Of a stretch of 64,000 nt of DNA, positions 1-64,000 are shown piece by piece. This stretch comes from Paremcibacter congregatus. Its GTDB lineage: Bacteria; Pseudomonadota; Alphaproteobacteria; Sphingomonadales; Emcibacteraceae. The notes beneath the pieces were generated by a model. It had not been told where the DNA came from and did no database searches. It worked only from the letters and a program-made list of their open reading frames with translations. The position numbers and the translations under genes were made by a program. Where the stretch lies: assembly GCF_006385135.1 (NCBI RefSeq), contig NZ_CP041025.1:248001-312000 (forward strand). The letters are read 5' to 3'. How positions within the stretch are numbered: position 1 is the first letter of the stretch; the number at the start of each line of letters is the position of its first letter.

Positions 1-493
1 TTTGAAAACCATTGAAACCTGGCTCGACAAGGGCCTGCAACGGGTCATTCTCGGCACAATTGCGTTGCGTGATCCGGCGCTGGTGGTGCAGGCGGCGAAG
101 GAGTTTGCCGGTCATGTGGCGGTGGGCATTGATGCCCGCGGCGGCATGGTAGCCGTGGAAGGCTGGGCGGAAACGTCTGATATGAGCGCGATTGATCTGG
201 GACGTAAATTCGAGGACGCCGGCATCTCGGCGATCATTTACACCGATATTGACCGGGACGGCACCATGCAGGGTGTCAATGTCCAGGGCACCGTTGATCT
301 GGCGCAGGCGCTGAGCATTCCGGTGATCGCGTCGGGCGGGGTATCCTGTATTGAAGATCTCGAAAAGCTGAAGACGGCGGCCGATCAGGCCGGGGTGGCG
401 CTTGACGGGGCGATTTCCGGGCGGGCGCTTTATGATGGCCGGCTTGATATCGCGGCGGCTATCGCGTTGTTGAAAGGCAATAGCCATGCTTAA
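1..493 (+). CDS. hisA: HisA, ProFAR isomerase (5' end missing)
   Basis: This enzyme isomerises ProFAR to PRFAR in histidine biosynthesis, in the cytosol. Only the C-terminal two thirds of the TIM barrel lies in the window; the reading frame is open at base 1, so the true start is upstream. Visible are the catalytic-strand segment [10 protein letters not shown] and the phosphate-binding segment VIASGGV. These motifs are shared with HisF, but the next gene is clearly HisF. The stop overlaps the hisF start (ATG at 486, TAA at 491-493), which indicates translational coupling in one his operon. Confidence 0.95.
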
Positions 494-1244
494 AGCCCGC
501 ATTATTCCCTGTCTTGACGTCAAGGACGGCCGGGTGGTCAAAGGGGTTAATTTTATTGGCCTGAAAGATGCGGGTGATCCGGTGGAACAGGCGGTGCTGT
601 ATGATCAGGCCGGGGCGGATGAACTCTGCTTTCTCGATATTACGGCATCAAGCGATAACCGCGGCACGATTCTTGATGTTGTGCGGGCGACGGCGGACAA
701 ATGTTTCATGCCATTGACCGTCGGGGGCGGGGTACGCACGGCAGAAGATGTTCGTAATCTTCTGCTGGCCGGGGCGGACAAGGTGTCGGTGATGACGGCG
801 GCGGTCAAGCGACCGGAACTGGTGCGCGAACTGGCGGAAAAATTTGGATCACAATGCATTGTGGTCGCCATTGATGCGAAGTCGGTGGGGCCGGATAAAT
901 ATGAGGTCTTCACCCACGGCGGCCGCACCGCGACAGGGATCGATGCGGTGGCCTATGCCCAACAGGTGGCGGCGTATGGTGCGGGTGAAATTTTACTGAC
1001 CTCCATGGACCGGGACGGGACAAAGGCGGGTTTTAATCTTGAACTGACCCGCGCCATCGCCGATAGTGTTGCGATACCGGTGATTGCCTCCGGCGGGGTG
1101 GGTACGTTGGAGCATCTGGTGGAAGGGGTGCGGGACGGTCATGCCAGTGCGGTCCTGGCGGCGTCTATTTTTCACTTCGGTGAATATACCATTGCGCAGG
1201 CGAAACAATATATGGATCAGGCTGGTATTCCGGTCAGATTATAG
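486..1244 (+). CDS. hisF: HisF, imidazole glycerol phosphate synthase cyclase subunit
   Basis: HisF pairs with the glutaminase HisH and converts PRFAR plus ammonia to imidazole glycerol phosphate and AICAR. The 252-residue length is normal. The N-terminal [17 protein letters not shown] holds the catalytic Asp (LDVKDG). The second catalytic Asp lies in TSMDRDGT, and VIASGGVG is the phosphate site. The start overlaps the end of hisA by 8 bases and hisE follows 10 bases after the stop, so the three genes form one operon. HisH is not in the window and presumably lies upstream. Confidence 0.98.
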
Positions 1245-1254
1245 GAAGAACACG

Positions 1255-1578
1255 ATGAATAACGCGGAAATACTGGACAGCCTGGCACAGGTGATCGCAG
1301 CGCGCAAAGGCGGGGATACCAGCCGCAGTTATGTGGCGAAGCTGTTTGCCAAGGGCACCAAGAAAATCGCCCAGAAGGTCGGCGAAGAAGGGGTTGAAAC
1401 CGCCCTGGCCGCCGTGGCCGGGGATCGGGACGAGGTGATTTCCGAGTCCGCCGACCTGCTGTTTCATCTGATGGTACTGTGGTCCCAGATGGATGTTGCG
1501 CCGGAAGAGGTGTTGCAGGAACTGGCCCGCCGGGAAGGCGTTTCCGGCATCGACGAAAAGAATTCACGAAAGGACTGA
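1255..1578 (+). CDS. hisE: HisE, phosphoribosyl-ATP pyrophosphohydrolase
   Basis: HisE hydrolyses PR-ATP to PR-AMP, the second step of histidine synthesis. The 107-residue protein carries the all-alpha NTP-pyrophosphohydrolase signature: KKIAQKVGEEGVE with conserved acidic residues, then ESADLLFHLMVLW. I chose the ATG at 1255, which sits after an AGGAAG ribosome site at 1243-1248. A longer in-frame reading from inside hisF has no ribosome site. HisE is separate from HisI here, as is common in Alphaproteobacteria. The HIT gene begins 2 bases after its stop. Confidence 0.96.
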   Translation: MNNAEILDSLAQVIAARKGGDTSRSYVAKLFAKGTKKIAQKVGEEGVETALAAVAGDRDEVISESADLLFHLMVLWSQMDVAPEEVLQELARREGVSGIDEKNSRKD

Positions 1579-1580
1579 TC

Positions 1581-1958
1581 ATGATCCCGAATTATACCAC
1601 TTATGATTCCGAGAATATTTTTGCCAAAATCCTGCGCGGGGAAATTCCCTGTAACAAGGTCTATGAGGATGACCACGCGCTGGCCTTTCATGATATCAAC
1701 CCCCAGGCGCCGGTTCATGTGCTGGTGATCCCCAAAGGGGCCTATATCAGTATGATGGATTTCACCGCCGAGGCGCCAGCAGAACTGATCACCGGTTTTT
1801 TCCGCGCCGTCGGTCATGTGGCCCGCGACCTCGGGCTGGAAGATGCGGGCTATCGCATGCTGGCCAATGCCGGGGCTGACGCGCATCAGGAAGTACCGCA
1901 TTTGCATATTCATCTGTTTGGGGGGCGTAAGCTCGGTCCGATGTTGATGCCGCAATAG
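1581..1958 (+). CDS. HIT family nucleotide-binding hydrolase (HinT-like)
   Basis: This 125-residue protein is of the histidine-triad (HIT) superfamily, whose Hint branch hydrolyses adenosine 5'-phosphoramidates and related AMP conjugates. The C-terminal triad is visible as HLHIHLFGG, and the N-terminal part has IFAKILRGEIPCNKVYEDD, typical of Hint. It is the last gene of the his operon run, two bases after hisE, an arrangement common in this class. The cellular substrate cannot be read from sequence. The codon before the ATG belongs to an AAGGACTGATC ribosome-site region. Confidence 0.93.
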   Translation: MIPNYTTYDSENIFAKILRGEIPCNKVYEDDHALAFHDINPQAPVHVLVIPKGAYISMMDFTAEAPAELITGFFRAVGHVARDLGLEDAGYRMLANAGADAHQEVPHLHIHLFGGRKLGPMLMPQ

Positions 1959-2134
1959 GCCTTATCCCGGGATTTTAAGGGCCGGGGGGCGGAAAAACGC
2001 GACTGATTCTCTGGGGAAACTCAAACCATAATTGAGACTTCAAGCATATTCTTGCGCAAATGTGGTGCTCAAGGGCGTAATGTTTCGTCTTTTTCACTAT
2101 ATAAGGTAGAAATAATATTAAAGGTATTTTTTCC

Positions 2135-2162
2135 TTGAAAGTGGGAGTTTGCGCTCTATAGT
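2135..2162 (+). promoter_or_regulatory. Candidate sigma-70 promoter for the first PAS_5 gene
   Basis: TTGAAA at 2135-2140 and TATAGT at 2157-2162 are separated by 16 bases and lie 66 bases before the ATG at 2228. The 269-base gap after the HIT gene contains no clear terminator and no small gene that I can support. Confidence 0.45.
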
Positions 2163-2227
2163 CCCGGCCAATTCAGTAGAGTTACTGCACGGGCCGGCGT
2201 AAAAGCCCAGATCTTTGAGGTTGTGAG

Positions 2228-2755
2228 ATGTTGAAATCAAATAGAACGTCCATCGTGAAAATCGATGAAGTCGGAGATCTGGATCATATTCCGGTGTCTG
2301 AATTGCGGGCGTTATATAATTATTGGTGCGCGAAAAAAGGTGATCGTGTGATGCCGAGCCGTAGTGATATCCGGCCAGCTGAAATTGTTGATCTGCTGCC
2401 CAAGGTGGGGTTGATCGATGTTGAACATGCGCCGCGCCGATACCGGCTCAGGTTACTGGGTACGGAAGTGGTTTTGGCATTGGGTCAGGAAATGACGGGA
2501 AAATACCTAGACGAGATTAGCCCGAGCGGTAGCGGGATGGCGCGATTGAACAAGCTGGTCGAACATAAGGCCGGTTATTACGTGACGTCTCAGCTGGACT
2601 GGATGAACCGGGGATTTCAAAAATATCAGGCCGTTTTTCTTCCCTTGGGGGACGAAAAGGGAGTGGTTAACATGATTCTGTGCGGTATGCGGCCTTATTT
2701 CCAGAAAGGCTACGTGCAAGGACAGGGCGTTGCGGTCGGCCCGAACAGGCTGTGA
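2228..2755 (+). CDS. PAS_5-family PAS domain protein, copy 1
   Basis: This 175-residue cytosolic protein consists almost entirely of one PAS_5-type domain. The recognisable core is YWCAKKGDRVMPSRSDI (about residues 32-48), then VGLIDVE, YRLRLLGTEVV and GKYLDEI. The family is common in Alphaproteobacteria, and most members have no assigned role. No enzymatic output domain, membrane segment or DNA-binding motif is present. It probably senses or relays a signal by protein contact; that is inference. A paralogue lies 70 to 94 bases downstream, depending on that gene's start. Confidence 0.8.
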   Translation: MLKSNRTSIVKIDEVGDLDHIPVSELRALYNYWCAKKGDRVMPSRSDIRPAEIVDLLPKVGLIDVEHAPRRYRLRLLGTEVVLALGQEMTGKYLDEISPSGSGMARLNKLVEHKAGYYVTSQLDWMNRGFQKYQAVFLPLGDEKGVVNMILCGMRPYFQKGYVQGQGVAVGPNRL

Positions 2756-2824
2756 TTTTTCCGGCCTCTTCACACTACATTAATATATTCTAATGTAAAA
2801 TACCGCCTGAGAGGGGGGTATTTT

Positions 2825-3334
2825 TTGTATACTAAGATGGGGTCCGGAATGCTTATTGATAATGTGAACCTTGTGGATATTCCCGAGGGCTGTTTGAAGA
2901 AGGTGTTTCAATATTGGAGCAGTAAGAAAGGCGATCGGCTGATGCCGTCGCGATCTGATCTTAAACCGGAAGAATTTCACCGTCTTTTGCCTCAGGTGGT
3001 TTTGGTCGATGTTGAAATGGACCCGGTCAGATACCGCGCCCGTTTGGTGGGTACGAAGGTCGTCGAAGCGATCGGCCAGGATTTTACCGGCCTTTATTTT
3101 GACAGTTTTCCGGACATTGGATTTCTGGTTGACCGGTTTAATTCATTGGTTAGAACCCGACGCCCCTATCTGGTCAATGATAATGTGCAGTGGCCGGAAA
3201 AGTCGTTCCTGGAATATTATGGTCTTGCTTTGCCTCTGTCTGATAACGGCAGGGACGTTAATATTATTCTTTTGGGGATGTATTACCCAATTCAGGATCA
3301 CAAAGGGTCAGAAAGCCTGACCGCGCGGGTATAA
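2825..3334 (+). CDS. PAS_5-family PAS domain protein, copy 2
   Basis: This is a second PAS_5 protein of up to 169 residues, similar to its neighbour over the whole core: KKGDRLMPSRSDLKPEE, VVLVDVE, YRARLVGTKVVEAIGQ and GLYFD. Tandem duplication followed by divergence is the simplest reading. The start is uncertain. A TTG at 2825 lies about 6 bases after a strong purine run (GAGAGGGGGG, 2809-2818). ATG codons at 2837 and 2849 are alternatives with weaker spacing. No output domain is attached, so function is unknown. Confidence 0.78.
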   Translation: MYTKMGSGMLIDNVNLVDIPEGCLKKVFQYWSSKKGDRLMPSRSDLKPEEFHRLLPQVVLVDVEMDPVRYRARLVGTKVVEAIGQDFTGLYFDSFPDIGFLVDRFNSLVRTRRPYLVNDNVQWPEKSFLEYYGLALPLSDNGRDVNIILLGMYYPIQDHKGSESLTARV

Positions 3335-3346
3335 CAGCCCACGCGG
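3321..3346 (+). terminator. Hairpin over the second PAS_5 stop codon
   Basis: CCGCGCGGG (3321-3329) and CCCACGCGG (3338-3346) form a 9-pair stem with one mismatch and an 8-base loop. It overlaps the stop codon and has only a weak T run after it. It lies between two convergent genes. Confidence 0.35.
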
Positions 3347-3363
3347 CCAAATAGCGGTTTTAC

Positions 3364-3750
3364 TTAGTTTGTTGTGTCTTTTTTCTCGGCTGCCGGTTCG
3401 GCAGGGGCCGCCGCGCGGGCTTTATAGGCGCGAATGGTTTCATTCATTTTATTGGCGACCATGGTTTCCAGAGCGTAGGCCGCGTCGAACAACTGATCCC
3501 ATTCGGCCAGTTGTGCTTCTGTGGCGACATCGCCAATGGCGGCTTTTTCCGTAGAGATACAGTTCTGGAAATTCTTGATTGCCGGCTGGAAATCTTTTTT
3601 GATGGTGGACAGGGCGGCAAGAATTTCTTCTTTCGGCGCGGTTTTGCCATCTGGAATCGCTGGAGCGAGAGGTGCGCGACATTGGGTGGCCGCCTGGCCG
3701 GCGGTGGAGAGAACGAGAAGACCCAGTATAGAGATCATAATTTTGCGCAT
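3364..3750 (-). CDS. Small exported protein of unknown function
   Basis: I do not recognise this protein. From the ATG at 3750 it has 128 residues and begins with a signal peptide (MRKIMISILGLLVLSTAGQA) cut before ATQCRAP, so it should be periplasmic. The mature part is helical. It has two cysteines that could pair (in QCRAP and QNCIS) and a C-terminal Ala/Pro/Glu/Lys-rich tail. I prefer the ATG at 3750, since an AAGGA lies about 9 bases before it. Two further ATGs upstream (3762, 3759) are too close to that site. It converges with the PAS_5 pair. Confidence 0.7.
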   Translation of the reverse strand: MRKIMISILGLLVLSTAGQAATQCRAPLAPAIPDGKTAPKEEILAALSTIKKDFQPAIKNFQNCISTEKAAIGDVATEAQLAEWDQLFDAAYALETMVANKMNETIRAYKARAAAPAEPAAEKKDTTN

Positions 3751-3871
3751 CACAGACATCATCCTTATCTTTTATGTTTCGGGGTCATTTTTCACGGACC
3801 GCCGCGTCGGGTCAAGTATAAAACAGCATTTTTGTGTTTTTTTCAGGGCGCGGACGCCCGCGCGCGCTTGT

Positions 3872-4858
3872 TTAGAGATGGTCGCGCATATAGTCTTTCA
3901 GAATCACATCCGGGCGCGCGCCCATATGGGTGATGACTTCACTGGCGGTCAGGTTGCCCATGTTGCCGCAGGTGGCGAGGTCTTCGCCGCGGGTGTAGCC
4001 ATGCAGAAATCCGGCGGCGAACAGGTCGCCCGCGCCAGTGGTGTCGACCAGGCGGTCAACGCTGCGGCCCGGGACTTCAATGATTTCTGTCGGACTGGCG
4101 ATGACGCATCCTTTGGCGCTGCGGGTGATGGCGGCGATGTCGCAATGCTGCTGTACGGCGGCCAGGGCGACGGAGATGTCCTGGGTATCATAAAGCATCA
4201 ACAGTTCATCTTCATTGGCGAAAAGAATATCAATTTCATGTTCGGCGAGCTGAAGAAATTCCGCCTTATGCCGGCCGACGCAAAAGCTGTCCGACAGGCT
4301 GAGAGATGTTTTGCGTCCGGCGGCATGAGACAGCGTCATGGCCTTGCGGAAGGCGGCTTTTGCCTGTTCCGGGTCCCAGAGGTAACCTTCCATGTAAGTG
4401 ACGCTTGATGCGGCGACCAGATCAGGATCAATATCGTCTTCGGTCAGATTGACGCAGGCCCCGAGATAGGTGCACATGGTGCGTTCGGCATCGGGGGACA
4501 CCATCACCAGACAACGGGCGGTCGATACGCCGCTGGTGTCCTTGGTTGTCGAAAATTCAATGCCGAGAGATTTGATGTCATGGTCAAAAACATGACCGAG
4601 CTGATCATCCTTGGTCTTGCCGATATAGGCGCTTTTACTGCCGAGGGATGCCAGACCGGCGATGGTATTGGCGGCGGATCCACCTGAACATTCAATGGCC
4701 TGGCCCAACTGTCCGTATAGCCGTTCCGATGTTGCCTCATCGACCAGCTGCATGCTGCCCCGGGGAATATCATGTTCGGCGAGGAAAGAGTCCTCAATAT
4801 GAACCAGAACATCAACAATGGCGTTGCCAATACCAAGAACATCAAACTTTGAGGTCAT
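3872..4858 (-). CDS. PfkB-family carbohydrate kinase, adenosine kinase type
   Basis: This 328-residue ribokinase-fold enzyme is predicted to phosphorylate adenosine to AMP. The N-terminal GIGNAIVDVLV and the glycine-rich GGSAANTIAGLASLG are the sugar-binding elements. The second PfkB signature DTTGAGDLFAAGFL starts at residue 272, with the catalytic base Asp278. NEDE (in FANEDELL) is the usual metal-site segment. The overall form matches the adenosine-kinase-like clade common in Alphaproteobacteria; another sugar or nucleoside substrate is possible. It is transcribed alone. Confidence 0.85.
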   Translation of the reverse strand: MTSKFDVLGIGNAIVDVLVHIEDSFLAEHDIPRGSMQLVDEATSERLYGQLGQAIECSGGSAANTIAGLASLGSKSAYIGKTKDDQLGHVFDHDIKSLGIEFSTTKDTSGVSTARCLVMVSPDAERTMCTYLGACVNLTEDDIDPDLVAASSVTYMEGYLWDPEQAKAAFRKAMTLSHAAGRKTSLSLSDSFCVGRHKAEFLQLAEHEIDILFANEDELLMLYDTQDISVALAAVQQHCDIAAITRSAKGCVIASPTEIIEVPGRSVDRLVDTTGAGDLFAAGFLHGYTRGEDLATCGNMGNLTASEVITHMGARPDVILKDYMRDHL

Positions 4859-5059
4859 AACATAACTCTATCTATATATGTATTTATGTGAATTTACTGC
4901 CGAAGTATAGGGAGGAGGGAGGGGCATGCAAGGGATAAATGCGCCGCTTAAAAAAAACATGCCTTGTCTTTTCATAAAATTGCCCCATATTTTCTGGTAC
5001 AGGTTTAGTAACGCGGGGTGGTGACGCGGGGGTAGTAGCGGGACAACAGGAAAAAATAC

Positions 5060-5791
5060 GTGAAAAATGTGATAACGTCTCTGGAGCGGACTTTAAACCA
5101 ACTCTTTGATCCGGCTTTCCTCAAGGTTTTTATCTGGGGCATTCTGACCACACTCGTGGCGATTGCCATTACCTGGGCGCTGGCTTCACATCTCAAAAGC
5201 CAGATTGTCCTGACCCAGTTTGATTGGCAGTGGGTCAATGACGCTTTTCAGTGGCTGCTGGAAGTCGACTGGATATTCAATGTTATTTTCTTCTTTTTAA
5301 TGGGCATTTTCTTTCCCCCGATCGCCACGGTTTTCATGTCACTGTATCTGGATGATATTGTGGATGCGGTAGAAGGCAAATATTATACGGACCGCCTGGC
5401 CGGAAAGCGGTTGGGTATGGGACATCTGGCCTATCTGGCGATCCGGCTGGCGCTGTTTATCGTGCTGCTCAATATCGTGGTGATTCCGCTTTACATCATG
5501 TTCTTCTGGGTGCCGTTTGTGCCGTTGATCATTTTTTATACCCTTAACAGTTACCTGTTGGGCTGGGGCTATTACGAGATGGTGGCGGTCCGCCATCTGG
5601 GCATCAAGGAAGCCGGACGTCACCGCAAGTCCATTCGCGCCCAGGTTCTGATCGGGGGCTTTGCCGTGACCTTGCTTTATTCCGTGCCGGTATTGAATCT
5701 GGCGGCCCCCATTCTCGGGGCGGCGATCCTGACCCATATTTTTCATTTGTCGTTGCAGCAGCCCCGCTTTGCAGAAAGCGCGGTGATTTGA
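5060..5791 (+). CDS. EI24 / CysZ-like integral membrane protein
   Basis: This 243-residue inner-membrane protein has about six hydrophobic segments, near residues 22-43, 70-92, 122-140, 143-170, 200-215 and 218-232. The pattern and the segment FFPPIATVFMSLYLDDIVDAVE match the EI24 domain family, which includes the sulfate transporter CysZ. No neighbouring cys genes support a sulfate role, so the substrate is open. The start is GTG at 5060 behind ACAGGA; no better ATG exists. Its stop shares one base with the ATG of the next gene, so the two are likely co-translated. Confidence 0.75.
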   Translation: MKNVITSLERTLNQLFDPAFLKVFIWGILTTLVAIAITWALASHLKSQIVLTQFDWQWVNDAFQWLLEVDWIFNVIFFFLMGIFFPPIATVFMSLYLDDIVDAVEGKYYTDRLAGKRLGMGHLAYLAIRLALFIVLLNIVVIPLYIMFFWVPFVPLIIFYTLNSYLLGWGYYEMVAVRHLGIKEAGRHRKSIRAQVLIGGFAVTLLYSVPVLNLAAPILGAAILTHIFHLSLQQPRFAESAVI

Positions 5792-6231
5792 TGCGTGTAT
5801 TTGCTGTATGTCTTTCTGTCGGCTTTCTTGCCGCCTGTCAGGGGGCGCCCGCACCCGTGGTGGAAACCGCGCCGCCGGCACCTGTGGTGATTGAGGCCCA
5901 GACACCGCTGCCAGTTGAACCTGCGCCAGAGCCCCGCTTTGTCATCAATAATATTATGAATCTGGCGCGGGGCACATTGCGGGATATTCTCGGCGATGCG
6001 TCGCTTGTCCGGAAGGAAAAGGACGCGGAGGTCTGGCTCTACCGCAATGATCATTGCGTGATGCATCTCTATTTCTACCCCAATGACAATGATGATTATC
6101 GCCTTGAATATGTCAATACCCGGGGGGTGGGGCTGTCCCTTGACAATCCGACGGTGTCGCCGAATGCCTGTCTTGACAGCCATCTGCTTGCCACGCCACA
6201 AACGCCCGGTGGCAAGGCGGTTCCGGAGTAA
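5791..6231 (+). CDS. Small proline-rich lipoprotein of unknown function
   Basis: This is a 146-residue lipoprotein with signal peptide and lipobox LAAC at residues 14-17, giving a lipidated Cys17. A Pro/Ala/Val-rich linker (about residues 20-50) follows. A compact C-terminal domain contains LRDILGDASLVRKEKDAEVWLYR and CVMHLYFYP, which resembles the small domain seen in envelope lipoproteins of the SmpA/BamE kind; that likeness is weak. It starts on the last base of the preceding EI24 stop codon, so it forms a two-gene unit with the membrane protein. Confidence 0.7.
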   Translation: MRVFAVCLSVGFLAACQGAPAPVVETAPPAPVVIEAQTPLPVEPAPEPRFVINNIMNLARGTLRDILGDASLVRKEKDAEVWLYRNDHCVMHLYFYPNDNDDYRLEYVNTRGVGLSLDNPTVSPNACLDSHLLATPQTPGGKAVPE

Positions 6232-6237
6232 TCCGGT

Positions 6238-6882
6238 TCATAGCGGGTCGAGGACGGTTTTTTTCTTGTATGAACAGAGATCCTCGACCGGGCAGATAGG
6301 GCAGTTGGGTTTGCGGGCCTTGCAGATATAGCGCCCGTGCAAAATCAACCAGTGATGGGCGTGGCGAAGATATTGTTTGGGAATGGCCTTTTCCAGTTTC
6401 TTTTCCACAGCAAGAGGCGTTTTGCCCGCCGCCATGCTGGTGCGGTTGCCAACCCGGAAGAGATGGGTATCGACGGCGATGGTGGGCTGACCGAAGGCGA
6501 TGTTGAGCACCACATTGGCGGTTTTGCGGCCGACACCAGGCAGCTTTTCCAGGTCTTCTCTGTTTTCCGGCACCACACCGTTAAAATCATCAACCAGAAT
6601 CTGCGCCGCCTTTATGACATTCTTGGCCTTGGTATTATAAAGCCCGATGGTCTTGATGTAATCCTTCAGGCGCGTTTCGCCGAGATCCAGCATATCCTGA
6701 GGGGTGGAGACCACCTTGAACAGGTCCTTTGTGGCCTTGTTGACCCCGATATCTGTGGCCTGTGCCGACAGGGCGACGGCGACCAGAAGGGTATAGGGAT
6801 TGGTGTAATCCAGTTCCCCCTGAGGTTCCGGATCGCGTTCTTCAAGACGCCGGAAAAATTCGACAATATCAGCTTTTTTCAT
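6238..6882 (-). CDS. nth: Endonuclease III
   Basis: This is a DNA glycosylase/AP lyase for oxidised pyrimidines (base-excision repair). The 214-residue length is normal. The helix-hairpin-helix is LPGVGRKTANVVL, with the catalytic Lys of this motif. The catalytic Asp is in VDTHLFRVGNR. The C-terminal iron-sulfur site is complete: Cys187, Cys194, Cys197 and Cys203 in the C-x6-C-x2-C-x5-C pattern. It converges with the lipoprotein gene, six bases apart. Confidence 0.97.
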   Translation of the reverse strand: MKKADIVEFFRRLEERDPEPQGELDYTNPYTLLVAVALSAQATDIGVNKATKDLFKVVSTPQDMLDLGETRLKDYIKTIGLYNTKAKNVIKAAQILVDDFNGVVPENREDLEKLPGVGRKTANVVLNIAFGQPTIAVDTHLFRVGNRTSMAAGKTPLAVEKKLEKAIPKQYLRHAHHWLILHGRYICKARKPNCPICPVEDLCSYKKKTVLDPL

Positions 6883-6964
6883 GTTTCCTCCCTTTGGGAC
6901 GGGCAGTTTACCCTCTGTTCGGGAGGAAGAAAAGCAGAATGAAAATATTAGTCCATTTGGATTA

Positions 6965-7058
6965 TTTACAAAAGATGTATATGCCTATATTATAATACCT
7001 GTAAGTTCTTATTATCAGGAATTTGGCCCCTCTCGTTGTCGAGGGTTTGGTTTTTTTT
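6965..7058 (+). ncRNA. Candidate small RNA or orphan attenuator
   Basis: In the 343-base gap between nth and the next gene, TTTACA (6965-6970) and TATTAT (6988-6993) make a promoter with 17-base spacing. About 35 bases later a hairpin built on CTCG/CGAG (7032-7044) runs into a T-rich tract ending in eight Ts (7051-7058), like an intrinsic terminator. A weaker hairpin (CCTG at 6998, CAGG at 7016) lies between. No gene reads into this terminator from the left because nth runs the other way. The likely product is a transcript of about 55-60 bases, or premature termination ahead of the gene at 7226. Confidence 0.4.
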
Positions 7059-7188
7059 ACAGTTCTCATTTTAGGCTAATTTTGTGACGTGCCCTCCTTG
7101 TGGCGGGCAGCGGCTGTTGTTTTATAATCCTACCAGGGCGCATGAGCGTCTTGACGGTGGCAAGTCCGTTCAGGTGAAAAGGAGAGCC

Positions 7189-7248
7189 ATGAAACGCAAA
7201 CAGCAGAAAGAAGCAGGAGAATATTATGAGTGCAGAGGCTTTATATGA
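7189..7248 (+). CDS. Possible 19-residue leader peptide
   Basis: This short ORF begins at an ATG preceded by a strong ribosome site (AAGGAGAG, 7179-7186) and encodes a basic peptide starting MKRKQQKEAGEYYE. It overlaps the next gene start (7226) in another frame by 23 bases, so it could couple or restrict translation of that gene. There is no homology evidence. Confidence 0.3.
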   Translation: MKRKQQKEAGEYYECRGFI

Positions 7249-7663
7249 TAATCTACGCAGTTTCTTACGGGTGACCCACCGTTTGGTGGCAAAGCAGGGC
7301 AACGACATCAATGTCGGCGAACGCTTTACCTTACGCATCACGGGCAGTAATACCGCCTATTCCGCCAATCTGGTGGGCAAACCGGACATCGTGTTTCGCA
7401 ATCCGCGTTTGTTTATTGAAGGCACGCAATTTGCTACGCCTGTCGGGGGGACTGGCTGGCATTCACTGCCGGATGACGTATTGTTGCCGGGCGAGGGAAG
7501 TTCTGTTGAAATTGAGTTTACTGCAGACGATGATTTAAGTTTCTTCCCGGATATTTTCGGGGTTGAGCGGGTGGCGCGGGTGTTTATTCGCGCTGATCTG
7601 GACATTAACCGTTATTTCGAAATGTGGGGTGTCAACAACCTGCATCAGGAAATCGACCATTAA
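7226..7663 (+). CDS. Uncharacterised protein, 145 residues
   Basis: I do not recognise a family here. The protein is cytosolic (no signal peptide or membrane segment), acidic, and rich in predicted beta strands with many aromatic and glycine residues. Examples are RFTLRITGSN and GTGWHSLPDD, with a C-terminal NLHQEIDH. Codon use looks like that of its neighbours, so it is probably a real gene. The start is well supported by AGCAGGAGA 5-13 bases upstream. It stands alone between nth and dapB, converging with dapB. Confidence 0.65.
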   Translation: MSAEALYDNLRSFLRVTHRLVAKQGNDINVGERFTLRITGSNTAYSANLVGKPDIVFRNPRLFIEGTQFATPVGGTGWHSLPDDVLLPGEGSSVEIEFTADDDLSFFPDIFGVERVARVFIRADLDINRYFEMWGVNNLHQEIDH

Positions 7664-7700
7664 AGCCGTTCGGACGAGCGGGGCCCTGGTTCCGCTCTTC

Positions 7701-8522
7701 CTAGTCTTTCGGCAGGTCCAACACATCAAACATGTCATAAAGACCGGGATCTTGCGTGGTCGCCCAGAGGGCCGCCTTGACGGCGCCGCGGGCGAAGATA
7801 GCACGGTCTCCGGCCTTGTGGGTAAGTTCAATCCGTTCGTCATAGGCGTTAAAACTCACGGTGTGTTCGCCGGCCACATTGCCGCCGCGCAACGTCGCGA
7901 AGCCGATATCACCGCGGGTGCGTTCGCCGGTGATGCCGTCGCGGACTTTATCGGCGACCGTTTCAAGATCGACACCGCGTCCTTCGGCCGCGGCCTTGCC
8001 GAGGCTTAAGGCCGTGCCGGAAGGGGCGTCGACCTTATGGCGGTGATGCATTTCGAGAATTTCGATATCAAAATCCTCATCGAGCAGCCGGGCTGCCTGT
8101 CGGGTCAGATGGAACAGAAGATTGACCCCGAGCGAGAAATTTGACGCATAGACCACCGGGGTTTTCGCGGCGGCGGCCTGCAGGGCTTTTTCCTCGTCCG
8201 GCGTCATGCCGGTGGTGCCGGCGATATGGATTGTTTTATGCTGCGCGGCATAACCCGCATGCAGAACCGTTGCCGTCGGGCAGGTGAAATCAATCACAAC
8301 ATCGGAAATCCGGAACAGCTCTTCCGCATCTTCGGTAACGGTGAGAGGGGTTTCGAGACCAGTCACGGGATGGCGCAAAGGCTTGCCCATATGAGGACTG
8401 CCCTGACGTTCTGTGCCGCCACTGAGGGTGGCGGAATCATTATCCAGAACCGCGCCGACAAGCGCCTGGCCCATGCGTCCGCCGCAGCCGACAATTCCGA
8501 TTTTCACTGTGGTCATGGTCAT
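7701..8522 (-). CDS. dapB: 4-hydroxy-tetrahydrodipicolinate reductase
   Basis: DapB performs the NAD(P)H-dependent reduction in lysine and diaminopimelate synthesis. The 273-residue length is normal. The N-terminal Rossmann motif is VGCGGRMGQ. DFTCPTAT and the catalytic segment EMHHRHKVDAPSGTAL (His-His and Lys) are all present. Two closely spaced ATGs begin the gene (MTMTT), and either could be used. It lies downstream of two unknown genes on the same strand. Confidence 0.97.
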   Translation of the reverse strand: MTMTTVKIGIVGCGGRMGQALVGAVLDNDSATLSGGTERQGSPHMGKPLRHPVTGLETPLTVTEDAEELFRISDVVIDFTCPTATVLHAGYAAQHKTIHIAGTTGMTPDEEKALQAAAAKTPVVYASNFSLGVNLLFHLTRQAARLLDEDFDIEILEMHHRHKVDAPSGTALSLGKAAAEGRGVDLETVADKVRDGITGERTRGDIGFATLRGGNVAGEHTVSFNAYDERIELTHKAGDRAIFARGAVKAALWATTQDPGLYDMFDVLDLPKD

Positions 8523-8586
8523 CTCCCTTGTGTCAGTCTATTATGTAAACGATTGGGATCATAATGGGAAGGGGGGAATGGTGATG

Positions 8587-9570
8587 TTATTCGGGGGGAC
8601 GATCCTCGAGACTTATAGCCTTGTCCGCCGCCAACAGGCCTGCAATCAGTTCGGCATAATTCAGGAGCAGGTTTTCATACTGAATATTGAGGGATTTCAA
8701 ATCGGCATATTTCAGGACGAAAAGGTCGCCGAGTATGGGGGTGAAGGGCAGACGGGACCGATAGCGCCTTTTTGACGCGCCCCGCAGAATAATCCGGTCA
8801 AGAAGACCGTTGGAATCAAAGTAAAAATCGTCGATATAGCCCTTGAGAATATAGCTTTCGTTATTGATGTCGGTTACCACATCACAGGAAACCTGGATAT
8901 AATCGGCGAGAGTGTTCTTGTGGGTATTCGGATTTTCGGCCTCCAAGACCTTGATTATATCAGTGATGGCATGTTCAATTTTTAAATATTTGCCTATTGT
9001 GTGAAGCGAGTCTTTCCACTTGTCCTTACTTGTGAGTACCCCCAGTAAGTCCCGGATTTCCAGGGCGGTAAGCCGACCAGAACGGATGTTCTGATCCCGG
9101 CCTTTCAGGAGGTTAAACCAGGGCATGTCGAAGCTAAAGAAGAAGGCGAGTATTTTCTGGGAGGCGGTGGGTTTTTCGCCTTCGGCCCAATCCAGGTTAT
9201 GTTTCAGAACAAAATATTGCGTCACGTGGCCAAGCAGCAAGGCGACCAAATATTGTGACATGAAATAAAGAAAGATGGGCAGGGGCTGCATTGTATTCTG
9301 CAAATCGATATGATCATACCGACCCATCATCAGGGCGGCGAGGCTATTGATGTCCACGCGATGAATAAAGCCCACGCCGTGAAGGGCATGGCATATCGCG
9401 AACCAGACCAGATGGAAAAAGGCGGCATAGATGATGGCTTTTGTGGTGGTGACGGCGAAAGGGGCGTAATTGAGCGGCGCCCCTTCGGCGCGGTTATAGG
9501 CATTGATGAGAATATATCCCGGCAGCAGGGACAGCATAAAGATTACGGCGGGCAGAGCAATGCTACCCAT
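8587..9570 (-). CDS. Uncharacterised membrane protein, 327 residues
   Basis: No family was recognised with confidence. The first ~150 residues hold about three membrane segments (LPAVIFMLSLLPGYILIN, a second near residues 45-65, a third near 98-118). The C-terminal half is soluble and charged, with a conserved-looking segment GRLTALEIRDLLGVL and a beta-rich end (YILKGYIDDFYFDSNGLLDRI). This N-terminal membrane, C-terminal cytosolic layout recalls DUF6338-type proteins, but I cannot confirm it. No strong ribosome site precedes the ATG. Confidence 0.6.
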   Translation of the reverse strand: MGSIALPAVIFMLSLLPGYILINAYNRAEGAPLNYAPFAVTTTKAIIYAAFFHLVWFAICHALHGVGFIHRVDINSLAALMMGRYDHIDLQNTMQPLPIFLYFMSQYLVALLLGHVTQYFVLKHNLDWAEGEKPTASQKILAFFFSFDMPWFNLLKGRDQNIRSGRLTALEIRDLLGVLTSKDKWKDSLHTIGKYLKIEHAITDIIKVLEAENPNTHKNTLADYIQVSCDVVTDINNESYILKGYIDDFYFDSNGLLDRIILRGASKRRYRSRLPFTPILGDLFVLKYADLKSLNIQYENLLLNYAELIAGLLAADKAISLEDRPPE

Positions 9571-9602
9571 GGGCGGTTACATGGAATAAAAGAGGGGAGG
9601 AT

Positions 9603-9788
9603 TCAGCCAGCTTTGCGGGCGATGATATTCTGGACAATTGCGTTAAGGTCAATATCTTCCCCCGTAATTTTCAACCGCTTCCCGGCGAATTTCCGTGCCC
9701 GTCCGGTCGGCTGCGCCAGTCTGATCGACTGCCGACCTTCGGCGGTGCGGTATATTTCGTCAATTTTAGCGCCTCTGTAAGCTCTCAT
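9603..9788 (-). CDS. Small basic protein, 61 residues
   Basis: I do not recognise this protein. It is strongly basic in its middle (PTGRARKFAGKRLKITGE) and ends in a predicted amphipathic helix (LNAIVQNIIARKAG). An AGGGA ribosome site lies 10 bases before the ATG. The membrane protein begins 32 bases after its stop on the same strand, so the two are probably one transcript. Confidence 0.55.
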   Translation of the reverse strand: MRAYRGAKIDEIYRTAEGRQSIRLAQPTGRARKFAGKRLKITGEDIDLNAIVQNIIARKAG

Positions 9789-9838
9789 TTTGTCACATTC
9801 CCTGGTAATTCTGCGGCAAAGTATAGCAAGATCGGGCG

Positions 9839-10018
9839 CTATTTTCCAGTTTTATCCTTTTCCTGGTCTTTTTCGATCTCGTCTTCTTCGAACAACGCGC
9901 GGTAGGAGGCGCCGTCAAGATCGTCATACTGACCCGTGCGCATGGACCAGAGAAAGGCCCCGAGACCGATCAGGCCGAGAAAAAGCGCGATTGGAATCAG
10001 GAAAATAAGACTATCCAT
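9839..10018 (-). CDS. ccoS: CcoS, cbb3 oxidase maturation protein
   Basis: This 59-residue protein with one N-terminal membrane helix (LIFLIPIALFLGLIGLGAFLW) is followed by the CcoS hallmark RTGQYDDLDG and an acidic/basic tail. CcoS is needed to insert cofactors into the CcoN subunit. The ATG at 10018 overlaps the ccoI stop by 8 bases (ATGGATAG), as is usual for this pair. Longer in-frame starts inside ccoI are not credible. Confidence 0.93.
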   Translation of the reverse strand: MDSLIFLIPIALFLGLIGLGAFLWSMRTGQYDDLDGASYRALFEEDEIEKDQEKDKTGK

Positions 10019-12224
10019 TGGAGGAGCTACCTTTGCTGTGGAACAATTTATCCAGATTGAGCCGCAGGGCATTGGCGGTGACCACGATCGAGGAGGCGGA
10101 CATGGCGATGGCGGCAATCAGGGGGGTCAGCAGGCCAGCGGCGGCAAAGGGCACCGCAATCATGTTATACAATGCGGCGAGAGCGAAATTGATGAAGACC
10201 AGTCGGCGACTGGATTTTGCCACCTGATAGGCGCGGACAATGGAATCAAGGCTTTGCGACTGGAAAATAAAGTCGGCGGCATTCTGACTGACATCGGCGG
10301 CGGTGGATGGCGAGATGGAGACATAGGCGGCCGCGAGCGCCGGCGCGTCATTCAGTCCGTCACCGACCATCAGGATCTTGTGGCCTTGCGCTTTGAGAGT
10401 TTCCAGCCGATCAATTTTGTCCTGGGGCTTTGCGGCGCCGAGGAAATCGGTAATGCCGAGTTTACCTGCCACGTCGGTGACCACATCGGGGCGGTCACCG
10501 GACAGCAGAAGCACATTAAACCCTTTTTTCTGAAACCAGGCGACCACCTGATCGGCATCCTTGCGCAGACGGTCCTGAAAGGCGAGGAAGACCGGGGTTT
10601 CGTCCCCGACCTTGAGCCAGAGTTCGCTATAGCGGGTATTTTCCTGCATGTCCGGCGGCACGGCACACCAGTCGCGATTGCCCAGGCGCACTTCTTTACC
10701 GTCAAGGGTGGCGCGCAGGCCCATGCCGGCTTCTTCAAACAGGGGGCTGCTGGTGGCGACGGTGGGGATATCCCGTTCATGGCAGGCGACAATCAGAGCC
10801 CGGCACAGGGGGTGGGTCGAGGTCTTGGCCAGACTTGCCGCCAGTTCCAGCGCCTTGGGGTCAACGTCATCGCCGTTGGCGATTTCCGGCTGCCCCAGGG
10901 TCAGGGTGCCGGTCTTGTCAAAGGCGATGGTGTCCACTTCCGCCAGCCGTTCCAGGCCGTCCGGGGCTTTGACCAGAATGCCGTTTTTAAACAGACGGCT
11001 CGAGGCGACGATCTGCACCACCGGAACGGCAAGGCCGAGCGCACAGGGGCAGGTGATGATCAGAACGGCAATGGCTGTGGTCAGCGACTGTTGCCAGCCG
11101 ACCGTGCTGAGCAGCATCCAGCCGAGGAAGGTGAAAAGCGCCAGAAGATGCACGGCGGGCGCATAAATCTGCGCCGCCTTGTCGGCGAGGCGGACATATT
11201 TCGCCCGGCCCTGTTCGGCGGTTTCCATCAGACCAATGATTTCATCAAGCAATGTCTTGCCGCTGAGCGCCGTAATGCGAATGTCGAGCGCGCCGCTGAT
11301 GTTGGTGGTGCCGGCGAAGACCTTGTCCTCTATGGTGACTTTGACCGGCAGGGTTTCGCCGGTGACCAGGCTGGTGTCCACTTCCGACAGGCCACCGAGG
11401 ATCACGCCGTCTACAGGAATGCGTTCTCCGGCGGCGACCCGCACGGTCTGGTCGGTGCAGAGCAGCTCAATCGGACAGTTTTCGGTCTCGCCGTCTTCCC
11501 GCACGAGGGTCGCCTTGTTGGGGCGATAGCTCATCAGGTTATGGGCGGTGGCGCGGGCGTGATTGCGCATTTTCTTGTCGAGAAAGCGCCCGATCAGCAG
11601 AAAAAACAGCAGCATCACCGCTGCATCGTAATAGGTGTCTTCCCCGTGGGTCAGGGTTTGCATGACGCTCATGCCCAGCGACAGGATCACGGCCAGTGAA
11701 ATCGGCACATCCATATTGAGGGTGCGGGCCTTGAGCGCGCCCCAGGCGGATTTGTAAAACGGCATGCCGGCGACGACCGAGGCCGGCAGGGCGATCAGGG
11801 CCGAGATCCAGTGGAAGAAGTTGCGGGTCTGGTCGCCCATTTCGCTGCCGTCCCAACTGGAAATCGATAACAACATGATATTCATCATGGCAAATCCGGC
11901 GATGCCCAGGCAGATCAGCAGCCAGCGCCCTTCTTTGTCCCCCGCCGCGGCGGAGGGGTCATCCTTGAACAGGTAGCCCTTGAAGCCGAGGTCTTTCAGG
12001 GTGTCAATGACATCATCACTGTTGGCGGAGGTATCGGGGTGGGTGCCGGACCATTCGACCGCCAGCCGTTGAGTGGTCAGATTAACCCGGGCCTGTTTGA
12101 CACTGGCTTTCTTCTGCAAGGCGCCTTCGATTTCCCGGATACAGGACGGGCAATGCAGGCCTTCCACCAGAAAATGTTCTACAGAGGCGGTCTGGGCGGC
12201 GGGATATGGGGCGGCGGCGGTCAT
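10011..12224 (-). CDS. ccoI: CcoI/FixI copper-exporting P-type ATPase
   Basis: This P1B-type ATPase is dedicated to supplying or exporting copper for cbb3 oxidase assembly. The N-terminal metal-binding domain has CPSC (residues 25-28). Membrane helices surround the transport motif CPCALGLAVP. The phosphorylation site is DKTGTLT, and the hinge is GDGLNDAPAL. The 737-residue length fits FixI/CcoI. It is the third gene of ccoGHIS, 3 bases after ccoH, and its end overlaps ccoS. Confidence 0.97.
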   Translation of the reverse strand: MTAAAPYPAAQTASVEHFLVEGLHCPSCIREIEGALQKKASVKQARVNLTTQRLAVEWSGTHPDTSANSDDVIDTLKDLGFKGYLFKDDPSAAAGDKEGRWLLICLGIAGFAMMNIMLLSISSWDGSEMGDQTRNFFHWISALIALPASVVAGMPFYKSAWGALKARTLNMDVPISLAVILSLGMSVMQTLTHGEDTYYDAAVMLLFFLLIGRFLDKKMRNHARATAHNLMSYRPNKATLVREDGETENCPIELLCTDQTVRVAAGERIPVDGVILGGLSEVDTSLVTGETLPVKVTIEDKVFAGTTNISGALDIRITALSGKTLLDEIIGLMETAEQGRAKYVRLADKAAQIYAPAVHLLALFTFLGWMLLSTVGWQQSLTTAIAVLIITCPCALGLAVPVVQIVASSRLFKNGILVKAPDGLERLAEVDTIAFDKTGTLTLGQPEIANGDDVDPKALELAASLAKTSTHPLCRALIVACHERDIPTVATSSPLFEEAGMGLRATLDGKEVRLGNRDWCAVPPDMQENTRYSELWLKVGDETPVFLAFQDRLRKDADQVVAWFQKKGFNVLLLSGDRPDVVTDVAGKLGITDFLGAAKPQDKIDRLETLKAQGHKILMVGDGLNDAPALAAAYVSISPSTAADVSQNAADFIFQSQSLDSIVRAYQVAKSSRRLVFINFALAALYNMIAVPFAAAGLLTPLIAAIAMSASSIVVTANALRLNLDKLFHSKGSSSNG

Positions 12225-12227
12225 GGT

Positions 12228-12737
12228 TTACTTCTGTGCTTGGATGAAAATTTTATCTCTCATCTGGTATATAGCCCCCTCTGGACGGAATACAAGAACC
12301 GAGATATTCCATTGCCCGGCAGCGGGCAGGGTCAGGGGGCTGCTGTAGAGCTGATCACCGCTTTTGGTGAGGGTGATTTCCTGATCATGGATATCGGTCA
12401 CCGCCCGGCTGATCTGGGCGATGACTTTTGCCGGCGGCAGATCTCCTTCCGGCCAGGTGACCTGAACATCAAGGCGATCTCCTGTCAGGCTTTGAGGACT
12501 GTAGGCCAGATCAATGGTCCAGCCCGAAGCCACCTGGGCTTCGGAGGCGGCGATGGCGTCATTATAATGCAGTCCCTTGCGATAGGCGTTATCGGTTTCC
12601 AGCCCGCCCCAGGTGCCCAGCGCGATATAGGCCATGATCCCGTTGACGGTGAAGACGATCAGAAAAAAGCCGACAAACCAGAGCAGGGCTTTTTTACCGG
12701 TAAAGGGTTTTACGGGTTTATCCGGAGAAGCCGTCAT
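12228..12737 (-). CDS. ccoH: CcoH/FixH cbb3 oxidase assembly protein
   Basis: This 169-residue single-pass protein has a membrane helix at about residues 17-40 and a periplasmic FixH domain with the typical NGIMAYIAL, TDNAYRKGLHYNDAI and GWTIDL segments. It takes part in assembly of the cbb3 oxidase together with CcoG and CcoI. Its ATG overlaps the ccoG stop by 4 bases, so translation is coupled. Confidence 0.95.
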   Translation of the reverse strand: MTASPDKPVKPFTGKKALLWFVGFFLIVFTVNGIMAYIALGTWGGLETDNAYRKGLHYNDAIAASEAQVASGWTIDLAYSPQSLTGDRLDVQVTWPEGDLPPAKVIAQISRAVTDIHDQEITLTKSGDQLYSSPLTLPAAGQWNISVLVFRPEGAIYQMRDKIFIQAQK

Positions 12738-14257
12738 TTTTTGGGTCCCTTGAAGGTGGTTGAATTTTCACTGATGCTGTCGCTTGTCATATCCTTTGCG
12801 ATAAAGGTAATGTCCAGGCTGTCGTCGGTCAGATCCTCTTTCGGCACGGCGAGATAGACCTTGACGGAACGCAGACGGTCCCGGTTCACTTCAATGATCG
12901 GCAGGCCGTCGGCGGTATGTTCCGTGACGCCTTCCACGCGCATGTCAAAATGGTCAAGTCCGGTCACCGACAGGGTGAATTTCCGGATGTCGTGGGACTT
13001 GTTGAGGATTTTCACGGTATAGCCGTTGCGGATATCGCCCGAAGACAGGGTGACAAACAGCGGATTGCGGTCGCGGAGAATATTGACCTCCAGATCGGCA
13101 CGATGCATCAGACCGTGCAGCATATAGCCGCCAATCAGAATCATCAGGATGGTATAGAGCAGCGTGCGCGGCCGGATGATGCGGATTTTTTCCGGCTTTT
13201 CCTCGGCCCGGCGATCGAAATTGGCGAGACTGTCATAGGCAATCAGGCCTTTCGGACGACCGATTTTCTCCATGACCTCGTCGCAGGCGTCAATACAGAG
13301 CGAGCATTGAATGCATTCGAGCTGCATGCCGTCGCGGATATCAATCCCGGCCGGGCAGACGACCACACATTGGCGGCACTGTACACAATCGCCGCGCCCG
13401 TCCCAGCTGTCGCCCTTTTTATGGGGCGCCCGGGGTTCACCGCGATCATGGCGATACATGACGGACAAGGTTTCTTCATCCATCATCACGCCCTGGATAC
13501 GCGGCCAGGGACACATATAGGTGCAAACCTGTTCCCGGGCGAACCCGCCAAGGAGATAGGTGGTGGCGGTCAGCAGACATATCCAGAAATAGGTCGTGAG
13601 CGGGGCGTCAAAATGATAGAGATCCATGATCAGGGTCGGGGCGTCATTCATGTAGAAGACCCAGGCCCCGCCGGTACAGACGGCGATGACGATCCAGACG
13701 GCATGTTTGGCGGCGCGCTTGGCCAGTTTGGACGCCGACCAGGGCGCCTTGTCGAGCTTGATCCGGGCGTTGCGGTCACCTTCGAAAAAGCGTTCGACCA
13801 CGAGAAACAAGTCAACCCAGACGGTCTGGGGGCAGGTATAACCGCACCATATGCGCCCGGCCGTACTGGTGACCAGAAACAGACCAATGGCAGCGAGGAT
13901 CATCAGTCCGGTGATATAATAAACTTCCTGAGGCCAGATTTCGATGAAGAAGAAATAAAACCGGCTGTTGGTGATGTCGACCAGAATGGCCTGGTCGGGG
14001 ATGCCGGGGCCCCGGTCCCAGCGGATCCAGGGAGAGAAATAATAGATGCTGAGGGTCACCGCCATCACCCACCATTTGATGGTCCGGAATGTGCCGGTGG
14101 CGCGTTTGGGGTGAATTTTCTTTCGCGCGGCGTATAACGACCGTTTTTCCGCTTTGTTGACGGCTTCAACTTTGGCGCGTTTCACCTTGTGGTGGGGAAT
14201 GATTTTTTCAGATTTGGCGGACTGGGGAGCGTTCGCCTCAGGTGGCGTATAAGCCAT
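12734..14257 (-). CDS. ccoG: CcoG/FixG membrane iron-sulfur protein
   Basis: This 507-residue inner-membrane protein has about five transmembrane helices and two [4Fe-4S] ferredoxin motifs. The clusters are bound by Cys291/294/297/301 and Cys315/318/321/325. Further cysteines (CGYTCP, CTYMCP) lie at membrane ends. FixG-type proteins reduce copper for delivery to the cbb3 oxidase. The C-terminal part is the usual immunoglobulin-like accessory domain. It heads the ccoGHIS unit, 98 bases downstream of ccoP. Confidence 0.97.
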   Translation of the reverse strand: MAYTPPEANAPQSAKSEKIIPHHKVKRAKVEAVNKAEKRSLYAARKKIHPKRATGTFRTIKWWVMAVTLSIYYFSPWIRWDRGPGIPDQAILVDITNSRFYFFFIEIWPQEVYYITGLMILAAIGLFLVTSTAGRIWCGYTCPQTVWVDLFLVVERFFEGDRNARIKLDKAPWSASKLAKRAAKHAVWIVIAVCTGGAWVFYMNDAPTLIMDLYHFDAPLTTYFWICLLTATTYLLGGFAREQVCTYMCPWPRIQGVMMDEETLSVMYRHDRGEPRAPHKKGDSWDGRGDCVQCRQCVVVCPAGIDIRDGMQLECIQCSLCIDACDEVMEKIGRPKGLIAYDSLANFDRRAEEKPEKIRIIRPRTLLYTILMILIGGYMLHGLMHRADLEVNILRDRNPLFVTLSSGDIRNGYTVKILNKSHDIRKFTLSVTGLDHFDMRVEGVTEHTADGLPIIEVNRDRLRSVKVYLAVPKEDLTDDSLDITFIAKDMTSDSISENSTTFKGPKK

Positions 14258-14268
14258 TGTGCTGTACC

Positions 14269-14280
14269 TTAAATGTTAAA
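14269..14280 (-). promoter_or_regulatory. 12-base motif shared by the ccoG and ccoN leaders
   Basis: On the minus strand TTTAACATTTAA lies 11 bases before the ccoG ATG. The same 12 bases occur at 17836-17847 before ccoN. Both are followed closely by an A(A)GGT or AGGTT ribosome-site-like stretch. The role is unknown. Confidence 0.3.
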
Positions 14281-14294
14281 TAATACCCTATCGG

Positions 14295-14350
14295 ATAATT
14301 CTGTCGCCGGGGCCTTGGCCTCCCCGGCAAAACGCCGGCGACGGAATTAT
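14295..14350 (-). terminator. Long stem-loop between ccoP and ccoG
   Basis: Arms at 14295-14310 and 14335-14350 pair over 16 positions with a single G-T pair around a 24-base GC-rich loop. The structure lies 5 bases past the ccoP stop and 45 bases before the ccoG start. It has no T run, so it may protect the ccoNOQP transcript end or attenuate read-through into ccoGHIS rather than fully terminate. Confidence 0.6.
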
Positions 14351-14355
14351 ATAGT

Positions 14356-15219
14356 TTACTCTCCACCTCCCAAGGTGTGAACATAAATCGCCAGGCTTTT
14401 GATGGTCGCGGCATCAAGGCGGTTTTCCCAACTGGGCATCACGCCTTTACGGCTATAGGAGATTGTGGCGATCAGGGAGTCCATGTCGTCCCCGTAAAGC
14501 CAGATGCCATCGGCCAGGTTCGGGGCGCCGAAATCGCGGCTGCCTTTACCATCGGCACCGTGACAGGCGGCGCAATTTTCCTGGAACAACACCGCACCGT
14601 TTTCGGGGGCGCTTATGCTGCTGTCAGACAGGGATTTGACATAGGTGGCGACAGCGCGAATCTGGCTCTTGTCGAGGATCTCGTCTTTCAGGAAGGCCGG
14701 CATGTCGCTGATGCGGGTGTCTTCATGCACGGCGCGTACGCCGACAGTAAGGGTGTGATGGATCTCGTCAAGGGATCCCCCCCACAGCCAGTCATCGTCG
14801 TTAAGATTAGGGTACCCTTTGGTTCCCGATGCGCCGGTGCCATGACAGGCGGCGCAGTTATCGCCAAAGGCCGCCTTGCCGCCAGCGAGAGCGAATTCAA
14901 GCAGGGCAGGGGTGTTCTTGATGGTTTCCAGATCGGCGTCGAGCAGTTTCTCTGCGGAAATCTTGCGGTCTGCCTTCACGCTATCAAGTTGGGCCTTGAC
15001 CACGTCGCGCTGGGAATATCCCAACATGCCTTTGGTATAGTCGCTGACCATCGGCCAGGCCGGCATGGCGATCCAGTAGCCGATCGCCCAGACGATACAG
15101 GCATAAAAGGTCCATAACCACCAGCGCGGCATAGGGGTATCCAGTTCCTTGATCCCGTCCCACTCATGTCCTGTGGTGTAGGTATCGGTGACTTCATCAT
15201 ATTCTGGTTCTTGTGACAT
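14356..15219 (-). CDS. ccoP: CcoP, cbb3 oxidase diheme cytochrome c subunit
   Basis: This 287-residue membrane-anchored subunit passes electrons into the oxidase. Its N-terminal helix is at about residues 33-55. Two c-type heme sites are visible, CAACH at 122-126 and CAACH at 216-220, each followed by a Met-containing segment (DMPAFL, GVMPSW). It is the fourth gene of ccoNOQP, 23 bases after ccoQ. Confidence 0.98.
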   Translation of the reverse strand: MSQEPEYDEVTDTYTTGHEWDGIKELDTPMPRWWLWTFYACIVWAIGYWIAMPAWPMVSDYTKGMLGYSQRDVVKAQLDSVKADRKISAEKLLDADLETIKNTPALLEFALAGGKAAFGDNCAACHGTGASGTKGYPNLNDDDWLWGGSLDEIHHTLTVGVRAVHEDTRISDMPAFLKDEILDKSQIRAVATYVKSLSDSSISAPENGAVLFQENCAACHGADGKGSRDFGAPNLADGIWLYGDDMDSLIATISYSRKGVMPSWENRLDAATIKSLAIYVHTLGGGE

Positions 15220-15242
15220 TTTTAAATCCTTATACCGCCGGG

Positions 15243-15392
15243 TTAATCTTCATCGAGCGGGCGTCTTGCCGCTTCGGTGAATTTTGATTTGTTGGCAGGC
15301 CACAGGGCGTAGACAACGGCAACGGCGAACATACTGAAGAGGATGATCAATCCCCAGCTTTCGGCGAAATTTGCAACTTCTTGATGGGTCAT
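15243..15392 (-). CDS. ccoQ: CcoQ, small cbb3 oxidase subunit
   Basis: This 49-residue protein is read directly from the gap between ccoO and ccoP. It starts MTHQEVANFAESWGL, has one membrane helix (IILFSMFAVAVVYALW), and continues with PANKSKF and an acidic end. The position, the size and the W/P after the helix are typical of CcoQ/FixQ, which stabilises the complex. A ribosome-site-like AGGAG lies before the ATG (minus strand, about 15395-15399). Confidence 0.9.
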   Translation of the reverse strand: MTHQEVANFAESWGLIILFSMFAVAVVYALWPANKSKFTEAARRPLDED

Positions 15393-15403
15393 CTTTTCGG
15401 CTC

Positions 15404-16132
15404 CTATCGATTGTTTTCTTTATCGTTGTAGATTGAGAAATCAACCAGGGTGCCCATCATCTGAAGGTAGGCGATCAGGGCGTCCAGTTCGGAAATTTTT
15501 TCCGGATTGCCGTCAAAATCGCGCACATGGGCGTCCGGATAGCGTTCTATGAAAGCATCATAATCGTCGGAGTCTTCATCCAGTTGCGCTTTCAGATCGG
15601 CCATGGCGAAGGTGATCTGATCATCGCTGTAAGGCACGCCGACCATGCGGTTGGCTTTCAGGTCTGCTTCGATCATATTAAATTGCAGGTCGTTTTCGGC
15701 CAGGAAAGGATAACCGGGCATCACGGATTCCGGCACCACGGCGCGGGGGTCCTTCATATGTTCCCGGTGCCATTCGTCGGAAAATTTATTGCCAACCCGC
15801 GCCAGATCCGGTCCGGTGCGTTTGGAGCCCCACTGGAAGGGATGGTCATACATGCTTTCGGCAGCCAGGGAATAATGGCCGTAACGTTCCACTTCATCGC
15901 GGGTCGAACGGATCATCTGGGAATGGCAGTTGTAACAGCCTTCCCGGATATAAATGTTGCGCCCGGAGAGTTCCAGCGGGGTATAGGGGCGCATGCCCTT
16001 GACCTTTTCGATGGTGTTCTCAAGATAGAACAGCGGGGCGATTTCCACCAGCCCACCAATGGAGACGGTGATCAATATTCCGATCAAAAGAATGATGGAA
16101 TTTTTTTCAAAGATTGCATGTTTGAATGACAT
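15404..16132 (-). CDS. ccoO: CcoO, cbb3 oxidase monoheme cytochrome c subunit
   Basis: This 242-residue subunit has an N-terminal membrane anchor (about residues 11-36). A single c-type heme site CYNCH lies at residues 66-70 in the typical context [13 protein letters not shown], and the C-terminal [13 protein letters not shown] is characteristic. It carries electrons from CcoP to CcoN. It lies 19 bases after ccoN and 11 bases before ccoQ. Confidence 0.98.
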
Positions 16133-16151
16133 TTTCTAAAATTCCTTCTTC

Positions 16152-17819
16152 TTATTCTGCGGGGACGGCCTGGGCTTCAGAGACGGCGTCTCCTGCACCC
16201 TGGGCTGTTTTCCACAGATTATAAACCATGATCAGGCTGCCGATTACGAACAACAGACCGCCTGTGGCGCGGATGATATAGTAGGGATGCATGGCTTCGA
16301 CGGTTTCGACGAAGGAATATTCCAGAAAGCCAAGGCTGTCATAGGCGCGCCACATCAGGCCCTGCATGATACCGGATACCCACATGGCGCAGATGTAAAG
16401 CACGATGCCGACGGTGGAAATCCAGAAATGCATATTCACCAGTTTCAGGGAATAAAGGCCCTTGCGTTTCCACAACCAGGGGAACATGCAATAGAGGGCA
16501 CCGAAACTGACATAAGCCACCCAGCCAAGAGCACCGGAATGCACATGGCCAATGGTCCAGTCGGTATAGTGGCTCAGGCCGTTGACCGCCTTGATCGACA
16601 TCAGGGGGCCTTCGAAGGTGCTCATGCCGTAGAAGGCGACGGAAACCACCAGCATCTTAAGAACCGGATCAGTGCGCAGTTTGTCCCAGGCGCCGCTCAG
16701 GGTCATCAGACCGTTGATCATGCCGCCCCAGGATGGCATCCACAGGATGATGGAGAAGGTCATGCCCAATGTCTGGGCCCAGTCCGGCAGGGCTGTGTAA
16801 TGCAGATGATGCGGCCCGGCCCAGATGTACAGGAAAATCAGGGACCAGAAATGCACGATCGACAGACGGTAAGAATAAACCGGACGCTCCGCCCGCTTGG
16901 GGACGAAATAATACATGATGCCGAGGAAACCGGCGGTAAGGAAGAAGCCAACGGCGTTATGGCCGTACCACCATTGTGTCAGGGCGCTCTGTACACCGGA
17001 AAACAGGGAATAACTGCGCGGTTCGACAAAGGAAATCGGCATGCCGAGGTTGTTGACCAGATGCAGCATGGCGACGGTGACGATAAAGGCGAGATAGAAC
17101 CAGTTGGCCACATAAATGTGGGGTTCCTTGCGCCGCCACAGGGTGCCGAGGAAAACCAGAAGATAGACCACCCAGACGATGGTCAGCCAGATGTCCACAT
17201 ACCACTCAGGTTCGGCATATTCCTTGCCCTGGGTAATGCCGAGCAGATAGCCGGTGGCCGCCAGAACGATGAAAAGCTGATAGCCCCAGAAAATAAACCA
17301 CGGCGCAATTTCACCGGCGAGGCGGGCTTTGCTGGTGCGTTGAACCACATAAAAGGAAGTAGCGATCAACACGTTGCCGCCAAAGGCGAAAATCACAGCC
17401 GAGGTATGCAGCGGCCGCAAACGTCCGAAATTGAGCCACGGCAGATCGAAATTGAGGGCCGGAAAGGCCAGCTGCCAGGCGATGATGTCCCCGGCGAGAA
17501 AGCCGGCCACACCCCAGAAGGCGGCGGCAATGACGCCGGCCTTGATGACCGAGTCATTATAATATACGCCGCTAGGTGATTTTTCCGCTGCTACGCGTCC
17601 GCCCGTATTGAACCCGAGATTGAGGACTGCGACAATGCCAAGCACGAAGCAGACGATCATGATATAGGCGTGAATGGCCATGGGGGTCGAGGTTGTCTTG
17701 GCCGCGATGATCAGGGACAAAAGAGCGGCAATACCAAGACCCAGGGCGGAAAGCCCTTTGGCGAGGCTATTGACGGTGGGGGGGAGACTTGCAGTCAGGG
17801 AAGAGCTGGGGGCTGTCAT
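16152..17819 (-). CDS. ccoN: CcoN, cbb3 oxidase catalytic subunit
   Basis: CcoN is the heme-copper catalytic subunit of the high-affinity terminal oxidase and reduces O2 to water at low oxygen. The product has about 555 residues and twelve or more membrane segments. The copper/heme ligand regions are visible, including [18 protein letters not shown] with the His of the Tyr-His region, and [18 protein letters not shown] chose the ATG at 17819. A GTG five codons earlier (17834) is possible. Regulation by an FNR/FixK-type factor is suggested by the box at 17952. Confidence 0.98.
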
Positions 17820-17835
17820 TTTTTTAACCTGCACT

Positions 17836-17847
17836 TTAAATGTTAAA
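17836..17847 (-). promoter_or_regulatory. 12-base leader motif before ccoN
   Basis: TTTAACATTTAA on the minus strand lies 16 bases before the ccoN ATG. It is identical to the motif before ccoG (14269-14280). Confidence 0.3.
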
Positions 17848-17951
17848 CATTTTTCGCGTCTACATTCGGGCTAACCCGTCTGTAATATTTAAGATATTGA
17901 GCAATGTGTTCTATATATTTGAACAAGTAAGCCATCGCTGTTTTATAAACA

Positions 17952-17965
17952 TTGATATATATCAA
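17952..17965. promoter_or_regulatory. Perfect FNR/FixK box
   Basis: TTGATATATATCAA is a perfect match to the Fnr/FixK/Anr palindrome TTGAT-N4-ATCAA. Its centre lies about 139 bases before the ccoN ATG and about 156 bases before the dipeptidase ATG on the other strand. Low-oxygen activation of ccoNOQP is the expected role. Whether it also affects the divergent gene is open. Confidence 0.8.
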
Positions 17966-18114
17966 CTTTTACAGAGGGGTCTAGGGTTTTACAATATTTT
18001 GTCGGTAAAAGATTCCCCGATCAGCAGAGTGCTTGATCAACCCGTCGTGACAGGATAAGCTTTCCTTGTATTTTCATATCAGAAAAATATAATATTTAAC
18101 AGGGAAAGCAACTC

Positions 18115-19377
18115 ATGGCTTGTGGGATACAGTTTAAATTTAACACGTTGATGGTTTCTGCTTTGGTTCTTGCCGGATTGACGGCCTGTGAAGCGGACAC
18201 TGAAGAAGTATCGGTATCGGATGTCATGGAAATTCATGACCGGGTGATCACACTGGACAGCCATGTTGATATTTCATCTGACTATACTTATAAGCCCGCG
18301 TTTGATCCGGGACATCTGACCAGCATGAAGGTTGATCTGCCGAAAATGGTCGCCGGGGGATTGGACGGGGCCTTTTTTATTGTTTATGTGGGACAAACCA
18401 AGCGGACACCGGAAAATTATGCGGCGGCAAAAACCTTGGCCCTGCGCAAGTTTGACGCCATTCACCGGATGACGGGCGAACTGTATCCTGACCGCATTGG
18501 CCTGGCTTTCAGCCCGCAAGAGGTGCGGGATATCATCGATTCTGGCCGTAAAGTGGCGGTGATCGGCATTGAAAACGGCTATGTCATCGGTACGGACCTT
18601 GATCTGGTGGAAGACTATTATAACCGTGGCGCGCGTTATATGACCCTGGCCCACAATGGCCATAACGATATTTGTGACAGCGCCCAGCCGAAAGAAGATT
18701 TTGGTGATGTGGCCGCCGAACATGGCGGGGTGAGCGATTTTGGCAAGCAGGTTATCGGGGAAATGAACCGGGTCGGCATGATGGTCGATATTTCCCATGT
18801 TTCCCAGGATTGTATGGTGCAGGCCGTGAATCTGTCCCGGGCGCCGGCGATTGCGTCGCATTCGGGAGTGCGGGCATTGGCTGACCATCCGCGCAACTTG
18901 ACCGACGAGCAGATGAAACTGCTGGCGGCGCGGGGCGGTGTGATGCAGTTGGTCGCCTATACCGGTTTTGTCAAGGCGGATCCCGCCCGAAACCAGGCGG
19001 AAGAAGCATTGATGAAGAAAATCGCTGCGGAGAATGGCTGGGCGGCGAATGATTATGAGAAAATAGAACTGACCCCAGCCTGGAAAACGGAACACGCCGC
19101 CCTGGACCGGAAATATCCGATCGCGACCGTGGCGGAATTTGTTGACCAGATTGATTATGCCGTGAAACTGATTGGTATTGATCATGTCGGCATCAGTTCC
19201 GATTTTGACGGCGGCGGGGGAATCACCGGCTGGGATGATGCGTCGGAAAGCCTGTCGGTGACCCGGGAATTGCTGTCCAGAGGGTATTCAGAGGCGGATA
19301 TCGCCAAGATCTGGGGCGGAAATCTGTTGCGCGTGTGGGAAGAAGTAGACCGGATCGCAAGGGAAAGCGCCCCTTAG
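18115..19377 (+). CDS. Membrane dipeptidase (peptidase family M19), lipoprotein
   Basis: This is a 420-residue renal-dipeptidase-type zinc enzyme. A signal peptide with lipobox LTAC (Cys25) predicts lipid anchoring. Metal-site elements are visible: LDSHVDI (His-x-Asp), the Glu in VIGIENGYVIG, MVDISHVSQD and ASHSGVRALADHPRNLTD. The segment GIDHVGISSDFDGGGGI contains the last active-site Asp. M19 enzymes cleave dipeptides, including those with D-residues, and related amides. The gene is divergent from ccoN and appears monocistronic. Confidence 0.92.
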   Translation: MACGIQFKFNTLMVSALVLAGLTACEADTEEVSVSDVMEIHDRVITLDSHVDISSDYTYKPAFDPGHLTSMKVDLPKMVAGGLDGAFFIVYVGQTKRTPENYAAAKTLALRKFDAIHRMTGELYPDRIGLAFSPQEVRDIIDSGRKVAVIGIENGYVIGTDLDLVEDYYNRGARYMTLAHNGHNDICDSAQPKEDFGDVAAEHGGVSDFGKQVIGEMNRVGMMVDISHVSQDCMVQAVNLSRAPAIASHSGVRALADHPRNLTDEQMKLLAARGGVMQLVAYTGFVKADPARNQAEEALMKKIAAENGWAANDYEKIELTPAWKTEHAALDRKYPIATVAEFVDQIDYAVKLIGIDHVGISSDFDGGGGITGWDDASESLSVTRELLSRGYSEADIAKIWGGNLLRVWEEVDRIARESAP

Positions 19378-19443
19378 AGGGGGATGGAAACAATATTCAT
19401 AAATTTTTATGTTAATCTTTACGAGGTTTTTACAGGTTTTTCG

Positions 19444-19449
19444 TATAAT
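19444..19449 (+). promoter_or_regulatory. Candidate -10 element before the riboswitch
   Basis: A consensus TATAAT lies about 45 bases before the riboswitch core. No good -35 lies at 17 bases. TTTACG at 19418-19423 is 20 bases away, so an activator or a non-standard promoter is possible. Confidence 0.4.
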
Positions 19450-19487
19450 GAGGTCCAGTAGTGATAATCCGAGTATAGATTATTCTG

Positions 19488-19571
19488 TGACAATCGCAAA
19501 CCGTCGGTAACGGCGAGACGCAAAGCTTCTGGTCCTGGTGTATGCCATTAAGGGATAGCAGAGCTACCGTA
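19488..19571 (+). promoter_or_regulatory. Cyclic-di-GMP-I (GEMM) riboswitch
   Basis: All family landmarks occur in order. GCAAACC is at 19496-19502. It leads into a hairpin capped by a GNRA tetraloop (GUAA, 19507-19510). The signature GACGCAAAGC follows at 19517-19526, and then the pyrimidine-rich receptor arm UUCUGGUCC. The closing hairpin GGGAUAGC/GCUACC (19552-19568) has a bulged A. This is the fold of the GEMM-I aptamer. The ribosome site AAGGAG (19571-19576) abuts its 3' end and the ATG is 15 bases away, so control of translation start is the likely mechanism. Whether c-di-GMP turns the gene on or off cannot be read. Confidence 0.85.
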
Positions 19572-19584
19572 AGGAGACAAAAAA

Positions 19585-19761
19585 ATGGCCCATACGAATA
19601 CAGTGAATCCCGATGCCGATTCTTCGCATAATTTCGAATATAAAAAAGAACTGGCTTTTCAGCTGGTCAAACGGTTTGGTATGACGGCCGCCCGTCAGAC
19701 CTGCATCGCCAATAAATGGGACGATGTCCTCAAGGCGGTGGATTCTGTCCGTCCACATTAA
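19585..19761 (+). CDS. Riboswitch-controlled 58-residue protein
   Basis: I recognise no family. The protein begins MAHTNTVNPDADSSHNFEY and continues as two predicted helices, KKELAFQLVKRFGMTAARQ and IANKWDDVLKAVDSV. There is one Cys at position 40 and no signal peptide or membrane segment. The FGMTAARQ stretch resembles a small helix-turn-helix, but this is not firm. The ribosome site AAGGAG is ideal (8 bases before the ATG). A c-di-GMP-I riboswitch ends just before it, so the product is probably tied to the choice between motility and surface life. Confidence 0.8.
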   Translation: MAHTNTVNPDADSSHNFEYKKELAFQLVKRFGMTAARQTCIANKWDDVLKAVDSVRPH

Positions 19762-19853
19762 GCGTCCGGATTATCTGATCGTTTTTCACGGGTTGTGAAG
19801 AACCAGAAGCCGTCCTTGCAGGGCGGTCCGGCGACCACATTGGCGTCTATTAT

Positions 19854-19906
19854 AAAGAGCAGATTTGACATCATTCTACCGAGAGATGATGTCAAATCTG
19901 CTCTTT
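19854..19906. terminator. Perfect 21-pair inverted repeat, likely bidirectional terminator
   Basis: Arms 19854-19874 and 19886-19906 are exact reverse complements around an 11-base loop. The arms begin with AAAGAGCAG and end with CTGCTCTTT, giving A and T runs at both ends, which suits termination in both directions. It lies 92 bases after the 58-residue gene. The length and perfection are more than a terminator needs, so a mobile hairpin element is an alternative. Confidence 0.55.
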
Positions 19907-20138
19907 TGCATTTCAGGGGGGAAATGGACATGGTTTTGTCTTCTTTATCTGTAATTGTTCCGCGACTCATTCCGGTAGCGCTATATATTTCATGCAAGAT
20001 TCGGTAAGCACCATATAATTTCTGTGAAATTCGTTTTTGTAGAAGAATATTTTTCTTCTTAAATATTTTGCTTTTCAAAAGTTACTCATTTCTCTTGCTC
20101 ATTCTCTAAGCCACAGTAATCACGTAACTTTTTTAAGG

Positions 20139-20164
20139 GTGTGTAATGTTATTTTATTACGCAC
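20139..20164. repeat. Nine-pair inverted repeat upstream of the TonB operon
   Basis: GTGTGTAAT (20139-20147) and ATTACGCAC (20156-20164) pair with one G-T across an 8-base loop. It could be an operator or an RNA hairpin; the role is unknown. Confidence 0.35.
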
Positions 20165-20422
20165 TAAAAATTGAAATTCGTGTCAATGGAAAGTTTTTTT
20201 TTATTTGAGGTCAGGGAGCCCTTGTAAATTACACAGAAACTAGGATAGTGTTCCATCAGTCCAGCTGTCCGGGTTCTATCTTATAAGAAGAATGTGGGAT
20301 ATGGCCGGATGGGATAGTGAGGCTGACAGGCGCAAAATATAATAATCCTCGACTGAGATCGAGGGTGCTGTGTCTGGCTCACGAAATTTGAAATGTTAAT
20401 GTACTCATAGGGGAGTAGCTTG

Positions 20423-20563
20423 ATGGTCAAAATTAGTTTAAGTTTAAAGAAGTTTTTCTTTATGGCTTTAAGCTATGCTCATCTTAAAATTTTAAAGCTA
20501 TTTTTCTATTCATTAACGGCCATTTTAAATGGCGCAAACTTAACAACTCAAAAAAAGCTGTAG
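20423..20563 (+). CDS. Possible 46-residue leader ORF
   Basis: An ATG at 20423 follows a strong ribosome site (AGGGGAG, 20409-20415). It encodes a hydrophobic, Lys/Phe/Leu-rich peptide beginning MVKISLSLKKFFFMALSY. The stop lies 8 bases before the ATG of the first TonB-operon gene and overlaps that gene's ribosome site (AGGAAG), so translation of the two could be coupled. Base composition is much richer in A and T than the genes that follow. It may be a leader peptide or chance. Confidence 0.35.
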   Translation: MVKISLSLKKFFFMALSYAHLKILKLFFYSLTAILNGANLTTQKKL

Positions 20564-20571
20564 GAAGAATA

Positions 20572-21372
20572 ATGATTAAGCATCGAGTTAGAACTGTCGT
20601 TCTTTCCGCCGTTGCTGCGGGTGCCCTTGTAATGGGTGCAGGTAGCGCGGGTGCCACTGATTTGGAAGACATTCTGGAAGTCGGAGTGAAAGCCAATCAG
20701 GTCGCACAACAATCACAGGAAAAAATCAACAAGACCGTTGATCAGACTGATAAACTTATCGGTCAGTACAGAGGTGTCTTGAGAACGATTGAAGGTCTGC
20801 GTATTTATAACGCACAGCTTCAGCGTCAGATTGACCTTCAGAATGTTGAAATGGGCAAATTGTCCAAATCCATTAAAGGCGTGACTGAAATCAAGCGTCA
20901 GATTACTCCATTGATGATGAAAATGGTCGATGCTTTGGATGAGTTTATCGAGCATGATCTGCCGATTAAAAAAGCTGAACGTATTGCCGGTATTGAACGT
21001 CTGCGCGAGCTGATGGACAATCCGAATATCGACGCATCCGAAAAATTCCGGAGCGTATTTGAACTGTATCAGATCGAAAGTGAATACGGTCGTGCGGTTC
21101 AGGCTTACACACAAAAAGTCAATGTTGGCGGCAACGAACTGGAAGTGGACATGCTTCACATCGGTCGTGTGGCGCTGGTGTATCAAACCCGTGACGGTAA
21201 ACGGTCCGGTATGTGGGATAGAGAAAACGACCAGTGGATGGAACTGGACGATTCTTACCTGAAACCAATCCGTAAGGCATTGTCGGTTGCGAAAAAAGAA
21301 GCTGCTGCTGATACGCTCCTGAGATTGCCCATTACAGCACCGAAGCCTGCTACGATGGAGACAGCAAAATGA
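20572..21372 (+). CDS. DUF3450 family periplasmic coiled-coil protein
   Basis: This 266-residue exported protein has an N-terminal signal peptide ending near AGSAGA. A long coiled coil follows (about residues 30-115, with ANQVAQQSQEKINKTVDQTDK and RQIDLQNVEMGKL). A C-terminal domain with YQTRDGKRSGMWDRENDQW is the typical end of DUF3450. DUF3450 genes usually open TonB2-type clusters. It is thought to assist the TtpC-containing energy transducer; the exact role is not established. The stop and the next ATG overlap (ATGA). Confidence 0.9.
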   Translation: MIKHRVRTVVLSAVAAGALVMGAGSAGATDLEDILEVGVKANQVAQQSQEKINKTVDQTDKLIGQYRGVLRTIEGLRIYNAQLQRQIDLQNVEMGKLSKSIKGVTEIKRQITPLMMKMVDALDEFIEHDLPIKKAERIAGIERLRELMDNPNIDASEKFRSVFELYQIESEYGRAVQAYTQKVNVGGNELEVDMLHIGRVALVYQTRDGKRSGMWDRENDQWMELDDSYLKPIRKALSVAKKEAAADTLLRLPITAPKPATMETAK

Positions 21373-22748
21373 GAAAATTAGTTAGTGTAATCATTGCTGT
21401 TGCTATGGCCGGATTCGGCTCAACGGCATTCGCGCAATCTGCTGCACCAGAAGCGAAAAACCTGGATGAGCTTCTTGAGCTTGTCAAACAGGGCGCTTAC
21501 CAGCAAAATCAGGAAAACAAGCGTCGCGAACGTGAGTTCGTCGAGCAAAAATCGCAACAGGCAACTCTGTTGGCCAATGCCCGCAACACCCAGAAACAGG
21601 AAGAGCGTCGCTCTGATCGTCTGGAAGCGGAATTTAAAGCCAATGAAGACAAAATCTCAAAACTGGAAGAAGAACTGTCTCATGAACTCGGCGCTCTGAA
21701 AGAGCTGTTCGGTGTTCTGCAGCAGGTTTCCGGTGATGCGAAAGCCGTTTTCAACGGGTCCATTATTTCCGCCCAGTTCCCTGGTCGTGAAAAATACCTG
21801 AATGATCTGATTGCGAAAGCTTCCAGTTCTGAACTGCCGACCATCGATGAAATCGCCGGTCTGTGGTTTGAAGTTCAACGTGAAATGACTGAATCCGGCA
21901 AGGTTGTGAAATTCAACGCCGATGTTCAGTATCCAAGCGGTGAAATTGAGAACAAAGAAGTTGTCCGTGTTGGGACATTTAACCTGATTTCCGGTGGTAA
22001 ATATCTGGAATGGCGTGCTAAATACCAAAATATTGCTGAACTTCCTCGTCAACCAAAAGATCGTTTCCTTGAAACGGCAGCTGGTTTGCAGGCGGCAGAT
22101 TCCGGTATCGCACCATTCGCACTTGACGTCTCTCGTGGTACCATCCTCGGTCTGTTGATTCAGGATCCAAGCATCCTCGAGCGTATTGATCAAGGTGGTA
22201 TCATCGGTTATATTATTATCTATGGCCTTGGTCCTCTCAGCCTGCTGCTGATCATCGTTTCCGGTCTGACATTGCTTGTCACACGCGGAAAAGTGAAAGC
22301 GCAAATCCGCAGTGATGAGGTGAACGAGAATAACCCGCTGGGTCGTGTTCTGAGTGTTTATGACAACAATAAATCTGTTGATGTGGAAACACTGGAGTTG
22401 AAACTGGATGAAGCCATCCTGAAAGAAACACCATCTCTTGAACGCTTCCTGACCATGATCAAAGTGATCGCCGCGGTTGCCCCTCTTATGGGTCTGCTTG
22501 GTACGGTGACCGGTATGATCAATACCTTCCAGTCTATGACACTGTTTGGTACGGGTGATCCGAAGCTGATGGCCGGTGGTATCTCACAGGCGCTTGTTAC
22601 CACTGTTCTGGGTATTGTTGTTGCCTTGCCAACCATCTTCCTGCACTCAATCGTAGCAGGATGGAGCAAAGACATCATTCATACTCTTGAAGAGCAGAGT
22701 GCTGGTATCATCGCCGTCCACGCGGAACAGGGTCAAAAAGGAGCCTGA
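21369..22748 (+). CDS. TtpC-type MotA/TolQ/ExbB proton channel protein
   Basis: This 459-residue inner-membrane protein has a signal peptide (to about residue 23), then a large periplasmic coiled-coil region to about residue 270, and then a MotA/TolQ/ExbB domain with three membrane helices. The channel part shows GPLSLLLIIVSGLTLLV, VIAAVAPLMGLLGTVTGM and ISQALVTTVLGIVVALPTIFL. The enlarged N-terminus distinguishes it from plain ExbB and matches TtpC of Vibrio-type TonB2 systems. It works with ExbB, ExbD and TonB encoded next. Confidence 0.92.
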   Translation: MRKLVSVIIAVAMAGFGSTAFAQSAAPEAKNLDELLELVKQGAYQQNQENKRREREFVEQKSQQATLLANARNTQKQEERRSDRLEAEFKANEDKISKLEEELSHELGALKELFGVLQQVSGDAKAVFNGSIISAQFPGREKYLNDLIAKASSSELPTIDEIAGLWFEVQREMTESGKVVKFNADVQYPSGEIENKEVVRVGTFNLISGGKYLEWRAKYQNIAELPRQPKDRFLETAAGLQAADSGIAPFALDVSRGTILGLLIQDPSILERIDQGGIIGYIIIYGLGPLSLLLIIVSGLTLLVTRGKVKAQIRSDEVNENNPLGRVLSVYDNNKSVDVETLELKLDEAILKETPSLERFLTMIKVIAAVAPLMGLLGTVTGMINTFQSMTLFGTGDPKLMAGGISQALVTTVLGIVVALPTIFLHSIVAGWSKDIIHTLEEQSAGIIAVHAEQGQKGA

Positions 22749-22750
22749 TC

Positions 22751-23278
22751 ATGTATGAGCTGATAGATGCATTTGAAAATGTGCGGGATTTTATGGAGAA
22801 GGGGGGACCTGTTCTCACCGCGATATTCATCATCATCTTTCTGCTTTGGGCTTTGGTGTTCGAACGTATGATGTACTTCAGAACCGGACACCGTAAACAA
22901 GTGAATGAGGTAATGGCAAGCTGGGAGGCGCGCTCTGAGCGCACCTCCTGGTACGCCACCCAAATTCGTGAAGCCATGATCAGTCAGGTGACCATGGATC
23001 TAAGAAGTAATCTGTCATTGATTAAGACATTGGTGGCGATTTCGCCACTGATGGGACTTCTTGGAACCGTATGGGGTATGATTGAGGTTTTCGATGTTAT
23101 GGCAATTCTGGGCAGTAGTAACGTTAAGGCCATGGCGGCCGGCGTTTCTAAAGCCACTATTCCGACGATGGCCGGAATGGTTGGGGCCCTTTCCGGCGTG
23201 TTCGCGTCTTCCTACTTGGAAGGCCGGATGAACAAGGAAGCTGAATTGCTCGAAGACCATTTAACAAAAGATCATTGA
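22751..23278 (+). CDS. exbB: ExbB-type proton channel subunit
   Basis: This 175-residue MotA/TolQ/ExbB protein has three membrane helices: GPVLTAIFIIIFLLWALVF; the segment with AISPLMGLLGTVWGMIEVF; and ATIPTMAGMVGALSGVFASSY. Its small size fits the ExbB2 type. It forms the proton channel with ExbD to energise TonB. It follows the TtpC gene by 2 bases and precedes exbD by 10. Confidence 0.93.
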   Translation: MYELIDAFENVRDFMEKGGPVLTAIFIIIFLLWALVFERMMYFRTGHRKQVNEVMASWEARSERTSWYATQIREAMISQVTMDLRSNLSLIKTLVAISPLMGLLGTVWGMIEVFDVMAILGSSNVKAMAAGVSKATIPTMAGMVGALSGVFASSYLEGRMNKEAELLEDHLTKDH

Positions 23279-23288
23279 GAGAGTAGAT

Positions 23289-23690
23289 ATGCGTAAACAC
23301 GCTGCAAAACAAAGTGATGATGCTGAAATTGATATGACACCGATGCTAGACATCGTGTTTATCATGCTCATCTTCTTCATCGTTACCGCCTCCTTCCTGA
23401 AGGAAGCCGGTATCGATATCAACCGCCCGGATGCTTCCACAGCTGTGAAAGCGGATAAGGCGAATATCATGATCGCGGTAAGCGAGAAAAACGAAGTCTG
23501 GATGGAGAAACGTCGGGTTGACGTGCGGGCGGTACGGGCCAATGTGGAACGTCTGCGGGCAGAAAACCCCGAAGGTTCTGTCGTCATCCAGGCAGATGTT
23601 GACGCCAAGGCTGGTGTCGTCATGGAAGTGGTTGACGCGGTCCGTATGGCCAATGTCAGTGACTATGTGGTAGCGACGAAAGAGAATTAG
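23289..23690 (+). CDS. exbD: ExbD biopolymer transport protein
   Basis: This 133-residue protein has a cytosolic start EIDMTPMLDIVFIMLIFFIV that includes the membrane helix and the conserved proton-carrying Asp in MLDIVF. A periplasmic ExbD/TolR domain follows, with VVIQADVDAKAGVVMEVVDAVR. It converts proton flow to TonB movement. Its TAG is directly followed by the tonB ATG with no spacer. Confidence 0.95.
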   Translation: MRKHAAKQSDDAEIDMTPMLDIVFIMLIFFIVTASFLKEAGIDINRPDASTAVKADKANIMIAVSEKNEVWMEKRRVDVRAVRANVERLRAENPEGSVVIQADVDAKAGVVMEVVDAVRMANVSDYVVATKEN

Positions 23691-24299
23691 ATGATCGCAC
23701 GCTATTCACTCGCAACCATATTCGCGATCCTGATCACCTTCTCCCTTTTCTGGGGCATGCAATATCTTATTGCCCTGGACAGTAATGCGAAAAAGGAAAA
23801 GATTGAAGGTCAAAAGGTCGAGATTGGCGAAGTGCGGCAAGCTCAGGAAATTGAGCAGAAGATCCGCAAACCCGATAAGCCCGAGGAGGCTGATACCCCC
23901 CCGGAGACTCCAGAAATGGATATGGATACCAATATTGACAATGTGAATACCGGTATAGAAATTGGCATGGCACCCGTTACCGCGGAAGTGAATGTTTCAG
24001 GGGGCGGCGGTTTCGCCGCCAGCGATGGCGACTATCTGCCCATCGTGAAAGTGGCTCCGGTTTATCCGCGTCGCGCTCAGGAACGCGGTCTGTCCGGTTA
24101 TGTTATCGTGGAATTTACGGTGACAAAACTGGGAACGGTTGTTGATGCCAAAGTCGTCGAGAGCACAAACTCTGTATTTAACCGCAATGCCATCAAGGCG
24201 GCGTTGAAATTTAAATACAAGCCAAAAGTTGTCGATGGTGAACCCATTGACGTCGCAGGTGTTTTGCATAAAATCACCTTTGAAATGGCTGAGGACTAG
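23691..24299 (+). CDS. tonB: TonB energy transducer (TonB2 type)
   Basis: This 202-residue protein has one N-terminal membrane helix (about residues 7-27) and a Pro/Glu-rich spacer (KPDKPEEADTPPETPEMD). The C-terminal TonB domain has VAPVYPRRAQERGLSGYV, the YP motif, and ends with ITFEMAED. The spacer is short, as in TonB2 proteins that rely on partner proteins. TonB drives uptake through outer-membrane receptors; no receptor gene lies in the window, so the substrate is unknown. Confidence 0.95.
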   Translation: MIARYSLATIFAILITFSLFWGMQYLIALDSNAKKEKIEGQKVEIGEVRQAQEIEQKIRKPDKPEEADTPPETPEMDMDTNIDNVNTGIEIGMAPVTAEVNVSGGGGFAASDGDYLPIVKVAPVYPRRAQERGLSGYVIVEFTVTKLGTVVDAKVVESTNSVFNRNAIKAALKFKYKPKVVDGEPIDVAGVLHKITFEMAED

Positions 24300-24305
24300 A
24301 GGAGT

Positions 24306-25721
24306 ATGAGCATGATAACGATGACTAAACTTACCAAGACCCTCGTGTCAGCTACGGCTCTTTGTGGTGTAATGACATTGGCCTCCCTGTCCCCGGCATT
24401 GACCGGGGGCGCGGGGCAGGCTTATGCCGCGACCGACAAGGAAGACCGGAAATTTGAAGACCGGAAAACACGCAGGACTCCGGCCCTGAGTGAAAAAATC
24501 TATAAAGTTCTGGGTAAGGCTCAAGAGCAGGCTGATGTGGAAAACTATCCGGCTGCCCTGCAAATTCTTGAGGAAGACCTGGGGTCGAAGGTTGACAAGC
24601 TCAATTCTTACGAACGGGCGCAATATTACAATTTCAAAGGCTTTCTTTACTACAGTCAGGAAGATTATCCTAACGCTTTGAAGGCTTATGAAAATGTTTT
24701 GCGCCAGGAAAACCTGCCTGCCGCCATGGAAGATACGACAGTTTACACCATGGCCCAGTTGTACTTCATTCAGGAGGACTATAAAAAGTCCATCGAGATG
24801 ATGAACCGCTGGATGGAGTATCAGCCCAACCCGACCGCCCAGCCTCTGGTGCTTTTGGGGCAGGCCTATTACTCTCTTGGTACGATTGAAGGTGTTTCGA
24901 AGGCGGAAGCCGTCCGCAATTTCAAGAAGGGTATACCATATATTCTTCAGGCGATTCAGCTCTACGAAGATGCAGAGAAAGAACCGAAAGAGAACTGGTA
25001 TCTGTTGCTTCGGGTGATGTATTTCGAAATGCAGGACTATCAGAAAGTTGTCGATATTCTGGAAATTCTGGTCAATAAATGGCCGAAGAAAGAATATTGG
25101 CTTCAGCTTGCCGGCATGTATGGCGAGATGGCTTCTGACGAGAAAGATGAGAAAAAACGTCTAGCGCTTGAAAAGAAGCAATTGGCAACATATGAAACGG
25201 CTTATCGTCAGGGGTTCTTGCAAAAGAGCAGCGAACTGGTCAATATGTCCCAGCTTTATCTTTACCACGAAACCCCTTACTGGGCGTCCGTGGTTCTGGA
25301 TAAGGGGCTGAAAGATGGCATGATCGAAGAGACTGAGAAGAACTATGAAAATCTTGCTCAGGCCCGGATCAACGCCCAGGACATGCGTCCTGCTCTCGCG
25401 CCGCTGAAAAAAGCTGCTGAAATGTCCGAGGATGGCGAGTTGTATCGCAAACTTGGTCAGGTTTATATGCAGCTTGACGAGTATGAGAATGCAGCCAAAT
25501 ATCTTGGTCTCGCCTTGAAAAAAGGCGGATTGAAACGCCCGGACAAGGCTGCTGTCTATCAGGCGATGTGTTACTTCAATCTGGGTCAGCTGGACAAGGC
25601 GCGCGAGGCTTTTGAAGTCGCCGCCAAGGACAAGCGTACTCGGAAAGAAGCCCGACGCTGGATACGCGCTCTGGCGAAAGAGCAGCGTCGTCTGGACCAG
25701 ATCAAGGAATTCCTCGGCTAA
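24306..25721 (+). CDS. Exported TPR protein of the TonB2 operon
   Basis: This 471-residue protein has an N-terminal signal sequence (cleavage likely after GGAGQAYA) and tetratricopeptide repeats over most of its length. Clear examples are YYNFKGFLYYSQEDYPNALKAYENVL and the C-terminal AVYQAMCYFNLGQLDKAREAFEVA. TPR proteins close many DUF3450-TtpC-ExbBD-TonB operons and are required for function in some Vibrio systems. Its location should be the periplasm. It is the last gene, followed by a strong terminator. Confidence 0.88.
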   Translation: MSMITMTKLTKTLVSATALCGVMTLASLSPALTGGAGQAYAATDKEDRKFEDRKTRRTPALSEKIYKVLGKAQEQADVENYPAALQILEEDLGSKVDKLNSYERAQYYNFKGFLYYSQEDYPNALKAYENVLRQENLPAAMEDTTVYTMAQLYFIQEDYKKSIEMMNRWMEYQPNPTAQPLVLLGQAYYSLGTIEGVSKAEAVRNFKKGIPYILQAIQLYEDAEKEPKENWYLLLRVMYFEMQDYQKVVDILEILVNKWPKKEYWLQLAGMYGEMASDEKDEKKRLALEKKQLATYETAYRQGFLQKSSELVNMSQLYLYHETPYWASVVLDKGLKDGMIEETEKNYENLAQARINAQDMRPALAPLKKAAEMSEDGELYRKLGQVYMQLDEYENAAKYLGLALKKGGLKRPDKAAVYQAMCYFNLGQLDKAREAFEVAAKDKRTRKEARRWIRALAKEQRRLDQIKEFLG

Positions 25722-25759
25722 GCCAGGTCCTTGAGAAGGCTACTGAAAACATATAAAAA

Positions 25760-25793
25760 GCAGGGCGGTCAAGTGGCCGCCCTGCTTTTTTTT
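25760..25793 (+). terminator. Intrinsic terminator of the TonB operon
   Basis: GCAGGGCGG (25760-25768) pairs perfectly with CCGCCCTGC (25777-25785). The loop is 8 bases and is followed by eight Ts. Confidence 0.93.
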
Positions 25794-25924
25794 ATCGGGA
25801 TAAGTTCTGAGAAGTCTTGTGTGTTATTTCAGACTATTCTATCGTAGGCTAAAATCTTGGAATGAGATAAATTCTATTGAGGACATAAAGGCTGGCTTTT
25901 CGACAACAGCCTTCGGGATAGTTT

Positions 25925-27142
25925 ATGACATTACTTGCACATATCATGATTTCGACGACCTATGCTCTCATCGCAACGCTTGTAGGTTTTGTGCTGCCGC
26001 GGATTTTCGTTTCACTTGATACGACAGAAGGACTGATAGCCGCGAGTGTGGTTTTTCTCATCGGGGTGCAGCTGCATTGCATGTATATCTGGAAATTTGG
26101 CAAAACAGATACCGTTAACCGGCTGCTTGCGCTTCATCAGGATTATCAGGTGACGATTGATCGCCTGGAGGAAAACAAACGCGAACAGGAAGCGTTGCGC
26201 GAACAGGTCTATAAAGCCGGGAATGAAAAAGACAAAGAGATCATTTCCGAAATGCATGTCCTGCAGACGCTGTTGAACCAGGTGATCGAAAAATCTGGTA
26301 AATCCCTGGAGCACCGGGTGGATCAGGCGCATGCTCTCGAAGGGGCGAAACAGTCCGGCAAGAAGATCTTTCAGCCAGATCTGCAAGAGCTGGAACGGAG
26401 CGACGGCGAAGTCCTGAATATCATGCATCATGCGTTGGAAGGAAACCGGGTTGATCTGTATCTGCAGCCGATCGTCGCCCTGCCGTCCCGCCGGGTGGTG
26501 CATTATGAATCCTATAGCCGGGTGCGGGACGATGAGGATAATGTTATCTTTCCATCGCAATATCTGCGCCTGGCCGAAGACAGCGGGCTTGTCGGCACGC
26601 TGGACAATCTTTTGCTGTTCCGCTGTATTCAGGTTATCCGTCGTCTGGGGCCGCGTCGTCCGGACCTGCGGTTTTTCTGCAATATCTCCTCCATATCGCT
26701 GAATGATAAGGAATTTTTCCCGCAGTTCGTTGACTTTATGATGGAAAACAGCGAATTGTCGGATCGGTTGGTGTTTGAATTCGCTCAGAAGGATGTCTTG
26801 CGACAATCTTCTGGCGTTCGGCGCAGCCTGGCCAATCTGGGCCGCCGGGGCTTCCGATTCTCCATGGATCAGGTGATGGACATGAATGTTGATCTGGCGG
26901 ATCTGGGGTCACGGTATTTCCGCTATGTGAAGGTGGATGTGGCGATGATTCTGGAACAGAATCTTGATATCCATCCGGACGACCTTAAAGAATCCTTCGC
27001 CCGCTATGATCTGGATCTGATTGTCGAGAAGATCGAAACCGACCAATCGATTGTCGAGATACTTGATTTCGGAATCGATTACGGTCAGGGCTTTCTGTTT
27101 GGGGAACCGCGGCTGAGTAGTGATACCCGTCTGGACCTTTAA
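25925..27142 (+). CDS. TipF-like membrane protein with degenerate EAL domain
   Basis: This 405-residue protein has two N-terminal membrane helices (about residues 8-30 and 36-56), a coiled coil (about 75-130) and a C-terminal EAL domain (about 165-400). The domain is altered. EAL is YES (Glu195 kept) and the N-x-S Asn253 is kept. Glu285 is in FEF, and DDFG is replaced by MDQV (314-317). Lys336 of K-V-D and Gln388 of QGF remain. It is therefore unlikely to be an active c-di-GMP phosphodiesterase. The layout matches TipF of Caulobacter, which binds c-di-GMP and directs flagellar assembly. It faces the cheY-cheZ operon. Confidence 0.8.
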   Translation: MTLLAHIMISTTYALIATLVGFVLPRIFVSLDTTEGLIAASVVFLIGVQLHCMYIWKFGKTDTVNRLLALHQDYQVTIDRLEENKREQEALREQVYKAGNEKDKEIISEMHVLQTLLNQVIEKSGKSLEHRVDQAHALEGAKQSGKKIFQPDLQELERSDGEVLNIMHHALEGNRVDLYLQPIVALPSRRVVHYESYSRVRDDEDNVIFPSQYLRLAEDSGLVGTLDNLLLFRCIQVIRRLGPRRPDLRFFCNISSISLNDKEFFPQFVDFMMENSELSDRLVFEFAQKDVLRQSSGVRRSLANLGRRGFRFSMDQVMDMNVDLADLGSRYFRYVKVDVAMILEQNLDIHPDDLKESFARYDLDLIVEKIETDQSIVEILDFGIDYGQGFLFGEPRLSSDTRLDL

Positions 27143-27164
27143 AAGGCCCCTACGCCAGAATAGA

Positions 27165-27196
27165 AAAAGCCGCTGACCAGAAGGTCGGCGGCTTTT
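27165..27196. terminator. Bidirectional terminator between tipF-like and cheZ
   Basis: AAAAGCCGCTGACC (27165-27178) pairs with GGTCGGCGGCTTTT (27183-27196), with one G-T pair and a 4-base loop. A and T runs on both sides serve the convergent genes. Confidence 0.9.
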
Positions 27197-27228
27197 CGGA
27201 TTTTGTCAGTAGGAACGGATGGTTTGTT

Positions 27229-28344
27229 TTAGGAAAACAATGCGTCGATATCTGACTGGGTGGTTTTCTCTTCCGCTTTCGGGCTGAGTCCGGCGGCGGC
27301 GTCTTCTTCATATTCGACGGGCTTTGGCAGTTTGGCCTTTGACTTGTCAGCGGCCCGGGCCTCGGCTTTGCGTTTCTTCGCCTGCTCGATGAGATTAAGT
27401 TCTTTTTCTTCTGGCGGTTCCGGTTCATCAGCAGCTTTGGTTTCAGGTTGCACTTCTTCCGGGGAAGCCGCGACAGGACTTTCCGGTTCCAGTTCAGAAA
27501 CCGCCGGCTCGTCTGTGTCCGCGGGGGCGCCATCAAACATAAAGTCGATGTCATCCGCACTGGAATTTTCTGTGACGTCTTCCTGGTCCGCTGTGGGGGC
27601 AGCAGGGGCGTCTTCAACGACGTCCTCTGGGGCGCTCTCCGCAGCGGTTTCTGGAGCTTCCTCGGCAACGGGGGCTTCTTCGGGGCTTTCCGAAGAGCTA
27701 TCGTCGTCCTGCGTACCGTTCAGCAAGCTGTCGATTTCACTCTGGTCAATGCCTTCCCCTTCCAGGGCGGGACCATTGAGCAGGGCTTCATCCTCTGATC
27801 TCTCATCAGCGGGTTTGGCCTTGTCGCCTTCGATAACCCCGAGAATATTGATCAGTTTGGCGACGCGGTCTTCCACATGTTCAAGTGTGCTGACCACCTT
27901 GCTGATTCTCTGGCCTGTGATGTCCTGGAACGAACAGGCTTCAAAGATCTGCATAACGGCATCATTGATGGTTCCGGTATAGGCGTCCATGTCGCTGGGG
28001 TCAGCTTCCATGATGCGCTCTGCGGACTCCATGATGGAATTTGTCGCGCTCTCGGTTTGTTCGACGATCGCTTCGAGTTCCAGTCCGGCCCGGGGGATTT
28101 TTGCGGAGTCACTATGTTCTGGCGACAGAGAGGCAATTTCCTGACGAGCATCATCCATATAGTCGGCGAGAGACTGACATTCCTGATATATGGTCAGGTC
28201 GATCGACTTGAAATAGCTTTCAAGGGATCGCATCAAAATCTCTGTCAGCGCCGCGACATCAGGCAGGGAGACCGAATGATGGTCGCCATTGCGCAGGCGG
28301 TCCACCAGGGGACCGATATGCTCCGGTAAAAGCCCGTGACCCAT
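27229..28344 (-). CDS. cheZ: CheZ-family phosphatase with long acidic tail
   Basis: This 371-residue protein has a helical CheZ core in residues 1-170. The catalytic pair lies in FQDITGQR (Asp141 and Gln145, corresponding to Asp143 and Gln147 of the E. coli enzyme). CheZ removes the phosphate from CheY~P. After residue 175 a low-complexity Glu/Asp/Ala/Pro tail of about 195 residues carries three short related motifs. They are DQSEIDSLLNG (200-210), ADDIDFMFDG (263-272) and TQSDIDALFS at the extreme C-terminus. They resemble the CheY-binding peptides of FliM and CheZ. Its ATG shares one base with the cheY stop. Confidence 0.82.
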   Translation of the reverse strand: MGHGLLPEHIGPLVDRLRNGDHHSVSLPDVAALTEILMRSLESYFKSIDLTIYQECQSLADYMDDARQEIASLSPEHSDSAKIPRAGLELEAIVEQTESATNSIMESAERIMEADPSDMDAYTGTINDAVMQIFEACSFQDITGQRISKVVSTLEHVEDRVAKLINILGVIEGDKAKPADERSEDEALLNGPALEGEGIDQSEIDSLLNGTQDDDSSSESPEEAPVAEEAPETAAESAPEDVVEDAPAAPTADQEDVTENSSADDIDFMFDGAPADTDEPAVSELEPESPVAASPEEVQPETKAADEPEPPEEKELNLIEQAKKRKAEARAADKSKAKLPKPVEYEEDAAAGLSPKAEEKTTQSDIDALFS

Positions 28345-28730
28345 TAGAATTCTCCAAGTACGCTGGACAGCTTCTGCTTCAGGGTTGCCGCGTTGAAAGG
28401 CTTCACAATATAATTATTCACGCCAGCTTTTTTGGCCGCGATCACATTGTCGGTTTTGGACTCCGCCGTGACCATGATGAAAGGTGTCTTTTTCAGCATT
28501 TCGTCAGCGCGGACTTCTTTGAGCAACTCATAACCGGTCATGGGTTCCATATTCCAGTCAGAAATAATGATGCCGTAATTTTTAGACCGCATTTTATTCA
28601 AGGCTTCGGCGCCGTCACTGGCTTCATCTACGTTGTTGAAACCGAGTTGTTTCAACAGATTCCGAATAATCCGCAACATTGTTTTATAATCGTCCACGAT
28701 CAGGACGGGCATTGCTTTATCTACAGCCAT
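28344..28730 (-). CDS. cheY: CheY-type single-domain response regulator
   Basis: This 128-residue receiver domain without output has the usual residues: acidic pair in LIVDDYKTM, phosphoacceptor Asp in IIISDWNMEPM, Thr in MVTAES and Lys in VKPFNAATL. It should bind the flagellar switch when phosphorylated. I chose the ATG at 28730 (MAVDKAMPVLIVDD); a longer reading upstream lacks conservation signs. The next gene, the CheZ-like phosphatase, overlaps by one base, so signal and terminator are made together. Confidence 0.92.
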   Translation of the reverse strand: MAVDKAMPVLIVDDYKTMLRIIRNLLKQLGFNNVDEASDGAEALNKMRSKNYGIIISDWNMEPMTGYELLKEVRADEMLKKTPFIMVTAESKTDNVIAAKKAGVNNYIVKPFNAATLKQKLSSVLGEF

Positions 28731-28938
28731 AATTTTTCCGTTTACATAACTAAAATACATTGTTTTCGGCAAGGTGGGGTTAACCACGTTTTCCTTGCAA
28801 CTATTTGAAGCTATCCCAATCCTTTAAAAAAAAGGTTAATGACCTGACCATGATGTGGTTTTTTTATTTGCTTTATCGCAGCGAGGGCTTTACCCAAGAT
28901 CAGAAGTGAATTTATCAAGGTAAATTGAAGGGTGTTGT

Positions 28939-29373
28939 ATGTCGGATGTGAAAGAAGCCTGCTTTGAGGAACTGGGTCTGGGCCAGTCCTGTGTGACCCA
29001 TAACCGGGTGACGGAAGAAGATATTATTAAATTCTCCGAAGTTACGGGGGACGTCAACCCCATTCACCTGGACGCGGCCTATGCGGCAGAGTCGGTTTTT
29101 GGCGAACGGATCGCCCATGGTATGATCTCGGCAGGCTATATTTCCGCTATTTTCGGCACAACATTTCCGGGACCCGGGACCATTTACTTGTCCCAGAGTC
29201 TGAAATTCAGGGCGCCGGTGAAAATTAATGATATGGTGGATACCACCGTCACGGTGACGGAACTGAATGAAAAACGCAAGCGGGTCACGCTGTCCTGCGA
29301 ATGCAAGGTCGGTGATACAGTTGTTCTGACCGGGGAAGCCCTGCTGATGGTGCCGAGCCCAAAAACCGTATAA
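28939..29373 (+). CDS. MaoC-like (R)-specific enoyl-CoA hydratase
   Basis: This 144-residue hot-dog-fold protein has the hydratase motif GDVNPIHLDAAYA with catalytic Asp and His, and FGERIAHGM as the second conserved element. Length and motifs match PhaJ-type enzymes that hydrate trans-2-enoyl-CoA to (R)-3-hydroxyacyl-CoA. No polyhydroxyalkanoate genes are nearby, so another acyl-CoA role is equally possible. RibF follows 43 bases after the stop. Confidence 0.9.
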   Translation: MSDVKEACFEELGLGQSCVTHNRVTEEDIIKFSEVTGDVNPIHLDAAYAAESVFGERIAHGMISAGYISAIFGTTFPGPGTIYLSQSLKFRAPVKINDMVDTTVTVTELNEKRKRVTLSCECKVGDTVVLTGEALLMVPSPKTV

Positions 29374-29416
29374 CCTGGACGAGTTGATGACCCGATTGAA
29401 GGAAAAACCAGTGACC

Positions 29417-30412
29417 ATGAAGATTTTCAGGCATTATGAACACCTGCCCGATGCGGCGAAGGGCAGTGTTGTTGTGTTGGGGAATTTCGATGGCTTTCAC
29501 AAGGGCCATCAGACTGTGGTCGGTCGGGCGGGACGATTGGCGCGGGAAATGAACACCACCTTGTCTGTTCTGGTGGTCGAGCCCCATCCGCGGTATTTCT
29601 TCAATCCTGATCAGGAAGAATTTCGTCTGACCTCATTTCGCACCAAGGCGCATCTGATGGAACAATTCGGTGTCGATACTTTATTCGTTTTGCCCTTTGA
29701 CCAGAAATTGTCACAGATGAAAGCCCAGGATTTTGTGCTGGATGTGTTGCGGGACGGACTTGACGCCTATCATGTCTTTGTCGGCTATGATTACCGGTTT
29801 GGCGCCGGCCGCGGCGGCAGTGCCGACGTGCTGCGACAGATGGGGCAGATGGAACAGTTCGGCGTCACGGTGGTCGAAAAGATTATGGAAGGCGATCATA
29901 TTTATTCGTCGACCAATATTCGTACGGCGCTTCGGGCTGGTGACGTGCGCGGCAGCGCAGATCGTCTGGGTCATTGGTGGCATGTGGAAGGACACGTGCA
30001 GAAGGGCGACCAACGGGGACGCACAATCAATTTTCCCACCGCCAACCTGTCAATGGAAGGTTATATCAAACCTAAACTCGGGGTCTATGCCGTGCGGGTG
30101 ACTATCCCCAGTGGTCCGGCAAAAGGGACGTGGGACGGGGTTGCTAATGTGGGACGCCGCCCGACCTTTGAAAAAGACGACCTGACCCTGGAAGCCCATA
30201 TTTTTAATTTTGATCATAATATTTATGAACTGCCGATCCAGGTGGAATTCGTGGGGCATATTCGGCCGGAAATGAAATTTGACGGTCTGGAAACCCTGAA
30301 AAACCAGATCGCCAGGGACTGTGATACGGCCCGGGAAATTCTGGCCCGACCGGAGAATCAATCAGCCTATATTCCGGCCCCGACCCTGAAAGATCATCTT
30401 TCAGAGGAGTGA
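29417..30412 (+). CDS. ribF: Bifunctional riboflavin kinase / FAD synthetase
   Basis: RibF turns riboflavin into FMN and FAD. The N-terminal nucleotidyltransferase domain shows LGNFDGFHKGHQ and the C-terminal kinase shows GRTINFPTANL and YAVRV. The chosen ATG (29417) gives 331 residues starting MKIFRHYEHLP, as in relatives. A GTG at 29411 has better spacing from AAGGA and is a real alternative. ATG/TTG codons at 29387/29384 are less likely. Confidence 0.95.
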   Translation: MKIFRHYEHLPDAAKGSVVVLGNFDGFHKGHQTVVGRAGRLAREMNTTLSVLVVEPHPRYFFNPDQEEFRLTSFRTKAHLMEQFGVDTLFVLPFDQKLSQMKAQDFVLDVLRDGLDAYHVFVGYDYRFGAGRGGSADVLRQMGQMEQFGVTVVEKIMEGDHIYSSTNIRTALRAGDVRGSADRLGHWWHVEGHVQKGDQRGRTINFPTANLSMEGYIKPKLGVYAVRVTIPSGPAKGTWDGVANVGRRPTFEKDDLTLEAHIFNFDHNIYELPIQVEFVGHIRPEMKFDGLETLKNQIARDCDTAREILARPENQSAYIPAPTLKDHLSEE

Positions 30413-30533
30413 GTTTCTGTTCTCGGTCTAAAAACAGGGTCTCTCGCCCGGATTCTAGACAAAAAGCTCGACAATGCCAGCATCTCCTTGCTACAAAGTA
30501 GCATTTTTATATCCGCAAATTGTAAGTATTCAA

Positions 30534-33347
30534 ATGACCACAGATTATCGATCGACACTTTTTCTGCCCAAGACCGACTTTCCCATGAAAGGCAGCCTGC
30601 CCAAGCAGGAACCCAAATGGCTCGCCAAGTGGGAAAAGATGGATATTTATCAAACGCTTCGTGAGAAGGGGAAGGATAATCCGGATAAGTTTATCCTGCA
30701 TGACGGCCCGCCTTACGCCAACGGCAATATCCATATTGGTCATGCCATGAACAAGACCCTGAAGGACATTATCGTCCGGGCGCAGCAAATGTCCGGCAAG
30801 GACGCGCCGTATGTGCCGGGCTGGGACTGTCACGGTCTGCCGATTGAGTGGATGATTGAAAAGCAGTATCAGAAGAAAAAGATCAAGAAGGACGATATCG
30901 ATCCGATCGAATTTCGTCAGGAATGTCGTAATTTCGCCGCCAAATGGGTTGAGGTTCAAAAAGTTGAATTTAAACGCCTGGGGATTTTCGGTGACTGGGA
31001 CAAGCCCTATCTGACCATGAATTTCGACAGTGAGGCGCAGATCGTGCGCGAACTGCAGAAATTCCTGATGAACGGCAGCCTCTATCGCGGGTCCAAGCCG
31101 ATCATGTGGTCGCCGGTGGAAAAAACGGCGCTGGCGGAAGCGGAAATCGAATATCAGGATCATACCTCTCACATGATCGATGTGGGATTTGAAGTGATCT
31201 CCTCTCCGGTTGAAGCGCTGGTAGGCGGCAAGATCGTCATCTGGACCACCACACCCTGGACCATTCCGGCCAACCGCGGCATCGCCTACGGCAAGGATGT
31301 TGACTATCAGTTGTTCGAAGTGACCGCCGTCACCGATGGCGCGCGCGTCGCCGTGGGCGCGAAGATTTCGACCTGTGATATTTTGCGCGGGGCCTTTATG
31401 GAACGCGCCGGTATTACGGCTGTGACTGAACTCGCCCGCTTCAAAGGCTCTGATCTTGAAGGCACCATCTGCCATCACCCTTTTTACGCCAAGGGCTATG
31501 ATTATGACGTGCTGGTGATCGAAGGCTATCATGTGACCACCGAGGCCGGGACGGGCTATGTCCATATCGCGCCAAGTCACGGTCAGGAAGATTTCGAAGT
31601 GGGCACGGCGGCCGGTCTGCCCGCCCCCTTCACGGTGGACGCCGCCGGGGTCTATCATGACACGGTGCCGCTGTTCGCCGGGGAACATGTCTACAAAGTG
31701 CATGATCATGTCTGTGACGAGCTGAGCGAGGCCGGGGCCCTGATGGCCCGCGACACGCTGGTGCACAGCTACCCGCACAGCTGGCGCTCGAAAGCGCCGC
31801 TGATCTACCGCAACACGCCGCAATGGTTTATTTCCATGGAAGAAAACGGCCTGCGCGACAAGGCGGTGGCTGAAATTGACAAGGTGCGCTGGGTACCGGC
31901 AAGCGCCAAGAACCGCATCACCGCCATGGTCGCGGATCGTCCCGACTGGCTGTTGTCGCGGCAACGGGCCTGGGGCGTGCCGATCACGGTTTTTGTCCAT
32001 AAGGAAAGCGGCGACCTGCTGAAAGACGAAGCGGTGAATGACCGTATCGCCGCCGCCGTTGAACAGGATGGCGCGGACGCCTGGTATAGCCGTCCGGCCG
32101 AGGATTTTCTTGGCGACGCCTATCAAGCGGATGATTATGAGCGTATCGAGGATATTCTCGATGTCTGGTTCGACAGTGGCTCGACCCACGCTTTCGTGCT
32201 GGAAAACCGTGACGACCTGCAGTCGCCGGCGGATCTTTATATTGAAGGCACCGATCAGCATCGCGGCTGGTTCCAGTCTTCGCTGCTCGAATCCTGCGGC
32301 ACCCGGGGCCATGCGCCCTACAAGAATGTCGTGACCCACGGATTTACCCTGGACGACAAGGGCCGCAAAATGTCCAAGTCGCTGGGCAATGGCATTGAGC
32401 CGCAAAAGATCGTCGACCAGTATGGCGCGGATATCCTGCGCCTGTGGGTGACCTCGACCGACTATCTGAACGACCATCGCATCGGCAATAACATCATCCA
32501 GGGTCAGGTGGAAGCCTACCGCAAGCTCCGCAACACCCTGCGTTTTATGCTCGGCAACCTGAATGACTTCAGTGAGACCGAGAAGCTTGATGTTGCTGAC
32601 ATGCCGGAACTGGATCAGTTAATGCTGCACCGGCTGTATGAACTCGACAAACTGAACCGTCAGGGCATTGCCGACTTCAACTTCAACCGGATCTATACGG
32701 CGCTGTATAATTTCTGCACCGTGGATCTCAGCGCCTTCTATTTCGATATCCGCAAGGATTGTCTCTATTGCGACGGCGCATCAAGCATCCGCCGTCGGGC
32801 GACGCGGACAGTGCTGGATCAGATATTCTATGTGCTGACCAAAATGCTGGCGCCAATCCTGGTCTTTACCGCCGAGGAAATCTGGCAATCGCGTTTCCCC
32901 GATGAAAATGACAGTGTGCATCTGAAGGGTTTCCACGAGGTTCCGGCTGACTGGCGCAATGATGCGCTGGCCGCCAAATGGGAAAAAGTCCGTCGTTTAC
33001 GTCGGGTTGTTACCGGGGCCCTGGAAGTGGAACGGCGTGAAAAACGCATCGGGGCCTCACTGCAGAGCCAGGTGCGGGTGTATGTCGCGGATGCGTCTTA
33101 CGTTGAAGCATTGCAGGATGTGGATCTGGCCGAGCTGGCGATTACTTCCCAGGCGGAAATTACCGTTGAAGCAGCCCCCGAAGGGGCGTTCCGGCTTGAG
33201 GACATCGGCGATATCGCGGTGACCAGCAGTCTGGCGGAAGGCGCCAAATGTGAACGCTGCTGGCAGATTCTACCGACGGTGGGGCATGTGACAGGCCATG
33301 ATGATATCTGTCCCCGTTGTGCCGAAGCCGTTACGGAAGCGCAATAA
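30534..33347 (+). CDS. ileS: Isoleucyl-tRNA synthetase
   Basis: This 937-residue class I synthetase carries HIGHAMNKT (HIGH motif), KMSKSLGNG (KMSKS motif), the editing domain with TTPWTIPANRG, and a C-terminal zinc site with paired cysteines in KCERCWQIL and DICPRCAEA. The ATG at 30534 starts MTTDYRSTLFLPKTDFPM, as in homologues; an in-frame ATG at 30474 is longer but unsupported. The zinc finger means the bacterial mupirocin-sensitive form by family. lspA begins 1 base after the stop. Confidence 0.98.
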   Translation: MTTDYRSTLFLPKTDFPMKGSLPKQEPKWLAKWEKMDIYQTLREKGKDNPDKFILHDGPPYANGNIHIGHAMNKTLKDIIVRAQQMSGKDAPYVPGWDCHGLPIEWMIEKQYQKKKIKKDDIDPIEFRQECRNFAAKWVEVQKVEFKRLGIFGDWDKPYLTMNFDSEAQIVRELQKFLMNGSLYRGSKPIMWSPVEKTALAEAEIEYQDHTSHMIDVGFEVISSPVEALVGGKIVIWTTTPWTIPANRGIAYGKDVDYQLFEVTAVTDGARVAVGAKISTCDILRGAFMERAGITAVTELARFKGSDLEGTICHHPFYAKGYDYDVLVIEGYHVTTEAGTGYVHIAPSHGQEDFEVGTAAGLPAPFTVDAAGVYHDTVPLFAGEHVYKVHDHVCDELSEAGALMARDTLVHSYPHSWRSKAPLIYRNTPQWFISMEENGLRDKAVAEIDKVRWVPASAKNRITAMVADRPDWLLSRQRAWGVPITVFVHKESGDLLKDEAVNDRIAAAVEQDGADAWYSRPAEDFLGDAYQADDYERIEDILDVWFDSGSTHAFVLENRDDLQSPADLYIEGTDQHRGWFQSSLLESCGTRGHAPYKNVVTHGFTLDDKGRKMSKSLGNGIEPQKIVDQYGADILRLWVTSTDYLNDHRIGNNIIQGQVEAYRKLRNTLRFMLGNLNDFSETEKLDVADMPELDQLMLHRLYELDKLNRQGIADFNFNRIYTALYNFCTVDLSAFYFDIRKDCLYCDGASSIRRRATRTVLDQIFYVLTKMLAPILVFTAEEIWQSRFPDENDSVHLKGFHEVPADWRNDALAAKWEKVRRLRRVVTGALEVERREKRIGASLQSQVRVYVADASYVEALQDVDLAELAITSQAEITVEAAPEGAFRLEDIGDIAVTSSLAEGAKCERCWQILPTVGHVTGHDDICPRCAEAVTEAQ

Positions 33348-33348
33348 T

Positions 33349-33867
33349 ATGAAAGGCCTTACCAGGTTTCAATTGGGATTGACCATTGTGGCGTTGGCTT
33401 TTGTGCTTGACCGTCTGAGCAAGTGGTGGATCACGGATATACTGGAATTGCCGAAAATACAGATGGTCCAAATTCTGCCCATTTTTAACTTACAATGGGC
33501 CGAGAACCGCGGGGTGAGCTTTAGCATGTTCACGGCCGATGGAGATCTCGGGCGCTGGATGCTGGTCGGGGTGACGTTGTTGATCGTGATCGGGTTGAGC
33601 GTGTGGTTGAAATCGGCGCAAACCCGGCTTCTGGTGGTGGCGCTTGCTCTGGTGATCGGGGGCGCGCTGGGCAATATTTATGACCGGGCGCTGTTTGGTT
33701 ATGTGATTGATTTCCTGCAGTTCCATGTAGGGGACTGGTCATTCGCCATCTTTAATGTGGCGGACAGTTGTATATCTGTCGGGGCTGCGTTATTACTATG
33801 GGACAGTTTCTTTGGTCCTGACACGAAAAAAGATCGATCTGAAGAAAAGACATCTGATCCGCGTTAA
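33349..33867 (+). CDS. lspA: Lipoprotein signal peptidase II
   Basis: This 172-residue inner-membrane aspartic protease with four membrane helices cleaves prolipoprotein signal peptides. The two catalytic Asp residues are in NIYDRALFGYVIDF and FNVADSCIS. The N-terminal segment FVLDRLSKWW is also conserved. It directly follows ileS, a pairing common across bacteria. Lipoproteins in this window (5791, 18115, 33897) would be substrates. Confidence 0.97.
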   Translation: MKGLTRFQLGLTIVALAFVLDRLSKWWITDILELPKIQMVQILPIFNLQWAENRGVSFSMFTADGDLGRWMLVGVTLLIVIGLSVWLKSAQTRLLVVALALVIGGALGNIYDRALFGYVIDFLQFHVGDWSFAIFNVADSCISVGAALLLWDSFFGPDTKKDRSEEKTSDPR

Positions 33868-33896
33868 GAATCAGAATGCAAGAAAAGGAAAAATGA

Positions 33897-34124
33897 GTGC
33901 AGAATAAACTGGCAAAAATCGCCGTAATCATGGGGTTGGGCTTTGTACTGACCGCATGTTCCGGCGTGGGAAGTCCTGATGAATTCAGCGTGTTGAAAAA
34001 CCCGCCTCTTGTGGTGCCGCCTGATTACCATCTGCGTCCGCCAGGGGATGACAGTGAAGTGCGTGGTGCATTTACCCCGCAGGAGATTGCAAAACGGGCG
34101 CTGTTCGGAGAGAATGGCGCATAA
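33897..34124 (+). CDS. DUF3035 (BamF-type) lipoprotein
   Basis: This 75-residue lipoprotein starts at GTG 33897 behind AAAAGGA. The lipobox LTAC gives Cys21. The mature part has the family core PDEFSVLKNPPLVVPPDY followed by LRPP and a short helix. Small lipoproteins of this family have been linked to the alphaproteobacterial outer-membrane beta-barrel assembly complex as BamF. An overlapping ATG at 33893 in another frame stops after four codons. Confidence 0.8.
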   Translation: MQNKLAKIAVIMGLGFVLTACSGVGSPDEFSVLKNPPLVVPPDYHLRPPGDDSEVRGAFTPQEIAKRALFGENGA

Positions 34125-34170
34125 AGGCGGAGGGCCGGTAACGGCAACTGCCTTGTGTTCAGAAAATGCA

Positions 34171-34201
34171 CTGGCCCTCTTCCATCGGGAAGCAGGGCCA
34201 G
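34171..34201. terminator. Hairpin between convergent genes
   Basis: CTGGCCCT pairs with AGGGCCAG and the stem continues as CTTCC/GGAAG around an ATCG loop. The T-rich GTTGTTTAGGG follows. It lies after the DUF3035 gene and before the end of the minus-strand 54-residue gene. Confidence 0.6.
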
Positions 34202-34238
34202 AGTTGTTTAGGGTTGTTTGCGGGTCTCGTGACGTGCT

Positions 34239-34403
34239 TTAGTGGCGTTGCTTTTTCTGGCTGAGCATCAAAGCGATGTCGCCAAGGATGACGATGGCGC
34301 CGGCCATAAAGACCGGAATGGCGTATTGTTGGGCCAGACCACTTGCGCTCGCTGTTATCAGCCCTAATCCAGCGCCAAATATAAGTCCGTTGATCAGTCT
34401 CAT
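34239..34403 (-). CDS. Small membrane protein, 54 residues
   Basis: This gene was found by direct reading on the minus strand. The peptide starts MRLINGLIFGAGLGLITAS, has two hydrophobic helices (about residues 4-20 and 28-47) and ends with a basic SQKKQRH. A GAGGGA ribosome site lies 6 bases before the ATG. No family is recognised. The positive C-terminus suggests both ends face the cytosol. Confidence 0.6.
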   Translation of the reverse strand: MRLINGLIFGAGLGLITASASGLAQQYAIPVFMAGAIVILGDIALMLSQKKQRH

Positions 34404-34584
34404 GATGTTTCCCTCTTGTGCTATAACCCTGGGCCAGATTTTAGCCCTTTTCCCCTGAATGGAGGCTGAATATCAGCTCCTCAGTATCCTTATTCTCAAG
34501 TCATATTATTTCAGGGGATTTTGTTCACAGGGTGATCGAAATAAGGTAATCTTGTGACAACATAAGCGCGGGAGAATATGAGCC

Positions 34585-36456
34585 TTGAAAATTCGTCTTT
34601 TATCGGAAAATACCATCAATCAAATCGCCGCCGGGGAGGTCATTGAACGACCGGCCAGCGCCGTGAAGGAACTGGTGGAAAATGCCATCGACGCCGGGGC
34701 CAGCCAGATTGACGTGGTGATGGTCGCGGGCGGACGGGAGCTGATTTCGGTGACAGACAACGGCTGTGGCATGTCGCGGGCGGAAATAGAACTGGCGGTG
34801 GAACGTCATGCCACCTCGAAACTGCGCGAGGATGATCTGACCGACATCAAAACCATGGGGTTTCGCGGGGAAGCCCTGCCATCGATCGCCTCGGTCAGTC
34901 GTTTTTCCCTGACCAGCCGGGCGGCGGGCAGTGAAGAGGCCTGGAAAATGCAGATCGACGGCGGGGCCAAACAGGCCGTGCAGCCGGCGGCGCAAAGCCA
35001 GGGCACCCGTATCGAGGTTCGGGATCTGTTTTACGCCACCCCGGCGCGGCTGAAGTTTCTCAAGGCGGAACGAACCGAATTTAATTATGCGCTGGACGTG
35101 ATCAAGCGGCTGGCCATGGCGCACCCGGATGTGGGTTTTTCTCTGCAGGATGGTGAGCGGCGGGCATTCCGTGTCTCTGCGGCCCAGGGGGAGCTGCTTG
35201 ACGCCCGGCTGCGGCGCCTGACGGCGGTGCTGGGGACGGAATTTGGCGACAATGCCCTGGCGATTGAGGTGGAGCGCGAAAATATCAAGCTCGGCGGCTA
35301 TGCCGGCCTGCCAACCTATAACCGGGGCAATGCCCAACATCAGTTTCTGTTTGTCAATGGCCGCCCGGTTAAGGACAAGTTGTTGATCGGTGCGGTGCGC
35401 GGGGCCTATATGGATTATCTCGCCCGCAATCGCCATCCGGTGCTGGCGCTGTTTCTTGAAGTGCCGACCGCGATGGTTGATGTCAATGTGCATCCGGCCA
35501 AGGCCGAAGTCCGCTTTCGCGATAGTGGCCATGTGCGCGGCCTGATTGTCGGATCCCTGAAACGGGCGCTGGCGGAAGCGGGGCATCGCGCCGCCACCAC
35601 CGTCGCCCAGTCGGCGCTGGGGTCGTTTCAATCCGGCGGCGCGGCTGCGGATGCGTCTTCTTCTTACCAGGGGGGGCGGTACGGCGGTTCTTATCGACCA
35701 TCAACACCATCCTACGAGACACGGGCGCACGGGCAGGCGTTTCAGAAACCATTGTCTTCACCCGGCCTTTCTGATCACGGGCAAATGCCCTTTGGTGATC
35801 ATTTCGCCCCGCCACAGGGGCGGGTGGAAATAGACGATCCCGTGGCGCAAGCTCCGGCTGCCGTCGATCTGGTGAACTATCCCCTGGGGGCGGCGCGGGG
35901 GCAGCTGCATGAAACCTATGTGGTGTCGCAGGTGAAGGACGGCATTGTGATTGTTGATCAGCATGCGGCCCATGAACGTTTGGTCTATGAACGCATGAAG
36001 GGATATCTTCTGGACAATCAGGTGCCGCGGCAGGTGCTGTTGATCCCGGAAGTGGTGGAATTGGAACAGGACGCGGTAGATCGCCTGTTGCCCCGGGCGC
36101 AAGAGTTGCAGGAACTCGGGCTTTGTATAGAGCCTTTCGGGGATGGCGCGGTAGTGGTGCGGGAAGCACCGGCCTTGCTCGGCGATACAGATATCAAGGG
36201 ATTGGTGCGGGACCTTGCCGATGAACTGGTTGAACTGGATCAGGCGTTGTCATTAAAGGAACGCATGGAAGAGGTTTGTTCGACCATGGCCTGTCACGGC
36301 AGTGTGCGGGCCGGCCGGCGGCTGACTGTTGCGGAAATGAACGCTTTGTTACGGGAAATGGAACAAACCCCGCATTCCGGTCAATGTAATCACGGACGGC
36401 CCACTTATGTGGAACTGAAGCTCGGCGATATCGAACGGTTATTCGGTCGGCGCTGA
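34585..36456 (+). CDS. mutL: DNA mismatch repair protein MutL
   Basis: This 623-residue protein has the GHKL ATPase N-terminus: [36 protein letters not shown] Ser/Gly/Tyr-rich linker covers about residues 350-400. The C-terminal domain has the endonuclease motif DQHA-x2-E-x4-E ([12 protein letters not shown]) and a final [10 protein letters not shown]. So it should nick DNA itself, as in bacteria without MutH. Translation starts at TTG 34585 behind GGGAGA. An ATG at 34578 is out of frame and yields only a 22-residue peptide. Confidence 0.97.
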
Positions 36457-36678
36457 CGGCCATATACTTGTGATTTCCTCGTCGTCCTGGGATGCATCAC
36501 GCGGGCCCTGGGCCTTCAGTTCATCAATGGCAATTTTCAGATGCAGGCTGACGTCCGGCAATCCAATGCTGTCGGCCTCTTCACATAAATAATACAGGGT
36601 ATTGATCATGGCGGCATATTCAAATTTTACATCTGTGACATACGCCATGGCGCTCGCGATATCGTCTTCCTGGGACAT
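36439..36678 (-). CDS. Small uncharacterised acidic protein, 79 residues
   Basis: No family was recognised. The helical part is [39 protein letters not shown] in overall character (about residues 12-53), followed by an acidic [11 protein letters not shown] tail. A strong AAAGGAAAGG ribosome site precedes the ATG. Its last 18 bases overlap the mutL 3' end on the other strand. It is cytosolic and possibly a small regulatory protein; function is unknown. Confidence 0.6.
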
Positions 36679-36791
36679 GTGACCTTTCCTTTATATTTCT
36701 GCCTTATATAAAAATCAACTATAACGTGTGTTTATTATAGATATATCAAATGCAGAGAGAAAAGGGAAGGTAAAATATAGAAAAACACGTG

Positions 36792-37340
36792 TTAAGATAT
36801 TACTTCCAGAAAGGAGAAGTGGGCTTCTCCATAGGTTTTTTCCGTTGAAACTTTAAGAAAATCAGGGAATTCTATGGGGTTGGCGGCAGCATACTCTGCG
36901 ATAACAAGGCAATCTTTAGCCATGTAGCCAGATTTTTTCAAAGAGATTATAGTCTCATTTATCACGTTTAAGTTGTATGGCGGGTCGAGAAATATGAAAT
37001 TGAACTGTGCCGTCGGACGCGGCAGTATGGGGGCAGAAACGCACTTTATACGTGTCTTTTTTTCAGCTTGCAACAGGGCGATATTTCTTTTCACCAGATC
37101 AAGAGAGGGGCGGTGCTTGTCGAAAAAAGTGACATGGGCGGCCCCGCGTGACAGGGCTTCGAGGCCGAGCGCGCCGGTGCCGGCAAAAACGTCAAGCACA
37201 TTGGCGCCTGTCAGCGAAATGGGGGCATGGGAGAGGATGTTGAACATGGTCTCTCGCATGCGATCCGAAGTCGGACGGATATCCTGGTTAGATGGCGAAA
37301 GCAATTTCCGCCCACGATATTGTCCGCTGATAATTCTCAT
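36792..37340 (-). CDS. rsmD: 16S rRNA (guanine-N2) methyltransferase RsmD
   Basis: RsmD methylates G966 of 16S rRNA. The 182-residue protein has RPTSDRMRETMFNIL, the SAM-binding segment DVFAGTGALGLEALSRGA and the catalytic DPPY. It overlaps the stop of the pseudouridine synthase gene by 4 bases, so the two are co-translated. The tail differs from typical members but the core is intact. Confidence 0.95.
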   Translation of the reverse strand: MRIISGQYRGRKLLSPSNQDIRPTSDRMRETMFNILSHAPISLTGANVLDVFAGTGALGLEALSRGAAHVTFFDKHRPSLDLVKRNIALLQAEKKTRIKCVSAPILPRPTAQFNFIFLDPPYNLNVINETIISLKKSGYMAKDCLVIAEYAAANPIEFPDFLKVSTEKTYGEAHFSFLEVIS

Positions 37341-38371
37341 TTTTTCCCCGAGGGCCGCGGTGTTTTAGCGCGGGCGGTGGCGGGGGACTTGCCGCGCGGG
37401 GGTGTCGAAGGCCGGTTGCCCCGGACCTTTTTCGGCAGATCTTCTTCGAAACGTTTCGGGTCTGTACGTTTTTTGTTGGCGCGCCGGTTATTGGTTTTGG
37501 GTTTCGCCTTGGCCCAGCCCTGGCGTTCTTTGGCTGGCCGCGAACTGGGTTTTTCGGCTGTAACGCCGCCGGGAGCTTCGATGCCTTTGTCCTTGAAGTA
37601 TTCGGCGCAATGCAGGTGGGTGTCCTTGGTCGGCACCTCCAGAATTGTGCCCCGGGCCATTTCTTTCAGTTCAAACGGGCCGTATGACAGCCGGATCAGG
37701 CGCGTCACCTGCAAGCCGATATATTCGAGCAGCTTGCGCACTTCCCGGTTTTTGCCTTCGCGAATGGCGATGGTCAGCCACAGATTGGATTTTTCCCGGC
37801 TTTCATTAATGTCGATCTTGACGCCGCGATATTTGACATCGTCGATGGTCAGGCCCCGGCGGATTTCCGCCAGCCGGTCGCGATCGAAATAACCGTGACA
37901 GCGCACCTTGTAGGTCCGCAACCAGCCTGTGGACGGCAGTTCCAGCCAACGGGACAATTCCCCGTCATTGGTCAGCAGCAGCAGGCCTTCCGTATTCAGA
38001 TCAAGGCGGCCGACGGACAGGACCCGCGGCATATTGGCCGGCAGGGCTTCAAATACAGTCGGGCGGCCATCGGGGTCGAAATAGGTGGTCACCCGACCGG
38101 CCGGCTTGTGGTACAGCCAGATTTTGGTGGGTTCCGGCGGATTGACTTTCTGGCCATCGACGGTGATTCCCTCGACGCTGGTGATCAGGGTGGCGGGGGT
38201 ATCAATTACCCGGTCGCCCTGCTTGACCATGCCGGCTTCAATCATCCGTTCCACGGCCCGGCGTGAGCCGACACCGGCCCGGGCGAGCATTTTTGCGATG
38301 CGTTCGCCTTTGGCGGGAGCATCCTGAGGTTCTGTGCCGGCCGTAGCGGGCTTTTGCGTTTCATCTGTCAT
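37337..38371 (-). CDS. rRNA pseudouridine synthase, RluB/RsuA family
   Basis: This 344-residue enzyme has an N-terminal S4 RNA-binding domain (RIAKMLARAGVGSRRAVERM). The RsuA-family catalytic motif GRLDLNTEGLLLLTNDGEL has the active Asp. A basic, Lys/Arg/Pro-rich tail of about 85 residues follows, which is common in RluB-type proteins of Alphaproteobacteria. It likely modifies 23S rRNA. It sits upstream of rsmD in a two-gene rRNA-modification operon. Confidence 0.93.
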   Translation of the reverse strand: MTDETQKPATAGTEPQDAPAKGERIAKMLARAGVGSRRAVERMIEAGMVKQGDRVIDTPATLITSVEGITVDGQKVNPPEPTKIWLYHKPAGRVTTYFDPDGRPTVFEALPANMPRVLSVGRLDLNTEGLLLLTNDGELSRWLELPSTGWLRTYKVRCHGYFDRDRLAEIRRGLTIDDVKYRGVKIDINESREKSNLWLTIAIREGKNREVRKLLEYIGLQVTRLIRLSYGPFELKEMARGTILEVPTKDTHLHCAEYFKDKGIEAPGGVTAEKPSSRPAKERQGWAKAKPKTNNRRANKKRTDPKRFEEDLPKKVRGNRPSTPPRGKSPATARAKTPRPSGKK

Positions 38372-38464
38372 GCCGGCAATGTAGGCCTAATTTTGTAAAA
38401 ATCAACATTTTGCTGATATTCTGTGATAATGCTGGGGGCGCAAAGAAGGAAAGCGGCCCTTGTG

Positions 38465-38923
38465 ATGAGCGGACATAAGAATAAATACATGGAATTAGCC
38501 CTGAAAGAGGCGGAAAAGGCCGCGTTGCGTGGCGAAGTGCCCGTGGGGGCGGTGATTGTTGCGGGCGACAGCGGCGCGGTGATTGCGGTGGCCTCCAACC
38601 GGGTGATGGAGGACCGGGACCCTTCGGCGCATGCGGAACTTCTGGCGATTCGCGCGGCCTGCGCGGCGTTGGGAAGTGAACGGCTGCCGGGGTGTGATCT
38701 CTATGTCACGCTGGAGCCTTGCCCCATGTGTGCGCAGCTGATTTCCTTCGCCCGTCTGCGGCGTCTGTATTTTGCCGCCGATGACCCGAAAGGCGGGGGG
38801 GTGGAAAATGGTCCCCGGGTCCTGCATGCCTCAAGCTGCCACCATCAGCCGGAAATCTACGGTGGCATCGGGGCGAGGCCGGCGGCGCAGATGTTGAAAA
38901 AGTTCTTTCAGGCGCGCCGCTAA
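38465..38923 (+). CDS. tadA: tRNA adenosine deaminase TadA
   Basis: TadA makes inosine at the wobble position of tRNA-Arg. Zinc ligands are visible in HAELLAI (with catalytic Glu) and PCPMC. The 152-residue length from the ATG at 38465 is normal. In-frame ATGs at 38423 and 38429 are possible, and the AAGGAAAG site (38445-38452) better serves a start near 38462-38465. It is divergent from the pseudouridine synthase gene. Confidence 0.94.
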   Translation: MSGHKNKYMELALKEAEKAALRGEVPVGAVIVAGDSGAVIAVASNRVMEDRDPSAHAELLAIRAACAALGSERLPGCDLYVTLEPCPMCAQLISFARLRRLYFAADDPKGGGVENGPRVLHASSCHHQPEIYGGIGARPAAQMLKKFFQARR

Positions 38924-39037
38924 GCCTCCCGACCGTGAAAGGGTAATGGTTTATCTGTTTGCTGTTACGGTTTTTTTTAGCTACCATTCCCGGACAAGGA
39001 TAATTCATAATACTTCAAGCGCAGGCGTGGTTCTCTT

Positions 39038-40351
39038 ATGAATGAATTAATTGCAAAAGCCGAGACATGGCTGGCCGCCGTGGTGGTCTGGATAGATGTC
39101 ACCCTCTTGTCCTATCAAAGCCTGGTCCAGTTGGGGATAATTCTTCTTCTCTGGGGCATCAGTTGGGGAATCGTACGACTGGTGCGGTTTATGTTTCCTG
39201 TGGGGCTCGGCCGGTATGAAATTTATCGACGTCTGCAACCCCAATTGTCCCCCCTTTATGACCTGCTGTTGTGGGCTGTGATGATCGGGCTGGTCAAGGC
39301 CGTGGCGGACCAGAAGGAAATCCCCACCACGGCATTCAATATTGCGGAAAGCCTGATCTGGGCCTGGATCGTCATTCGTCTGGCCACCAGCCTGATTGAT
39401 AACCGGGAAATTGCCCGGTTGGTGCGGGCCTTTGCCTGGGGTGTGGCGGCGCTGAACATAGTCGGCTGGCTTACGCCATTGATTGAATTTCTTGATCAGA
39501 TGACCTTTTCACTCGGGCAGGGGGAAGTCAGCGCGCTGGGCATTCTGACGGGTGTATTGACCCTGATATTTCTGGTGTGGCTGGCGCTGATCAGTACGAA
39601 TTTTCTTGAAAGCTGGCTGGGCAAGGTGCAGGGGGTTAATCCGTCCGCCCGGGTTCTGCTGTCGAAAATTGCCCGCATTGTACTGATTGCCGCGGCCTTT
39701 CTGTTTGCGGTGTCCAGTGTCGGGATTGACCTGACAGTCTTTGCTGTCTTTGGCGGGGCGATCGGTGTCGGGCTTGGTTTTGGTCTGCAGAAAGTGGTGT
39801 CCAACTTCGTCAGCGGGGTGATCCTGCTGATGGACCGATCTATCAAACCGGGGGATGTGGTGGAAGTTTCAGGCACCTATGGCCGGATCAACAAGCTGGC
39901 CGGGCGCTATACGTCGGTGATTTCCCGCGATGGCCGGGAACATCTTATTCCAAATGAGGATATGGTCACCCAGACCGTGGTCAACTGGACCTTTTCCCAC
40001 CGCATGGTGCGGCGTCATTTGCAGGTGGGAATTTCCTACAAAAGCGATGTGGACCTGGCCATGAAATTGATGGTGGAGGCGGCGGAAGAAGTGCCGCGGG
40101 TGCTGGATGATCCGGCGCCGCGGGTTCAGTTGCGCGGATTTGGCGACAGCTCCATTGATCTGGAACTGCGCATGTGGATCCGGGATGCCAAAAACGGCGT
40201 CAGCAATGTGGCCAGTGATGTCAATTATCTCATCTGGAAGAAATTCAACGAGCATGGTGTTGAATTCCCTTATCCGCAGCGGGATATTCATATCGTATCG
40301 GATGAGAAAAAGGCGGAGACGCTGGTTGCGCCGTCCGCCGAAAAATCATAA
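39038..40351 (+). CDS. Mechanosensitive channel of the MscS family
   Basis: This 437-residue inner-membrane protein has about five or six membrane helices. The last is the pore helix GGAIGVGLGFGLQKVVSNFVSG, followed by the MscS beta domain (SIKPGDVVEVSGTYGRI) and a C-terminal alpha-beta domain. It releases solutes when membrane tension rises. It is longer at the N-terminus than E. coli MscS. It is transcribed alone. Confidence 0.93.
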   Translation: MNELIAKAETWLAAVVVWIDVTLLSYQSLVQLGIILLLWGISWGIVRLVRFMFPVGLGRYEIYRRLQPQLSPLYDLLLWAVMIGLVKAVADQKEIPTTAFNIAESLIWAWIVIRLATSLIDNREIARLVRAFAWGVAALNIVGWLTPLIEFLDQMTFSLGQGEVSALGILTGVLTLIFLVWLALISTNFLESWLGKVQGVNPSARVLLSKIARIVLIAAAFLFAVSSVGIDLTVFAVFGGAIGVGLGFGLQKVVSNFVSGVILLMDRSIKPGDVVEVSGTYGRINKLAGRYTSVISRDGREHLIPNEDMVTQTVVNWTFSHRMVRRHLQVGISYKSDVDLAMKLMVEAAEEVPRVLDDPAPRVQLRGFGDSSIDLELRMWIRDAKNGVSNVASDVNYLIWKKFNEHGVEFPYPQRDIHIVSDEKKAETLVAPSAEKS

Positions 40352-40367
40352 ATAGAAAGCACCACGT

Positions 40368-40385
40368 CCGTCCGGAAACGGGCGG
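40368..40385. terminator. Hairpin between mscS-type gene and the minus-strand operon
   Basis: CCGTCCG and CGGGCGG pair over seven positions around a GAAA tetraloop. It lacks a long T run; the region lies between convergent genes. Confidence 0.45.
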
Positions 40386-40390
40386 CGGGG

Positions 40391-40621
40391 TTACGTCTTT
40401 TTGCTGTCTTCTATAATTTTCTGAATGAAGGCTTTTATCGTCGACAGATGAGGTTCGGCCTCTTTCAGGTGATCCTCAAGATGATCAATTTCCTCATGCT
40501 GTTTATCAAGCTTGCGCTTTTGCAGTTCTTCCTTGAGCAGGACCAGAACCTCTTCGGTTTCCTTGATCAGGCTCTTCAATTTGCCTTTTGACAGGCCGGA
40601 AAAATCCTCATGTTCCATCAT
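40391..40621 (-). CDS. Small coiled-coil protein linked to the Na/Pi transporter
   Basis: This 76-residue protein is mostly one charged helix (about residues 12-70, with LIKETEEVLVLLKEELQKRK and HEEIDHLEDHLKE). No family is recognised. Two adjacent ATGs (40621, 40618) follow AAGGA, which overlaps the stop of the transporter gene, so translation is coupled. It may contact the transporter; this is inference from context. Confidence 0.65.
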   Translation of the reverse strand: MMEHEDFSGLSKGKLKSLIKETEEVLVLLKEELQKRKLDKQHEEIDHLEDHLKEAEPHLSTIKAFIQKIIEDSKKT

Positions 40622-40628
40622 GGTGTCC

Positions 40629-41795
40629 TTATGCAAAAAATTGATATAGAAAGACCATAAGGCCGGGGGTAACAAAGAATACGCCAACCATATAGATCAG
40701 CGCAATGATTTTGCGCTTGGCCGCGACCCTGGCAAGCCACATGGCGCCGCGGATCGGTATCTTGCGCAGGTTCTTGATGCCATAAATCAGGATGACAGCG
40801 GCAGAGTTGTAAATCAGATGCACCAGGGCAATCTGCAGGGCCAGAATGGCGGTCGGGCCGGAAATCGCCGTTGCCGCCAGAAGGGCTGTGATGGTGGTGC
40901 CGATATTGGCCCCGAGGGTAAAAGGATAAATCTGTTTCAGTTTGAAGACCCCGTTACCGGCAAGCGGCACCATCAAACTTGTGGTGGTCGAAGAGGATTG
41001 AACCAGAATGGTCACGACCGAACCGGAAAAGATACTGGTCAGGGGGCCACGGCCAATGGAAGCATGCATGATTTCCTTTGCCCGGCCAACCATCAGTTTT
41101 TTCAACAATTTGCCGATAAATACGATGGCGCAGAAAATAATGGTGATGCCGAAGATCACCAGAATGATGTAGGTGCCCTGCTCTGAAATCATATGGGCCA
41201 GATTTTTGAATTCTGCGATGACCGGTTTGGTAATCGGTTTGATGAAATTCAGACCTTTAACACTCATATTTTCTCCACCGACAAAATGCTCGGCGAGAAA
41301 ACCGGCCGCTTTTTGCAAGGGGTGAAAAATAATTTCAATGGGCAGGAAGATGGCGACCGCCATCAGATTGAAGAAGTCATGCACGGTGGCGGCGGCAAAC
41401 GCCCGGCGGAATTCTTTGTTGCGCCCGATATGGCCAAGGCTGACGATGGTATTGGTGATGGTGGTGCCGATGTTGGCGCCCATGATCATGGGCACCGCCA
41501 TTTCAACCGGCAGGCCGCCCGCGACGAGACCGACGATGATTGAGGTCACCGTAGAGGAGGATTGCACCATGGCGGTGGCGATGACGCCGACAATCAGACC
41601 CATAAAGGGGTTGGTGGCGAAGGCAAAAAGATCCCCAACCTGACCTTTTGTCGCGCCTTTGAAACCGCTGCCGATCATGCCTACGGCCATAACCAACATG
41701 TAAATCAGGAAAATAACCGTCAGCCACTGCAGTGTCTTTTTGACCAGGCTGTTATTTTCTTCCGTCTGTACCCCGGACGCTGAAAAATCATTCAT
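40629..41795 (-). CDS. Na+/phosphate cotransporter, NptA/PNaS family
   Basis: This 388-residue inner-membrane protein has the two inverted PNaS repeats. The first repeat has QSSSTVTSIIVGLVAGG then GANIGTTITNT, and the second has QSSSTTTSLMVPLAGNG then GANIGTTITALL. About eight membrane segments are visible. It takes up or exports phosphate coupled to sodium. It lacks the PhoU-like C-terminal domain of YjbB-type proteins. Candidate Pho boxes lie about 105-133 bases upstream. Confidence 0.92.
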   Translation of the reverse strand: MNDFSASGVQTEENNSLVKKTLQWLTVIFLIYMLVMAVGMIGSGFKGATKGQVGDLFAFATNPFMGLIVGVIATAMVQSSSTVTSIIVGLVAGGLPVEMAVPMIMGANIGTTITNTIVSLGHIGRNKEFRRAFAAATVHDFFNLMAVAIFLPIEIIFHPLQKAAGFLAEHFVGGENMSVKGLNFIKPITKPVIAEFKNLAHMISEQGTYIILVIFGITIIFCAIVFIGKLLKKLMVGRAKEIMHASIGRGPLTSIFSGSVVTILVQSSSTTTSLMVPLAGNGVFKLKQIYPFTLGANIGTTITALLAATAISGPTAILALQIALVHLIYNSAAVILIYGIKNLRKIPIRGAMWLARVAAKRKIIALIYMVGVFFVTPGLMVFLYQFFA

Positions 41796-41899
41796 TATCT
41801 TTACTCGGTGTGTTTAAACCAGAAACATTCATCAATTTGTGACGGCATAATTTCAGTTATATGACCAAATAGCAACAAAACTATGGTCAAAAGCGTTAC

Positions 41900-41928
41900 T
41901 TGTAACACTACTGAAACATAACTGTAAC
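41900..41928 (+). promoter_or_regulatory. Three tandem Pho-box-like repeats
   Basis: TTGTAAC (41900-41906), CTGAAAC (41911-41917) and CTGTAAC (41922-41928) are spaced by exactly 4 bases each, the 11-base period of PhoB sites. They lie between purD and the phosphate transporter gene. They read on the plus strand while the transporter is on the minus strand, which is unusual for an activating PhoB site. Confidence 0.5.
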
Positions 41929-41953
41929 ACAGCGTAAGATTTTGAGGCCAGTC

Positions 41954-43231
41954 TTAGTTTTTTTCGCGTTCGACGGCGCGCCAGCCAATATCCCGGCGGC
42001 AGAAACCGTCAGGCCAATCGATTTTATCGACGGCGGCATAGGCGGTGGTCTGGGCCTGGGTTACGGAGTCGCCAAGTGCGGTGACATTAAGCACCCGTCC
42101 GCCGGTGGCGAAAATATGACCGCCTTCCTGTTTTGTGCCGGCATGGAAGATCATACAATCCTCATTCTCTCCGGCCTCGGACAGATTACCGATCAGGGTA
42201 TTTTTCTCATAAGATTCTGGATAACCGTTGGCCGCCATCACAACGGTGAGAGCGGACCGGTCGCGCCAGTCGAGCTTGATCAGGTCGAGGCCGCCCTCGG
42301 CGCTGGCGATCAGGGCCGGAAGAATATCGGATTTGAGACGCATCATCAGCACCTGACATTCCGGATCGCCGAAACGCACGTTATATTCAATCAGTTCCGG
42401 TCCCTTCTCGGTGATCATCAGCCCGGCGAAAAACACGCCGCGGAACGGGTGGCCGCGTTTCTTCATGCCGCGCACGGTCGGCAGGATGATCTCATCAATG
42501 GTGCGCCGGGTCATCTCGGGCGTCATCACAGGGGCGGGGCTATAGGCGCCCATGCCGCCGGTATTGGGGCCCGTGTCGCCTTCGCCGACCCGTTTATGGT
42601 CCTGGGCGGTGGCAAGCGGCAGGATATTGTCGCCGTCACACAGCGCGAAGAAACTGGCTTCCTCGCCGACGAGGAATTCTTCGATCACCAGCTCGGCCCC
42701 GGCGGCGCCAAACTGTCCGCCGAAAATGTCGTCGATGGCGGCGTTGGCCTGGTCGAGGGTTTCAGCGATGATCACGCCCTTGCCGGCGGCGAGACCGTCA
42801 GCCTTGACCACGATCGGCGCGCCTTTGTCCTGGGCGAAGGCCTTGGCGCTGGCGGCATCGGTAAAGCGGCCGTAAGCGGCAGTGGGGATGTTGAATTCGG
42901 CACAGAGGTCTTTCGTAAAGCCTTTCGAGCCTTCCAGTTGCGCGGCGTAAGCCTTGGGGCCAAAGGCGGCGATATTTTCTTGATCGAGATGATCGACAAG
43001 GCCGTCAACCAACGGGGCTTCCGGGCCGACGACGACAAAGCCGATATCATGGGCGCGGCAGAAGGTGACGACGGCGTCATGATCGGTCACATCAAGGCTG
43101 ACGCTGGTGGCGAGCTCCTGGGTGCCGCCGTTGCCGGGTGCGATATAGATTTCATCGGCCAGCGGGCTTTGGGCAATTTTCCATGTCAGGGCATGTTCGC
43201 GTCCACCGGAACCAATCACCAGAATATTCAT
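41954..43231 (-). CDS. purD: Phosphoribosylamine-glycine ligase
   Basis: PurD (GAR synthetase) is an ATP-grasp enzyme of purine synthesis. The 425-residue protein starts [15 protein letters not shown], has the ATP-grasp segment [13 protein letters not shown], and the signature [12 protein letters not shown] chose the ATG at 43231, 8 bases after AAGGA; an ATG at 43240 is too close to that site. The gene is divergent from xseA. Confidence 0.97.
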
Positions 43232-43324
43232 CGTCAACATCCTTTATCATCATTTGGCCTTTGTCATCATTAGGCCTTTATCTGAGCTGAGCTCTCTTGT
43301 AGCATAGGGGCAACTGGAAACAAG

Positions 43325-44794
43325 GTGAAAAAATCACGGAATATGTCTGATTATCCCTACAATGCTGAACAAAAAGCCAGCAACGCCCCGGAATATAGTG
43401 TCACTGAATTGAGCATGGCCCTGAAACGCACGGTCGAGGACACCTATGGCTACGTGCGGCTGCGCGGGGAAATCTCCGGTTTCAAGCGCGCCGCCTCCGG
43501 CCATATTTATATGGCGTTGAAGGATGACAAGGCGGTGATGGACGCCGTGATGTGGAAAGGCGTGGCGGGAAAGCTCGGCTTCCGGCCGGAAGACGGCCTT
43601 GAAGTGATCGCCACCGGCAAGCTCACCACCTACCCCGGGCGTTCTAAATATCAGATCGTTATCGAGCGAATGGAGCCCGCCGGGGCCGGGGCGCTGATGG
43701 CGCTGCTGGAAGAACGCAAAAAACAACTCGCCGCCGAGGGCCTGTTTGATCAAAGCCGCAAGAAGATGATTCCGTATTTGCCGCAGGTGATTGGCGTCGT
43801 GACGTCACCCACCGGGGCGGTAATCCGCGATATCCTGCACCGGTTGTCGGATCGCTTTCCCCGCCATGTGCTGGTCTGGCCGGTGATTGTTCAGGGTCAG
43901 GGGGCCGCCGAACAGGTGGCCGAGGCGATTCGCGGCTTTAACGCCCTGGAAAAAGGCGGCGCCATTCCCCGCCCCGATCTGCTGATTGTCGCCCGGGGCG
44001 GCGGCAGTCTGGAAGATCTCTGGGCCTTCAACGAGGAAGTGGTGATCCGGGCGGTGGCTGACAGTGAAATTCCGCTGATCTCGGCGGTCGGCCATGAGAC
44101 CGACACCACCCTGATTGATTATGCCTCCGACTTGCGGGCCCCGACGCCGACGGCGGCGGCGGAACATGCGGTGCCGGTGCGCGATGACCTGCTCTATACG
44201 GTTCAGGATCTGGGCACACGTCTCAACCGGTCGGTGCGGCGGATGGTCAGCGACAAGGCGCAGAAGCTTGACGGGCTCGGGCGCGGGTTGCCCAAACCTT
44301 CCGATATGTTGGCCCTCAGCCGTCAGCGGTTCGATGATGTGGCCGAACGGCTGCCCCGGGCGCTGAAGTTGCTCGGCGAACGGCGTCAGATGCAGCTTGA
44401 CAGCGTCAGCCGGATGCTGCGGCCGGACCTGCTGCGCCGTGATATTGTCCGCACCCAGGAAAAGACTCAGGAACTCGGTCTCAGGCTCGACCGGGCGGAA
44501 GGGCAAAATCTGCGCCAGATGCGCGAGCGGTTCGAGGCCACCAGCCGTCTGTTCGACAGCCTGAATTACAAGCGGGTGCTGGACCGCGGTTTCGCGGTTA
44601 TTCGTGACGCGGGCGGCAAGGCGCTTTCCTCGGGGGCGGGATTGAAATCCGGCGATGGCATCGGCATTGAATTCAAAGACGCAGAGGTCGCGGCGGTGGT
44701 GGCCGGCGGACCAGCCCCGACCCGGAAAAAAACCGCGGCCAAGACCAAGAATAAAGCGGCGTCCGGGGACAACCGTCAAGGAAGTCTGTTATGA
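43325..44794 (+). CDS. xseA: Exodeoxyribonuclease VII large subunit
   Basis: XseA, with XseB, degrades single-stranded DNA. The 489-residue protein has the N-terminal OB domain ([20 protein letters not shown]). The conserved catalytic region contains [30 protein letters not shown] and [14 protein letters not shown] coiled-coil C-terminal half ends in [13 protein letters not shown] basic Lys/Ala tail closes the protein. The start is GTG 43325 or ATG 43343; neither ribosome site is strong. The M23 gene overlaps its end by 4 bases. Confidence 0.95.
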
Positions 44795-45606
44795 GATTTT
44801 TTCGGATGATGTTTCGGGCGATGATGCTGGCGTTTGTGCTTACCGGGGCGGCGCAGGCAAAAAATGCGCTCGGCTTGCCGGATACCCTGATCCAGGGCGG
44901 TTTCTATGTCGGCAAGGTCGCGCCGGGCGGTCAGGTCTGGCTCGGGGACCGTAAGCTGAAGGTCTCCGGAGAAGGTGATTTCGCCTTCGGCCTCAACTGG
45001 AAGCAGGGGGCGATGCTGAAAATGACCTATGCCGCCCCGGGGGGACAAAAAATTCCGCAACGCTTCACGGTGACGCCGCAGACATATGACGTGACCCATA
45101 TCGATGGCCTGCCGCAAAAGATGGTGACGCCGCCTGCGGAGGTACTCGCCCGCATCCGGGCGGACGGCGCCCGGGTGGGCAAGGCCCGCACCACCGACAG
45201 TGCGCGCAAGGATTTCACACAAGGTTTTATCTGGCCGGTGCGGGGGCGGATCAGCGGTAATTTCGGTAACCACAGGATTCTTAACGGCACTCCGAAAAGT
45301 CCCCATACGGGCATGGATATCGCCGCGCCCGAGGGCACGGATATTGTCGCGCCGCTCGGCGGCAAGGTGACGATGGTGTCGGACCTTTATTATACCGGCA
45401 ATACGCTGATCATCGATCACGGCTTCGGCGTCAGCACGGTGTTCGCCCATCTGCAGCAGGTGGCGGTGAAAGAGGGGCAGGATATTCGTCAGGGGGAAAA
45501 GATCGGCACCGTCGGGGCGACCGGTCGCGCCACGGGACCTCATCTGCACTGGGGCCTGAACTGGTATAAGGAACGGCTCAACCCGGCGCTGGTGTTGGGG
45601 GAGTAG
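44791..45606 (+). CDS. M23 family peptidase (LytM-type), exported
   Basis: This 271-residue periplasmic protein has a signal peptide to about residue 24, a beta-rich N-terminal domain, and a C-terminal M23 zinc endopeptidase domain. The zinc and catalytic residues are His172 and Asp176 (HTGMD), His220 (FAHL), and His251 and His253 (HLHW). All are present, so it should be an active peptidoglycan endopeptidase rather than an EnvC-like activator. Translational coupling to xseA (4-base overlap) is seen. Confidence 0.93.
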
Positions 45607-45607
45607 G

Positions 45608-46489
45608 CTACTCGCCGATCTTGAGGAATTCCGTCTGGTATTTTTCCCGGTAAAGCGTGCGTAGATTTCCCCCGATCCAGGCTTCATACGCCTCACGGTA
45701 TTCTTCGGTCTGACGCACCTTTTTTAAAGCGCGGCTGATGGCGGCGATGGCGTCCTTACCCTGGGGGGTTTTGCTGCACACGGCCCAGGAATGCCCAAAA
45801 AGCTGACTTTCGGTAATGGGAATGGTCACGATGTTGTCCATGTTATCCATCTGTCGGGTCAGATAACTGACTTCTTCCGGATAGGCGAACATATAGGTGA
45901 AACGGTTATGCTGCAGCATCCGCAACATGGTTTCACTGAATTGTGCGTTGGCGGTGGTTCTGATGTGGGGGGCGCCCTGATGGCGATCAAGAATGGCTTG
46001 CAGGCCTGGTGTGTATTTACGGCCTTCTGACAGCATCAGAATCAGATCTTTATTTTTCAGGAGCAGGTTTAGAGATATTTTTTCTGGCCGGCCCCAGGAT
46101 TCGAATGTTTCTTTTCGGGTGACGATTTGAATATCGAAAAAATGAAATACCGGGACGGTGGAAAAGGACATGATATCCATCCTTTCCGGTGTCTTCATCA
46201 CCCCGACGGCACATTTGAGGGGGCCATTCTTGACGTCCTGGGTGGCGCGCTGGTAATTTCCGCCCAGATGCATGGCATGGTCATAGTCCGGCAATTCCGC
46301 CTGGATCAGACGCAGCATTTTAACCCCATACCCGGTATAGGCATCATCCCTGACATAGGTAATGGGGGGTTCCTGTGCCAGAACCCAGGTTATTTTTTCC
46401 TTGGCTGATGTCGTGCTTTGCCCTGTCAGCAGCATCAGGCTTGCGACCAGGGGGTACATAAGGCGCGGCATATCGAACAACTTTATCAA
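45608..46489 (-). CDS. Periplasmic solute-binding protein, TIGR02285-like
   Basis: This 293-residue protein has a signal peptide to about residue 29 and a bacterial type-3 solute-binding fold. Segments such as PPITYVRDDAYTGYGVKMLRLI and LIQAELPDY fit the TIGR02285 group of exported binding-protein-like proteins. No transporter permease or histidine kinase is adjacent, so its ligand and partner are unknown. It converges with the M23 gene, one base apart. Confidence 0.75.
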   Translation of the reverse strand: MIKLFDMPRLMYPLVASLMLLTGQSTTSAKEKITWVLAQEPPITYVRDDAYTGYGVKMLRLIQAELPDYDHAMHLGGNYQRATQDVKNGPLKCAVGVMKTPERMDIMSFSTVPVFHFFDIQIVTRKETFESWGRPEKISLNLLLKNKDLILMLSEGRKYTPGLQAILDRHQGAPHIRTTANAQFSETMLRMLQHNRFTYMFAYPEEVSYLTRQMDNMDNIVTIPITESQLFGHSWAVCSKTPQGKDAIAAISRALKKVRQTEEYREAYEAWIGGNLRTLYREKYQTEFLKIGE

Positions 46490-46570
46490 AAGTTACCTTT
46501 CAGACAGGTGAAGGAAGGTTTCAGGCTAGCACGATATTGCGCCAAGGTAAAATTTTACGTCATATTTGTG

Positions 46571-47518
46571 TCATATACCAAACCGTTGACGATATTCGCT
46601 GGGGGATACCGCCATGTGGCGCTGGAAGTTTCGCCGCAAAATTTCCGGGCTGCTATAGCCGCATTGATGGGCGATTTGATCAAGGTTGAGTCGGGTTTCC
46701 GCCAAGGCCCGTCGGGCATTTTCCAGGCGGGCTTTTTCGACGAACTTTCCCGGGGACAGGCCGACGGCGCGGGTGAAGTGGCGAATGAAGGTACGTTCGG
46801 TCATATGGGCGTCTTCCGCCATCTGGGGAATACGATAGTCGCGGTTGGGGTGGGTCATGATCTGCAGGCAGAGATCTGCAAAGTCTTTTGTTTTTGTCTC
46901 CTGGGCGATCTGAAACGCGGAAAATTGCGATTGCCCGCCCGGTCGGCGGTAGAAAATCACGAGATGGCGGGCGATGGTCGTGGCAGCTTGTCGCCCCTGG
47001 TCTTCCTCCACCAGCGCCAGGGCGAGATCCATGCCGGCGGTTACCCCGGCGGAGGTGATGATTGACCCCTGCCGGATATAAAGCGCGTCGGGATTGACGG
47101 TCACGCGGGGATTTTTCTTCTGCAACTGGGTGGCATAGGCCCAGTGGGTGGTTATGGTTTTGCCGTCGACCAGTCCGGCGGCGGCCAGAAGAAACGCGCC
47201 GGTGCAGATGGAGATCAGGCGGCGCAGCTTAGGGGCCTCCTGCTTCAGATATTGTACCGTGATCGGATCCGTGGCTGCTTTGCGACTGCCGTCGCCACCG
47301 GAAATAATCAGGCTGTCAAAACCGGTGAGATCCCGAAACGGTTCGGTATCAATCATCATGCCGCAGGTGGCGCGGCAGGGGCCACCGACAAGCGACAGAT
47401 AGTGGATATCATAGACGCCGCCAGGGGCCAGTTCATTGGCGCTGCTTAGCACCTGGGCCGGGCCGGTGACATCAAGGATTTGAAACTGGTCAAACAGCAG
47501 GAAAGCGATTTTTCTCAT
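46571..47518 (-). CDS. GlxA-type AraC-family transcription regulator
   Basis: This 315-residue regulator has an N-terminal DJ-1/PfpI-like domain (IAFLLFDQFQILDVTGPAQVL, and SICTGAFLLAAAGLVDG with the nucleophile-elbow Cys). The C-terminal AraC DNA-binding domain contains MTERTFIRHFTRAVGLSPGKF and IAHQCGYSSPEILRRNF. GlxA-type proteins often control amine or amino-acid use. I chose the ATG at 47518, seven codons after a longer start. A free-standing DJ-1 protein lies 0.6 kb away. Confidence 0.92.
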   Translation of the reverse strand: MRKIAFLLFDQFQILDVTGPAQVLSSANELAPGGVYDIHYLSLVGGPCRATCGMMIDTEPFRDLTGFDSLIISGGDGSRKAATDPITVQYLKQEAPKLRRLISICTGAFLLAAAGLVDGKTITTHWAYATQLQKKNPRVTVNPDALYIRQGSIITSAGVTAGMDLALALVEEDQGRQAATTIARHLVIFYRRPGGQSQFSAFQIAQETKTKDFADLCLQIMTHPNRDYRIPQMAEDAHMTERTFIRHFTRAVGLSPGKFVEKARLENARRALAETRLNLDQIAHQCGYSSPEILRRNFQRHMAVSPSEYRQRFGI

Positions 47519-47542
47519 GTTGATCTCGAATCGGGGCAATCT

Positions 47543-47950
47543 TTATATCAAAAAGCGTTTAAAAGCCCTGAGCATGTAATAGACAATGCCGATCACCAGA
47601 ATGAATTCAAGCAGGGCCCGCGGCCAATAGCCCATATAAGTCATGGTGAAATAGGTTAACCCGGCGGCGAGAAGCAGCACTAAGGGGTAAGGCAGCCAGC
47701 CATAGGGGGAATCGGACTGTAAAACCGTAATGGCCTTGCCCCGGGGCGAACACCGCCAGATGCGCAGGCCGATATAGAGGGCCGCCGCGAAGGTCAGGAA
47801 TTGCGATCCAATATATTTGAACTGGGCGGGCAAGGGCCAGAAAATAACGGCTGTTACGATTACAACGCCGAGCACCAGCGCAGGTTTTTTAAAAACCTGT
47901 CCCGTCATTTTAGGCTCTTTGGGGCCGTGCCCCGGTTGGGTATCTGTCAT
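47543..47950 (-). CDS. Uncharacterised membrane protein, 135 residues
   Basis: No family was recognised. From the ATG at 47950 (MTDTQPGHG) it has a short cytosolic start and about four membrane helices (about residues 24-39, 44-62, 85-100, 106-125). It ends with the basic RAFKRFLI. A longer start at 48052 reads through unlikely sequence. It stands 24 bases upstream of the GlxA-type regulator on the same strand and may be co-transcribed with it. Confidence 0.6.
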   Translation of the reverse strand: MTDTQPGHGPKEPKMTGQVFKKPALVLGVVIVTAVIFWPLPAQFKYIGSQFLTFAAALYIGLRIWRCSPRGKAITVLQSDSPYGWLPYPLVLLLAAGLTYFTMTYMGYWPRALLEFILVIGIVYYMLRAFKRFLI

Positions 47951-48084
47951 GTCTTTATGGTACGACCCGTTGGCCGATGGGTAAAGCCTTTTGCGGTGAA
48001 ATGGCATAAATCGTGGGTAATATGTCATTTTCGCCAGATTGAGGATAGTCATAATGGACTCTTCTATAAATAAAGGAGTGTGAA

Positions 48085-48690
48085 ATGTTTACCATCGGTA
48101 TTATTTTATTTGACGATTTCGAAGAGCTGGATGCTGTCGGCCCCTGGGAAGTTTTTCGGGTGGCGCAGGAAATGGGGGACGCGGCGGAAGGACCGAAATT
48201 ACAGTGCGAGATGACATCCTTAAGCGGGAACAGAGTGATGGCTAAAAAAGGCATGGAGGTCATTGTGGACAAGAACCTCAGCGAGGACAGCAGCTATGAC
48301 CTGATTCTGTTGCCGGGCGGTGCCGGAAGCCGGGCGCTACTGGCCAACCCGGACGCGCTTGAAACAATACGTCAGGTGGCGCAAAAGACACCCTGGGTCA
48401 CCAGTGTTTGTTCCGGGTCTCTGGTTTATGCTGCGGCCGGGCTTTTGGCGGGCAAGAAATGCACCTCGCATCACAGTTGTTTAGATTTCTTGGCGCAGCT
48501 GAGTCCCACCAGTGAAGTCGTGAAAAATCATCGGTTTGTCCGGGATGGTGCGGTCATTACGTCGGCGGGGGTTTCGGCGGGGATTGATATGGCGTTGTGG
48601 GTGGTGGGGGAAATATATAGCCCGGCCTTTGCCCGCCAGGTGCAGCATTATCTTGAATATTACCCCGATCCTCCCTATCAGACGGCCTGA
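48085..48690 (+). CDS. DJ-1/PfpI family protein
   Basis: This 201-residue single-domain protein has the N-terminal GIILFDDFEELDAVGPWEVF, and the nucleophile elbow SVCSGSLVYAAAGLLAGK with a likely catalytic Cys. It most resembles the isonitrile-hydratase-like or amidotransferase-like branch. Its fold and N-terminal motif closely echo the GlxA-type regulator nearby. The product may act on the same metabolite that the regulator senses; this is inference. Confidence 0.88.
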   Translation: MFTIGIILFDDFEELDAVGPWEVFRVAQEMGDAAEGPKLQCEMTSLSGNRVMAKKGMEVIVDKNLSEDSSYDLILLPGGAGSRALLANPDALETIRQVAQKTPWVTSVCSGSLVYAAAGLLAGKKCTSHHSCLDFLAQLSPTSEVVKNHRFVRDGAVITSAGVSAGIDMALWVVGEIYSPAFARQVQHYLEYYPDPPYQTA

Positions 48691-48953
48691 TTTCTGATGT
48701 TCTTCTGTGCCGTTTTATTATGCGTTGTGGACTGGGGTGCCAAAAAAAGATGCATGCCATAGTCTTGCCAAATTACTGGTTTAGATAACCAGGGGTAAAA
48801 ATTTAGCTTAAGCTTATGTTTTATCATTAATATTAGGGTAATTAAATATTAATATAATAGGGTCTAAACTCAAGACCTGAAATTGGCATGCTATTTGAAT
48901 AGTAGTGCAGTAGGCAGAAAAATCTGCTGATAATCAGAACAAAGGAGAGAGAC

Positions 48954-49640
48954 GTGACCTTACGAAGAAAGGCAATATTCACCACATTACTGTTGGCGGG
49001 TACCCTGGGGGCAACCTTGCCGGCGCAGGCAGAACTTGGCGGCGGATTTAGCGCCAATATCACCATGACCAATGATTATCGCTTTCGTGGCGTGTCCCTG
49101 AATGATGAGGGGTTCTCTCTTCAGGGCGGGCTCGACTGGGCCCATGAGAGCGGTTTTTATGTGGGAACCTGGGCGACCAATATCTCCGATTTCAATGGTG
49201 CGAGCATGGAAACCGATTTTTATGGAGGCTATGCCGGTGAAAAAGACGGTATAACCTATGATATTGGGGGCTTGCTCTATCATTATCCGGGCGGGAGCAA
49301 TACCGACTATTTCGAAGTTTACGGGTCTGTCGGCATGGACCTCGGGTTTGTTTCTGCTTCTGTTGGTTCCAATTATGCCTTCAGCAGTGACAATACAGGT
49401 AATGATGACAATCTCTATCTTTATACCAAGGGCGATGTGGTGATCCCGGATACGCCGTTCACCGTCAATCTGCATCTCGGGTATGAAGACGGGGCCTTTG
49501 CCAATAAAAAGTGGGACTGGTCCGTGGGAACGTCTGTGGCTTATCAGGGGCTGGACTTCGGTATTACCTATATCGATACCAACCTTGCCGGCGATAATGC
49601 CGACGCGACGGTGCTGTTCAGTGTCGGGGCAAGTTTCTAA
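48954..49640 (+). CDS. TorF-type outer-membrane porin-like protein
   Basis: This 228-residue exported protein starts at GTG 48954 after AGGAGAGAG. A signal peptide ends at LPAQAE, and the mature part consists of repeated amphipathic beta strands with Gly, Tyr and Asp-rich turns (ITMTNDYRFRGVSLNDEG, SVGASF at the end). The C-terminal Phe and the opening NDYRFRGVS match the TIGR02001/TorF family. It probably forms an outer-membrane barrel; the solute is unknown. Confidence 0.85.
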   Translation: MTLRRKAIFTTLLLAGTLGATLPAQAELGGGFSANITMTNDYRFRGVSLNDEGFSLQGGLDWAHESGFYVGTWATNISDFNGASMETDFYGGYAGEKDGITYDIGGLLYHYPGGSNTDYFEVYGSVGMDLGFVSASVGSNYAFSSDNTGNDDNLYLYTKGDVVIPDTPFTVNLHLGYEDGAFANKKWDWSVGTSVAYQGLDFGITYIDTNLAGDNADATVLFSVGASF

Positions 49641-49664
49641 GGCTTCAGAATTGAAGTTAAAATG

Positions 49665-49695
49665 AAAAAAGCCGCTCTGCATTCAGGGCGGCTTT
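49665..49695. terminator. Bidirectional terminator after the TorF-type gene
   Basis: GCCGCTCT pairs with AGGGCGGC (one G-T pair) around a 6-base loop, with an A run before and a T run after. It serves the porin gene and perhaps pmbA from the other side. Confidence 0.85.
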
Positions 49696-49731
49696 TCTTG
49701 TCTGGAACAGTTTGTCAGGTGCCTGTGACCA

Positions 49732-51099
49732 TCAGGCCCCCGCAACCATCATCCCGTCGACCCGCAGGGTCGGGGCATCGGTGCCGTATTTCAGCACAAG
49801 ATCATCGGCGGCGGTCATCTGTAGGAACATGTCCTTGAGATTGCCGGCGATGGTGATCTCATTCACGGGATAGGAAATCTTGCCGTCTTCAATCCAGAAA
49901 CCACTGGCGCCGCGACTGTAATCACCGGTGACGCCATTGACGCCCATACCGATGAGGTCAGTGACATACAGCCCCTGTTTGATGTCCTGATAAAGTTCTT
50001 CCGGCGGCAGGCTTCCGGCGGCAATATAAAGATTGGTGGTGGACGGCGAGGGCGGGGACGAGGTGCCGCGGCTTGCCCGGCCATTAGCCGTGAGCCCCAG
50101 TTGTCGGGCGCTGCTGCTGTCGAGAATCCAGCATTTCAGAATACCGTCCGTGACCACATCCAGAGGCGCGTTGCGGCAGCCTTCCCCGTCAAAGGGTTTG
50201 GAGGACGGACCGCGCAGGATATGCGGATTGTCGATGACCGTGATGCCGGGGCTGAAAATCTGTTCTTCCATGCGGTCTTTCAGAAAACTTGTGCCGCGGG
50301 CAATGGCCTGACCATTGATGGCGCCGGCCAAATGACCGAGCAGGCTGCGGGACACCCGGGGATCGAAAATTACCGAAGCCTTGCAGGTTTTGGCTTGCCG
50401 CGCCCCGAGACGGCGCAGGGTTTTCTCCGCCGCTTCATGGCCGATGGCGGCCGGATCACGCAGATCCATGAAATGACGTTTGGACGAATAGGCATAATCC
50501 CGTTCCATTTTGTCATCGGTTCCGGCGATCACGGAAATGCTGAGCGCGAAATGACTGGATTGGTAATGACCGGCAAAGCCGTTGGAATTGGCGGTGGCGA
50601 TCAGGCCGCTGCTGCTGCTGGCGCTGGCGCCTTCCGAATTGGTAATGCCTTCTGTGGCCAGGGCGGTTTCTTCTACTGTCCGGGCCAGGGCCTGCATCTC
50701 GTCGGCGGATTTCACCGTGTCGTCATAGAGATCAAGATCTGGGATATCTTTCGGTGACAGGGCGAGAAGCGCCGGGTCGGCGAGACCGGCATAGGGATCT
50801 TCCGGCGCATTGCGCGCCATGTCCATCGCCCGTTCCACCAAGGTGTCGAGAGTAGCATCATTAATGTCGCTGGATGAAATGAGCGCCTGTTTGTGCCCGA
50901 CCAGAACCCGCAGACCAAGGTCGGTGCTTTCCGCCCGCTCTACGTCTTCAAGGGCGCCCAGTCGCCAGGACACCGATTGCGACTGACCTTCATAGATAAC
51001 GGCATCACTGGCGTCCGCACCCGCTTTCCGGGCGGCGGTGATTAGATAATCCAGCTTTTCGAGAAAAAGATCAGCTTTTTTTGTGCTGTCTGACGGCAT
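49732..51099 (-). CDS. pmbA: PmbA/TldE family protein
   Basis: This 455-residue protein is the TldE half of the TldD/TldE protease complex. It lacks the HExxH zinc motif of TldD, as expected. Typical segments are SVSWRLGALEDVERAES, GLRVLVGHKQALISSSD and SRGASGFWIEDGKISYPV. TldD/E degrades unfolded peptides and matures some ribosomal peptides. No tldD is in the window. Confidence 0.92.
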   Translation of the reverse strand: MPSDSTKKADLFLEKLDYLITAARKAGADASDAVIYEGQSQSVSWRLGALEDVERAESTDLGLRVLVGHKQALISSSDINDATLDTLVERAMDMARNAPEDPYAGLADPALLALSPKDIPDLDLYDDTVKSADEMQALARTVEETALATEGITNSEGASASSSSGLIATANSNGFAGHYQSSHFALSISVIAGTDDKMERDYAYSSKRHFMDLRDPAAIGHEAAEKTLRRLGARQAKTCKASVIFDPRVSRSLLGHLAGAINGQAIARGTSFLKDRMEEQIFSPGITVIDNPHILRGPSSKPFDGEGCRNAPLDVVTDGILKCWILDSSSARQLGLTANGRASRGTSSPPSPSTTNLYIAAGSLPPEELYQDIKQGLYVTDLIGMGVNGVTGDYSRGASGFWIEDGKISYPVNEITIAGNLKDMFLQMTAADDLVLKYGTDAPTLRVDGMMVAGA

Positions 51100-51295
51100 T
51101 TCATTTTCCTTACCAATGCTTAAATATTTTGCTATAAAATTGTTTCATGATGCAATCACAAGATGCGTTGTTATTATTTTTAAAGCCTTTTTATAGCCGA
51201 GACCTCAAGAAGAATATTCGAATGATCAGATTTTTTAGTGGAATTAGGCAACGATTTTGTATTATATACTATTTAATATATCTTTTAGATAATTG

Positions 51296-51314
51296 ATATT
51301 TAAGCCTTAAATAT
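51296..51314. promoter_or_regulatory. Palindromic operator candidate for the MarR regulator
   Basis: ATATTTAA and TTAAATAT flank a GCC spacer, a perfect 19-base inverted repeat 61 bases before the MarR start. MarR proteins bind such palindromes, often to control themselves. The 276-base gap is AT-rich and holds no gene. Confidence 0.45.
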
Positions 51315-51375
51315 AGAGGCGTTGATATTACAGAAAGTTATTATCACATTTAGTAATTAGTAAAAAGGGGTTCCT

Positions 51376-51843
51376 TTGGAAATTGTAAAGCCGAGAGCAG
51401 AAAGCCAGAGCTTAAACGAGTCTTTGGAAATGTGTGTGTGCACCCAGGTTCGCCGTGCGGCCAGGGCCATAACACGATTATATGATGATGCATTGAATGA
51501 AACCGGCATCCGGTATACGCAGATGATAATCTTAATGGTGCTTCATAAACATGAAGGCATTACGGTGAGTGGTCTGGCGGATGAACTTTTGATGGATGCC
51601 TCGACAGTGGCGCGTAACTTACGACCACTGGAGAAGCAGGAACTGATTACCATCATGAAGGGCAAGGACCGGCGGCAAAGGCTGTTGGCGTTAAGCCAAA
51701 AGGGGATTGAAGCCGTCGAAGAAGGCGTTAAATACTGGAGAGTGGCGCAGTCTAAAATTTCTTCTAACTTTAGCGAGCAGCAGTTCCGCAGCCATATTGA
51801 GGCCGTCGCCGCCCTTGAGGTTGTGGCGACAAACGCGTCATAA
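51376..51843 (+). CDS. MarR-family transcription regulator
   Basis: This 155-residue winged-helix protein has the recognition region GLADELLMDASTVARNLRPLEKQELI and the wing KGKDRRQRLLALSQKG. It starts at TTG 51376, six bases after AAAAGGGG. Two Cys residues near the N-terminus (CVCTQVRRAAR) could sense oxidants, as in OhrR-like members; this is speculative. It is divergent from pmbA, which is a possible target. Confidence 0.9.
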   Translation: MEIVKPRAESQSLNESLEMCVCTQVRRAARAITRLYDDALNETGIRYTQMIILMVLHKHEGITVSGLADELLMDASTVARNLRPLEKQELITIMKGKDRRQRLLALSQKGIEAVEEGVKYWRVAQSKISSNFSEQQFRSHIEAVAALEVVATNAS

Positions 51844-51873
51844 TCCGGCCTATCCGGGCAGTTTGTACTGCAG

Positions 51874-53406
51874 TTATTTTTTCTTGTCAGATGAGGGGGG
51901 CGACCAGATCGGGGCGCCTGAGGTGGGCAGCCCGAGGCTGTCCCATTTCTCGCTCACCCGGTCAATGACATCGCGGTCCATGGCGATTTCCTCGCCCCAT
52001 TCCCGGTTGCTTTCACCAGGGAATTTATTGGTGGCGTCGAGGCCGATCTTGCCACCGAGGCCCGAGAAGGGGGAGGCGAAATCGAGATAATCGATTGGGG
52101 TATTTTCCACCAAGGTGGTATCGCGCACCGGGTCCATTCGGGTTGACATGGCCCACATCACATCTTTCCAGTCGCGCACATTGATGTCGTCATCCACCAC
52201 GATGATGAATTTGGTATACATGAACTGACGCAGATAGGACCAGGTGGCCATCATCACCCGCTTGGCGTGACCGGCGTAGCCTTTTTTGATCGAAATCACG
52301 GCGATGCGGTAGGAACAGCCCTCCGGCGGCAGCCAGAAATCGACGATTTCCGGAAATTGTTGTTGCAGCAGCGGAATGAAAACTTCATTCAGCGCCTCGC
52401 CGAGCACCGATGGTTCGTCCGGCGGCCGTCCGGTATAGGTGCTCAGGTAAATCGGGTCCTTGCGCATGGTGATGGCGGTCACGGTGAAGGTGGGGAATTT
52501 CTCCACGCTGTTATAATAGCCGGTGTGGTCGCCGTAAGGCCCCTCATCGCGATAATCATCCAGCGACACATGACCTTCCAGCACGATTTCCGCCGTCGCC
52601 GGCACTTTCAGCGGCACGGTCTTGCAGTCGACCAGTTCGGTCTTCTTGCCGCGCATCAGGCCGGCGAACTGATATTCCGACAGGGTGTCGGGCACCGGGG
52701 TCACCGCGCCGAGGATCGTTGCCGGATCGGCCCCGAGGACCACCGCCACCGGCAGCGGCTCATTCTTCTGCTGCTTCCAGCGCCGATGATGCTGCGCCCC
52801 GCCGCGATGCTTGAGCCAGCGCATCAGGGTCTGGTTTTTATTGAGCAGCTGCATACGATAAATACCGAGATTGAAATCATCTTCCCGCGCGCTACCCGGG
52901 CCTTTGGTCACCACCAGCGGCCAGGTGATCAGCGGCGCGGGCTCGCCGGGCCAGCAGCCTTGGATGGGCAATTTGGTCAGGTCAATATCATCACCGGTCA
53001 GCACCACTTCATGCACGGGGGCGGATTTGACGGTCTTGGGCCGGGCGTTCATCGCCTGCTTGAGGATCGGCAGCATGCGAATGGCGTCCTTGAAACCGCC
53101 GGGCGGTTCGGGCTGGCGCAGAAAAGCCATGGTCTCGCCGAGCGCGCGCAGTTCGGACGGCTCCCGGTTCATGCCCCAGGCCACCCGCTCGACAGTGCCG
53201 AACAAATTGACCAGCACCGGCATGTCGCTTTTGCTGCCATCTTCCTTGATCACATGTTCAAACAGGATCGCCGGGCCGCCTTCGGCCAGCACCCGGGTTT
53301 GAATTTCGGTCATTTCCAGATGGGTCGAGACGGGGGTTGTGACCCGCACCAGACGACCGGTTTTTTCCAGATGGGCGATGAAGTCCCTGAGTGATGAATA
53401 AGACAT
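51874..53406 (-). CDS. ubiD: UbiD-family decarboxylase
   Basis: UbiD decarboxylates 3-polyprenyl-4-hydroxybenzoate in ubiquinone synthesis, using prenylated FMN made by UbiX. The 510-residue protein begins [19 protein letters not shown]. It has the conserved E-x-P-type metal/active segments ([19 protein letters not shown] and [14 protein letters not shown]). I chose the ATG at 53406; a much longer reading frame upstream overlaps the terminator and is not credible. The C-terminal PSSDKKK tail is charged. Confidence 0.95.
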
Positions 53407-53441
53407 GGCAACCTTATAGGGGGAAAGCGGGTAACGGGGCA

Positions 53442-53471
53442 ATAAAAAAGGCGATCCGAAGACCGCCTTTT
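53442..53471 (-). terminator. UUCG-loop terminator, copy 1 (after the PEP-CTERM gene)
   Basis: On the minus strand GGCGGTC-TTCG-GATCGCC forms a seven-pair stem with a C(UUCG)G tetraloop followed by six Ts. It is identical over 30 bases to the terminator at 54458-54487. It also lies in front of ubiD. Confidence 0.92.
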
Positions 53472-53491
53472 GAAGGATATGGAACCGGGCG

Positions 53492-54271
53492 TTATGACCG
53501 GCGTTTGCGGGCCAGACCCAGACCGAACAAACCAAGACCGAGCAGGGCCAGCGGGGCAGGCTCAGGAACGGTGGTCATTGCCACGAAAGCCAGGCCACCA
53601 CCATTTTGGATCCCTGTATCGCCGATACGGGTGGCTTGTGCCGTTGTCGTATCAAGGGAATAGAGCCAGCTATCCTGATTACCAACAGCATATAGGATGC
53701 CATTCTCAATATCGTAAGCCAAACCGGATTGATCGAAGTCAATAAGCGTATCACCGATCAACGTCCAAAGATCATTGATAATATCGTAGGAATACAGATT
53801 GCGATTGGCGCCGGACAGGCCATAAAGAGTATTTCCGCCGCCATAGGCCAGACCTTCAATATCCGTGCCCGGAGCAGACAGAGGGGTCAATGTCGAAAAG
53901 TCACCCGAGCTGATTGAGAAGAAACTGCCGTTAATGCCGCCATAAAGTGTGTTTGTATTGGGATTATAGGCTAAGGCTTCTGCATTGGCGGAACCGATAA
54001 TAGGAGCGCCGCTGCCATCTGTGCTGGTACTGGCGATATTTGTCCAGGTTGAACCATAAAGCTTCGTCGGATCGGCTGAAGGAGCAAGACCAACAGTAGC
54101 GCCTGTTACGCCGGATGCGCCGATGTTGGTGGCGGCGCCAGTTGTTGTATTCAGAGTGTAAAGGCCATTGCCATTATTGTCTTCACTAAAATAAAGCACG
54201 CCCGCATGGGCATTGCTGACGATTGTGAGCGAGAGAATACTCAAGGTACCTAACATTATTTTTTTGAACAT
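53492..54271 (-). CDS. PEP-CTERM exported protein
   Basis: This 259-residue protein has an N-terminal signal peptide (to ...NAHA, about residue 23). A region of repeated short beta units follows (for example [20 protein letters not shown] and [14 protein letters not shown]), suggesting a beta-propeller-like fold. The C-terminal sorting tag is [25 protein letters not shown]. The tag is cut by an exosortase, and such proteins usually accompany exopolysaccharide or biofilm matrix. The exosortase itself is not in the window. A good AAAAGGA site precedes the ATG. Confidence 0.9.
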
Positions 54272-54457
54272 TACTTTTCCTTTTAATTATCATTTTTTAT
54301 GGGTGCCGTAGCATTGTTGTGTAGATACCTAAGCAAATAGTATGCCATTATGAGAAATTGCCTTATTTACAACACATTAGGGTTTTTAATGATTTTGCAA
54401 ATAACATAACATGTAAAATATCCTGACAGTTATTCCCGAATTGGTACAGGTCGCGAC

Positions 54458-54487
54458 ATAAAAAAGGCGATCCGAAGACCGCCTTTT
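54458..54487 (-). terminator. UUCG-loop terminator, copy 2 (after ppa)
   Basis: This is the same 30-base sequence as at 53442-53471, in the same orientation, 21 bases after the ppa stop. Together the two copies bracket the PEP-CTERM gene as direct repeats 1016 bases apart. Confidence 0.92.
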
Positions 54488-54508
54488 TATCGGGTAAATC
54501 GTGATGAA

Positions 54509-55057
54509 TTAGTCTTCGTCGGCGGGGGCGTTCTTTGCCCGTTCGATGCCGTCGAGAATCATTTGTTTGGCTTTTTCAGGGCCTTCCCAGCCGGTGACCT
54601 TAACCCATTTGCCTTCTTCGAGATCTTTATAATGTTCGAAGAAATGCTGGATGCGGTTGAGCAGCAGTTCCGGCAGATCGGTGTAGGTATCGACATTTTT
54701 ATAGGTCGGATCGGTTTTCAGATCCGGCACGGCAAGAATTTTTTCATCGCCGCCGGCTTCGTCTTCCATCAGGAGCACGCCCACGGGCCGGGCGCGGATC
54801 ACACAGCCGGGGACCAGAGGTTCATCCACGACGACCATTACATCACAGGGATCGCCGTCTTCCGACAGGGTATGAGGCATATAGCCATAGTTGGTCGGAT
54901 AGCGCATTGGCGTATGCAGGATACGGTCGACCAGGATCGCGCCACTGCGTTTGTGCATTTCATATTTCACCGCGGCGCCGCCGGCGGGGACTTCGATGAT
55001 GACGTTGATTTCTTCCGGTGGATTTTTACCGGCGCTGATTTTATCGACTAAAGGCAT
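54509..55057 (-). CDS. ppa: Soluble inorganic pyrophosphatase, family I
   Basis: Ppa hydrolyses pyrophosphate in the cytosol. The 182-residue protein has the family I metal site with [15 protein letters not shown] (three Asp in the D-x-D-x-x-D pattern) and [16 protein letters not shown]. It is divergent from hppA, so two unrelated pyrophosphatases share one upstream region of about 217 bases. Confidence 0.97.
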
Positions 55058-55274
55058 GAGAGTTCACTTCTTTGGCTTTAAATTGTGGTTCAAGGTGTTT
55101 GCGGCGCAATATAGCTAATTTATCATTTTTGTCAGCATGAATCTTGCTATCAATGGTCTTATGTCTTAACGTTTTATTTACTTTGTAAAAACAGACCTCG
55201 TAACAGAGGAAAAATATCGTTTTAGGGAAGAGACTTATAATCAAATTAAAGAAATAATTGCCAAGGGAGATATC

Positions 55275-57257
55275 ATGGCGGATTTAGTATTGTACCCCCC
55301 TATTTTGGGGCTTGTCGGACTACTCGTAGCATTCATCCTTTATCGTATGGTGGTCAGTTACCCGGAAGGGACTGACAAGGTCAGAAAAATCGGTGACCAG
55401 ATTCATATCGGCGCCATGGTTTTCATGAACCGCGAATATAAAATGTTGCTGATCTTCAACATCGTAATCATCATTCCCCTGTATATTTTTCTTGGTCAGG
55501 AAACGGCGATTTCCTTCGCTGTCGGTACGGTGGCTTCTGCGGTTGCCGGATATCTCGGCATGTTTTCGGCCACCAAAGCCAATGTCAGAACCACCACAGC
55601 CGCCCATGACAAGGGGGCGGCAGCGGCCTTGACAGTCGCCTTCTTTGGCGGCTCCATCATGGGGCTTTGCGTTGCGTCTCTGGGGCTTTTGGGGCTTGGT
55701 CTGCTGTATTATTTCTTCGGTGCGACCCATGCGGAAGCCATTCACGGGTTTGGTATGGGGGCCTCTACCGTGGCGCTCTTCTCACGCGTGGGCGGAGGTA
55801 TTTTCACCAAGTCCGCCGATGTGGGTGCGGATCTCGTGGGCAAGCTCGAAGCCGGTATTCCGGAAGATGATCCCCGTAATCCCGGTGTGATCGCCGATAA
55901 TGTCGGTGATAATGTCGGTGATGTGGCCGGTATGGGCTCTGATATTTTTGAAAGCTATTGCGGCGCCATGATCGCGACCATCGCGCTTGCCTCGACCATG
56001 GCGGTGGCCAATAAGGCGGACCTGATGTCCTTGCCCTTGCTGCTGGCGTCGGTGGGTCTGATCTGTTCGATCCTCGGCATATTCATTGTCAAGCTGATGT
56101 CCAACAGTGCGCCGGAAAAAGCCCTGCGCGCCGGCACCATGGGGGCGGCGGTGCTGTTTATCATTGCCGCTTATTTTGTTCTCGACAGGTTTGGCATCGA
56201 TATTGGTAAATTCTACGCCATTATCAGCGGCGCTGTCGGCGGGGTGATTATTGGTCTGGTGACGGAATATTATACCGCGGGGTCCCCGGTCAGACGTATC
56301 GCCCAGTCCGGCGAAACCGGTTCGGCCACCGTGATGATTACCGGTCTGGCGGTTGGTATGCAGTCTGTTGTCGTCCCCGTGCTGACCATCTGTGTGATTA
56401 TCTTTGTGTCCACCACGTTTGCCGGTCTTTACGGTGTTGGTCTGGCGGCGATTGCCATGCTGGCGACGGTCGGGATTACCATGGCGATTGACGCGTATGG
56501 TCCCGTGGCCGATAATGCCGGCGGCATCGCCGAAATGGCGGGTCTGGGCAAGGAAACCCGTGACATCACCGACAGCCTTGACGAGCTGGGCAATACCACG
56601 GCCGCGATTGGCAAGGGCTTCGCCATTGGCGCGGCGGCGCTGGCGGCGCTGTCAATCATCGCGGCGTTTGTCGCGACGGTGACCCATCATGTGCCGGGCT
56701 TCAGTCTCAGTCTTGATAATCCGAAAGTCCTGATCGGTCTGTTTATCGGCGGCACCATTCCCTTCCTTATCGCCTCGATCACCATGACGGCGGTGGGCGA
56801 TGCAGCGATGGAAATGATCGTCGAGATCCGGCGGCAGTTCAAGGAAATCCCTGGTCTGCTTGAGGGCACCGCTGATCCGGATACGGAAAAATGCGTTGAT
56901 ATCGCCACCACGGCGGCGCTGAAGAAAATGATCATTCCGGGTGCGATTGCGATCGTGACGCCGGTGATTGTCGGCTTCGGCCTCGGTGCGCAAAGCCTGG
57001 GCGGTATGCTCGGCGGGGCGTTGCTGGGCTGTGTGCTGATGGCGCTGATGATGGCCAATGCCGGGGGGGCCTGGGACAATGCCAAGAAATATATTGAAAA
57101 GGGCAATCTGGGCGGTAAAGGCTCGGACGTGCATGCGGCGGCGGTGGTCGGCGATACGGTTGGTGATCCCTTCAAGGATACCTCCGGCCCGAGCATGAAC
57201 ATCCTGATCAACGTGATGGCGATTGTCTCTCTGGTGATTGCGCCACTTCTGACATAA
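55275..57257 (+). CDS. hppA: Membrane-bound proton-pumping pyrophosphatase
   Basis: This 660-residue protein with about sixteen membrane helices couples pyrophosphate hydrolysis to ion pumping. The active-site run includes [29 protein letters not shown] and [12 protein letters not shown], all with conserved Asp. The segment [18 protein letters not shown] has Ala where K+-independent enzymes have Lys (GNTTKA), so by family rule it is the K+-dependent type. H+ versus Na+ as the pumped ion cannot be settled by eye. Confidence 0.95.
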
Positions 57258-57274
57258 CGTTTTTTATGTTATGA

Positions 57275-57308
57275 TAAAAAGGGCTTCTGTAAGGGGGCCC
57301 TTTTTTAT
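57275..57308 (+). terminator. Intrinsic terminator after hppA
   Basis: AAAAAGGGC pairs with GGCCCTTTTTT with a loop of about 12 bases and a T run. A small inverted repeat, CATAAC/GTTATG (57253-57273), lies just before. Confidence 0.85.
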
Positions 57309-57399
57309 TTGTTTTCGCCATTAGATTATTAAGACGCATCCTGTACAGAATTCCTTGAGCGTTGCAGAGGAATAGATAAAAAGGATTGAGAAAGAATAG

Positions 57400-58605
57400 A
57401 TGGTGCTGGACGTAAGACAAAACAAAACAATTCTGGTGGTGGAGGCGCAGGCTCTCGGGATGATCGGGGTTATTCGGGGGCTGGGCATGGCGGGCTATCG
57501 GGTGATTGCGGCGTCCAGTGATGAGCAAGCCTTGGGGCTGAAATCAAACTTTGCGACGGAATCACACGTCTGCCCTGCCTATGGGAGGGAACAGTATTTC
57601 CCGTGGCTGGACGAGGTGATATCAAAGAAACAGATCGCTGCCATTGTCCCGAGTGAAAGTTTCCTGCTCGCCATCCACAGCAGCTTTTCAAAATACGCCC
57701 ATCTTATGCCGGGAAATATGGACAAGGCCACCGTTTATAAATGTCTTTGCAAGACAGATGTATTTTCAAGCTTTATTGAGGCGGAGGACGATGGTTTTCT
57801 GGTCCGGAATACGCCCAAGACCTACATTGTTACAGATGCGGCGTCGGTACCGGATGAGGCGCAGCTCACAGCGATGGGGCTGCCGATATGGATTAAACTG
57901 GACGAATTCTACGTTCAGGGAGAGAATTGTGAACGAGGCGTTATCCGGGCAGATTGTATTGAAGACGCGACGCAGGCTATTTTGAACCATTTGCCGAAAG
58001 TTCAAAAAATTCTCGTTCAATCGCATGTGAAAGGCGTCAAGACGGCGGTTAATCTCTGTCTTGATCGCGGGAAACTATTGGCGCGATCTGAGTTTATCGC
58101 CACGCATGAAAATCCTCATACAGGAGGATTTGCGACTTTGCGCCATACTTGGGAAAATGAGGAGATGTTCAAGGATGCCCTGGCCAAGATCAGGCACCTT
58201 GGGTGGGACGGTGTCGCCATGATGGAATATCGATGGGATCGGCATACTGGTGAGTTCAATTTTATTGAACTGAACGCCAGATATTGGGGGGCGCTGCATC
58301 TGGAACTCTACGCCGGGAAAAATTTTCCGCAGATCCAGATGGATGCTTTTTTTGATCTTGATCCGGAACCCCGTTTGAAACCTGAAAAATTTCAATCAGT
58401 CCGCTACGCATTGCCAGGAGACTTTGGCTATATGATGAGCAAGGTGAGGGATCGGAATGTTGCACGGACAGGCCGTCTGATGGCTTTTCTGGGATTTCTT
58501 GGCCTGTTCCTTAATCCTTTTATAAAGTCTGACTTGTTGTTTCCGGGGGATCGTTATCTCTACGGGCTGCAGATGAAGAAATTTGTCCGGGACCTGTTCA
58601 GGTAG
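57400..58605 (+). CDS. ATP-grasp enzyme of a surface-carbohydrate cluster
   Basis: This 401-residue protein has a Rossmann-like start (TILVVEAQALGMIGVIRGLGMAGYRVIAAS in character) and a carbamoyl-phosphate-synthase-like ATP-grasp domain. WIKLDEFYVQGENCERGV may bind ATP, and WDGVAMMEYRWD plus FNFIELNARYWG give the metal-binding Glu and Asn. ATP-grasp ligases of this kind are found next to polysaccharide genes. The substrate is not predictable. The ATG at 57400 follows AAAGAATAG weakly. The deacetylase gene follows 2 bases after the stop. Confidence 0.82.
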   Translation: MVLDVRQNKTILVVEAQALGMIGVIRGLGMAGYRVIAASSDEQALGLKSNFATESHVCPAYGREQYFPWLDEVISKKQIAAIVPSESFLLAIHSSFSKYAHLMPGNMDKATVYKCLCKTDVFSSFIEAEDDGFLVRNTPKTYIVTDAASVPDEAQLTAMGLPIWIKLDEFYVQGENCERGVIRADCIEDATQAILNHLPKVQKILVQSHVKGVKTAVNLCLDRGKLLARSEFIATHENPHTGGFATLRHTWENEEMFKDALAKIRHLGWDGVAMMEYRWDRHTGEFNFIELNARYWGALHLELYAGKNFPQIQMDAFFDLDPEPRLKPEKFQSVRYALPGDFGYMMSKVRDRNVARTGRLMAFLGFLGLFLNPFIKSDLLFPGDRYLYGLQMKKFVRDLFR

Positions 58606-58607
58606 CC

Positions 58608-59648
58608 ATGATGAAAAGCATAAAAATTCTGATTTATTTTCTACTCAAATATACCGGCGCCTTCGGGATTTCCCGGAAGATCCAGCATAAAAAACTGCGT
58701 ATCCTCTGCTATCACGGTATTGCTTTTCAGGACGAACATGTTTTTAAGCCGACTTTGTTTATGACAGAGGAGCTGTTCCGTCATCGCATGGACCTGCTGG
58801 TGAAATCCGGCTATCAGGTCATTTCCCTTGCGGCGGCGGTGAAGGGACTTAAAAAGGGGAATTTGCCTGACAACAGTGTGGTCATCACCTTCGATGATGG
58901 CTGGGAAGGCACCTTCAGCAAAGCGCTGCCGATCCTGCAGCAGCATGATTTCCCGGTGACCATATACATCACCAGTTATTATGCCGAGAAACAGGTGCCC
59001 GTATTGAATGTTTTCCTACAATATCTTTTTTGGAAAAGCCCGCTGAAGCAGATTGATTTGGTAAGTCTGCAACTTGACGGGCTTTCTGGTAAGATGAATA
59101 CGGCTGACAAGACCCAACGTGAAGAGACGGTGAACCGGATATTAGATCATCTGGAGGCGCATTATCCGTTGCCGCAACGTTATTTTTTTTGCGAAACTAT
59201 CGGACAAGTTCTTCAGGTTAACATAGAAGAGATAAAGCAAAAAAAAATGTTTATGCTCGCGGGGCCTGATATGATCGCCGCGTCGGCGCAGTATGAGGGG
59301 GTCGACATTGAACTGCATACCCACCGTCATGTTTTGCCAGACACTTCATTTGACGCCTGCGCGGGTGAAGTCAGGGAAAATCAGAAAATATTGGAACGGT
59401 GGACGGGAAAAACACCGGTGCATTTTTGTTATCCTCATGGTTGGTACACTGATGATCATTTCAACTGGTTACCAAAACTGGGACTAAAATCAGCGGTGAC
59501 TGTCTGTCCCGGTTTAAATGATAGGCATCATAATATAATGGCGCTTGACAGGTTCCTAGATGGTCAATCAATATCAAGGCTTGAGTTTGAAGCAGAATTA
59601 TGCGGTATTGCGAGTGTAATAAGAAAAATTTATATTTTATGCCAGTAG
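58608..59648 (+). CDS. Polysaccharide deacetylase (carbohydrate esterase family 4)
   Basis: This 346-residue protein has the first CE4 motif TFDDGW (Asp96-Asp97), an N-terminal LRILCYHGI as in the family, and the metal-ligand His pair in ELHTHRHVLPD. It has no obvious signal peptide; a short hydrophobic start (ILIYFLLKYTGAFG) may anchor it. It likely removes acetyl groups from an N-acetylated sugar polymer or lipid-linked precursor. It is co-transcribed with the ATP-grasp gene and AT-richer than its surroundings. Confidence 0.9.
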   Translation: MMKSIKILIYFLLKYTGAFGISRKIQHKKLRILCYHGIAFQDEHVFKPTLFMTEELFRHRMDLLVKSGYQVISLAAAVKGLKKGNLPDNSVVITFDDGWEGTFSKALPILQQHDFPVTIYITSYYAEKQVPVLNVFLQYLFWKSPLKQIDLVSLQLDGLSGKMNTADKTQREETVNRILDHLEAHYPLPQRYFFCETIGQVLQVNIEEIKQKKMFMLAGPDMIAASAQYEGVDIELHTHRHVLPDTSFDACAGEVRENQKILERWTGKTPVHFCYPHGWYTDDHFNWLPKLGLKSAVTVCPGLNDRHHNIMALDRFLDGQSISRLEFEAELCGIASVIRKIYILCQ

Positions 59649-59678
59649 AGTGTGGGTAAAAGTATTATAGGAATATCA

Positions 59679-61019
59679 ATGAAAATATTAATTGTAGCGG
59701 GGTATTTTCCCCCTTTTTCTCCCGCTTCTGCAAGCCGGATCAATAAATTTGCTAAATATATGCATGACACTGGCCATGATGTCATGGTCCTCGCACCGGA
59801 AAACAAAGGTTATCCTCCAACATTAACCGCTGAAATTCCGCAAGACAGAATTATATTCACTGATATAACCAATATTAATGAAATCCCGAATAAAGTGAAG
59901 CACCGGGTCAGGAATATTGTGCAATCTGCGAAACAAGCTGGTGCCTCGGCAAACCCTGATTTGGACGAAGGGAGGCGAGAGCCGAAGGCGGGTTCCGAAA
60001 AATCCGGCAAAGAATCGGCACTTAGTCGGTGGTATCGTAAGTTGACTAACATCCCAGACGATATGATCGGCTGGTATCCTCACGGTGTAAAAGCCGGGCG
60101 CAAGCTGTTTGAAAGCTGGTCGCCGGATATTATTTTCTGTACAACGCCCCCGCACAGCGGGCTGTTTGTCGCCCGCCGTCTGGCGACGATTCTTGATGTG
60201 CCCTGGGTGGTGGATTTCCGTGATTTGTGGACCGGTCATGGCTATTACAATGCCTCTATCATACAGTGGACTGTAGATACTTTTCTGGAAAAAATGGCCT
60301 TGAGGAAGTGCAAGGGCATGATCACGGTCACGGAAAGTTGGGCGAAAGACCTGAAAGAACAAAGCACCCTGCCGGTTGAATTTGCCCGTAACGGGTTTGA
60401 TCCGAAAGATTTTTCAGATACGCCACTTGAAACATATGATGCGGAAAAAGTCACAATTATTTATGCCGGCCTGCTGTATGGAATCAAACGCGACCCGTCG
60501 TTAGTGTTGGAAGCCCTCGGCAAGATGGGGGACAAGGCGAAATATTTCCGGTTTATGATCTATACGGCGAAGGGCATTCGTGATCTGACGCCGGCTCATA
60601 CGGCCTTGATCGAAAAATATAACCTGCAGGACGTGGTGGAAAATTACAAATATATTCCTCAGGCGGATTTGCTGAAAATTCAGCAGCAGGCCGACCTGTT
60701 GTTGTTGTTGCGCTGGGATGATCCTAAGGAAAACGGTGTGATTGCCGGAAAACTGTTTGAATATATCGGGTCCGGCACGCCGATCCTTGCCACGGGAAGC
60801 ATAACCGGCGAAGCCGCCGATATTGTACGGGATAATGATTTTGGCCTGGTCAGCAACGACGTCGATGAAGTAGTTGCTTATCTGGAAAAACTTCTGATCA
60901 CGAAACAAAAGGGCGATTTGAAACGGCGTGTTAATCCCAACCGGGAACAATTCACCCGGACGAAACAGTTCGAAAAGCTTGTCCCCTTTATGGAAAAAAT
61001 CATCGCCGATAGCCGCTAG
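59679..61019 (+). CDS. Glycosyltransferase family 4-like protein
   Basis: This 446-residue GT-B fold enzyme starts at ATG 59679 (MKILIVAGYFPPFSPASASR), behind TAGGA; the GTG at 59652 is a less likely start. The N-terminal domain has PPHSGLFVARRLA and VVDFRDLWTGHGYY. The C-terminal donor-binding part shows TIIYAGLLYGIKRD and GKLFEYIGSGTPILATG with the conserved Glu. It belongs to a surface or exopolysaccharide trio. The charged insert near residues 88-105 looks variable. Confidence 0.9.
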   Translation: MKILIVAGYFPPFSPASASRINKFAKYMHDTGHDVMVLAPENKGYPPTLTAEIPQDRIIFTDITNINEIPNKVKHRVRNIVQSAKQAGASANPDLDEGRREPKAGSEKSGKESALSRWYRKLTNIPDDMIGWYPHGVKAGRKLFESWSPDIIFCTTPPHSGLFVARRLATILDVPWVVDFRDLWTGHGYYNASIIQWTVDTFLEKMALRKCKGMITVTESWAKDLKEQSTLPVEFARNGFDPKDFSDTPLETYDAEKVTIIYAGLLYGIKRDPSLVLEALGKMGDKAKYFRFMIYTAKGIRDLTPAHTALIEKYNLQDVVENYKYIPQADLLKIQQQADLLLLLRWDDPKENGVIAGKLFEYIGSGTPILATGSITGEAADIVRDNDFGLVSNDVDEVVAYLEKLLITKQKGDLKRRVNPNREQFTRTKQFEKLVPFMEKIIADSR

Positions 61020-61975
61020 ATGTAATGTCCGGCCAAAATACTGAGAAACAGCAGCAGCCCGAGACGCTGATTTGACTTGAACAGCCGCAGACAAATCTCG
61101 CCATTATCAATATCAAGGGTTTTCAGCTGCCAGAGAGCATGTCCTGCCACCAGAGCGAGGCCGATGTAAAAACCGGCGCCGGTCCCGGCCATAAATCCCG
61201 CCGTGGCAAAACAGCCGATCATCAGGATAAAAAAACCGGCGAGCCATTTCGGCGTCGTGGCTCCCAGTTTCAGGGCCGTGGATTTCACGCCGATCAGAAT
61301 ATCGTCTTCCTTGTCCTGATGGGCATAGATCGTGTCATAACTCAGCGTCCAGAAAATTCCGCCGACATAGAGCAGAAGCGCCGGTGCTTCCAGCCCGCCG
61401 GTCACCGCCGACCAGCCCATCAGGGCACCGAAGTTAAACGTCAGCCCGAGGGTGATCTGCGGCCAGTAAGTGATGCGTTTCATAAAGGGGTAAATCGCCA
61501 CCAGCGCCAGCGAACCCACGCCGAGCCATATGGTGAAATCATTCATCTGCAGCAGTACCGCAAGCCCGATCAGGCACAGCGCGCCCAGGAACAGAAAAGC
61601 CTGTAACACGCTAACCCGGCCGCTGGGCAGGGGGCGGCCCTTGGTGCGCTCGACCATGGCGTCGAATTTCCGGTCGGCGAGATCATTGACCACGCAGCCC
61701 GCGCCGCGCATGACATAGGCGCCGAGCGCAAACAGGCCCATCAGCCCGAGGTTAGGCAGATAAAACCGCCAGTTCTCCGGCTGCCAATATTGCCAGTGAC
61801 TGGCCAGCGCGATGCTCCACAGGCAGGGCCACAGCAACAACCAGACGCCAATCGGCCGATCGGCGCGCATCAATTGCAGATAGGGCCAGGCAAAGTCCGG
61901 CGACAGGCGGTTGACCCAGCCTTGGCGGATGGTGTCTTTCGGCGCGACTTTTATGCGGTTTTCGATTTTTGTCAT
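61016..61975 (-). CDS. ubiA: 4-hydroxybenzoate polyprenyltransferase
   Basis: UbiA attaches the polyprenyl chain to 4-hydroxybenzoate, the step before UbiD. The 319-residue membrane protein has the first Asp motif NDLADRKFD (residues 97-105) and the second, YDTIYAHQDKEDD. About nine membrane helices are visible. It overlaps the end of the glycosyltransferase gene by 4 bases on the opposite strand, and no terminator lies between. Confidence 0.96.
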   Translation of the reverse strand: MTKIENRIKVAPKDTIRQGWVNRLSPDFAWPYLQLMRADRPIGVWLLLWPCLWSIALASHWQYWQPENWRFYLPNLGLMGLFALGAYVMRGAGCVVNDLADRKFDAMVERTKGRPLPSGRVSVLQAFLFLGALCLIGLAVLLQMNDFTIWLGVGSLALVAIYPFMKRITYWPQITLGLTFNFGALMGWSAVTGGLEAPALLLYVGGIFWTLSYDTIYAHQDKEDDILIGVKSTALKLGATTPKWLAGFFILMIGCFATAGFMAGTGAGFYIGLALVAGHALWQLKTLDIDNGEICLRLFKSNQRLGLLLFLSILAGHYI

Positions 61976-62045
61976 TTGCCCTGTTTAGAATAAAAAACTA
62001 TCATTGGCAAAAATTATATCATGATCTCAAGGTGTTTATACCCCC

Positions 62046-62810
62046 ATGGCGACCAAACATACCGCACGGCTTTATATTGACCAGGACCTGAAGGTCGGGG
62101 CGGAACTTCTTCTTGATGGCAACCCCGGGCATTATCTGGTTAATGTCATGCGCCGCAAGATGGGCGATCCGGTGACCCTGTTCAACGGCCGCGACGGCGA
62201 CTGGATGGCGGAAATCGTTAAAACCGGCAAGGGCCGGGCGATGGTTGTTGTGCGTCAAAATATCGCGGCCCAGGTCGCGGAACCTGACCTGTGGTATCTG
62301 TTTGCCCCGATCAAGAAGGCCCGACTTGATTATATGGTGGAAAAGGCGACGGAGCTTGGGGTGTCCCTGATCCGGCCCGTGTTGACCGACCGCACTAATC
62401 TCGACCGTCTGAAGGAAGACAAAATCCGTCTCAGCGCCATCGAAGCAGCCGAACAATGCGAGCGCATGACCGTGCCACAGGTTGCGCCGCTGATCAAACT
62501 GACCGACCTGCTGGCGGACTGGCCTGAGGATCGCCTGATCATGTTCTGTGATGAGGACGGCGCGGGCGACCAGAATTGCTACCCCGTGGGCCGGGCGGTG
62601 GAAGAGGTCAACGCCTGGCAGGGGCGGCCGGACAAATGGGCGATCCTGATTGGCCCCGAAGGCGGGTTCAGCGATGCAGAGCGCGCCCTGATCCGGGCCT
62701 TGCCCCAGGTGGTGCCGGTTACCCTCGGTCCCCGAATCCTGCGCGCCGATACCGCCGCCATCGCCGCCATTGCCCTCTGGCAATCCTTTGCCGGCGACTG
62801 GCAGACGTAA
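62046..62810 (+). CDS. rsmE: 16S rRNA (uracil-N3) methyltransferase RsmE
   Basis: RsmE methylates U1498 of 16S rRNA. The 254-residue SPOUT-fold protein has the N-terminal HYLVNVMRRKMGDPVTLFNG, KKARLDYMVEKATELGV and the SAM knot ILIGPEGGFSDAE with LGPRILRADTAAIAA. The ribosome site before the ATG is weak. The gene is divergent from ubiA. Confidence 0.97.
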   Translation: MATKHTARLYIDQDLKVGAELLLDGNPGHYLVNVMRRKMGDPVTLFNGRDGDWMAEIVKTGKGRAMVVVRQNIAAQVAEPDLWYLFAPIKKARLDYMVEKATELGVSLIRPVLTDRTNLDRLKEDKIRLSAIEAAEQCERMTVPQVAPLIKLTDLLADWPEDRLIMFCDEDGAGDQNCYPVGRAVEEVNAWQGRPDKWAILIGPEGGFSDAERALIRALPQVVPVTLGPRILRADTAAIAAIALWQSFAGDWQT

Positions 62811-62928
62811 TATTCCCGCAATGTATCTACAATATAATTGACTCATTCTTCGAAGATGGCCATCATCTGCGGTGAACTAAAACTATTTCTGAGGGGTGTT
62901 AGGGGTAATAAAACTAGGAAATAGACGA

Positions 62929-64000
62929 ATGACAATAAAAACAAGTTCAGCGTCCGTACTCGCGGGGATTTTAGCGTTAAGTGTATCCAGCTTCGCCCTT
63001 CCGGCGATGGCGGATCAGGATCAGACGGGTGCTTTTGTGGTTCAGGACGGGGAAACCGCGCCTGAAGAGAATATCATGGACAGCGCAAAGCCGGGCGATA
63101 CAGCATCAGACGACACGGCTGACAAAAAAGATAAAGACAAGGCGCTTGCCGATTTTGTTGAGGATAAGGAAAAGATCGAAGGTCTGTTCACCTTTTACCG
63201 TGATAAGGAAAAAGGCGAATTATTTATGGAAATCAGCGAAGACCAGCTGAACCAGGAATTCATCTATTTCATTTATGTTCATAATGGCGTGACCGGAGTG
63301 CCGGGTCTGGCGTTCCGTGGCGCGACCGGAAATAACCAGGTTTTCTCTCTCGCCAAACATTATAACCGCATTGATTTTATTGAGGAAAACACCAACTTCT
63401 ATTACAATCCGGAAAACCCGATCAGCCGCTCTGCTGACGCCAATGTGTCTTCCGCCGTTTTGGCGACGGCCGAGATCAAAGCCACCAGCGCGGATAAGAA
63501 GCGCTTTCTTATTCCGGTGGATAAAATGTTTCTGAGCGAAGCCCTGACCCAGCTGACCCCGGACAAACGTCCCGGCGACAAGGATGCCGGCAAATATGGC
63601 CCGGGCAAGCTGAGCAGCAGCAAGTCGAAAATCACCGATATCAACAATTATCCGGAAAATTCCGATGTGATTGTTGATTACGTCTTTGATGATTCGAAGG
63701 CCATGCCGGACCGCGATAATATCGGCGGCCTGCCCCGCAATGGCAAGCTGACCCTGCAGCACAGCTTCATCCAGATGCCGAAAAATGATTTCAAACCCCG
63801 CCTTGACGATCCGCGGGTCGGCTATTTCTTCCAGCGCGCCACCGATATGATCAGCCATAGCGCCACCCCCTACCGGGATGTGATTGATCGCTGGAGCCTG
63901 GTGAAGAAAAATCCCGAAGCCGCGCTGTCAGAGCCGGTGGAGCCGATCGTATACTGGATCGAGAACACAACACCGGTGGAATATCGCGACACCATCCGCG
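62929..64000 (+). CDS. DUF5117-type exported metalloprotease (3' end outside window)
   Basis: The open reading frame runs to the window edge, 357 codons so far. A signal peptide ends at ALPAMA (about residue 28). A Lys/Asp-rich low-complexity segment follows (DTADKKDKDKALADFVEDKE in character). Then comes a beta-rich domain with GLFTFYRDKEKGELFMEI, FLIPVDKMF and YFFQRATDMISHS, which matches DUF5118/DUF5117 zinc-dependent peptidases. The catalytic HExxH part would lie beyond the window. An acidic linker after the signal peptide is typical. Confidence 0.8.
   Translation, partial: MTIKTSSASVLAGILALSVSSFALPAMADQDQTGAFVVQDGETAPEENIMDSAKPGDTASDDTADKKDKDKALADFVEDKEKIEGLFTFYRDKEKGELFMEISEDQLNQEFIYFIYVHNGVTGVPGLAFRGATGNNQVFSLAKHYNRIDFIEENTNFYYNPENPISRSADANVSSAVLATAEIKATSADKKRFLIPVDKMFLSEALTQLTPDKRPGDKDAGKYGPGKLSSSKSKITDINNYPENSDVIVDYVFDDSKAMPDRDNIGGLPRNGKLTLQHSFIQMPKNDFKPRLDDPRVGYFFQRATDMISHSATPYRDVIDRWSLVKKNPEAALSEPVEPIVYWIENTTPVEYRDTIR

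Follow-up and report, generated by a model that had tools for sequence, protein, structure and literature searches.

The window, a stretch of 64,000 nucleotides of Paremcibacter congregatus DNA, comes from marine Alphaproteobacteria (Emcibacter and relatives) that have received little study and carries a riboswitch aptamer just ahead of a small gene. The features considered here are, in window positions:

19418–19433, + strand: CtrA-like box TTTACGAGGTTTTTAC (TTwA-N7-TTwAC), a pattern upstream of the riboswitch, putative binding site
19444–19449, + strand: probable −10 hexamer TATAAT, read from the sequence
19485–19571, + strand: c-di-GMP-I (GEMM-I) aptamer, RF01051
19495, + strand: selectivity base (equivalent of Vc2 G20, aligned to model position 11), C in the window, with G, A or C at this place in the orthologues
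19507–19510, + strand: GUAA tetraloop (GNRA), read in the sequence
19517–19526, + strand: GACGCAAAGC, read in the sequence
19522, + strand: A47 equivalent, which stacks between the ligand bases
19567, + strand: C92 equivalent, which pairs with the ligand
19571–19576, + strand: Shine-Dalgarno sequence AAGGAG, abutting the aptamer 3′ end and conserved in the alignment
19585–19761, + strand: 58-codon gene of an uncharacterised protein family with a predicted three-helix fold
19854–19906, + strand: strong hairpin with a T-rich 3′ arm, probable intrinsic terminator
25925–27142, + strand: tipF-like EAL protein gene (flagellar c-di-GMP receptor family), a conserved neighbour

The initial annotation had reported a GEMM-I riboswitch at this site, and the observation is confirmed. 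The aptamer matches RF01051 over the full length of the model (1–87) with 55.2 bits (E = 4.6e-08 for the window, cmscan against Rfam), so that the covariance-model check proposed there came out above the gathering score of 35 bits. RF01051 is also the sole Rfam family above threshold within the window, and a search of the whole 4.19 Mb genome returned no second copy over the cut-off, the next-best place reaching 18 bits. The landmarks described from the letters alone (tetraloop, GACGCAAAGC and a closing hairpin, which corresponds to P3) occur in that order and at those places, and the ribosome site indeed directly abuts the aptamer, whose end lies 13 nt before the ATG at 19585. The feature itself was rightly located; its start, however, is at 19485 and not at 19488.

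Helices P2 and P3 are backed by covariation among relatives. Standard pairs make up 98.2% of these helices in 22 related, aligned loci, while slid control alignments of the same loci are less than 50% paired. Two-sided (compensatory) changes affect 6 of the 18 pairs in P2 and P3 (mean of 3.0 in shuffles, with 5 of 500 as high, a count that is not a probability as the 22 loci are related). At the base of P2, a compensated pair is found in genome G005 (U-A, U-A, A-U), and a C-A mismatch in the window and in genome G013. The aptamer of the window has the lowest bit score in its genus.

The riboswitch and the gene behind it travel together. Both are present in 15 of the 16 Emcibacter genomes (the window's plus 15), the same 15 carrying the two elements, with the aptamer ending approximately 13 nt before the gene; the sole exception is a 67%-complete genome having neither. 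The pair also occurs in seven genomes from six further genera and four families, two of them from other genera of the same family (G016, G017) and five from other families of the order (G033, G040, G046, G051, G044). The link between riboswitch and 58-residue gene drawn in the initial annotation is thus borne out by a pair conserved over seven genera. On a broader scale, the protein family was found in 69 and the riboswitch in 28 of 248 sampled genomes of the order; in the class sample of 289 genomes, the corresponding numbers are 14 and 26 (about 9%), which makes the earlier statement that GEMM-I is uncommon in Alphaproteobacteria a fair one. None of the class-sample riboswitches whose next gene was read has the small gene downstream, and in most genomes of genus g5 the gene sits at the corresponding site and the riboswitch is absent. 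We found no publication joining the phrase "c-di-GMP-I riboswitch" with Alphaproteobacteria. Inspection by eye showed GEMM-I elements repeatedly placed before genes for ParA-like ATPases or transglutaminase-like cysteine proteases in other alphaproteobacterial families (L092, L096, L097, L098, L104, L116; L101, L107, L111) and, in the order, before a FlgC-like flagellar rod gene (L037, in G016) and a subtilisin-like protease gene (L038, in G034).

Orthologues of the 58-residue protein, with 67–79% identity, are encoded in 14 of the 15 other genomes of the genus. Variable columns over codons 16–56 are distributed as 8, 2 and 39 at the first, second and third codon positions, and across the 58-codon ORF dN is 0.15–0.21 with dS above 1.3 or saturated. 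This codon-position pattern and these rates indicate that the ORF at 19585–19761 is real, translated and under strong purifying selection. Nine residues (L23, A24, G32, A36, C40, N43, W45, V48 and L49) are invariant in a 13-member family. The AlphaFold2 model predicts helices at residues 9–31, 33–43 and 46–55, with a mean pLDDT of 76.6, about 90 over residues 21–50 and a low-confidence N-terminus; a fold search with this model gave nothing at E ≤ 0.001, its hits being limited to weak resemblances among three-helix folds (Z no higher than 4.8). Searches of Pfam, NCBIfam, PHROGs and the PDB yielded no passing relative, in agreement with the initial view that the regulated gene lacks a known domain. 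Judged from its sequence, the protein forms an undescribed conserved family. A phage (PHROGs) and a plasmid origin of the gene were both considered and rejected, as no match was obtained. The same genome encodes a paralogue, without a riboswitch, at C1:3491761–3491901 (L072). The further suggestion that the small protein is a new effector of c-di-GMP signalling is unproven: what is established is that its gene has the aptamer on the transcript.

The gene is flanked by a peptidase M19 gene and by a DUF3450-ExbB-ExbB-ExbD-TonB-TPR cluster, upstream of which it lies, and the tipF-like gene comes after this cluster. The gene order is largely kept across families; in G040 and G046 the tipF-like orthologue is found near the small gene, and the DUF3450 cluster was not seen between them. 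The product of 25925–27142 is best classed as TipF-like only, given that the NCBIfam TipF model (NF051880), the best of all models and full-length on this protein (residues 1–398), scores 300.9 bits against a cut-off of 600. In Caulobacter, TipF initiates the assembly of the flagellum and is stabilised when it binds c-di-GMP, and CtrA degradation is also driven by c-di-GMP (PMC10212136). A connection of the small gene with c-di-GMP and the flagellum through this neighbour is plausible. Further along, after the tipF-like gene, CheZ-like chemotaxis phosphatase and CheY-like receiver genes were recognised by eye (27229–28787, − strand). Between the small gene and DUF3450 (19762–20571) is a spacer with no evident gene, of approximately 700–900 nt, whose length is kept across genera; spacers of like length occupy the same place in L005, L008, L015, L018 and L024.

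Upstream of the riboswitch, 21 of the 22 loci have a box that departs from TTwA-N7-TTwAC by no more than one base, where first-order Markov resamples of these upstream regions average 3.8 such loci and never exceed 9 (the 22 loci are related and hence not independent). The box resembles the Caulobacter CtrA consensus, and CtrA control of the small gene may be envisaged. A CtrA-like promoter with the TATAAT hexamer would start the transcript near 19456. A promoter pattern scan of the riboswitch strand returned no matching promoter. On the 3′ side, the mRNA is probably monocistronic because the gene is followed by the strong hairpin at 19854–19906 (−33.8 kcal/mol, z −7.5 versus shuffles). The near-perfect stem of this hairpin has over 20 pairs, exceeding the usual length of a terminator, and its T-rich arm is unique within the window.

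According to the Rfam alignment, the window keeps the Vc2 contacts G14, G21, C46, A47 and C92; the residue names are those of PMC9049102 and PMC4744006, and their placing on the Rfam model is our own. A47, C92 and the C46-G21 pair are invariant in the 22 loci. A changed selectivity base, the C at the equivalent of Vc2 G20, had escaped the initial annotation. The window therefore has neither the G of the c-di-GMP-preferring GEMM-Ia nor the A that is the mark of the cGAMP-preferring GEMM-Ib. Of the 15 loci of the genus, 7 have A at this position, 6 have G and 2 have C, while the other listed contacts are invariant, and the tree of neighbouring proteins requires at least four changes. Elsewhere in the class and order, G was found in 24 and A in 1 of about 25 GEMM-I loci, a tally in which two loci may be one site and some loci were unreadable by pattern. 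The literature on the effect of a C at position 20 is mixed. In Cd1, c-di-GMP binding was not greatly altered by A or C at the equivalent of G20, and the position is described as a selectivity factor, not a hard filter (PMC9262584); on the other hand, Vc2 no longer bound c-di-GMP when G20 was replaced by U, and the corresponding Vc1 mutant bound it less well (PMC4744006). As the window has C at this position, its ligand is probably, though not certainly, c-di-GMP: the class named in the initial annotation is right, whereas the ligand implied by the name is not established.

This variation raises the question of whether the aptamer has drifted towards another or broader ligand, the C20 or A20 versions in Emcibacter sensing 3′,3′-cGAMP, or cGAMP together with c-di-GMP. 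The frequency of changes within the genus, set against the near-constant G outside it, and the A20 typical of GEMM-Ib are in line with this idea, as is a GGDEF protein from the window's genome that carries Thr at the Hypr selectivity position, its G005 orthologue carrying Ser there. This position is Ser in Hypr enzymes and Asp or Glu in canonical cyclases. However, Thr is found across much of the order, including G20 genomes and the riboswitch-less genus g5, and therefore does not track the riboswitch; a Hypr GGDEF as the explanation of A20 or C20 was accordingly rejected. The description of position 20 as a selectivity factor and not a hard filter (PMC9262584) also speaks against a shift, and the occurrence of different bases in closely related orthologues ahead of the same gene fits neutral tolerance as well. 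We consider such a shift unlikely. A stronger form of the same proposal, in which the Emcibacter riboswitches constitute a natural G/A/C series with ligand preference having switched between c-di-GMP and a further cyclic dinucleotide, C20 being a new specificity type, all controlling a new protein family, appears quite improbable. The Thr-bearing protein (G000:C1:389494–389952; L148/L169) has an intact GGDEF motif and is conserved across much of the order, with Ser or Gly in some of its orthologues (L170–L198).

Alternatively, the window copy could be decaying and respond weakly or not at all, the promoter alone regulating the gene as in g5. The C at position 20, the P2 mismatch and the lowest score of the genus would suit a decaying element, and g5 keeps the gene without it; yet P3 and the remaining contact residues are preserved, and the element is kept in every genome of the genus but the incomplete one. 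Such decay is, in our opinion, very doubtful.

The best explanation is that a GEMM-I riboswitch, on a probably single-gene mRNA, lets a cyclic dinucleotide, most likely c-di-GMP, control translation initiation of the small gene; we assign it a probability of roughly two in three. The ligand would bind the P1/P2/P3 junction and stabilise P1, and because the 3′ strand of P1 lies immediately next to the Shine-Dalgarno sequence, binding would govern initiation. Control at the level of translation is likely because the 13 nt between aptamer and ATG contain no terminator-like site. In this model CtrA would activate the gene while the cell is motile, and an increase in c-di-GMP would alter its translation at the transition; the gene may have a role in the motile/sessile switch. 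Speaking for the explanation are the RF01051 score, the P2/P3 covariation, the recurrence of the pair in other genera, the intact contacts, the conserved Shine-Dalgarno sequence, the CtrA-like boxes, the TipF-like neighbour, the selection on the ORF and the Cd1 result with A or C. Against this explanation stand the C at position 20 in view of the effect of U in Vc2 and Vc1, the P2 C-A mismatch, the lowest score in the genus, the g5 genomes with the gene alone and the null results of the folding and pairing analyses that follow.

As for the direction of the response, we lean slightly, on weak grounds, towards repression (OFF), since in several relatives pairing between the Shine-Dalgarno sequence and the 5′ flank is feasible. 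This pairing is suggestive in G001, G003, G007, G016, G017 and G033 and reaches p of about 0.02 when summed over loci, which are not independent; in the window it is not better than in shuffles (p = 0.86). Thermodynamic folding with and without the aptamer fold gave no consistent difference in Shine-Dalgarno exposure. Conversely, c-di-GMP could act as an ON switch by freeing the Shine-Dalgarno sequence from an alternative fold, as might be expected from V. cholerae Vc1, which is an ON switch (PMC4744006), and from the predicted ensemble of the window, which has the Shine-Dalgarno sequence paired to about one half. A conserved alternative helix hiding this sequence was not found, and we regard the ON variant as a tentative option.

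Repression or activation aside, the locus points to an undescribed family of small proteins: its mRNA leader ties it to cyclic-dinucleotide signalling, and its neighbourhood to TipF-like proteins and flagella. Furthermore, orthologous riboswitches that share one target gene and differ at a ligand-tuning base make specificity drift directly measurable.

Compared with known systems, the element shares aptamer class and bacterial class with the alphaproteobacterial GEMM-I elements found upstream of genes for autotransporters, ParA-like proteins or transglutaminase-like proteases; these, however, retain G20, and the small gene follows none of those that were read. The GEMM-Ib riboswitches of Geobacter, which respond to 3′,3′-cGAMP, have the same fold and the A20 seen in seven Emcibacter orthologues, but the window has C instead of A, and its genome contains one Thr candidate only, with no serine-type Hypr GGDEF seen. 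The Vc2 and Vc1 riboswitches of Vibrio cholerae (RF01051) resemble the window in the full aptamer, the GNRA tetraloop, GACGCAAAGC and the contacts G14, G21, C46, A47 and C92, and differ from it in having G at position 20 and in their targets, the window's gene belonging to an undescribed protein family. The element thus belongs to a riboswitch class already known; it is set apart by a new target gene, itself conserved, and by its unusual selectivity base.
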